A stretch of 64,000 bases of DNA from Hypomesus transpacificus (Eukaryota; Chordata; Actinopteri; Osmeriformes; Osmeridae). How positions within the stretch are numbered: position 1 is the first letter of the stretch; each line of letters starts with the position of its first letter. Where the stretch lies: contig NC_061072.1 of assembly GCF_021917145.1 (NCBI RefSeq), forward strand, positions 9,744,805-9,808,804. Direction: 5' to 3'. The notes below the pieces were generated by a model that was not told where the DNA came from, ran no database searches, and saw only the letters and a program-made list of their open reading frames with translations. This document shows positions 1-64,000 of the stretch, piece by piece. The position numbers and the translations under genes are program-made.

Positions 1-43
1 TAATAGCTGTTGAGTCATAACTTCTCCCTTCTCTAATTGGCCT

Positions 44-352
44 TCAACAATTCACAAACATGCCCATTTTGGTCAACATAGAGACCCTGCAAAAATGACT
101 CTGTAAGTGAGATGACAACTTGTCAGGAAAGTATTTTTTTCTGCAGTTAGGGCAAACTTTTACCTTTCTCAATAGGAGAGAGCTGCAGGGCATCTCGTTA
201 TGACCTCCAATGGGACAGCTCATTTTTCCAAATATAGTCCCTGTCAGGTGCACATATGTCACACAGTCCCATGTCACCACAGCCACATCAACTGTAATCC
301 ATGCTGTGGATTCTTGGGAGTTTTGAGCTGCTGAGAGCTTAATATCTTCCAT
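44..352 (-). CDS. Unrecognised 102-codon ORF, possible exon with zinc-finger-like Cys/His spacing
   Basis: This is an open frame with an ATG at 352. Near its C-terminus it has the spacing CPNC, then 11 residues, then HLQSH, which is close to a C2H2 zinc finger (normally 12 residues between Cys and His). I do not recognise the protein and see no partner exons nearby. It could be one exon of a minus-strand gene that continues beyond the left edge, a transposon remnant, or chance. The finger-like spacing is the only positive evidence. Confidence 0.22.
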   Translation of the reverse strand: MEDIKLSAAQNSQESTAWITVDVAVVTWDCVTYVHLTGTIFGKMSCPIGGHNEMPCSSLLLRKVKVCPNCRKKYFPDKLSSHLQSHFCRVSMLTKMGMFVNC

Positions 353-3300
353 TACTTGCCACTAAGATGACAAGCAATGGGGCTCACGTATTTCCTGTAA
401 AGCAGCTTAATATTTACTGATAATAGCTGAACTAATTTATAGACATTTTGGCGCCATGCATCCCTTCATGATCAACTGAATGACACAGGCAACATTTACC
501 TCACAGAAACAAGATCGCTACCGTTGCTTCTCTTTCAAAACGACAAGCTCAGTAAACATAATATTGGTTGCACCTTCACACAGCACTCATCAGAGACCTT
601 TAACCACATATTGAACATATGTATTCAGAGGGAGAGTGTCCATTACCAGCTAACAGACAAACAAGTATCACAACAAGTCTATCTCTGTAGACTGCACCAA
701 ACACACCAAGCCAGCTTTTACCTTTGTGCAGTGTCAGCACTCCTGAAGCAGATGCGGGTGAGGGTTTAAAGCATTGAGGCTCAAGCAGCCTTACGCCGTA
801 TAAACAAAGCCCGTCATCTCGAATCATGGATACTGTTCTATTTCAAACAAATAACATTAAGACAATCAAATTACAGGATTATCTTGATCGCATCCAGCGC
901 CACTGAAATGTCGTCCAATCCACAGTCCCCTCCACTGTAGGTTCGAGTTTCAAGCCTGTTAGCCATTTGTAACAAGTACAAACACAGGTACAAAGGAATT
1001 ATTTTGTTCTTCTCCTCATGACAATCCCTAGTGGCCTTAAACCTTAAAATAAACACTGTAAGTCCTAACCCCGAATGAGCTGCTTTACTTATCAACAATA
1101 GGTCAGGTAAGAATTGTAAAAGTGCAAAGACTAACAATGTCAATGTTGTTGAACAGACTTTAGGGAATCTTTGGTAAGTGTTCTTACTACACCCATGTAA
1201 AGCAGTACATTGATATTGTACAGTGCTTGAATGTTTACACTAAAGGCCTCAATTTAAGTTGTAAATCTATTGGACATCAATTACGGCTATTGTGCAGAAC
1301 TCTAAACAGGATACTGGAACTATCAAACAGCAGGCTAAATCAATTACTGGCAATAAAATGTGACTCGACAAGCATCTAATACATGCCAAGACTGCAACTG
1401 GAAACTCCTCACTCATCTGCCCCCTCTGGCCAACACAAGGCCCATTCAAAACAGCAAGAGGAGACATTTCAGCAGTAACAAGAAAAAACAGTGGCTCTTT
1501 AACAGGTCTGAGTTCCATTAAACACCAAGGATCCAGTCCACTGGCAGGCTTTCTGTCTGCAGCAGAGCCAAAAGAGACCCGCAGATTGTACGAGCAGACC
1601 CTCATTATGGGAGAACACAGCAGGGTAGTAAAAGCTAATGTTTGCCACCATCGCACACACTAACGTTCTATACATGGTAGAACTAACCAGGCTCATGCCA
1701 ATACATCCACCCCCAAACACACCCCCTCAAAACCATATTCGGTGGACTGCGAGCACTTGGTAATGAAAGTCCTGGAAACCAACATTTTGTTCTTCTCAAA
1801 ATAGAATCATCATACATGTGCAAAACCAGACACATTTGACAAATTCCACTTGTTTATCAAGGTACCTGTCATGGGATAAACATGATTGCCCATGGAATTA
1901 TATCAAAGACAACAATCAAGCCAAACCTGAAAGTAACTGATGAAAAAGACACGGGCTAGTGCTTAGTGAGGGTGATGAGAGCCGAGATCAAACTGGGAAG
2001 ACTCAAAACCTTAACGTGGGAGGAAGACAAAATAATCTATTCAGTCTAATCAATCAGGTCAAGTTTTTTTCCGACTCCACTAAAACCTTAGGACAAGGAG
2101 GTCGGCAGGCAATCATTAACACAGTCACAATAGGAATCGATCAGGTCCTGGCCACGATTAGTGCAGACCACTTCAACAATACATTATGAAGCCTTTGCTG
2201 TGGTCCCACTTGAAAACTGTTTCGTTCCCCAGTTGTCTGTCAGCAAATCAGAACTTCAATACCTGACAAGCTCATTAGAGAACATACTAAGGTGTAACTC
2301 CAAACCCTGCTGTTAACCCTTACACTAAAAATGTGTGATTCATTGACAACCAGACTGTAATTGATTCAGCATTGTTGTACTTTAGCCTGAAGGGTGAAGC
2401 AATATAATTATAGAGTGTAAGTATACACATGCAGTTTGTCTTCATTTATTTTTTATAATCTGGTTGAATTGATAACACCGATGTCTCCTTGCACAACTGC
2501 GTTCAATACTAGAGAGGGGTCAACTGAGCTGCTGTAGTGTTGCTGGAGCAATATATTCCTTTAGGGAAATGTAGAGGTAAGCAGAAATGCAAAGGTGATG
2601 TGTGTGTGTGTGCGCGTTAGTAAATGCATGCATGTGTGTGTACCTGTGAGTGTGTGTGTTGGTGTTTCAGCCTGTCCGTTTGGTTGTTGATCGGTCTGCG
2701 CTGCAACAGGAGCACAGTCTACCTGTATCATCCTGTCACTAAGCTAGTCTAACAGACAGACAGAGGTGCGCTGAGACTAGGACCCGGGGGGGGGAAGCAA
2801 AAGATACTACAGACTTGTAACAAATGAAGACAAACTACTTCCAGCTGCCCTTGGCTTGAGGAGAGAGGTCTGCTCTCATGCTGGGGAGACATGGCAGGAG
2901 TCCTATAGTGGTCATGGACCCTATTAGCTACAGGAGCTGCAGAGGCTGCAGCAGCAATGCATCATAATCACCATGCATCCTCATACATAAGTGCATTCAC
3001 CTTTGTCCTCACCACCCGATAAAGTGAACACTGACCACTCTCAAATCTTTTGGAAAGCAAATAGTAGTTGGGCTCAAATTTCACTCGGTCTCATGTTAGG
3101 CACAACTCTATAACTGCATTTCCAAGCATTCAGTAGAAGGCATACATGTCATATCCATGTAGGGGATGATAATTGATAGAACAATGGCTTTGGGGACTTT
3201 TGTTCTCATGCCTGTCTCCTTGACTTGACATGAACGATTAACATGTTAAATTGTCTTGACAAATAGATGGCATCAGATAAAATGTAACTCGATACTGTGT

Positions 3301-4639
3301 ATCCCAGCCAATGTGTTCAGCATGTGGTACAGTGTAGATAAGACCATGACAATCGTAAATCTTGAAATAAAAAGTGAAATTTACCTGAAGGCATTATTAC
3401 AAAAATGTAAGTTCTTCATCCATAAACTTCATTCATGCACTTCCTTAGCAGAAGTGTTTATATGTTCCCTTTGTCTTCGTATTGAGACTGAAAGGCCCAG
3501 AATAGGTACAGGACAGATAAAGCCATCAAATTCTTCTCACGTAGGCAGCTCACATTTCTGAAGCTTATCTAGTCATTTATATCCAACCTTTCCAAAAACA
3601 TACAGCCATTCGGGTAAACAAGCATAAAACTAATATAATAATATAATAAAAATGACCAGACTGTTTATAAAGATCTACATCATCGCACACCTAATGACCT
3701 TTTTAGAGGTTGCGAAGGCCACAGGTAGATAAGTGTGGATGGGAATGTATTTTCAGTGGTGCAGTGAACTGACAAGTTATTTCTCCCTTCAGTCACATTG
3801 GTCACATGTCGGGTGTCCGGGCTACCACTCAAACAGTAACTCCTGTAAAACAGGCAAAGGAACCTGACCATGTTTTGTGCTAGCTTGTATATAAGACATG
3901 CGTGTCACCTACCGAATAATATCGTTGTAGAAGTAAACTGTATCCGTTTGGCTGCATGTGTCTACTGATAATGATCAAATGTGATACACCGGCGGGTAGC
4001 CTACTGCAGGCAACGCTGATGTTACCACTGCAGTCCGCATACAGTACATAAACGGCTTCTTCATGCTCCGACTCTGCTGGTAGTTAATGTCATGTAGACA
4101 GGCATTTTCCTACCTGATGCGAGGGACTGAGTCTGTGGTTCTGAAAGAGACAGCTCCACTGCGCCCTCAGTGTAGCCTATTTTATGAGAGATGCCGAGAA
4201 GACGTTTACTGCACCTCAACACGATCTTAGCGTTCGGACATCACAACATAGAGCACGCTCTCACCCTCCCCACCGGCGCGAGCATGCCCAGTCCCTGCGT
4301 CCCTATAGCAGTTAGCTAGCAGTTATTTATTTCAGGTAAGAAGTTATTCCGACAATAAGTAATCAACTGGCATTTAACACTGGCAGTGTTTCTTTCAACT
4401 TTATGCTGCATCACTAATGACAAAAGTACGGCTATCTGCCAACCCTCTCCTGTTGTGCCTCGTACAGGTTTTATAATATTAGCTCTAATGACTGGTAGCT
4501 CTAAATTCCTAACACTTCATCATAATGATTTCAAAGTCAACTTAAATATTTTTAAGCTTTTATGTTGACGATGATTTTGCGATGGAATTGTAAGTGTAAA
4601 TCGAGCATCAGGCCATGGGCCAGTAGAAGTGAACGGGGT
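353..4639. other. Stretch without a recognised gene; possible minus-strand noncoding first exon near 4112-4290
   Basis: Short AT-rich frames only; none resembles a protein that I know. A TG-rich microsatellite lies at about 2599-2660 and a G run at 2787-2794. A GC- and CpG-richer patch lies at about 4010-4320. Read on the minus strand it ends in CAG followed by GTAGG at about 4112, which would suit the donor of an untranslated first exon of a gene reaching left out of the window. That is inference from a single splice consensus. Confidence 0.3.
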
Positions 4640-4732
4640 TACCAAGGTGAAGTTAGTTTCATATTCGACATTCAACATTCGTCTCACATTGGGCAAAAGC
4701 TAGTTTACAGCGTCGCGTAAGGGACCGCGGGT
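4640..4732 (+). repeat. Left terminal inverted repeat of the 3.2-kb segment
   Basis: Reverse complement of 7791-7873, with an extra ~11 bp. When translated in opposite orientations the two ends give the similar peptides RSLTRRCKLAFAQCETNV and RSLTRRCKVAFSECETNV, which shows how close they are. This does not mean they are coding. Confidence 0.75.
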
Positions 4733-4739
4733 TTATACC

Positions 4740-5560
4740 CATACAATTTTGAAATATTATGACTTTTATGATATTTCTATGAATACAAAACCTCAAATGG
4801 ACACCTGAGTATTCTAACAATGTCTGGTATACTTCCACAACCTTTACATTTTCAATTAAGTTTAAAAAAAACGATAGGAAATTGCTCATCTCTGAAATAG
4901 CATGAAATCGTCGTTAATCTTAATAACTTTTTCAAATTTGCACTGAAAAATGAAAAATATGCACCAGCTTTTTCTAATAATATCTGGCCTACTTCCACAT
5001 CCTTTACTTTTTCATTTAAATTTTAAACAAACCAGTCAATTTTAGATTTTTTATCACAATTTTGAAAAAGTTATATAGCGAGGATTTCATGCTATTTCAG
5101 AGATGAGAGATTTTATATTTATTTCTATTAAATGTAATTGAAAAAGCAAAGGATGTGGAAGTACGCCACACATCATTAGAATAATCTGGTGTGATTTGAG
5201 ATTTTTCAGTACGAATTGAAAAAATTACTACATTTAGTGAGGATTTCATGCTATTTCAGAGATTAGCAATTTATTAGCATTTTGTTAAAAACTTTATTGA
5301 AAAGGTAAAGTGTGTGGAAGTAGGACAGACATTATTAGAATAATCTGGTGCATATTTGAGATTTGTCAGTACAATTTTGAAAAAGTTATTTAATTTAGCG
5401 AGGATTTCATGCTATTTCAGAGATTTGCGATTTTATATCATTTTGAATAAAACTTAATTGAAAAAGTAAAGGGTGTGGATGTAGGCCAGACATTATTAGA
5501 ATAATATGGTAACAGTTTTAGGTTTTATATCCATATAAATAAAATGAAACATATACATAT
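4740..5560. repeat. Inverted array of ~155-bp AT-rich units
   Basis: The core AGGATTTCATGCTATTTCAG occurs in plus orientation near 5083, 5238 and 5400 (spacing 155-162 bp) and in reverse orientation near 4895. A second marker, TGTGGAAGTA or its variants, followed by CAGACATTATTAGAATAAT, recurs on the right arm. Its complement occurs on the left arm near 4800-4840 and 4980-5010. The centre of symmetry is near 5040. The whole could fold into a long imperfect hairpin. Confidence 0.7.
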
Positions 5561-5740
5561 TCTAAATTGTACGGCAGGATTGCCAACTCTCAGGGGGCAA
5601 GATCTCAGAGATCTTATGATCTCTGGATCCATCTTCCAGCTCATGCTAAAGTGTCAGAGTCAGTCTTAACATTTTAACATAAAGATGTGTGTATAAAGGA
5701 CTATACACAGCAGTATCCTGTTTCGGCTTGTTCTGCCCAC

Positions 5741-6023
5741 CCCTGGTATCGGGAACTTGTTAGCCTGTTAGCTGGTAGCTGTGTCCCCCCTGGTATTGGT
5801 AACTTGTTAGCCTGTTAGCTGGTAGCTGTGTGTCCCCTGGTATTGGTAACTTGTTAGCCTGTTAGCTGGTAGCTGTGTGTCCCCTGGTATTGGTAACGTG
5901 TTAGCCTGTTAGCTGGTAGCTGTGTGTCCCCTGGTATTGGGAACTTGTTAGCCTGTTAGCTGGTAGCTGTGTGTCCCCTGGTATTGGGAACTTGTTAGCC
6001 TGTTAGCTGGTAGCTGTGTCCCC
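5741..6023. repeat. 47-bp minisatellite, six copies
   Basis: Six head-to-tail units contain CTTGTTAGCCTGTTAGCTGG and CCCCTGGTATTGG. They differ by single bases (GGTAACTTG, GGTAACGTG, GGGAACTTG). The last unit runs directly into the acceptor-like CCTGGAACAG of the Ig exon, so the array sits where upstream exons of that gene would be expected. Confidence 0.85.
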
Positions 6024-6857
6024 CCTGGAACAGCCTATGTGCCTCCTTCAAGGCTCATCGAAGGAGGGACCACAGTGTTCAGGGACCACAGCTTCACCAT
6101 CACCTGCTCCATCCAGCCACAGTACCAAGGAGGCTCCTTCCACCTCACCTTCACTGGCTCCAACACAACCCTGACACACACCCTCACAGCTGTGCCAACT
6201 TCCTGTTTCCTGCTGCAGACCACGCCCACCAAAGCAACTACAGCTGTGTTTATGAAGTCTATGTTTTCTCTCATAACTTCACCTCTGAGAGAGAGCTCCT
6301 CTCTCTCACTGTTGCAGGTAAGTAAGAAAAGATTTTCACAACCACAACCTGCAACGTTTTAGTCTGTCTTAAGGGTTATTCACACTTTTTTGGATAATAG
6401 TTGTGGTTGGTTTTAAGTGAATTTAACTGTCAGTCATATGAGTCCTGTGGTGATCTGGGGATAACCCCAGAATGTGTCAATAGCAGTCACCGAGGTTACT
6501 GTTCATCTCCACACACTAAAAACAAGTGGCTGCACTTTAGATTGTACATGGAAGGTACAGGGTGTGTCTGTTCCTTGGTAGTTGAGCTGATCTGATTATT
6601 ATTTATCCCTTTATTTGCTGTGTTTCTGTTCCAGCCAATCCTCTGCCAGCTTTCATCATCAGAGTGGTGGTGGTGTTGCTGACTCTTCTGATGTCCAACA
6701 CTGCCCTCTATCTGTACTTTAAGGTACTGTAGTTTGTTCGCAAGGGAAAATATTCCTTCCTCCCCCTTTTCCTGACTCTGTTGTGTCTCTCCAGACTACC
6801 AGGAAGCCTGCAGAGAGGGGGAGCATGCAGCATGGTCTCCCTGCATTCCAGTGCTGA
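6020..6857 (+). pseudogene. 3' fragment of an Ig-domain transmembrane receptor gene, frameshifted
   Basis: Three exon-like blocks remain. 6020-6317 encodes an Ig-like domain: it begins EGGTTVFRDHSFTITCSIQP and, after a frame change near 6196, continues in another frame with the canonical SNYSCVYEVYVFS ending. 6635-6723 encodes a transmembrane stretch (FIIRVVVVLLTLLM). 6795-6857 encodes a short cytoplasmic tail ending in TGA. The splice sites are intact (GCAG/GTAAGT, TTCCAG, AAG/GTACTG, CTCCAG) with matching phases, and an AATAAA lies at 7059. The sequence resembles the single-Ig cell-surface receptor genes abundant in fish immune gene families, but I cannot name a member. No signal peptide or further Ig exon is visible upstream, only repeats. 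The frameshift and the missing 5' end make it a pseudogene fragment; a sequencing error at the shift would not restore the 5' part. Confidence 0.65.
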
Positions 6858-7058
6858 AGTTGGACCAGGAGAGGAGAGAGCAGCCCAGAGGATGGAGCAG
6901 AAGGAGAGTGCTGTCTAGATGCTGATCTGAGGTCGGTCATGGAGTCCCTGCTAATGGTGACTGACAGCACTGAGTGAAGCTAGTCCGATCCTGGATCTGC
7001 TAGCGTTACCGTAAAAAAAAAAAAGTTCAAATTCCTTAATTTTTACTCTTATTTTATG

Positions 7059-7064
7059 AATAAA
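7059..7064 (+). other. Polyadenylation signal of the Ig-receptor fragment
   Basis: AATAAA about 200 nt after the TGA of the last Ig-fragment exon, in an AT-rich tail. It fits the original 3' end of the captured gene. Confidence 0.5.
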
Positions 7065-7790
7065 GCTTGTTTTGTTTTGTAAAACTTTTTCTTTACTTAT
7101 CAACGCATTTTAATGTGATAACAGGTCATTTTGTGATGATTGTTTTTATTGTAAAAACTTCTTTTTATCGCAATTGTCATGGCAACAGCAGTTGAGTGTT
7201 TAATACTTCATTTTTTGTACCTTGCTGATATTTTTCTTCTCCTACGTTTTTTTTTTCGTTGTTGTTTTAATAGGAATACAATTTTCGCTTTTCGGTTCTG
7301 AGTAAGATTACGAGGGTTGGTGTGTTAAGAGGGCAAATAGTTATGAGCATTTGAATTTGTTCTCCTGGACTCCTGACAATTTTAATAAATAAAGTTCAAA
7401 TGAAGAACTAGTCAGTGTTTAGAGTTCATTTACTCACCAGTTGCCTTGGAGACTCCTGTTGAGCTGTGCTGTGAAGATGTTGTAGTCCAGCATTTATCTT
7501 TTTCGTGCTAGTGTTTGTGAAACTGTTTATCTTCACCTGCATAGAAAAATAAGACACTTTGTTTTTCTTTCTTTTTTTCATCCTTTTTTTTGTTACTCTT
7601 TTTTTGTGTAGGCCTATTGAAATTCGTTATTTTTATGAACAGGACGAGAGGGGGGGGGGGGGGTGCAAACACACGTGAAATGTCGTCTGGAGGGGGGATG
7701 CTTTGTACGCAGCAACATTTTGGTTGGCCCCACCAAATGTCACTCCAAGATTTTTTTTGAAAAGTTGGCAGCCCTGGAACGGTTAGTTTT

Positions 7791-7873
7791 CACCCGGTCC
7801 CTCACGCGACGCTGCAAAGTAGCGTTTTCCGAATGTGAGACGAATGTTGTATGAAACTAACTTCACCTCGGTA
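7791..7873 (-). repeat. Right terminal inverted repeat of the 3.2-kb segment
   Basis: Reverse complement of the left end (4640-4732). It starts at ACCCGGTCCCTCACGCGACG and ends at ACTTCACCTCGGTA, with an ~11-bp deletion relative to the left copy. Confidence 0.75.
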
Positions 7874-8849
7874 GAGAATTACGTTACTTGTTGGCCGAAG
7901 AGGGTGAGTGGAAGTAGACCAAAGGGCAGTGAGAGTCCACTTTCCTCACATAGCCTACTCGCAGCAGAGGCACTGGCCTAACGCCTGGAAGATGGCACAC
8001 CACGATGCCTTGTTCTCACTTTCACAGCCTGTTTTTCACTTGGACGTCAAACAGACCATTGTGCATTATTCCATGGGAACTCTTCTGTGAGCTGTGCTTA
8101 TATGGGATGGATTCTAATGAGAATGACATACGTGACACACCTCTGTTTTCAAATTTAGAGCGAACTCATATGCATTTGGAGCACGCATTGTTAGTGTTGG
8201 ATTTCCATAAGAGTTGCAATATTTTACTGATTCATCATAGGATGTATCCGTATCTAATAAATCACTTCAGTGTTTTGTCCAGAAGAGGGTGCCATTGTCA
8301 TACGAGTGATTTTGCTGGGCTTGTGGGCTGCTTTTATTGATGGGCTCATATGATTGCGAACGAGGTCTACAGGCATTATGTTGACGGGGTAAAATATATC
8401 CTGAGCAATAAACTTAATCTTCTTGTGGTTTGAATACGTTTGGATCCCGTGAATGTGCCTAAGTGTAAAATGACGTTAACTCAGCGTTCATTGAAGTCCT
8501 CTTAGATTTTGTTAAATTCTGGAATTGAGGTCCCGTTAAAATGCGGCATAGACTACACAGAATTGTGGCACAAATGTGTGTTATTTATGTGATTGTAAGC
8601 ATAGGCTATCTAAAACTCAAAATGGAATAGAAATGTAGCTGACCCTAAAACCTGCCGAAATCATGCAGATTGCAGAACGATTGAAGATCCACGCGCACAG
8701 AAGCTGATCACTGCTACGTAAGAAACTCGTTGCCCTTTTGCACACAATCAGAGAGCAATATAAACGATGTTGCTTAATCGTAGACTTCGTAGAATTGCCT
8801 ACCACTGGAACTAACCTATGACGTAATTTTTAAATATTGCATCGTCAAG
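7874..8849. other. Intergenic stretch, nothing recognised
   Basis: Short frames only; no splice structure or protein that I can identify. It separates two transposon-like elements and may itself be old repeat sequence. Confidence 0.4.
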
Positions 8850-8851
8850 TA

Positions 8852-9833
8852 GGGGAGACCGGGGTTGGTTGGCACACTTTTCACTGACTGCCATATTTCT
8901 CTGGCATCATTTATGATAGAATATTCTAACCAGCAGCAAATGAAACGTTATGGTCTAAGCCATAATTAAATATGTTTACAAGTACACAAATATTTGTTTT
9001 AAATGTGGTGATTTGAGATTTAAATCATGTTGTGCATTTGTGCCAACCAGCCCCATCACGGGGTTGGTTGGCACACAATATGGGGTTGGTTGGCACAATG
9101 TTAAAATGCTATAGTTACACAAAATGAAGCAAGCAATAGAAACAATTTGAACATTTAATAAAAGAGTGTAACCAATTAATCATTCTATAACATGTTTTAT
9201 GCAATTTATTAGAAGGAATGTATGTATTAAACCTAAACCTATGCCTAATCCTCAGAATCAGGCAAAAAGACTGAAGAACGGAATGTTGACAACAACATTC
9301 TTATTAGACAACATTTAAAAGGTATAATAACCCCAACAGTAGCCTAACAGTAGCCCTCTTAGTAGCCCCTCTCCCCCATCAAACTTATAATACATGTTTT
9401 AGCACTTTTTGATTAAATTCCTATATCTTCAAAATCACTGTGCCAACCAACCCCGCTCCAATTTAACCCAATTTTGTGATTAAATTATGTTGGCTATCTA
9501 CCATCACTCATCACAAACTTTCAAATTTTAAATGAAAATGTAGCTGATTCCTATGTCTATTAACTACATGTAACATGTTTTAAATATCTTTAGCTGACAC
9601 AGTTTTATAATAAATTCAGTCCACAGACCACTTTTTTACTTTTGATACTATAAAAGTGAAATGTTACCCTCACCAAAACAGTTTGTGATTTTCAGATGTT
9701 TTAACATAGTAGATGAGTGCAGCTCGAGAAAACAAACATTTTGATGTTACAATTTTGTTTCTGTGACCTTCAAAACGACCCAAAAATGCTGTGTGCCAAC
9801 CAACCCCTGTAGCCAACCAACCCCGGTCTCCCC
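8852..9833. mobile_element. 982-bp non-autonomous DNA transposon with GGGGAGACCGGGG termini and TA duplication
   Basis: The left end reads GGGGAGACCGGGGTTGG and the right end is its complement (CCAACCCCGGTCTCCCC). Both are flanked by TA (8850-8851 and 9834-9835). The motif GGGGTTGGTTGGCACA or its complement recurs inside, near 9060, 9083, 9440 and 9790. There is no transposase frame. TA target duplication is typical of Tc1/mariner-type integration; family assignment beyond that is inference. Confidence 0.8.
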
Positions 9834-10342
9834 TAGTTCAGTCGACTGTATAGCCTATTTGTGCACACTTGTTCTTCAATGAAAGTCGACTGATATTGTA
9901 GGCATCAATAGACTGGATGACTGCTCAGTTAATTAGGCCTACAGTTCATTCACAGGATGTAGGGCAACTCAACACTTTGTAATTGTGTAGGGTGGGGCTC
10001 TTTTAACTATCCTCACATTTAAGGTAGACGAGCGATCAAAATATAATGAATCTGTAAACTATGACAACTATACACGCCCGATTGAAGCCCCGCCTCCTTT
10101 CCATGCTCTTTCAATCCGTGGGAGCTAGAGGACGTGCTCGCACAGACGCACACGGCTACTGTGCGTGAGAGACCGGGAAGTGCATATTCTACCGCATCCT
10201 CTCTTTACATCGAACTACAGGCTACAGAATTCGTGTGATATCTGAATAGGCAGATGATTGTAACGATTGGCAATTTTGTGTATTTTTTTACCAAAAATAT
10301 ATAGTGTAGGTGTATAACAGAAAAACAAAAATTGATACAATA

Positions 10343-13300
10343 ATGAACGAGACTGAGCACCATACCCCGCTAGAAGAGTACGATTTCGAGCGAAGGTTCG
10401 ATGAAAGAGTCGCTCTGGAATGGATGCAAGAAAACTGGTGAGTATTCTGTTTTATTTAAAGCATCTGGATGAAGTATGATTCCGGTGATTTTTCACCTTG
10501 GCCGAAAATGTGGAGTGGACCAATCTACAATGCAATGATGTGGTCGTTACGCCATGCGGACGGACACTAGTTCAAACAATGATCGCGAAACTGTTACATT
10601 TTTAATCCGCTGGTAACATTAGTGAACGTGCAGTTTTAGGTAATAGTAGCAATTTTATAAATCTATAAGATCATCCTCCCGCCCCTTTCCAAATGCCCTT
10701 GAGGATGCATGATATGACCGCCTGAACTTCTCCTCACTGTTCATATGTTTAACCGGCATTTTATGATAGTGTTCACATAATGACCGTTACTTATTTGAAA
10801 AGCAGAGGCCTGTTTTACGTTATATCGTGCCTGCATTACGTCGATTAGGCTTTACTGCTTACATTCAGTATATGCTATAGCTAGCTAATCTGTAGGCTGT
10901 CGCGAAAGCCTATTGGTGTCTGGAAATTATACGTTCTTTGTTGTTTTAGAAACGTTTTAAAATGCTTTTAGGTACATCATGTGCTGTTGAGTTAACATCC
11001 TGTTCTTCAAATTCACACATCTAAATTGCAAGCTCCAAAAGCGTCGCCTAGTGTCCGATGAGAAAACTATGTGAACAAGAGAGCGAATTTTCTGTCCTGT
11101 AAAAATGGACCATGAAAAATCTTGTCAGACTACATTTTTGCAAAGAGGTGCATTTCGCACCTCCATGAAGTTGAGACTGTGTTGTGTCAAGGCAAGCTGA
11201 TTTGAGAATGACACTGGCATTGAGTTCTACTGTTGCCTACATTTTACTCCCAGGAGGTTTGGTACCAGAGTATAGCAGATCAAGATCACAGCAACTGCAA
11301 CATGCCAGAACACAGATGCTTTGCTTGCAGGTGACACCTTGCTCCCTGATTCTGTGATTAATGGGCAAGACCTGCTTCAGCATTATCCCTGCTGATTCGT
11401 AAAGCAACCTAAAAAGGCACATTTCTGCTGTCAAGGGACATTCTCCTCTCAGATACCTCAACCACCCTCCTGCTCAGCGCTTTCTGCTCTGTCTCGCTTC
11501 ACCATCTAAGAAGGGGACAGGGAGAGATAGAATAGTGGGGTTAGAATGAGGGGATTTCTTTTGGCCTACAAATCCTTGTGTTTTTTCTTACCTGCCATCC
11601 TCATTGTTCATCCTATCTCTCTAGGATATCTTGAGTTAATGGAAAATGAACGTTTTTGTGCGTTGTTTACCATGTTTGATGTGTTATCTAGTCAGAGCTT
11701 CCATCTAGTGAAAGAGTCTCGATTTGTGCTGCAAATGACCATCTCAAGCTCTTGGCTGAATTGGGTCAAGCAACATCTTTTCAGATGAGTTTGATATTGT
11801 TCATTCAGTCAATTTAGATTAGTGGACACCTCACTTATTTTTCAGCCATCTTTGCTTCAGGGCCTTTCATACATGTTTGTCCAGGAAGTGAGAATCGGCT
11901 CTCATTGCCACCAGCTCCAAGTCGTTTCAGAATGCTATAATACAGATGTTTACAAGCCATATGCCTGTAGGTTGTGAATGGTCTAACTGCTTATCTCTGT
12001 TAACCTCCCACCATAATTACGAACGAGAAAGACTGTAATAAAGAAGCTACTAGGAGTCATGGTGGTCTAGAGCAGAGGTCTTCAACCCTGGTCCTCAGGT
12101 ACGCCCTGTCCTGCACGTTTTAGATGTTTCCCTGCTCCAACACACCCAATTCAAATGAATGGGTCGTTATATAGTTATGCAGAAGCCTGTTAACGACCAT
12201 TCATTTGAATCAGGTGTGTTGGAGCAGGGAAACATCTAAAACGTGCAGGACAGGGGGTACCTGAGGACCAGGGTTGAAGACCTCTAGTCTAGATGTCACT
12301 CTGCTGAGCCCATTGCTACGGTCCACTCCTGGTCTCTGTTTGCTAACCTTGTATGTAACATAATCTGTATAAAGACAGCAATGTATCCATCCATGTAAAG
12401 TCATCATAAGATTTATCTATAGACTGTTCAGTCAGAATGAGTGTAAAACTGGTTTGGTCATATATAACAATGTGCACTCTGTTGATTGTTATTCCTGATA
12501 GGAGCAAGTCGTTCATGTTCTGTGGCCTGTATGCTGCGCTCATCTTTGGAGGCCAACACTTCATGAGGGAGAGGCCCAAACTTAACCTGCGTTGGCTGCT
12601 TGTGCTTTGGTCATTCAGTCTTGCCATCTTCAGGTGAGTGACACATTTTACATTATATTTACATTTAGTCATTTAGCAGACACTCTTATCCAGAGCGACT
12701 TACAGTAAGTACAGGGATATTCCCCCCGAGGCAAGTCAAGGTGAAGTGCCTTGCCCAAGGACACAACGTCATTTGGCACAGCCGGGAATTGAACCAGCAA
12801 CTTTCTGATTACTAGCCCGATTCCCTAACCGCTCAGCCACCTGACTCCCATGGACACACTGTTATGATTATTTTTTTTTGTTCTACTACACAGGATGATA
12901 AATATATATGAACGTTGTTGTGGTACGTGTACAGTTGGTCTTGTTGGCAAAAGGGTGCAGAAAACTTTTTCCCTCACACATTTTCAGGAAGTAACTTTAT
13001 GGCTATGTTTTAACTGACAATCTTGATCTACAGAGGCATAAATAAACATCACTGCAAAATTTAAAGATGTGTATCTAAGTAGAAGATATTGTTGGGAGGG
13101 TTAATGTACTGTGAAACTTCACCTACGTGACGGAATGTTCTGGCAAAGACCAAGGTAAAACTTGAATTACATTCCTCTCTGGATTGGTTAGCAGTGCTAT
13201 GTGTACACAAACGAAGGCCCAAGTTTAGCATGTAGCTATGGTTAGTTTGATGACAGTGTATCCTGCTTACTTATCTTAATAGGAAATGTGGACTATTACT

Positions 13301-15345
13301 TTAATACTGTTTCATGTAGGCCCTGTATTATTTTATTGAAACACACCCATGACACACCCATGTGAACCCAAAGCATAACCCAGAATGTTTATGTAATCTA
13401 GATGCCAATCCTTCTATTATCCTCTGTTTGGCATCACTGTCCATTTGAACATGCATGCACAGCATGCAAAGCTAACGTGTTGAACACAGTTGGGCTTGCC
13501 TGCCCCAGGTGAGCCTTTCGTGTCTCAGGTACAATCTCAGGTACAATCCTGGGACAGTCGACGCCCCCTGCTGACCCCTCTAATCCTAATCCCATAGAAG
13601 TGGGTGTGATTTGCCCTCTCAATCCCAGGGCTAAATTGACAAGATAGCGTGTGCACCCCTGAAAACCCCTTTAATCCATGTGCTCATTACTCTACCAGTG
13701 CCCACCACACACTGTATGTCTCATTCCAATTTATGGATCTTGTCTGCAGAGTGACTGTGCAGGTTTTGGTGTATGTAGTCCTGCGTTTACTTCAGCTACT
13801 TCCCACTTCTCTCTGAGGTGTTGAGTTTCATGAGTTGCATGGAAATGACTTTCTGGAATTTCACTGGATCAATATCATACTGGGCTTGTGGTTTTATTGT
13901 TTTCTATAATGTAGGCGATCTTTCAAAGCACCCTGTAAGAGCCTGTTGGTTGCATCAGAAATAGTATACCCTGCCCCAAGTTTAAGTGTGACATAATGCT
14001 GAACATCTTGCCCTGTAAACTGAACCTGGACTCGACTCTTATCTTCATCAGCATTTCGTTATCAACATTGGGGGTTTTAGTGTTGGACATTGATATGAGT
14101 AAAAAAGGGGTACTGTGAATATACTCTTATGGTCTTTATTCCTCAGTATCATCGGAGCACTCAGGACTGGTTGGTACATGCTACATGTCCTCACCACCAG
14201 TGGCTTCAGGGAGTCGGTGTGTGACATCAGCTTCTACAGCGCCCCAGTCAGCAAGTTTTGGGCCTATGCCTTCGTCCTCAGCAAGGCTCCGGAACTGGGT
14301 AAGACTGCATCAAACATAAGGCCTGAAAGTGGGTGACGTGGATTGGACTTTGTCATTGTTTAATTAAGGGGACCAATCGGGGGTAGGGTTACATGGATTG
14401 GACTTTGTCATTGTTTAATTAAGGGGACCAATCGGGTATAAGATGAGATGAATTCTACTGGAGTGCTTCCTGTACATTGGTCAGTGGAGAGACATATTAT
14501 CCCCCACAGCTCTGCCTCTGCATGTTGATTCTCTCTCTCTCTTCCTGCTCAAGAATCTAGTCACTACATGCTACCCTGCCTCAGACAGACAGGGTTTACA
14601 TTAGTCCTGAAAACTGGAGGAAGACTGCTTAGGTTGTAAAATGAGTCCAGTGATTGACTAATCTTTTGAGCAATAGACAGGAGGGACATCAAATACCTCA
14701 TACTGCATGGGTTGGCATTTAATAATTGGAAAGTGGCATCATATTGTTAATATTGGAATGTTGTGTCAAATAGTTGTTAAAGTGGGATTTTGGAAATACT
14801 GTGGGATGTCTTCGTATGTGAGAGAGAGAGTGAATGAACATGTTTTAGTAATCTGTAATGAAAGTGGAGAGAGAGAGTGCCACCGTCTTGAGTCATCTAC
14901 CCTGTGCTCATCCCCAGGCGACACCGTGTTCATCGTGCTCCGTAAGCAGCGCCTCATCTTCCTCCACTGGTACCACCACATCACTGTGCTGGTCTACTCC
15001 TGGTACTCCTACAAGGACCAGGTGGCCGGTGGCGGCTGGTTCATGACCATGAACTACGTGGTGCACTCGCTTATGTACACCTACTATGCTGCTCGGGCTG
15101 CCAGGATGCGAGTGCCCCGTCCTTGTGCCATGGTCATCACCGCCACCCAGATCATGCAGATGGTGATGGGCCTGGCTGTCCTGGGCCTGGTCTACCACTG
15201 GAAACACGAGGTTCGCTGCCCATCCTACCTGGACAACATTGTGTGGGGCTCGCTTATGTACCTTAGCTACCTGGTACTCTTTGCTTCCTTCTTCTACAAG
15301 TCCTACCTCAAGGGCTCAGGGGACAAGGGGTCCAAGGGCGAGTAG
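10343..15345 (+). CDS. elovl6l: ELOVL6-type very-long-chain fatty acid elongase, 268 aa, 4 coding exons
   Basis: Exons 10343-10437, 12502-12633, 14147-14298 and 14918-15345 join in phase to 268 codons, the family's usual length. This endoplasmic-reticulum multi-pass condensing enzyme carries out the first step of elongation of saturated C12-C16 acyl-CoAs with malonyl-CoA. The catalytic histidine box HWYHH is in exon 4, preceded by [16 protein letters not shown] and followed by the conserved [13 protein letters not shown]. The start [19 protein letters not shown] matches the ELOVL6 N-terminus in position and pattern. The C-terminus is Lys/Gly-rich ([10 protein letters not shown]) rather than human-like. 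Fish have elovl6 and an elovl6-like gene; position near mat1a/pdzd7/lzts2 (human ELOVL3 lies in 10q24 beside PDZD7/LZTS2) favours the elovl6-like copy, but sequence alone does not settle this. A likely polyA signal is AATAAA at 16105. Intron 2 holds a SINE and intron 1 a hAT MITE. Confidence 0.93.
12073..12286. mobile_element. Palindromic hAT-type MITE in elovl6l intron 1
   Basis: The element is a near-perfect inverted repeat: CAGAGGTCTTCAACCCTGG at the left pairs with CCAGGGTTGAAGACCTCT at the right, and the pairing runs inwards for about 90 bp. The flanks are GTCTAGAG (12065-12072) and GTCTAGAT (12287-12294), an 8-bp target duplication with one mismatch. CAG-type ends with an 8-bp duplication are characteristic of hAT elements. 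Confidence 0.82.
12658..12849 (-). mobile_element. tRNA-derived SINE, elovl6l intron 2
   Basis: On the minus strand it carries an A-box-like TGGCTGAGCGGTTAGGGAAT and a B-box-like GGTTCAATTCCC, then a body containing CTTGGGCAAGGCACTTCACC. The 3' tail is CGCTCTGGATAAGAGTGTCTGC. Such a tail is shared by L2-clade LINEs and many teleost SINEs. It is about 190 bp long and belongs to the same family as the other five full copies in this window. Confidence 0.8.
14339..14437. repeat. Tandem duplication (period 55 bp), elovl6l intron 3
   Basis: GATTGGACTTTGTCATTG through GGACCAATCGGG occurs twice in a row with almost no differences, just after the exon 3 donor. A recent local duplication. Confidence 0.85.
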
Positions 15346-18300
15346 GACAAAGGAGGCTAGCTAGTACACTGGGCAGTCATATTAGTGTGTGCCAAATTAG
15401 AGAAGACCACGTTGTGCCATGGATGTGTGAGCTACAACTGGGTATGCTGGTTGCTGGGTCCACAACGTCAATTGTGAAGAGCCAATTTAATTTCACCCAA
15501 CTTTATTTAGCTGTCTGTAGATCAATTAGTGTAAAGTCTAGATCCGGTACCGTTGATGAACAAGGTACACAGTATTGTGGTAGATAGTGGACTGAGAAAC
15601 CAGTGCATGGTCAGCACACTGTAATATGGTATCCAATGAAAGTGGAGTAGACACTGAGAGAATGAAGGAGATGGAGTTGGTTTTACATATGACTAATGTA
15701 CTACTCACTTCACGGGATTTCTTGGCTTCATTAATTATTCTCTTAACCAGCATCATACCTTAAAAATAATAGCCACATGTGGGCTAAAGATTTGTCAAGG
15801 TCAGTTTACAACTGTGATGCAGTATGCATGTTGGAAAGGCCTGGTTCTAGTATTTTACATAAAAATAGACTAAATTCAAATGATCTGCTGCTTAAGCCCA
15901 CCCGCAGGACTGTGTTTTAGACCGGGCACATGTCTAGACTAGCACTCAAAACAACAATTTGGATTATCATAAGGCAATACATTTATAATGCACTGCATGA
16001 TCAAAGGATGATTTCTGCATATGCACTTTGGTTTGCAGCTCACAGATCACTAATCTGATAAAGACTTTGCCCAAGCTCCACCTGTCAGACATCTGTCCTC
16101 CACAAATAAAGTAATGCAGGGTTACTCTGCAAGTAAGCATAAGAATTACTCATCACAAGGGTCTATTGTTTGGTATTATCTCATGAAGTCAACTACATGC
16201 ACGTATTTAATGTGTCGCAATGCACAGTTTTAGACAGTAGTTAAAGGTAAAAGATCGCATAAAACCAATGAAGATCATGGTTAATAACAGTGCTGTGGCA
16301 TGTACACAACCGACACCTTAACACTTTTTTGAAGTGATATTATCTCAGTGACACACTGTCTGGACCTCCCTGAGATGAACACATTTCTCAATCAGAAGCC
16401 GTCCACTTTCAAATATCTATCTGGAGACATTGACAGTAACGTGCTTGCAAATTAAGTAACTTAATGGCTCGACATCTCCTGCACTCCCCTCTCTTCCCCT
16501 TCCACCCTCAGATCACGTTCACCATTCTGCCCTCCTCACCCATTGGGAAAATGTACAGTATCTCGTCCATGCTGCTTATACTGTATGTATTTTGACCTTT
16601 GTCCTTGATTCACAGGCATTCCCACATGTGTAGATAAGCAGGTAATCTTGGTTAGCCCAACCCAAACCAGTCCACTACATCCTTCTGATGACTGAATGGA
16701 ATTCTGGTTACATACTGAACTCTTACTTTACCTTACGTGCTAAAAGAGAACTGATGAAGGTAAACCAGATGTTAGGGTTGATATTAGGATGTTTGCCTCA
16801 TGCTGTACTCATGCTGCTATGAAATGAGACACAAGTAAATTTAAAAGGTTAGAGAGGATAGTGGCGCACAGAAGGGAGGGACACTCTAAACAATGTGTCC
16901 ATTGTAAATAATATTTCTTAAGAATCTATTTATTTTCTTAAAGTCTAAAGTGTCAGTCTTTTAGGTGTGCCAGTAAATTGGGGGACTAAGCAGAGGCCTG
17001 TCTGTTGTCCATTGTGCTGATTGAGTCCGTTCTTTTACATCTCAATGCACTGTGTTAATTTGCAACTATTTCTACCCATGGTAATTCAAGGGTAAGAATC
17101 CTGGTATCTTGTTGTCAAAGGGAAAACTAACAAGGGTCTAAACCACGACTGTGGTTAGGCTTGCATTGTTGTTGAACGCGTATTTGAGTCTGTCTGACTC
17201 GCCTGTATTAAAACACGTTATGTATCAGTATGAAACCTTATTTGACATGTAAGAGCAGCCAAGCACTTCTATTGAGCCCAAATAACCAAGTTGTGTTCCG
17301 TAGGTGAATCATAACAAGCGACAAAAATGATCTAAATAGGCATTTACCCAATCTCTAAACAGACAAACACCCTTAAGCAACAAAACAGCTTGAATCATAT
17401 TTGATGAATAATTATCATCATATGGGCCTAAGTCAAGATTTTCCAAGAAAGCTTGGTCTGGACATAAAATGGTTGAAGAGTTTGCTGTTTGTCAACAAAT
17501 AACTAGTGAGTTGTCCCCCTGACCAGCTTCTGTGTGTATTATTTGTGTGGTTGTAGAGCAGCTGTGTAGTTATCTCTCCTACCCGTTGTGTCTTTGTCCC
17601 ATGTGCTTTACATGTATGTTTATAGAGGTTAAATCCTTTTTCTGATTCATTCAGCATTCAGATTTTCTGAAGGGTAACTACCAACTGGCCATATTTTACA
17701 TAACAGTATGTGACACTTGCCTTCATAAGTGCTAAGACAGTTTGTTACTGTAGCCTCTATCTACAACTGACAGTTGTCAGTTACTTCACTTGTGCTTATA
17801 AACCTGTTATTACAGTGTTTCCAGTATGGGGTTAACCATGCTCTTATGAATACCGTACACATGTACACACTTGTAACACATGTATCATTGCAAAAGTAGT
17901 CTGTAGTGCTAAGTGATGTATATAATTGTAATTAATTATTAGACAACACGTAGTGTAAACCTGCAAATAAAACATACTATAAAAAATGTATCAATATACA
18001 CACTTTGTCCAATCCTACACATTGAAACAGATTATTGGATTTTTGTTTTCAACAATTACTGATCCTACAATGCAGGGAAATGAATGAAAACTAAATGTAA
18101 GCACTTATAATGAATTAGTTTGTGTGCCAAATGATGCTTCTGCAATGTTCTACTCTGTTGGGTAAATGTAAGCACATTTGCATTAGTTTGTTATCTTAGC
18201 TGATGTAGAATGTTTCTTGAATACATCCTCAGTGAGTCACTGTCTTGTGTCAACTATGGAAGGAAAATAAACTGGTTAAGGGCTTTGATGTTTAAATGTC

Positions 18301-20930
18301 ATTTAAAATGTTCTAACAATAAATAGATTTCTGTTTTAAAATGTAGTCATCTTTGTAGAAATGTCATGCATTCTTGTGTTGCTTGACACCATACTGCACA
18401 CAAGGAAAATTACAACTGAAGTATTGTCAACCTACTGTTGTAGAATTAGTAACTTTTATAAGATTGTATTTATTGCATTACATTACAAATGCAGTCTAAA
18501 ATCCACTCACTAAATAGAAATAATAGTTGAGTACAACATATCCAATTGTTGACTTTATAACCATCTTAAATCCCCTCAAACAGCCTACTGTAAATGTTTG
18601 AGAGAGATATTGGCTTCTGGAAAATTACGTTTGATAGAAGACACACAACATGTAAACAAAGCAGTGCTTGTGCTGAAAATGTGTCTTCTTAGCAAAGCTG
18701 GCAATGTGAAGTGTGGGCAGGAAGCACAAACTATAAATAATGACCATTATAGATTAGGATTCCATTTGTGATTTTGCAATTCCTTGTTTTGATTGTTGGA
18801 TGTTTGCTGTAAATTCCAAAGGCACATGTATTGTGTTGCTATGATATCTGGCAATATTTACCCAGGTGGTACTGGGTGGAGTGTTTAATTACGTAGGTGG
18901 TGGTGAAAATCACAGGGAAGTATCCCACCTTTATGATAGTGTTGATTGGAGTTTGAATAAATTAAAAAGCTGCCCTTAATATCTCTTCCAGATCCACTGT
19001 AAAGTGACACTGATGTAGTCAATACTAATGATACTGAAAACAACCCTGCACACAATAGACATTCTTCAGTCTTCATCATACCTGTTTGAAACTTGAAAAG
19101 TGGCAAATGTGTTGACAAATGGAACAACAACTGAACCAGGAAGCAAGGAAAGCATTACTTAGAAAAGCTAGAAAATGTGGATATTCTAGAACAATGTGTA
19201 AGTGTACATTCTGCATTTAGTACTACCTTCAGTGACAGAGACAAACTTTAAGACAAGTTAACTGGTGCTTCTCTGACTTGGGAGATGGAAAACATAACTT
19301 GAATCTTGACGCCCCCTAGGGATTGAACAGAGTTCTCATCTTTGAGAGTGCCAACCTGTTTTTGCATGCTGCTACCAAATTAGAGAATGGTTTACCAGTT
19401 CCTGCTGTTAAAGTAACTGACAGGAGACTCCTGCTGCCTGGGTATTTTGTACATTCATATTCATTGACGGAAACACCTGATCATAACATGATTTATACAT
19501 GATTCCAGCCATGTACATCATTTTACTTCAGATCCCAAAAGACTGTATGTGACTATGATAAATGACATTAACCCAGGGGGTGATGTCCAAAGGGGTGAGA
19601 GAGAGGGCAGTGATGTCCAGATGCAAAGGGATACATTCTCCACCGTCTGCTGAATCTTATTCTTATCTCCTGGTGAGGACTCCCATTCTCAAGAGTTGTG
19701 AGGCCCATTGTACTCTCTCCTGGTCCCCTAGTATACCCCTCCCACCTCCTTTCCAGTATGCTGACTGTTGCATTCCTCTCCTCTCCTAAAAGATACATTC
19801 TCCTGAGCAAGGCTTATATTTCACAGACACAGTCACATCTTGGTGCATAATCATACATTTGGAATATAAGTTAATCATTATCGTTACTTGTATCTGGAGC
19901 ATTGAATATATTGGGAATATATGTTCAACATTGTCATTACACATTTTGTATATATCTGAGGTATTGATTGTCTTTTTATTCAACAGAACATAGAACATAT
20001 GAAATCGCAGCATTGAATTAGCATTCAGCATTAGCAAAATTCATTGATCTATGATCTTGAACAATATTACCAACGGTTTCCAAATATGCATTATACTGTT
20101 TCTCGACTAAACATGATAACACCAACATCATTGCCAGTAGATGGCAGTGATGATTTTAAAGCATGGCCGATGACTGCTCTCACATACAACACTGTCGTTT
20201 AAAGCAGTTGTGCATGACTAGCATGAACAATGAAAACCCATAAATTAAAGGACTAGATAGGCCTATAACCTTCAAGAAACTGAGATTTTTCCAATATTTT
20301 AGCCTGTGCTTTTCACCCATACGTACTTTGATCCACTGCCTCTCACAGAATATTGTGGTCCAGAGAACACCATGTGACGGTGCTCTGCCACCCTGTATGA
20401 CTATATTGAATAAAAACTTTTGATCACAAAAAAAAGAATATTGTGGTCCAGCACGTGCAGAGGTGAGGGCAGACCAGCACATGATAGGCACCGCCAGCAC
20501 GGGCACTGCACCACGGAGGAATGCCCTCTCCAACGCGTGTTACAAGTCCTACCTGGAACATATTAAATTAAACACTAAGGATAAAAGTAATACATGATGA
20601 AAGTGTACAGTAATTGTAAGTAACTGAAGAAAAACATGGGGAGAAACAATTCAGAGAACGTGGAGAAGAAGAAGAAAAGGAAGAATTCTCACTTCGGAGG
20701 GCGGAGTTAAGCGCAACAGCTGGCTTTTTTTAGAACGTGTACCTTAAAACTGGTACATAACAGGCAATAGTCTGTTGTAAATAATCGGAGATTAAGCAAC
20801 AACGGCAACATCTGGTATCGCAAGTGGTACAAGCATTAAAAAAACGTTTTTGCTCAATGGTTTACAATAGAAATACAATACGTCCGATTTCTGGAATATG
20901 ATCTGGGACTTTCATTGGGTTTTGAAGGTT
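15346..20930. other. elovl6l 3' untranslated region and intergenic DNA
   Basis: No coding structure is visible. AATAAA motifs at 16105, 17964, 18265 and 18319 are candidate 3' ends for elovl6l; ELOVL6-type messages often have long 3'UTRs, so the end cannot be fixed. A small retroposed insert lies at 20347-20451. A possible untranslated first exon of the next gene ends at 20969 (GAAGAG/GTAAGA). Confidence 0.5.
20347..20451 (+). mobile_element. 71-bp retroposed 3' end with poly(A) and 17-bp target duplications
   Basis: The sequence AGAATATTGTGGTCCAG occurs at 20347-20363 and again at 20435-20451. Between them lie 71 bp that contain GAATAAAAAC and end in CACAAAAAAA. A polyadenylation signal followed ~15-20 nt later by an A run, within long direct repeats, is the signature of LINE-mediated, 5'-truncated retroposition of a transcript end. 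I cannot name the source transcript. Confidence 0.78.
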
Positions 20931-21312
20931 TCTTTTGGTGGTTTTCGGGGAGTTTGACATCCTGAAGAGGTAAGATGAAAACCTACAGTAGGATCAAGTC
21001 GTTGAGTAGGCTACTAACTATATCCTTGCCATCCCATTGTAACTTGGGTGAGACGAGGTTTATACTACGGCAGGTATACTGACTTATCTGAGGGGTTTTA
21101 GGCACACTTTGTTGGAATAAGGATGCTACACTTCGTGATAATACTATGTAAAACAGCTAGTTCTTTATATTATACTTGTGCTTGTTACATAAGAGATAGG
21201 CTACATCATTATGGACTGAATGAGCAACTCACCTCAGAAGTCTGTGAAGAGGGAAAGAGAAGAACTGGACATCAATCTTGTCGGGAGAGACTGTGACTTG
21301 GAGACTTGCAAC

Positions 21313-33412
<12,100 letters not shown>

Positions 33413-34367
33413 GCTATCCAGAGGAGGTTGCAGTGCTCCCGACCAATCACGTATAAGCTGAAGGATGGGTTGGTGGACAGTATACATACAAGATGGAGGA
33501 TTGAGGAGCCAATCATTTTCCAGTGTTGAGCATGAAGATGGACCATGAAAGTAGTCAGGTCTTTATTTGCACCGACTTTAGCTGTAACACCAAAGCTTTT
33601 TTAACCTACGACAAAAAAGGAATATTTGATAGTTGTACAGACAAAAGTGTATATAGCATGTGTTACAAGTGCCTTTTGAAACAGTAGACCATACACAAAG
33701 ACACAACTCATACTACAGGTACGCGCCGTGCACACACCCAACACACACAAAACAAAATCGCTTTCCCTCACTTCAGTAATTAAAGAATCCCTCACACACA
33801 CAAGGACTTGCTGTCTTGCCAGTATCTTGGAGGTGCCTTGTAAGTCTTAAAGGATGTCGGTCAGTAATGGTGTTTTTTATGTTGGCTCTTCAATCACTGA
33901 ACTTTTTTCTTCTCAGGAATATCTGTTCCATCACTAAGTTCTGCTCAGTGCCTCTTAATAGGAACAAATATATTCAAAGATAGATATGGATGTATTATTC
34001 TTTTATGTATATTCTTTCAACAGGTAATTATTATATTGTGTAAACATTTTTACATGTAAAAAGTATTGCTTTAAAAAGACAACCAAACATCAAGATATGT
34101 TGAGAGGATTTATCCTTTTGAAAGGGTTGGGTGAATGTTTAAAAAATGATATATTTTTAAATCTGTAGAAGGCACTACATAGATATTGAGGTGTCTTAAC
34201 TGTTGATAAGAGTTTTTGACTGTTTGCTCCTCCACTGATTTAAATGGGACCAAATTATCACTTTGAATGCCTTTTTGAAAATGTACATTGTTATTGTAAA
34301 CTCTTTATTGCATTTTGTGATTTATTTTTGTTTTATAATGTATGCTGCAGAATATTTCAGGTATTAA

Positions 34368-34373
34368 AATAAA
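34368..34373 (+). other. Polyadenylation signal, tmem150a
   Basis: AATAAA in TATTAAAATAAAATAT, about 960 nt after the stop codon and the strongest AT-rich candidate before mat1a. Confidence 0.5.
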
Positions 34374-35209
34374 ATATAAATATGTATTGTGCTTGATACA
34401 ATATTAGAAAACACTAATGTTAAAATGTTTTATTTTTCAAAAAGCTTATTTACATTCTTTAGCATTCCTCATAAGCAAGTAAAAGCTATGGATGTGTTTG
34501 AAAAGATCTGCACACCAATACTGTGTTGTTAAGAGCATGTGTCACATTATTCTCTTCTCTTCTTCTGTTGTAGAATAATTTGACTGTTAATTGCCATCAT
34601 CCCTTTAAAGTATTTTCCGGCTGCCATTTCTAGTAGACATTATGGTTATCTGTTTTTCCGTTCATAAAATATTTCCACATAAAGCCCTTGTTAAACATGC
34701 AGACCTATCAATGAATAATGTGTAAAATCAACCACCATTTGATTAAACAACAGGTTTTAGACAAAGGGATTGAATGTGTCAACAATAGTTACGACATATT
34801 TGTTGGTATTGATCATTATTAAGACATTGTGTTTCTCGGTAGCAAATGATCACTACAGAGTAATGTTTGGCTACTCTGCCTTTTAATTTGGTCATTGGCT
34901 TTTTATGAAAAGTAGTTTAGCACATATAGAAGTAGTCTAATGTGTATTCAACCTGACAAAATATTATGATTCCAGCTCTAGGACAGCCTTGCAAACTACA
35001 GCTATACCAAGAGATAAATAAACGTGTATCATACCGTATGAACAAGAGTGTGCGGATTGTAGCTGTGAGTTAAAAATACCTGAAAGCCATGTGATCTGAT
35101 GACCGCTGAGAGGGAGGTTATAAATCACAGACCCCCCCCCTTCCCTGTACCTCCCCTTAAGACAGATATTTGGGGTCTTATTTTCCACAGAAAGATCATA
35201 TACCCCATC

Positions 35210-35344
35210 CTCTCCCCTTCCCTCCTTCCCTAACAGCTGCCTCTCCCCTTCCCTCCTTCCCTAACAGCTGCCTCTCCCCTTCCCTCCTTCCCTAACAGCT
35301 GCCTCTCCCCTTCCCTCCTTCCCTAACAGCTGCCTCTCCCCTTC
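35210..35344. repeat. 31-bp pyrimidine-rich minisatellite, ~4.3 copies
   Basis: The unit contains CTCTCCCCTTCCCTCCTTCC then CTAACAGCTGC. The copies are virtually identical. It lies just beyond the mat1a stop codon on the minus strand, where it would be transcribed as purine-rich RNA if included in the 3'UTR. Confidence 0.92.
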
Positions 35345-35410
35345 TGGATCACAGCAGCCCTTTAGACAGCTGTAACTGCCACTGTCTGATGCCCTACACC
35401 TTCACACACA

Positions 35411-38400
35411 TTAGAAGTTCAGATTCTTTGCAACTTCCCAAGGAAACTCCTTCCTGCCAAAATGACCGTAGCAAGCTGTCTTCTGGTAGATGGGCCTCTT
35501 CAAATCCAAGTCTCTGTATACATTCAAATAAGATCAATCGTAAAATCATCATTCAAATCGTGTACCGCCCGTATTACATTAACATTTAGTCATTTAGCAG
35601 ACGCTCTTATCCAGAGCGACTTACAGTAACTACAGGGACATTCTCCCCGAGGCAAGTAGGGTGAAGTGCCTTGCCCAAAGACACAACGTCATTTGGCACA
35701 GCCGGGAATCGAACCAACAACCTTCTGATTAATAGCCCGATTCCCTAACCACTCAGCCATCTGACCCCCACGTATTACACGTATTACCATTAACCAACCC
35801 TGAGTGGCTACCAGATGAAAATTATGTGTGGAACATTCAAGATCCTACTCGCCTCACTATGACCCCTGGTCTGAGGTCAAAGTTCTTGTTGACAATCTGT
35901 AACAGCTCCTTCTCATTCTTCTGGGAAGAACCGTAGGTGAAAAGGGATATGGATAAAGGGTGGGCCACTCCAATAGCATAGGCCACCTGTAAGAGAGAGA
36001 CAGATCACTTTGAAATGCAGACTGAGATGGTAAATATCCTCTCTCAGCTTGGCAAAGTTAATTTGGTCCACTCACCTGTACCAGGACCCTCCTGCAGAGA
36101 TTGGCCTTGACCAGGGATTTAGCCACCCAACGGGCAGCATAGGCTGCGGAGCGGTCCACCTTGGTGTAGTCTTTACCAGAGAAGGCTCCTCCCCCATGGG
36201 CCCCCCAGCCACCATAGGTGTCCACAATGATCTTCCTACCAGTCACACCCGCATCACCCTGTCAGAGAAACCCGTTGTACAGTGTATGAGATAGTACTCA
36301 GTACAGAAGTTGAACTAATAATGGTCTTTATTAGCCATTTCTTGGAGCCTGTCAAGGAAACACAGCTTTGCAAATGGGTTGAAAACAGGAAGTGAGAGGA
36401 AGTGGTCATAGACGGTACAGGGGGAGTTTTAACCTGAGGTCCACCAATGACAAAGCGTCCACTGGGCTGTAGGTGGTAGATGGTGTTCACATCCAGGTAC
36501 TTGGAAGGAACCACAGCTTTGATGACCTTCTCTTTGAGAATCTCCTTCTGTTCCTCTAGACTGACAAAGTCATCGTGCTGCACTGAAATGACCACTGTGT
36601 GGACTCTCCTGGGGATGACTGCACCATTCTCCTGGGTGTAGTGAACGGTGACCTGGAGAGGAGAGGGGGAACCGGGAGATAAGATATTTAATGTAGTTGG
36701 TGTAGGCTGAATTCTATTTAGGACTGTATGAGTGTTACTCAGTTTCGACCCATTTGTTCAAACAGTAAATCAGATGTTGAGGGGCAAATTGAGATCTGTC
36801 AAACATCTCTTTGGTCACTGTCACTATCACTCAGAAACTCCAAATAGCTCCTTCAGGGCTCGTCTTCCACACCGGGTCAATCGTTTCATGCTGGAGATTT
36901 TCCAAAGCGCACTGTGCGTAGCAGATGGGCAGGGGGGACCTCTAAAGACTAATCATAGTGGAGTGGAGTTGTGCATGTTGAGTCAAAACCCTCCCCATAC
37001 AGGGCAGAAATAGTCCATGGAATGAGTCCAAGCTTAGAAATGCAAGGTATCTGTGTAAATATTGACAACTGGTGTTGTGTGTAAACGTCTCATGTGACTT
37101 TCCGTTGAAAGATGATAACATGGCACAAAACTTTAAATGGAGACGTAAAAACTGTTTGTGCGGGTGCTCATGTTGAAACCCTGTTAAAGGTCTCCGTGTG
37201 ATTCATGGGGGGTCAGTGAATGACGTCAGCAGGGATGGGCTCAGGAGTGATTGCTATTGGGCAGGCCCCCCAGCATCATACCTGGGTTTTAGAATCGGGG
37301 CGCAGCCATGGGACTGTCCCGTTCCGCCTCAGTTCCGCCATCTTGGAGTTGAGTTTGTGGGCGAGGACGATCGTCAGAGGCATGCACTCCTCTGTCTCAT
37401 CAGTTGCGTAGCCAAACATCAGACCCTGAAAACAAGTAATATGGGCTGTAGAAAGTTTCAAAATCCAATAGAATGTTAAAATTTTTGTCAGTTGGTTTGC
37501 ATCCTTCTCTTATCACAGAGGAAAGAGTGGAAACCTGATCTCCCGCTCCGATGTCATCCTCAGTGCGGTCGATGTGAACACCCTGGGCAATATCAGGGGA
37601 TTGCTGCTCTAGAGCCACAAGCACATTGCAGGTCTTATAGTCAAAACCTGGAAAGACAGAAAAAAAATGTTTAAGGTGCACATTACATACACACAGGTGT
37701 TATCATCTCACAATAATAACAAATATTTGTTATTTCTATAAAGTATTACCTTTATCGGAGTTGTCATAGCCAATATATCTGATGGTGTCTCTCACCACTT
37801 TCTGATAGTCTACGTTAGCCCGAGATGTGATCTCTCCACAGAGCAGAACCATTCCAGTCTTACACACTGTCTCTGTTGACAACACAACACATTTCATACA
37901 GTATTTCGGTTATTTTCTCTCGTTCACAAATGCTTCAACTCTGCTGCCCTCCAGTGGCGAGCTGTGCTCTTTCACTCACCACAGCCAACCTTGGCATCAG
38001 GGTCTTGCTTCAGGTGAGCATCTAGCACAGCATCGCTGATCTGGTCGCATATCTTATCTGGGAAACATTGACGTAACTAAGTGACACTGTGTTACAAACC
38101 AGTTTGTCTGGCAAAGCAAGATAACTGCATTACTTTGATCCCAATGGTCGTTCCCCCAGTTGGGGGAGTGATTTCCTTCCCTGACCTTTTTCTTGCGTGA
38201 GGCTGGGTATGAGGGACTGCCTAAGGTTGGATTTCACCACCCTTCCATCACTGTACTCCTGGCTCATATTAAGTGCTACAGCCCTCGGAATAGCCCTTGC
38301 ATCTGTGAATGCATAGCTCGTGCTTTACTCCAAAGACTATGACTGGCGTTGCCAAAATTCAACTTCGGGGACCATATATATGTTCAGAGCACTGCTACTA

Positions 38401-39267
38401 TGTACACATGGGTCCACACCACATTATTAGCATGCATATGGTGTTTCCTCATAGATCAAAGGATGTGCGTTTAAAGCATGTCAAACTTTATTTGGGGAAA
38501 CGTGTGGTAAGAGGTTTACAGTATTTACAGCAGGTCAAGCTGTTTCTGACAAGTTGTACTGACATTAAATTAAGAGAAGGCACTAGGTCATGCGAAGCAG
38601 GTGTAAAAGCTCATGTTCATTGGCATGGAGCCAAGTAAGTGAGTAAGTGTGAGGTAAGTATACAGTATGTTACGTTGGGTATTTGAGTACAATAGAACTG
38701 GTAGGATCCTGGAATGTGCTAATCAACATTGTTCTTATCAACATGATTACACACAGATAAGATGTTGCTGTGTTGATGTGTTAACATGTCAGTGATCTTG
38801 TCATGTCTTATTAACTCAATTGACACATGTTCACCCTGCCTTACTGTACATTCAACATTTTGACGACAGTCGCCATTGAGTAACAGTAGCACATGTTCTC
38901 TGTGTTGAGTGCTTGCCAATCAAATGTCAACATAATATTACTACTTTGCCGCATATGTGCATCAGACATTAAACATGGAAAACATCTATTTGCATTTTAA
39001 TGACCCTGAGAAGAAGGTTCTGTCTTCTCAAATATGAGTTTTTCACACGTGAACAAATCACATTAACTAAAGGAACTGCAGTGTGGGTAGACTCTCCTGC
39101 CTTATTAAGCATGTTTCCATGATGGGAACCATGCCTGTTATGGTCAATATGTAGAATAATGACCAAAAGATATTCTTCTTACCAGGGTGTCCTTCTCCCA
39201 CAGACTCAGAGGTAAACATGAAGGACCCATCGTAGTGCTGGGAGTCGTAGTCCACTGACCCATTCAT
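35411..39267 (-). CDS. mat1a: Methionine adenosyltransferase (S-adenosylmethionine synthase), 393 aa, 9 exons
   Basis: Minus-strand exons 39267-39183, 38057-37980, 37872-37750, 37647-37535, 37425-37282, 36652-36434, 36258-36076, 35986-35853 and 35513-35411 join in phase to 393 codons (human MAT1A 395). The cytosolic enzyme makes S-adenosylmethionine from methionine and ATP. Visible signatures are [13 protein letters not shown] (His/Asp in the ATP/methionine site), [15 protein letters not shown] (signature 1), GGGAFSGKD (signature 2) and the C-terminus [16 protein letters not shown]. The last intron starts with GC, not GT (see findings). MAT1A and MAT2A proteins are very similar; I chose mat1a because of the adjacent dydc and prxl2a genes, as in human 10q23.1. 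The residue matching human MAT1A Cys121 is Gly118 here, as in MAT2A. Intron 8 carries a SINE. Confidence 0.93.
35579..35770 (-). mobile_element. tRNA-derived SINE, mat1a intron 8
   Basis: Reads tail-first on the plus strand: ACATTTAGTCATTTAGCAGA, then CTCTTATCCAGAGCGACTT, then the complement of the B and A boxes near 35705-35765. Relative to mat1a transcription it is in sense orientation. Confidence 0.82.
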
Positions 39268-41050
39268 CCTGTTTTCGTCTTTCAGCTTAGATCTAAGAGT
39301 GTGCTGTGAACACTGTGTTGGGTATTATGTCCGAACCTCTTTTGAAAAAGGACAGAAGTTGAATGAGACTCTGATGCTTCTAGAAATGCAGTATTATCAC
39401 CCAGTGCAGAGCCCACCACACTCACATACTCTGTGAAGCAAAGACAACATACACCCTCATATACGCACACTTACACTGAGAGGGGGAGGGGGGCATGTGA
39501 ACCAATGGGTCAGACCATTCAGAAGAGAGAAGAGAGAGGGTGGGATTAGAAGTTCTTGGAAAAACTTATTTAACTCATCATATGCGAAACATTGGCCTTC
39601 AGTGTCAACTATAATATACACATATGACATATGGCATATGTACCAATTATTTCAAATTCCGTCTATATAAATCTGGTGTGCACCCTCCTGGTATATAAAT
39701 AAGTATTTAATTTATTCAGGATTTTCTTTTGATGTTTCCCGCACTCTCGTTTCCCCATGTTCTCTTTTGTAGTAACTGGGGACCCCTGAGTTTCCTGGTG
39801 GGACGTAGGTGACTGTACACAGATCACAGCAGAATTCTATGCAGTTCTGGGGCTGTTGAATGGATAGATTTATTGGCAAAAGTTGCATAATTTAATCATA
39901 TAAATAAATATTTGCAAGCTCTAGCCTACATTTTTGGTAGTAAATGGAAATGTTTTGAACGTTGATATCTTAAAAAATCTCCAACACAAATGTTGAGTCA
40001 AATACGTTTTTGGTGTTCTCTAAAAAGTATTGCATGTAGCTTAGTTATGGGTAGGCTAACTGTTATAAGCTTTCACTTTTTAAACAATCCTTTTATGAAC
40101 CGTGCACGTGTTTGTGTTCTAATGCTTGGGATCGGGTGTTGGTGAGGGGTGAGCTTGGCCTTGCTGGCAGAGCAGTGCGACAGGGTGATCAGTGCTAAGA
40201 TCCAGTTTCCCCTCCAATAGTTCAAGGGAATGTGGCAGCTGTTGGGTGTGTACAACAGTCCACGTCGGTATATTCCGACTGCAGTCCGACTCTAGACAGT
40301 GTGACCAGCAATCACAGATTTCTTTGAACGCAGCCCGAAGAATGATTCGCAGCCGAAACAAAATAAAACTTGATGCATCATTTTGTTATTTACACAAAAA
40401 AAATCTTCGAGGTTTGAAGAATGATCCTGAGTGAGTGTGCTAGATAACACTAGCTATATATCTCTAGACGTATGCATGTTTGTAGTAGGCTTGGACAATT
40501 CAATTTGATCAAACAACAAATACATTGACATAACTCTCATCGAAATAACTTAACCAATAAACTTAATCTATTGCTCCGAAGACCTTGGTCTTGGATTGTG
40601 TTTCAATTCAAGATGGAACTTTGTCGTTTGGAACAAACAGAGGGACCAGTCTTAAAGTGACACTGTTACCATGGGGATTCAACACATTTCCGGATGCATT
40701 TAGTACTGAAGTGAAGGGAAAATACTGGTTTGTTTCAGATCTAATTTTTCATAGATCTAGCTATTTTGGATTCACACAATCCTCTCTTTAAGCTTTTAAT
40801 GAATAATACATCAAAACATATTTCGACTTGTCAGCTGTATTTCAATTTTAAATTTGACAAACTCAACAAACTTATAATTAGAAGCTAATATCGATCTTGC
40901 TAAAATGCTCACAATTCTTGCAAAATTAAGCTATACTTTACTGAAATGATAACCCTCATTACAGCAATGAACATTAATACTCTAGTTAACTCAAAGTTGA
41001 ATTTTAAGAAGCTATCATAATGCAGTATAATCATTCCTTTATAGCCAAAT
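39268..41050. promoter_or_regulatory. Divergent mat1a / dydc intergenic region
   Basis: The two genes are transcribed away from each other from this 1.8-kb interval, the same head-to-head arrangement as human MAT1A and a DYDC gene. It should hold both promoters and the untranslated first exon(s) of dydc. I see no clear TATA box or CpG island. A purine-rich patch lies at 39480-39542. The boundaries are those of the coding sequences, not of mapped start sites. Confidence 0.45.
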
Positions 41051-43386
41051 ATGGACTCTGAATACTTGAAAAAGGGCATGGGAAAATGTCTCACGGAGGG
41101 GTTAGCCGAAGTGTCCGAGCAGCGCCCGATGGATCCAATCGAGTTTCTAGCCCACTGGATTTACAAGTACAAAGAAAACATGGATTATGAGGAGAAAGTA
41201 AGTGACGTGTTGTTCCAACGGCTGCCATTAAGGGGCAGCCTATATCTAGTGTTACCAATACCGTAAGTCACATACTATAACAAAGGCTATATCAAAATGT
41301 TCATGTCAAATTATAAGCTTCCCTGTGCTGTTTATGATAATTAAAGAAAAAGGCACACCAGAGACTACTGGAGCAAGAGCAGGAGAAAGCCAGGAAAGAA
41401 CATTTATACCTGAAGCAAATGAAGGAGGAGGAGGACAAGATCAGGGAGTCGCTGGAGGAATCCAAAGTAAGCCGGGGAACAGAAAAAAAACAGACAACTT
41501 ATTTTGTATTTGAACAACCATAATGGTTTATTTGTGCCATTTTTGCAGCCACCAGAGGGACTGATTGCAACACCTCTCTCGGATCCTTTACCAGAGAGGC
41601 CGAAGACATCCAACAGCCCTAAGCTTGCTGCAGTGGTGGAGGGGGACAACACTGTACGTTTTCATACAAATTCAAGACAGATGTGTTTGTGTTTTGCTGT
41701 TATACTTTTAGATAACACAAGTATGGTTAAGTACTACTGTGTATTATATAGCACAGTTAAAATAAAATACCTGATAAATAATCCCACAATGCACTTTGAC
41801 AAGATACTTACAAACAAGGACCCATTGTGGATAGGAAGCTTAGCAAAACTTTTAAACAATAAATCACTGACTGCCGAGACAGTTCAGAACAGGATTCAAA
41901 GATGGACCTGATCAACCCCATCATCAGATCTCTCAGGGCGTTGGCGATGCGAATGAGCCTCATGATTCAGACATACCCATCATCGCCCCTCTGCAAACCA
42001 AACAGGAAACAGAGGAAATCCAAAACAAAGTATTGGAGGATATCACAGTAGAGGAGGTGGTGACAAGTGTTCCACACTAATATATTTTCTCCTGGTGGTG
42101 GTGCTATCCTATCCTCAGTGACTCAAAACTCCAATTTCTTATGGGATTTTACAGTTCTGACCTTTTGCCTCTGGTGATTTGTGCATGATGACATCATCAC
42201 TTGTCCGGCGTAAAGAATATTGTTTGAAAAATATTAAATGAGGTGGTGTATCTGCCAGGGGAAAGTCGCAGATGATGTAACAGCTCCAGCCCTCACAGAT
42301 CCAACTCTGGCAGAGCCAGAGGAGAGAGACTCTGCCCCTGTCGATCCCCTCAGATCCCAGGTCAAAGACTCTGAAGAGATGCCTGTGGAGAAAACTAAAG
42401 TAGAGTCAGAGTACACCGATGACCAAGATGGAGAAAAGGTGACGTGTTCTCTATTTTATAAAACAATGGCAGAGTATGAGGTGTCTGTTGATATAGATCA
42501 GTTATCAGTTGCTCTGGCATCTAAGGTTTTGTCTGTCTAAATGGCCAACAGATGACTCATAAACCTAAGGCCAGTGAACCTGATGAATCCACACAAGGTT
42601 TGTCACTTTCAGGAAAAAAGAGCGGTGAAGTCAAACCAGATGAAATTCTATCTGAGGAGCCACAAAAAGAAGAGAAAAGTATTTCACCTAATCACCTGGA
42701 CAAAGATAAGGTGATGTTCTACAAAAACTTATTTAAAAACAAATGACCACTGAAGAATAATAGCTACTGACAGAATAGGTACAATAACAGACACCCCCAA
42801 AAGAGAAAGGGAGGAACAAAAAGAATAATGTGACTTGACAGAAAAAAGGAGAGCAAGCCTAGAGAGGACTGGAGCAAGGACAGGATTAAGTCTGAAAGTC
42901 AAAGGTAACGTGAGGATCTGTTAAACAGAGCCATTCAAGACAACAAGCAGCATTTCCCAGTCAGAGAGGCAGCAATGTCCTGAAGCCGAGGAGACGTCCA
43001 GTTATAGAAACCCACCGACAGAAAGAGAGAGAGACAGAGAGAAAGACAGAACAGGGATTGTTATAATACTTTACAAGTGTTCTTCTGATAAACTCGTCGC
43101 AGGAGCCAGACAAAGCAGAGACTAGTGGGGCAGCAGATGACACTGCAACTGCGGAGAGCAGTGATCTTAAATCAAACGTCACACCAATTGTGGAGGGGAC
43201 GGTGACATCAGAGGGGGTACTTGAAAACTCGGCTCCTGTTGATGAAGTCCAGGTGACAGTATCTGAAAGTGCCTTTGAGATTATTTAGTGTTGCACAAAC
43301 AGAATGGCTGTATGACACTAGTTAAAATGTCAAATATTCACTGAGCCTTTTTCTTTTTCAGGAAGAAGAGGCATAACAGTGCTGAT
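41051..43386 (+). CDS. dydc1: DPY30-motif protein (DYDC1/DYDC2 family), ~331 aa, 8 coding exons
   Basis: Exons 41051-41197, 41347-41466, 41549-41653, 41937-42056, 42259-42438, 42552-42710, 43103-43252 and 43372-43386 are all phase 0 and join to 331 codons. The N-terminus [20 protein letters not shown], then [19 protein letters not shown], is the DPY-30 dimerisation motif as found in DYDC1/2. A Glu/Lys-rich coiled-coil stretch follows (exon 2, [19 protein letters not shown]). The rest is a low-complexity acidic tail of Glu, Asp, Pro and Ser. Human DYDC proteins are about 177 aa, so the tail is much longer here. Family members are linked to cilia/sperm flagella and radial-spoke-like assemblies; that role is inference for this gene. 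The exon 4 end is ambiguous: GAG/GTGGTG at 42056 or three bases later. The exon 5 acceptor (GCCAG before 42259) is weak. Choice between dydc1 and dydc2 is uncertain. Confidence 0.8.
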
Positions 43387-44059
43387 GAATATCATTCTAC
43401 ATAACATGAGAGTTGTTTATTACAGATAGTGTGTACTCAACCATAAATGTGTTCAATATATGATGTAAACTGAATTGGACCACTGATGTAATTTTGTAAT
43501 CGTAACTGATTATCCTGTAGCACAATGGTAACAGCTTTGTTTTTAATCAAAGATAAATTAACGGAGTAGGCCTATATCTGTTTCGCCTCTTGAGCTTTTT
43601 TTTATGTAGCCTAATGTCCCACTTATTGTGATTATAGAACATAGAAAACAAATGATAAAACCAGCAAGCTCAGACATCATCATCCGAATGATAACCTTGA
43701 TGATGGCGCCACACTGATAAGCCACATCTGAGGGGCATCTACCCCAATCAAGCCACGGTGACGCTAGGCCTATTCATTCCCATAATACCTCTGATAGGCT
43801 ACTTTCGAAAGTGCTTGTGTAATCTGAAAAAGGATTGGCTGCATGTCAAGTTACTAAAGAATTTAGCCTGGATAATTTTTTTTAAAGGGTTTTCTTCAGT
43901 GACTTAAACCGTTGAGTCACAGTTTTGCCGAAGCTTTGTCAAGTAAACTGCGCGGCTCGTTTGTCTAACTCGCTCATATTAGCTTGGAAATGATTGAAAG
44001 CGAAGAGTAAATCATCCAGTGTATTTCGGTGGTTGGGGAGAAGGGAAACTGCTTTGGCT
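43387..44059. other. dydc 3' end and prxl2a promoter region
   Basis: No coding sequence other than short frames. The frame running into the prxl2a start is open back to 43994 but has no ATG before 44060, so it is 5'UTR. Confidence 0.5.
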
Positions 44060-45470
44060 ATGATGGAGTTATTGGTCCAAAGCGTAGGTGCGGTGGGCGC
44101 GCTGGTTGCCAGTGTATTGCGCTCTTTCACTGACATATTTTTAACTCCACCATTGAAGGCCACCCTCAAACACTTAGAGGACACTGACCTCAAAACAGTT
44201 AAAGGTGGTAAGTTGTTTTACGTTATTTAATTTAGGCCTACCAGTTTTTTCTTCATAAACGTCTTAAAACGCTCTGGATAAGAGCGTCTGCTAAATGACT
44301 AAAACAGCGTTATAGTATGATGACTCATTGAACTTTTCCCTGCCTTGCCTTATTGCACACCCTTTCACCTACTTTCTTCACACAGAACAGAGGACTTTCA
44401 AAGCCAAAGCTCTCTGGGAGAAATCTGGAGCTGTAATCATGGCTGTAAGGCGTCCTGGATGATTTTTGTGCAGAGAGGTACAACAAAACATAGCTATCTG
44501 CATCTATCTTTACATAGCTATCTGCATAGCTATCTGCATCTATCTTTATCCTTTTTTTTTTTGCTGCTTCAACAATGCCCATGGGAAAGGTTCTGCTCTG
44601 ATGTATTGTGGAGGCTTTCGTGTTATGGTCTTACAAGGTGCTTTGTCTTTCTTCAGGAGGCCTCTGAGCTGTCCTCTCTGAAGCCCCAGCTGGATGAGCT
44701 TGGGGTCCCTCTGTACGCTGTAGTGAAGGAGGACATCGGCACAGAGATCCAGAGCTTCCGACCCTACTTCAATGGGGAGATTTTCATGGATGAGAAGGTT
44801 AAACCATAGAGAAATGAGTGGTCATGTTTGGACAATTTCATCAATGTTTAGTTCCTGGGAACCGTTTTAATTGATAAGTTCAACTAGCATGGGACATTGT
44901 CTTCCACGCATGATGCGACTTTTCATGGCACTGCACTAAAATTATGAATGGTGATTAGTACAAATCCTCTTTTTCCACTTCCTTTCTTGTAACACAGAAA
45001 ACCCTTTTTCTTTTTTTTACAGAGGCGTTTTTATGGTCCACGTGAACGTAAAATGGGTCTCTCTGCATTTCTCCGATTGGGTGTGTGGATGAATGGTCTG
45101 CGGGCCTTTCAGAATGGATTCTTGGGGAACGTGTTTGGAGAAGGCTTTGTGCTGGGTGGGGTATTTGTCATCGGAACAGGGCAGCAGGTAGGCACAAGAA
45201 TGGCACCGATATCTCCATCATACTAAACTGAATCACTATCATATGTCCTGAGGAATAAAACCAAGTCTTCACATGTGGTTTAGTGATGTGTCCTGACTCC
45301 TCAGGGGGCAGCGCTGCTGTCGGTCTCATCAGAGCTCACATGCTGTGCTTTTTCCTCAGGGTGTACTGCTGGAGCACAGGGAGATGGAGTTTGGGGACAA
45401 AGTCAACACTCTGGAGGTGCTTAAGGCTGCCAGAAAAATACCAACCGAGCTTGTGACTCTGGAAAAATAA
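44060..45470 (+). CDS. prxl2a: Selenoprotein U / PRXL2A, first tandem copy, 218 aa including Sec75, 5 exons
   Basis: Exons 44060-44207, 44386-44477, 44657-44797, 45023-45187 and 45360-45470 join in phase to 218 codons, with TGA at 44460-44462 read as selenocysteine. The context is AVRRPG-U-FLCRE, where human PRXL2A (FAM213A, PAMM) has Cys. Sec75 and Cys78 form a UxxC redox centre in a thioredoxin-like, peroxiredoxin-like fold. An N-terminal hydrophobic stretch (LLVQSVGAVGALVASVL) is probably a membrane anchor or signal. Other family signatures are GVPLYAVVKE, RFYGPRERKMG, GEGFVLGGVFVIG and LLEHREMEFGDKVN. Two ATGs (44060, 44063) are adjacent; the first is used here. Sec readthrough is supported by conserved coding sequence after the TGA through four more exons and by a SECIS at 45617-45661. 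Selenoprotein U is a known fish selenoprotein family. AATAAA is at 45723. A second copy lies 1.6 kb downstream. Confidence 0.94.
44269..44303 (+). mobile_element. SINE 3'-tail fragment, prxl2a copy 1 intron 1
   Basis: CGCTCTGGATAAGAGCGTCT followed by GCTAAATGACTAAA only, with no tRNA-like head: a severely 5'-truncated copy or a remnant of the related LINE tail. Confidence 0.65.
44460..44462 (+). other. In-frame TGA = selenocysteine codon (copy 1, Sec75)
   Basis: It lies in GGA-TGA-TTT-TTG-TGC, within a fully conserved exon, three codons before the resolving-type Cys. The frame continues through three more spliced exons to TAA at 45468. Confidence 0.93.
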
Positions 45471-45616
45471 CAATGTGCCCCTCAACTCGGCCTCAAGTTT
45501 GTTTAGCAGTTTGTCCACCTTATTGTTCATGATTTCTTGGGTATGGTTCTTACTGGGACGCCTATGGGTCTGTTCTGTGGATATGTATTTACTGTGAGGG
45601 ATTCTCTGATTGTGTT

Positions 45617-45661
45617 AATGATGGTCTGTCTCAAAACTCTTATGAGCGAGCATACCTGATG
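45617..45661 (+). promoter_or_regulatory. SECIS element, prxl2a copy 1
   Basis: The AATGATGGTC quartet strand (ATGA at 45618-45621) is followed by a helix, an AAAA apical motif at 45633-45636, the returning strand and CTGATG (TGAT at 45657-45660). This matches the eukaryotic SECIS consensus ATGA...AA...TGAT with correct spacing. It lies 147 nt after the stop codon and before the AATAAA. The helix has a few mismatches and bulges. Confidence 0.85.
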
Positions 45662-45722
45662 CCTACATTCTGTGTCCTAAACTTCCAACCCACAGCAGAT
45701 CTACAAGCTCCTTAGAAGTTCC

Positions 45723-45728
45723 AATAAA
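45723..45728 (+). other. Polyadenylation signal, prxl2a copy 1
   Basis: AATAAA in TTCCAATAAACATAAT, 62 nt after the SECIS, so the SECIS is inside the mRNA. Confidence 0.8.
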
Positions 45729-47094
45729 CATAATTTGAATAGAGATCATTGTGTACTGTTTGTTTTCAATGTCCTATTTTCAGTTGGTTGACCCCTTTTG
45801 GTTGGGATTAGTTACATGTCTTTATCAACTTTTGTTTCTGTTCAAGGTCCTTGGGCGACTTTTCAGAGGGACTTTCTTACAATGTTTCATGTTTGAAATT
45901 CATGCTACGATTCGCTCGTTCGACTGTCATCAAAATGATACATTTTGACAGTATGGGATAAGTGAGCATGACTGCATATTTCACAAGACTGCATGCGGAC
46001 CCTGGAGCAAGACCAACGTTGGAGAGAGCAAGACAGACCAACCCTTTCCGAAAAGGCTTGAGACGTTAAAGAAAGCAAGTATTTTATGTGATTTGACTTT
46101 GTAAGATTTTAATTGGAAAAAGTTTAAATTAGTTTCTTGTCATTCAGAAGTAGCCTACTTTATCAAAATGATCGACTTCTAGTGCAGAACTGTTTCGAAA
46201 GTCATCTAATGGCGACGAAAAAAATGAGAAGAGGGTGTTTGAAACTGCTTTAGAATATTTTTGTGGAGAAAATGTCATTGTATTTGTATACCGTACAAAA
46301 TTGAGGATCCAACTTTAGCTCCACGTAGCACGAGACTAAAAGGGCATAAACAATTATGACGATTATTTATATGTAGATTAGGCGAAGTTATTCATTTAGC
46401 AGAAGCTTTTATCCAAAGCGTCATATATAGGTCTACAAATACCAGGCCCGCATGTAGAAAATACAGCAGAGAAGTGCAAGTTCCAACTGTAGGCCTACAG
46501 CTTCGCTGTTCAGGAATAGGCAGGTAGGATATGAAGATCCGGAGCAAAAATAACCATCCACGATGGAAACAATATCTAATCAAGTGCAACAACATCTTAA
46601 TCAAACCTTGTCTTTATAGATTATGTCAATGTTTTTATTATTTGATCTGTGCTACGCGGTTGTTGATTCCACCATGGCCATCTCATATCTGCCTAGCTCC
46701 AGACTGATTGTCCTATCAAATTCCTATGCTGTCATGAACTGCAGTTCTCTTGGGCAAAATATGGCTGTGTCAGATTAAACGGTGTAAAATGTTACGAAGT
46801 CTGTTTGTAGGCTTATCAGTGACCTTGTCTAGAATGCCTCAACTGTCTTTCTCAAGGGTCTGAGTCACTGAGGGCTGAGGGGTGGAAAACAGTGTGACTT
46901 AGTCATGCATGCTCATGACACTAAACCTGGCATGTCAGAAATATTTTTAACAATTAAGTTTAAGAATTAAGAAATGAAGCAGACTTTTGACAGCATGACA
47001 TTCATGATGTACTTTCTCCCATTTTAGTTTTCCGCTGGACCCAAATGCTTCTCGACTAGACTGAAAATAATATTTGTTTTCTTTGTACCGGCAG
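45729..47094. promoter_or_regulatory. Spacer between prxl2a copies; likely holds copy 2 promoter and untranslated first exon
   Basis: No coding sequence apart from short frames. A candidate 5' exon ends at 46078 with GAAAGCAA/GTATTT. Joined to the acceptor CCGGCAG at 47094 it would create GCA-ATG-CTG, a start codon split by the intron. A remnant of the SINE/LINE tail is at about 46390-46424. Confidence 0.4.
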
Positions 47095-48447
47095 TGCTGT
47101 CCTCTCTCCTGGAGGGAGGGCTGCTAGGGGTTTGTTGGGACCTGGGCCTTGGTGTTATTGGTGTAGCAGTGGTTGTTCTTTTCCTGGTCAACACTGACAT
47201 CTTCCTCCCCAAGTCTGCCAAGACCAGTCCAGGATACCTAGAGAGTGCAGTCCTCAAACCCACAACTGGAGGTGATGACACCAACAACAAAAAACTTTCA
47301 GATGTCATTCATTATTTTTAAGGGTGCACAATAGCCTGGCAGATGCACATGCCTGCTTCACCTTGATTCAGTCAGGAGACTTTGTATTTTAGCATGATGT
47401 TTTTGACTGTACAGACACTTGATCTTCGACGGTAAGGTTCTGCTTCAGGTCAACTCTGCCTAGGAAACACAACTTGAGACTCAGTTTCGACATTTTCTTG
47501 GCAGATTTGAAGACGATGAAAGCCGAGAGTCTATGGCAGAGTGATGGGGCCATTATCATGGCTGTGAGGCGCACCGGATGATCCTTGTGCAGAGAGGTAT
47601 AGTGTGTGTGAGATTCTGAGTCAGATGGCTGAGCGGTTAGGGATTTGGCTATTAATCAGAAGGTTGCCGGATCGATTCCCGGCCGTGTCAAATGACGTTG
47701 TGTCCTTGGGCAAGACACTTCACCCTACTTGCCTCATGGGGAATGTCCCTGTACTTACGGTAAGTTGCTCTGGATAAGAGCGTCTGCTAAATGACTAAAT
47801 GTTATTCTGTTATTTGTGTGTGTATTTTCACTGTCTTTGGGTTCTTCTGTTTGTCTTTCTTCAGGAGGCCTCTGAGCTGTCCTCTCTGAAGCCCCAGCTG
47901 GATGAGCTTGGGGTCCCTCTGTACGCTGTAGTGAAGGAGGACATCGGCACAGAGATCCAGAGCTTCCGGCGCTACTTCAATGGGGAGATCTTTGTGGATG
48001 AGAAGGTTTCTTTAACTGTATTTTCAGAACATACTTAACCAAGCTTATAGCTTTGTCCTCAATAACAGGAAATTTATTTTCAGCAACGTTTCTATGGTTT
48101 AAAACCCAGAAGAATGGGGCTTGCTCTCGGTCTGTCTCGTTTGACGGTGTGGCGCAACCTCCTTCGTGCTCAGAAGAAGGGTTACCAGGGCAACAAAAAG
48201 GGGGAGGGTTTTGTTCTTGGCGGAGTGTATGTGATTGGAGCAGGGAAGCAGGTACGTTTTTTAGGCATTAGAACATTTGACCCCCAAAAAGTATATTTGT
48301 TGATTCCTGTTGGATGAGAATAGATATAAATTTGATAGTCTTATTTTGCAGGGCTTGCTTCTGGAGCACCAGGAAAAGGAGTTTGGAGACAAAGCTGATC
48401 TGACATCTGTTATGGGGGCGGCAAAGAAAATCCAGAAAGGGAATTAG
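47095..48447 (+). CDS. Selenoprotein U / PRXL2A, second tandem copy, ~224 aa including Sec, 5 coding exons
   Basis: Coding exons 47095-47271, 47505-47596, 47865-48005, 48084-48251 and 48352-48447. The first has no in-frame ATG; a start codon split over the preceding intron (A at 46078 + TG at 47095) gives 224 codons. The TGA at 47579-47581 in AVRRTG-U-SLCRE is Sec (about residue 85), again with Cys three residues later. The hydrophobic N-terminus (LGLGVIGVAVVVLFLV, then NTDIFL) aligns well with the human PRXL2A N-terminal anchor. Exons 2 and 3 have exactly the same lengths as in copy 1 (92 and 141 nt). Exon 4 is one codon longer (168 against 165 nt) and has diverged strongly, with a Lys-rich insert (QKKGYQGNKKGEGF). 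Exon 3 is almost identical to copy 1. A SECIS is at 48774-48820 and AATAAA at 48856. Both copies therefore look like functional selenoprotein genes. Confidence 0.88.
47579..47581 (+). other. In-frame TGA = selenocysteine codon (copy 2)
   Basis: Context GGA-TGA-TCC-TTG-TGC, same position as copy 1. The downstream frame is preserved to the TAG at 48445. Confidence 0.9.
47612..47803 (+). mobile_element. tRNA-derived SINE, prxl2a copy 2 intron 2
   Basis: Full copy: TGGCTGAGCGGTTAGGGATT, GGATCGATTCCCGG, CTTGGGCAAGACACTTCACC and tail CTCTGGATAAGAGCGTCTGC. It is absent from the matching intron of copy 1, so it inserted after the duplication or was lost there. Confidence 0.85.
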
Positions 48448-48773
48448 ATCTAAATATTAGATGAGTGGTTTAGTATATGTAGTGGCCATGAAGTCAAGAC
48501 CATAGCTATGTTTACTGTTCTATCTCGCATGAATAACAAAAATGAATCGAGAAATCCTGTAGAATAAATACAGCCTTGTGTGGATGTATCAAGGATAACC
48601 CGTGGAATTGATTTGTGATTATTCTTTTATTGCTTAACCTTTTTATCATTAAACAAGGAATTAGGCCTAAATGTTCTGCAGTAGTGTGTTGCACAGGTCT
48701 GCATGATGTTAGGGTTAGGGTTAGTTAGGCTGTGTTACTGTGTTGAAGAGATGAGGGGGTTTGCTAGAGTGCT

Positions 48774-48820
48774 AATGATGGTCTGTATCTGAAACCTTAA
48801 TAGGGGGTCAGACTTGATAT
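48774..48820 (+). promoter_or_regulatory. SECIS element, prxl2a copy 2
   Basis: ATGA at 48775-48778, AAA at 48792-48794 and TGAT at 48815-48818. The stem is good: GGTCTG pairs with CAGACT. Its 5' part (GCTAATGATGGTCTGT) resembles that of copy 1 (GTTAATGATGGTCTGT), so the two SECIS elements share descent. It lies ~330 nt after the stop codon and upstream of the AATAAA. Confidence 0.9.
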
Positions 48821-48855
48821 TTTATACTTAGTCCCTTTGTTTACTTTTTCCCTCA

Positions 48856-48861
48856 AATAAA
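48856..48861 (+). other. Polyadenylation signal, prxl2a copy 2
   Basis: AATAAA in CCCTCAAATAAAGAAC, 36 nt after the SECIS. Confidence 0.75.
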
Positions 48862-50403
48862 GAACAAGCATGACTGAAAACAGCCCCAGTCTTTTATTGC
48901 ACAGAAATTAAGAACTACATTTAGATTGACTGGAAGGCCAGTCTGTAAGTATGTAAATTATCAATATCTTTGAGGGTTTCAGGTGCAGTTCAGCGAGTAT
49001 CTGTCAAACCTTCTGTGATATTTCTGGGTTATACAAATCAAATTTGGTTTGATGAGAATTGGGTTCCATATCATTCAGTAACAAGTGGCTCTTCGCCTGC
49101 TAGGTTCACCTCTCATTTAAAGAGGATTGATTAGCATGTCTGACATCCAATGATGCTGAAGCTCTGTGTCTCAGTCATTATGAAGACAGCCAACCACAAC
49201 AAGAAGGTGGAACGCTTATGGTCACCAGTCCCAGGTGAGGTAGGTCATTCAACAGGACATGAACAAAGGTAATACCGATTTTGCTAGTTATTAGTTATTA
49301 TGGTTAGACAAGATCGGCTGTCGACTCATTTTAATGTCTCTCCTGAGTTGAATAGCATGGAATGTCCGTTGACATTGCGAGTTGCCGATCTTACACCATT
49401 TCTAGCCTAAACCTGTATTTTTGACAACACCATGGCTTCACTTTTAAAGTCCCATCAGGGTTGATAAACCTTAATAAAGTGAAACGCGGCAGTACAGAAG
49501 TACAGTCTGTGTAACCTGTTGCTATATGTTGCCGTGAAGGTTCTAAGTGCGCATGCTGTCTTCAGTCAGCAACGACTGTTAGCCAACCAACAGAGTATTG
49601 TAGGCTACTGTATAGCTAATAATAATTGACGTGGATGTCGATGCTGGTAATTATGGTAATTATGTTTGTCCAGTTCAGTATTTGTACAACAGTTTGTAAA
49701 TACACCTGTCACCGGAACCTGTAGCTGTCCGAGGTTCTGAAAAGCCGTAAGCGCGTGGGGGAAATCCGTAGTGACGACACTAGGAACACGCTTATCACGC
49801 ATTGGGTTAAATTTAGTGCAAGGTATCCATGGCATTGACAACACGTGACAGCCTGGAAGTAAGTGGGTCAGGTTGTGGAAAGTCTACTCCCACGAAAAAG
49901 CAAACCTTCTCTGTAGGCTTTCAAAGTTCGTTGGTTTTGTAATACTGGTATTTTCTAAAGTGTTAGGAATTAGCCCATATGTAGCCTACTCTGTATAATT
50001 GGACGATATATATATATATATACACCTTATTCTATTTGTCTATGCCTGTCATCCATAGAGACAGAAGTGAGATGCAACATAATGGGCAGGGATGAACCAC
50101 AGTGTGACTCCAGGGTGGCAGAAAGTCATCCACTATGTCACAAACCCACCTGCCATGGTAAGATCCGATATGTCATACCGAACGGCAAAGCTATACTATT
50201 TGACCCAGATAAGCTCTCATTCCCTTGTCTTCTTCATCCATTCAGACTCAGTTCAAACCGAAGCCAAAAGTTCAGTTTGTTTCATGATTTGAAAAAAGGG
50301 TTGAAACACTAAGCTTCAGTTTTGTGCTTGTGTCCTGCAGGCTCCTCCATCCAGTGCTGAGGCCCAGGAGGAGAGTGTGTGAAAGGAGACCTGGTTACGG
50401 GTC
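48862..50403. promoter_or_regulatory. pdzd7 upstream region with untranslated exons and a short upstream ORF
   Basis: No protein-coding gene. A candidate untranslated exon at 50059-50157 (acceptor CATCCATAG, donor CCATG/GTAAGA) would splice to the exon starting at 50341 (acceptor TGTCCTGCAG), which contains the pdzd7 start. The spliced leader would contain an upstream ORF of 35 codons starting at 50092 and ending at the TGA at 50380. A short TA repeat is at ~50008. Confidence 0.45.
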
Positions 50404-57647
<7,244 letters not shown>

Positions 57648-57744
57648 AATGACCAAGTTCAAGTTATCAGCCAGCGCATAATAAATGTATGCTAAATTAC
57701 AAAGACAGTGTGTATCTGATGAAACTAAATATCTGATGAAACTA

Positions 57745-57750
57745 AATAAA
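57745..57750 (+). other. Polyadenylation signal, pdzd7
   Basis: AATAAA in AACTAAATAAAGAGC, ~100 nt after the distal stop codon; another AATAAA lies near 57680. Confidence 0.65.
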
Positions 57751-57778
57751 GAGCAATTGATTCTTTAACATTTCATGT

Positions 57779-57784
57779 TTTATT
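57779..57784 (-). other. Polyadenylation signal, lzts2
   Basis: TTTATT on the plus strand, i.e. AATAAA on the minus strand, about 1.25 kb after the lzts2 stop codon. It is only ~30 bp from the pdzd7 signal on the other strand. Confidence 0.6.
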
Positions 57785-59036
57785 AAAAACAGTCAGTTGG
57801 TACAATAAATGTACAGCATGAAAATATACATTTAATGTCTTCATACAAATACTGTGGATAAAAAAAATTATAATATAGAACCATGAATAGCATTCACACA
57901 TGCACACCAATATGCAAACACGGAACAAATGTGTGGCATTGCTTTGGTCTATTCACAGTGGCTCTGCTTTCTTGAAATAGAAAATAATGAAACGTATTTC
58001 AGTATCAGGGATATCTCAACAATGAAGTCCATTAACAACAACAGGGAACATAAAGTGTCTTCTTTGTCTTGCAAATGAGTGTTTACTGATGTCACAGAAC
58101 TGTTAATGTCATTTGAAATTGATGAAGAGAAACATTAATGTAACAGTCGTGTCATGGCCCAAACATTGAAACTTTGTAAAAAACAAAAAAAACATCCTCA
58201 CTTAGTGCATGTTCATTCTGCCTTTTCACAAGAAACATTTCTCCATGGCATAGGGTAGCATGAGAGTGTTTAAAGAAACCTGACAACAGACTGATCTTTA
58301 GGATGTTCTTTCTCGGTGGATGAGATTCCTCAAATTACATCTAATACTAACAATACAGACAGCCAGCATTCCAGGGATTGCTTTAGTCACATTTTTCCTT
58401 GCCATGAATTTACAGTTTTTATTTCTGTTCATACAGTCTATATAAAATGACATAGGCTGTGTACACAAATCTGTCTCATGGAATGAGGATATATTTGGTA
58501 ATGTTAAAGCATTTTCCTTCTTTGCCAAATACCCTGGTATACTTAAGAATGACAAGCCAAAAGGCTCACTAACATTGTCAGGCTAGACCTGTCAAGAGTT
58601 GAGGACCATCCACAGTGAATACGAAAATACAAATTCCTTGGGAGTAAATGTGTTTACATGATGATTTACATGATGTACTATGAGTAATTTTATGAAAAGC
58701 TCTTCATGATTTATTTCCCTCAAAGTTATATTTTCACACATTTCTCTCCTCATCACTGCAGTCCTTTCCCAACAGCATCATCTCAATGTTTAGAAGTTAC
58801 ATGCCGACTTTACTGCAATGAGCTAAAACAGTCAGAAGAGTCTAGAAGAACTCTACCATGGTACAGGGAGCTGATTGGTGAAATAGATAACCTCTATGAG
58901 CTGTGGTGAAACACTGGATTCTGAGGTGACCTACTAACGACTTATAGAGGCCACAGGCTTCCTATAGAGTAGAGTTTCCCAGGGGATGAGACACGTGGCA
59001 GGCAGGCAGACAGACAGAGAGTGGATGATAGTAGGG
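57785..59036 (-). other. lzts2 3' untranslated region
   Basis: About 1.25 kb without convincing coding potential between the lzts2 stop codon and the minus-strand AATAAA. It is AT-rich, as typical for a 3'UTR. Confidence 0.6.
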
Positions 59037-60372
59037 TTAGATCTCAGTGGCAGCAATCTCATCAAAGTTGATCTCATTGCCCTCCTCCTGCTCGTCGAGC
59101 TCATCCCTGGTCTCCAGTTCTTGACTCAGCTCCCGAAGGGCCCGCTCCAGCTCCCGGTTCTGGCGGTACATCTGCACGTAGTTCTGCTGCAGCTGCTTCT
59201 GGTAGTGGATCACCTTGTCCTTCTCGTCTTGCCACACCCGCCGCTCATCCTCAAAGCTCCCCGCTTGCTCCTCCCCTCGCTGACTCTCCAACGCCAGCTC
59301 CCCCCTCAGCCTCTCCAGCTGCAGCCGCATGTTCTGCACGGCATCGCTGTTGCCTTGACGCTGGGCTTTGGATTCGTCGCTCTCGTAGGCTAGCATCTGC
59401 TCCTCCCCCTCGTGGAAGACCTGGCAGTGCCTGTTGCTGTGATGGGCGAGGCCTTGGCCCTGATTGGCTAGGGCGTCGCGGAGGCGGGTTGTCTCCTCCT
59501 CCAGACGACACAGCTTCTCGCGGAGCAGCTCCACCTCGCTCTTGCGGCGCTGCAGCTCGTTCTCGCAGACCTCCAGCTCCAGGGTGCGCGTGCGGTTGGT
59601 GGAGGTGGCCTCCTGCAGCAGGGCCTGGTGGTTGGTGGCCTCACCCCGGGTCTCTCTCAGCTGGCCCCGCAGGGACACGATCTCACCCACACGCTGGGCC
59701 AGCTCCCCCTGGATGTCCTTCAGCTGCTGCTTCAGCAGGGAGATCTCCCCAGACTTCTGACACACCTGGAGGGGGGATACGTTATCAGGATCAGGTCACA
59801 TGATCACGTTTGACAAGGCAACGCCCCGCAGTGACATAAGGAGAGGGGAATGTCAGAAAGCCACGGGAATGCGATAGACACGAGTATTACTGGTTTGTAC
59901 AATGCTGTGAATTACCCCATTGAGAGAAAAACAAAGCCTTTTTTTCTGAAATGGTAACAAGATACATTTTGCTATTGATTGCTGTCAGAACATTAAAGTG
60001 AAAGGCAGACAGCCAACTCATTCCATTGTTCCAAGTGATTGATGGATGTGCCATTCAGTTCCTGCCTCTTGCCAGTTAGTGCCATGCCCGGGGCAGAATC
60101 GTGCTGGGAGAAAATATGTGCTTTAAAGGGCCCTTGTCCTCCCTGCCTTTGTACAAATAACAGCTTTTTTAATTTCCTGTCACAGTTTTATGGGGACTAT
60201 TAGTCAGCACCAGCTATTAGCTGTTGACCATGCACTGCTTAAAATCAAATACACCATTGAGTCATTGACTAAAATATCCTCCCTTGGTGTACCTCAATCC
60301 CTATCTATGTAGTTAGAGTGAGAGACAGTTACAGAGAGAGAGAGAGAGTTACAGAGAGAGAGAGAGATGGAG

Positions 60373-60403
<31 letters not shown>

Positions 60404-62058
60404 CAAAGAGAGATAGAGACAGATATTTGACATGAAAGGTCCAGGTGTGGCGTCACCACTGGTTTGTCACCTCCCACTTGGTCTCCTCGAGGCGTGGCCC
60501 CAGCTGGATCTTCTCGTGCTCGTAGGAGCTGCAGCGCTCCTCCAGCTGCTCCCGCTCCTGCAGCAGCTGGGCAAAGTCCTCCTGCAGCTTCTTCTTCTCC
60601 TGCTGCAGCTGGAAGACCTGCAGCTGCAGCACCTGCTGGGCTCGCTGAGCCTTCTGGGAGGCCGTCTGCATCCGGGTGGCGCAGCTCTGACGCAGTTCCT
60701 CCAACTCTAGCTCAAAGCGCTTCTGCTTTTCGTCGTAAACCTGGGGGGGAAAGGGGGGGGGACAGGGGGTGTCTGATGATTACAGAAACAAATATCACGG
60801 CCCAATTTTGGATGAAAAGGGGATTTATTTAGATTTTTTTATATGATCATGAAATTATAACATTGGTCTGTAGCCCTCAAACCTTTCACTTACAGAGCCC
60901 CACACTAACGTGGCAGAAAGCCACCTCTCGCTAACAGAGCCCCACACTAACCTGACAGATGGCCACCTCATTCTCGTCCAAGTTTTCCCGGAGCTGCTGG
61001 AGCTCCACTTCTCTCTCCCTCAGCTTGTCCTCCAGGTCTCTCACCACACCCTCGTAGCCCTCCACTGGGACAGGGGACCGCCCGCTAGACCCACTGTCTG
61101 AGAGGGGCTGCCCTCGCCCGCTCAGCGACCCGGAGCCCGTACTTTTACTGGAGGAGGAGCGGCCGCTGTCTGAGTTGGAGTGTCCATGTCCGTTCACCGG
61201 GGCGTTCTTCATTGGCTCCAGGTGCCCTCCAGGGGCCTCTCCTTGGGCCAGACTGTACCCAGTGCTGCTGTAGGGGGGCAGGCTGGACAGAGAGTTGCGT
61301 CCAGAGTCGGACAAGGAACAAGATTGGTTGCTTCCTCCGTTGCGGGCGCCGCTGTAAGAGTTCCGTTTGTCAGAACAGGAAGGAGACTCCCTGTGGGCGG
61401 GGCTTAATAGGTTTAGATTGCTCTGGCTCTCCGACAGGCTGTGCCCATGGCGAGGGGAGAGGTACTGCATAGAGTTGCGGCTTTTAGGAACGACGGGTTT
61501 GAAGGCGGTGGGCCGGATGACGGTTTTCTCCATGTGCCTCTCCAGTTTCCCAGACACAGGTACCAGCTTGGGAGGGGGTCCGCCCATGTTCCCGTTCAGA
61601 CCCTGGCCCTCCCTGGCCTCCTCTGTGTCACTCCCAGGACTACCGGAAGCCACGTGGTTGTCATTCCAGTCCCCGACATAGTCCACATTCAGGTAGGTGT
61701 AGTTCCCGTTCCCTCCATCCTTCTGCAGGACTTTACCGGAGACGGCCGTGCTCTGCTTCTTGCTGGGCGGGGTCAGGCAGCGGAGCAGGGAGTCCTGGCA
61801 TGTGTCGGTGTCCAGGCTGGAAACCCCGGGGGTCTGTCGTCGGAATCTGGTGCCCAGCTCTGCAGCAGGCCGGCTGTGGTGGTCCTGGTAGGTGGGGCGG
61901 GTGGCGATGAGGCTGCTGACGGAGCCCATGGCGTCCAGGGAGGAGGGTGGAGCAGCGGGGGGAGAGTGGGGGCCGGAGGGGTGGCGACTGCGGGCCCCGC
62001 TGCGGCTGGGGGTGTGGTGCTCAGCAGAGGAGACGGGCGGAGCCTGAACCAGGGCCAT
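59037..62058 (-). CDS. lzts2: Leucine zipper tumor suppressor 2 (LAPSER1), 701 aa, 3 coding exons
   Basis: Minus-strand exons 62058-60952, 60740-60471 and 59765-59037 are all phase 0 and give 701 codons (human ~669). LZTS2 is a FEZ1-family cytoplasmic/centrosomal coiled-coil protein that inhibits katanin-mediated microtubule severing and promotes nuclear export of beta-catenin. The N-terminal half is Ser/Pro/Gly-rich (SSKSTGSGSLSGRGQPLSDS) with the family segment GNYTYLNVDYVGDWNDN. The C-terminal half, from about residue 340, is a long coiled coil (REREVELQQLRENLDENE; QLQQEKKKLQEDFAQLLQ; RLRGELALESQRGEE). The protein ends EINFDEIAATEI, a class I PDZ-ligand type terminus (T-x-I). The ATG at 62058 follows an acceptor at 62088-62091, so a separate untranslated first exon lies further right. 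The gene is convergent with pdzd7, as in human. Confidence 0.94.
60330..60413. repeat. GA microsatellite, lzts2 intron 2
   Basis: AGAGAGAG tracts with GTTACAGAG interruptions. Confidence 0.92.
60892..60975. repeat. 42-bp tandem duplication across the lzts2 exon 1 donor
   Basis: ACAGAGCCCCACACTAAC occurs at 60892 and again at 60934. The copies also share GGCAGA/GACAGA and GCCACCTC. The right-hand copy contains the real exon end (CTGTCAG/GTTAGTG on the minus strand). The left-hand one is a decayed second copy of the same junction inside the intron. Confidence 0.75.
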
Positions 62059-64000
62059 AGTAGCAGCTGATCAGTGGGCCCACACACTCTGGAAGAGACA
62101 AGGAGATACAAGGCTCATGGTCATTGGCAGGGTTCAAAACTGTATTCAAACTTTATCGAAACATACAGCTGGACAATAAATCACGATGGCCACCCAGAGA
62201 CGAGGAGAAAAGAGTCTGTCACGCTTGATCATCGATAATTCAAGTAGATGATACACAAATGATACGGTACCATGCGGGCCCACACACACACTGGGTTCAC
62301 AGTCATTCACAGAGCCCATTCATGCAGCACAAACAGAACTTGAGGCTTCCAGCCTGTAAAGTCTGAGCCGGGGAAGAAAAGGGGCCTCTTTTCATCTGGG
62401 AAATGTAAAATGGTCCCTGACATGCTGGCTTCTCTCCTGACAGTAACAAAGGGCACTGTTTCCTCACATCTTATCAAACACAGCTGCAGCTAACGCGGTA
62501 TATATTTAAGTTATATAAAAGTTTGGCTCAAATGCTATGTGTTGGACTGTATGGTTTGGTAAGAAGTATGCTTTGTGTAACAAGACAGCTCCGTGTCAAG
62601 GATCATAAGCATTGACATACACACAAACAGATTTTAGTAGGCCACAGCGACTGACTGTGACATCAATTTGTCCCATGGTACACCGTCTGGTGGTGAGAGA
62701 AGAACAATGGCAGACAGGATGTAGGATGATGGGGTCACAGCTAGTTGATGCTGGCAGGACATTAAGCAGGTAGCCAGCTGTGTGTGTTTAACACAGTCAG
62801 CGACGGAGCTTTCAGCCACAGGTGTGTCCTGTTTCACATTCTGTCTCCAAGCCGTGAGCACCAAGGGCTGCTTAACCACACTGATTAAACTGGACACACA
62901 CACACACATAGATAAATGACTGTCGAGGGTTTTGGCAAGGCCAGTGAATAATGGGAGTGTGGTGTGTGTCCATCAGCCAGCCCCTCATTAATAACAGCAG
63001 CCAGTCAGGCACCAGCTGCCCCTGGCTCTGTCCAAGCACCGTGCCACCGTGCCAAGAGGAACAGTTAAGGTTTAACTGTGATTAGGATACTCTAATTAGC
63101 AAAGACAGCAGTAGGATCCATATTGTACTTATGGGATCATAACTGAAGTAAAAAGAATGTAAGAGATGTACAATTAGATGCAATCACACAAACCTTTTTT
63201 TTTGTAGGGGCAGCATTGTAGAAAATCTAAACTGGGCAAATTAACCCCAGTGCACACAAAGCGAGTTAGGAAGTGGAATTATCCATGGCCCAGTTAGAGC
63301 ATGCCTGTTGGGTGCATCTAAAGGGATTCTCCATGCTGAAAAGACCAAGGAATCCATGGCCATGTTTAATCTGGTTAATCATTTCAAAATTAAATGAGCG
63401 TAGAGACTGACTAGGCCTGCTGCCCTTTCTACCAAACAAATGAGAAATATACAGACCTTTCTTACAATACGGTTCACTTTTAGGAATATTCAGTATGTTC
63501 CGTTTGACAGTACTAATATTACCAAACACATTTCAAGGCCTCTTTCTTGACATGGTTGAACTCTATGTTTATATAAACCTTAACCTCAACCCCCTGACGG
63601 AGTGTTTAAAACACATTTTCCATGCATTCCTCAGACCAATGATACCAGTGTGGGGCCCAGTTGTCTTCCCTGATAAGAGTATAAACCGTAATCCTACCAA
63701 ACTGGCTGAGACTGGACAGACAGACTGTGCAGTCTCTTATACAGCTTCAATGGCCCCTCCCGACTCCACATGTCCCCCTTTTTGTTTGTCGGGGTTGCCG
63801 TGGTGATGGGGGCCCGCAGCACGGGCAGGAAGAGAATGACCTCGGAGCGGGAGTGGAGGAGAGAGCTAACACAGAAACAGAGACCTCCCTCCTTAGCATC
63901 TCAAAGCCTCTGGTTTCAGAGGGGAACACAAGACAAGTGTGGTACCTAGAACACGTCTGGTGTATTCCAACTTGGCATTATGACTTTCCTGGTACAAAGG
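62059..64000 (-). promoter_or_regulatory. lzts2 5' untranslated region and upstream flank
   Basis: 62059-62088 is the untranslated part of the ATG exon. The rest contains no recognised gene. It is either the first intron or the promoter region of lzts2. A CA tract lies at ~62895-62908. A GC-richer patch near 63745-63850 could mark a distal promoter, but I see no decisive motif. Confidence 0.4.

Follow-up and report, generated by a model that had tools for sequence, protein, structure and literature searches.

A tandem pair of putative selenocysteine-encoding SelU1 genes in Hypomesus transpacificus and a candidate element next to their UGA codons

The presence of two neighbouring PRXL2A/selenoprotein U1 (SelU1) genes, both with an in-frame TGA, in a stretch of Hypomesus transpacificus DNA (64,000 nucleotides, the whole of which is hereafter called the window) raises the question of whether each of them is a functional selenocysteine (Sec) gene, and of how such a pair came to be.

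Structure of the pair and identity of its members

The two genes (c1, 44060-45740; c2, about 47095-48870) lie on the same strand and have five exons each. They are set out below, together with reference to a third copy (c3) from elsewhere in the genome.

44060..44207, + strand: c1 exon 1, beginning ATGATG (start codon 44060 or 44063), open frame, GT donor
44386..44477, + strand: c1 exon 2, with Sec TGA at 44460-44462 (GT..AG; TGA aligned in c2 and c3)
44657..44797, + strand: c1 exon 3
45023..45187, + strand: c1 exon 4
45360..45470, + strand: c1 exon 5, TAA stop
47095..47271, + strand: c2 first recognised coding exon, without in-frame ATG; acceptor position (/TG) as in c3
47505..47596, + strand: c2 exon 2, with Sec TGA at 47579-47581 (aligned in c1 and c3)
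47865..48005, + strand: c2 exon 3
48084..48251, + strand: c2 exon 4
48352..48447, + strand: c2 exon 5, TAG stop

An earlier note on this DNA had placed a TGA at the UxxC site of both copies (44460 and 47579) and had held the downstream exons to be intact. Both statements were borne out, as GT..AG borders were found at all 8 introns and the frames stay open past the TGA. The motifs read UFLC and USLC, each TGA starts 18 nt from the end of its exon, and the Sec position is occupied by Cys in relatives. The spliced proteins (searched with Cys at the TGA) matched Pfam AhpC-TSA_2 at 72 (c1) and 75.7 bits (c2), the cut-off being 27 bits. A prostamide/prostaglandin F synthase (PDB 9us9) shares this domain and is a distant Cys relative (phmmer E 2.3e-16), in which the first Cys of CxxC aligns with the c2 Sec site. 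We tentatively assign c1 and c2 to SelU1 on their likeness to PRXL2A and on their mat1a/dydc neighbours, a neighbourhood which we take to be linked to human PRXL2A. The 85-aa fragment is presumably mat1a; the Pfam scan returned no family for it (nor for a 379-aa open reading frame of the lzts2 region).

In the proposed mechanism, the UGA of the UxxC redox motif would be decoded as Sec in each mRNA under the direction of the gene's own 3'UTR SECIS, and the products would be thioredoxin-like proteins with a redox function. Reading both UGAs as plain stops, so that c1 and c2 would give rise to short proteins, demands nothing beyond the standard meaning of the codon; nevertheless, the conserved frame past the UGA, the SECIS in each UTR and the known use of Sec in the family make it very improbable.

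The start of c2 is less clear-cut, and this gene would require an additional upstream exon. In 45740-47094 no in-frame ATG leads to a donor with a score of at least 7/9. Weaker ATG-donor combinations are present upstream of c2, as are A/GT donors allowing a split A/TG start (e.g. after 45961), with support for none of them, and a blastn comparison of the regions upstream of c2 and c3 gave no match better than E 0.43.

Age of the duplication and gene conversion

The third Sec copy, c3, lies on another contig (C11) and has an aligned TGA and a 40-bit SECIS. It belongs to a paralogous mat1a-SelU-pdzd7 block, in which the mat1a-like and pdzd7-like neighbours are found in the same order as at the pair. 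With three Sec SelU1 genes found, one of them in a paralogous block, the genome fits the SelU1a/b/c set of bony fish, of which c1, c2 and c3 would be the members. As far as the consulted parts of a 2012 survey go (PMC3316567), Sec-bearing SelU1a, b and c occur in bony fish, one SelU1 copy is attributed to the fish genome duplication and another to a further duplication, and fugu and pufferfish are credited with three SelU genes that use Sec. The earlier note remarked that selenoprotein U is known in fish; as Sec duplicates of SelU1 were already published, the arrangement is less surprising than first thought. Among viral contigs, seven stretches fit a pattern, and none of the seven encodes a relative.

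Outside exon 3 the synonymous sites of c1 and c2 are saturated (pS 0.754 over 166 codons), and it is on this ground that we call the tandem duplication old. The dN/dS between them (exons 2, 4 and 5) is about 0.095, a rough value at such divergence. Outside exon 3, moreover, each member of the pair is nearer to c3 than to the other (three sequences, no outgroup). Set against this divergence is a tract of perfect identity:

44642..44760, + strand: 119-bp identical tract, c1 side (last 15 bp of intron 2 and 104 bp of exon 3)
47850..47968, + strand: 119-bp identical tract, c2 side (identical to 44642-44760)

Such identity might be expected if the pair were a misassembly or had been duplicated very recently, an account we hold to be scarcely credible, given that only 82 of 165 aligned residues are shared by the two proteins outside exon 3 and that none of the four intron comparisons rose above the highest of 200 shuffles. 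The tract is best read as the outcome of later gene conversion, which (rather than selection alone) best explains most of the near-identity of exon 3. The second-longest run shared by c1 and c2 (33 bp; 44271 and 47767) was rejected as a sign of paralogy, as it sits in UnaL2-type repeat tails.

Taken together, the persistence of UGA, frame and SECIS in spite of saturated dS, along with the low dN/dS, upholds the earlier proposal that both copies have been kept for Sec use, and c1 and c2 look like maintained Sec genes. We consider it very probable, judging from their sequences, that they are two functional Sec SelU1 genes which arose by an old tandem duplication, were both retained, and were later homogenised at the start of exon 3 by conversion.

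SECIS elements and polyadenylation signals

The earlier note had described, for both 3'UTRs, a SECIS followed by a polyA signal. The order is as described for c1, whereas in c2 the profile score is lower and polyA signals also precede the element:

45609..45669, + strand: c1 SECIS, Rfam RF00031 (SECIS_1), 37.6 bits (cut-off 35), followed by AATAAA at 45723
48767..48829, + strand: c2 SECIS, Rfam RF00031, 29.7 bits (below the cut-off of 35), followed by AATAAA at 48856
48563..48653, + strand: AATAAA (48563) and ATTAAA (48648) of c2, from a pattern scan, in the 3'UTR upstream of the SECIS

Across the window 22 Rfam matches were obtained (all families, both strands, E <= 10), and the only SECIS among them are those of c1 and c2. 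The c2 element is the sole match in 48448-49000 (E 0.00076; 4227 families, E <= 5) and retains the core motifs and the pairing of helix II. Over c1, c2 and c3, three of the six helix II pairs are changed on both sides with pairing kept, and the helix is paired in 94.4% of cells (as compared to at most 50% when slid); in this alignment of three sequences the covariation was equalled by 44 of 500 shuffles. We rely on the Rfam profile, the core motifs and the covariation, since the minimum free energies of the c1 and c2 SECIS regions were no better than those of shuffled sequences (z -0.51 and -0.38). On these features the c2 SECIS is probably real despite its sub-cut-off score. A genome-wide SECIS search, in which 150 of 7581 candidates were scored, yielded at least 7 matches and missed the SECIS of c3, and is therefore unusable as a census.

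A rather unlikely alternative is that c2 is decaying or conditional, with a weakening SECIS that early polyadenylation often removes and a product that largely ends at the UGA. It draws on a SECIS score below those of c1 and c3, on the AATAAA and ATTAAA ahead of the element and on the ATG not found for c2, and it has a precedent in a minority selenoprotein S mRNA without its sole SECIS (reported in the consulted portion of PMC5133445). It is countered by the frame that remains open across three exons past the UGA, by the low dN/dS (at saturated dS), and by the preserved core motifs and helix II with its compensatory changes.

Frozen codons after the UGA

The codons directly 3' of the UGA show an unusual degree of synonymous conservation. 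Over 23 codons (a width picked after the alignment had been viewed, in a stretch where c1 and c2 are not independent), the pair is identical to c3 at 21/22 and 20/21 codons, as compared to 48/105 and 59/114 elsewhere, and in both comparisons the most conserved window along the entire gene begins at the UGA (5 and 6 of 2000 permutations). In a control with the mat1a and pdzd7 paralogues (overlapping frames removed by score), 458 of 865 codons were identical and none of the 488 windows reached 0.95. The stretch may, on this basis, be a UGA-adjacent recoding element:

44463..44680, + strand: c1 candidate UGA-adjacent recoding element in the spliced mRNA (codon constraint; hairpin only suggestive)
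Parts of the c1 element, + strand: spacer 44463-44470; 5' arm 44471-44477 and 44657-44658; 3' arm 44672-44680
47582..47888, + strand: c2 candidate UGA-adjacent recoding element, with the same stem letters and with the junction of exons 2 and 3 inside its 5' arm

The candidate hairpin (stem CAGAGAGGA/UCCUCUCUG) is itself weakly supported by folding (z -1.86 to -2.47 over 54 nt), and in c1 the synonymous constraint runs past it, up to 23 codons after the UGA. Conservation beyond coding need directly 3' of the UGA, with a possible stem-loop, likewise characterizes the selenocysteine redefinition elements (SRE) of SELENON, SELENOT and SPS2 (PMC8704476 and PMC4561486, as partly consulted), with the reservation that the width was here chosen after inspection; the SelU1 candidate differs in that its hairpin is favoured only slightly over synonymous versions and its 5' arm crosses an exon junction. 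The consulted parts of these two papers and of PMC3316567 describe no UGA-adjacent element for SelU, a name with no occurrence in those of the former two.

There is about an even chance that the frozen codons reflect exon 3 splicing enhancers, conversion involving c3, codon preference or post-hoc chance instead of a recoding element. The frozen stretch lies mostly at an exon start, a nine-pair helix is common among synonymous versions (3709, 3778 and 3820 of 20000), the 90-nt fold 3' of the UGA is non-significant (the best fold of c1 and c2 displacing the hairpin), and the post-hoc width and the non-independence of c1 and c2 point the same way. Against such an origin stand the position of the best window at the UGA in both comparisons and the failure of any control window to reach the same level.

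We tentatively put forward a further reading, possible although doubtful, in which a novel UGA-adjacent SelU1 hairpin is frozen in the three copies (in the tandem pair partly via gene conversion) and Sec insertion in c2 is switched on or off by the choice of a poly(A) site after or before the SECIS. Since the junction of exons 2 and 3 falls within its 5' arm, this hairpin would form in the spliced mRNA only.

Comparable systems place the pair in context. The Sec SelU1a/SelU1b/SelU1c of bony fish likewise amount to several genes per genome, and the consulted parts of PMC3316567 carry no mention of SelU1a-b adjacency, gene conversion or a UGA-adjacent element. Turkey SELU/FAM213A (PMC4466519, in the portion consulted) resembles the pair in its Sec codon and SECIS; it is a single, experimentally cloned transcript from a bird, for which that portion reports no tandem pair, and the mammalian form has Cys. 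Mammalian PRXL2A (PAMM, adiporedoxin; consulted part of PMC5150245), likened here by description, has a PRX-like 2 domain whose redox activity depends on CxxC, with Cys where c1 and c2 have Sec.

The tandem pair extends the published SelU1 pattern and is mostly known in kind; the new lead is the synonymous freezing of the codons after the UGA. With its poly(A) signals ahead of the SECIS, c2 would offer a simple case in which to ask if Sec insertion is governed by the choice of mRNA end. Should the frozen stretch turn out to act in recoding, SelU1 would be one more selenoprotein with such an element, and its Sec copies (fish and birds) and Cys forms (mammals) would provide a natural test of the role of such elements.

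Structure, neighbourhood and predicted products of the tandem pair

Two head-to-tail PRXL2A-type selenoprotein U1 (SelU1) genes, c1 and c2, lie on the + strand of the 64-kb window, each with five exons (traced from open frames and splice sites; GT..AG in 8/8 introns) and an in-frame TGA, the positions of which (44460 and 47579), as derived from the exon ends, are those reported in the earlier note. The placement of the pair between dydc and pdzd7, claimed there as well, was borne out by the flanking dydc-like and pdzd7-like genes.

Features of the window
35.4-39.3 kb (approximate), minus strand: mat1a-like ORFs
41045-41266: ORF of the dydc-like gene, one side of the pair (Dpy-30 motif)
44060-44207, 44386-44477, 44657-44797, 45023-45187, 45360-45470, +: c1 exons
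44460-44462, +: c1 TGA, within VRRPG-U-FLC
45609-45669, +: c1 SECIS (Rfam SECIS_1, 37.6 bits, cut-off 35)
47095-47271, 47505-47596, 47865-48005, 48084-48251, 48352-48447, +: c2 exons
47579-47581, +: c2 TGA, within VRRTG-U-SLC
48563 and 48648: AATAAA and ATTAAA, c2 3'UTR, before the SECIS
48767-48829, +: c2 SECIS (Rfam SECIS_1, 29.7 bits, below the curated cut-off of 35)
48856: AATAAA, c2 3'UTR, after the SECIS
52025-52219: ORF of the pdzd7-like gene, other side of the pair (PDZ domain)
Next along, minus strand: lzts2-like gene (Fez1 domain, 233.6 bits)

The minus-strand ORFs at about 35.4-39.3 kb are presumably mat1a, a name given by recognition; the one fragment scanned returned no Pfam family. 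With the TGA read as Cys, both proteins matched Pfam AhpC-TSA_2 (c1 72 bits, c2 75.7 bits, cut-off 27), and AhpC-TSA (cut-off 26) scored 27.1 in c1 vs 22.8 in c2; furthermore, the first Cys of the CxxC of prostamide/prostaglandin F synthase (solved structure) aligns with the c2 TGA position. The products would most likely be PRXL2A-type redox proteins with UxxC in the active site (in the mammalian Cys form the CxxC is required for redox activity; PMC5150245, in part), and their hydrophobic N-terminal stretches suggest a membrane or secretory location.

The first recognised c2 exon has no in-frame ATG and begins with TG CTG TCC (47095) after a pyrimidine-rich acceptor, just as the coding exon of c3 (a third copy on contig C11) begins with TG TAT TCC (L004 3329; L004 being the C11 stretch that holds it), its 3' splice site directly before the TG. 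In both genes a split A/TG start codon would result if the preceding exon had A as its last base; no such exon was identified. If the early c2 poly(A) signals (48563, 48648) were used, the mRNA would lack the SECIS and its UGA would be expected to terminate translation; a selenoprotein S splice variant is a known precedent for an mRNA without SECIS (PMC5133445, in part).

As to the SECIS that the earlier note had placed in each 3'UTR, that of c1 stands above the Rfam cut-off, and that of c2 falls under the curated score with its core and helix II kept. They were the sole SECIS among 22 Rfam matches of any family (whole window, both strands, E up to 10), the c2 match reaching E 0.00076 when 48448-49000 was searched against 4227 Rfam families. 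By plain folding, neither region was more stable than its shuffled versions (z -0.51 and -0.38). Throughout the three-sequence alignment (c1, c2, c3) the core columns AUGA, AA and UGAU are identical and helix II is paired in 94.4% of cells (at most 50% in slid versions), with both sides changed in 3/6 pairs and a covariation score matched by 44/500 shuffles, these last two from three sequences only. Five more SECIS-like places (C9:137292-137355, C169:66036-66099, C10:8184353-8184417, C3:1011865-1011924, C10:9925556-9925624; two over the cut-off), probably other selenoprotein genes, were found among the 150 scored of 7581 genome candidates, a scan that missed the c3 SECIS.

Third copy and family in the genome

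The 437-Mb assembly (376 contigs), in which the window is C13:9744805-9808804, was searched with part of exon 3 as DNA query, which yielded three places: c1, c2 and one on C11. Protein searches returned at least 15 (c1 query) and at least 13 (c2 query) matches, all within c1, c2 and c3 save C9:11750593-11750793 (both queries) and C7:9239615-9239833 (c1 query only), distant relatives with no internal stop in the match, which may be PRXL2B and PRXL2C, both Cys forms.

Features of the c3 region on C11
L004 3329-5490: c3 gene, exon pattern as in c1 and c2
L004 4472-4474: c3 TGA
L004 6159-6221: c3 SECIS (40 bits)
L004 6311: AATAAA after the SECIS

Since mat1a-like sequence precedes c3 and pdzd7-like sequence follows it, in the order and orientation found in the window, the two regions are paralogous blocks; no dydc match near c3 was present among the 60 of 88 matches listed. 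Open frames between c3 and the pdzd7-like gene (L004 ~9388-9843, L031 ~3-560) resemble, by recognition, a Tc1/mariner transposase.

In fish, SelU1c is traced to the genome duplication and SelU1b to a further duplication, and fugu and pufferfish possess three Sec SelU genes (PMC3316567, in part). As the three-copy pattern found here matches this published SelU1 set of bony fish, the pair is mostly known in kind, and is a further example of that kind.

Age, selection and probable gene conversion

Outside exon 3, c1 and c2 share 82/165 aligned residues and their synonymous sites are saturated (pS 0.754, pN 0.323; 166 codons), with a dN/dS of ~0.095 over exons 2, 4 and 5 that is rough at such divergence. 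None of the 4 intron comparisons exceeded the top of 200 shuffles; the 3'UTRs align above shuffles (24.5 vs 16.0), the SECIS lying within the aligned part. That UGA, the open frame beyond it and SECIS were all kept in both copies despite this divergence supports, at the level of sequence, a long upkeep as Sec genes; the sustained selection for Sec proposed in the earlier note is supported by their persistence at saturated pS, and its observation and interpretation hold. Each copy shares more residues with c3 outside exon 3 (c1 95/166, c2 96/165) than with the other, which, in a comparison of three sequences with no outgroup, would place the tandem at about the age of the block duplication or else imply faster evolution of the C13 copies.

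Of the eight UnaL2-type retroelement tails in the window, five exceed the Rfam cut-off and three score under it.

UnaL2-type tails
44252-44304, 47747-47800, 51449-51502, 22941-22994
46386-46439, 54827-54880, 35584-35637, 12663-12716: (-) strand

Two of them occupy c1 and c2 and, because the introns differ, were probably inserted after the duplication; a tRNA-derived SINE head-like sequence was seen by eye upstream of the 47747 tail.

Within exon 3, same-residue degenerate codons are identical between c1 and c2 in 42/45 cases vs 35/79 elsewhere (Fisher p 2e-8), the longest identical-codon run being 39 (equalled in 0/100000 permutations). An exact 119-bp run (44642-44760 in c1, 47850-47968 in c2) crosses from intron 2 into exon 3, with 15 bp at the end of the intron and 104 bp in the exon, and codons 19-34 inside it are identical in 16/16 cases between c1 and c2, and in 9/13 for each vs c3. 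As the run enters the intron and these codons diverge from c3, gene conversion is its best reading, a process ordinary in teleost duplicates (median 7-8% of post-duplication codon substitutions; PMC10503786, in part).

Conserved codons after the UGA

Over the 23 codons 3' of the UGA (a width picked after the alignment was viewed), same-residue codons are identical to those of c3 in 21/22 (c1) and 20/21 (c2) cases, as compared to 48/105 and 59/114 elsewhere (Fisher p 8e-6 and 2e-4), the two comparisons being not independent since the identical tract is common to c1 and c2. The top 23-codon window of the whole-gene scan begins at the UGA in both comparisons, its identity being reached in 5 and 6 of 2000 permutations. 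In the control (mat1a and pdzd7 across the same two blocks) 458/865 codons are identical, and 0/488 windows attain 0.95 (top value 0.857). Gene conversion reaching the C11 copy too could account for this identity, as could splicing enhancers near the exon start.

A possible hairpin in the spliced mRNA (CAGAGAGGA / UCCUCUCUG; nine pairs, arms separated by 13 nt) starts 8 nt past the UGA, with the exon 2/3 junction inside its 5' arm; selenocysteine redefinition elements occupy the corresponding site in SELENON, SELENOT and SPS2 (PMC8704476, PMC4561486, each in part). Across the three copies, the fold of the 54 nt from the UGA (z -1.86 to -2.47) was equalled by 35, 66 and 78 of 2000 synonymous versions, and this window ranked 1/67 in c1, 5/69 in c2 and 4/69 in c3 by z along the coding sequence. 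The 90-nt fold was not significant (165, 182 and 469 of 2000 versions as good), and in c1 and c2 its best form contains another hairpin that displaces CAGAGAGGA / UCCUCUCUG; moreover, a nine-pair helix (wobble allowed) is present in 3709, 3778 and 3820 of 20000 synonymous versions. The structural support is only suggestive. We consider that the conserved UGA-adjacent stretch of SelU1, as judged from codon identity, may be a recoding element, and that this possibility represents the fresh lead offered by these genes.
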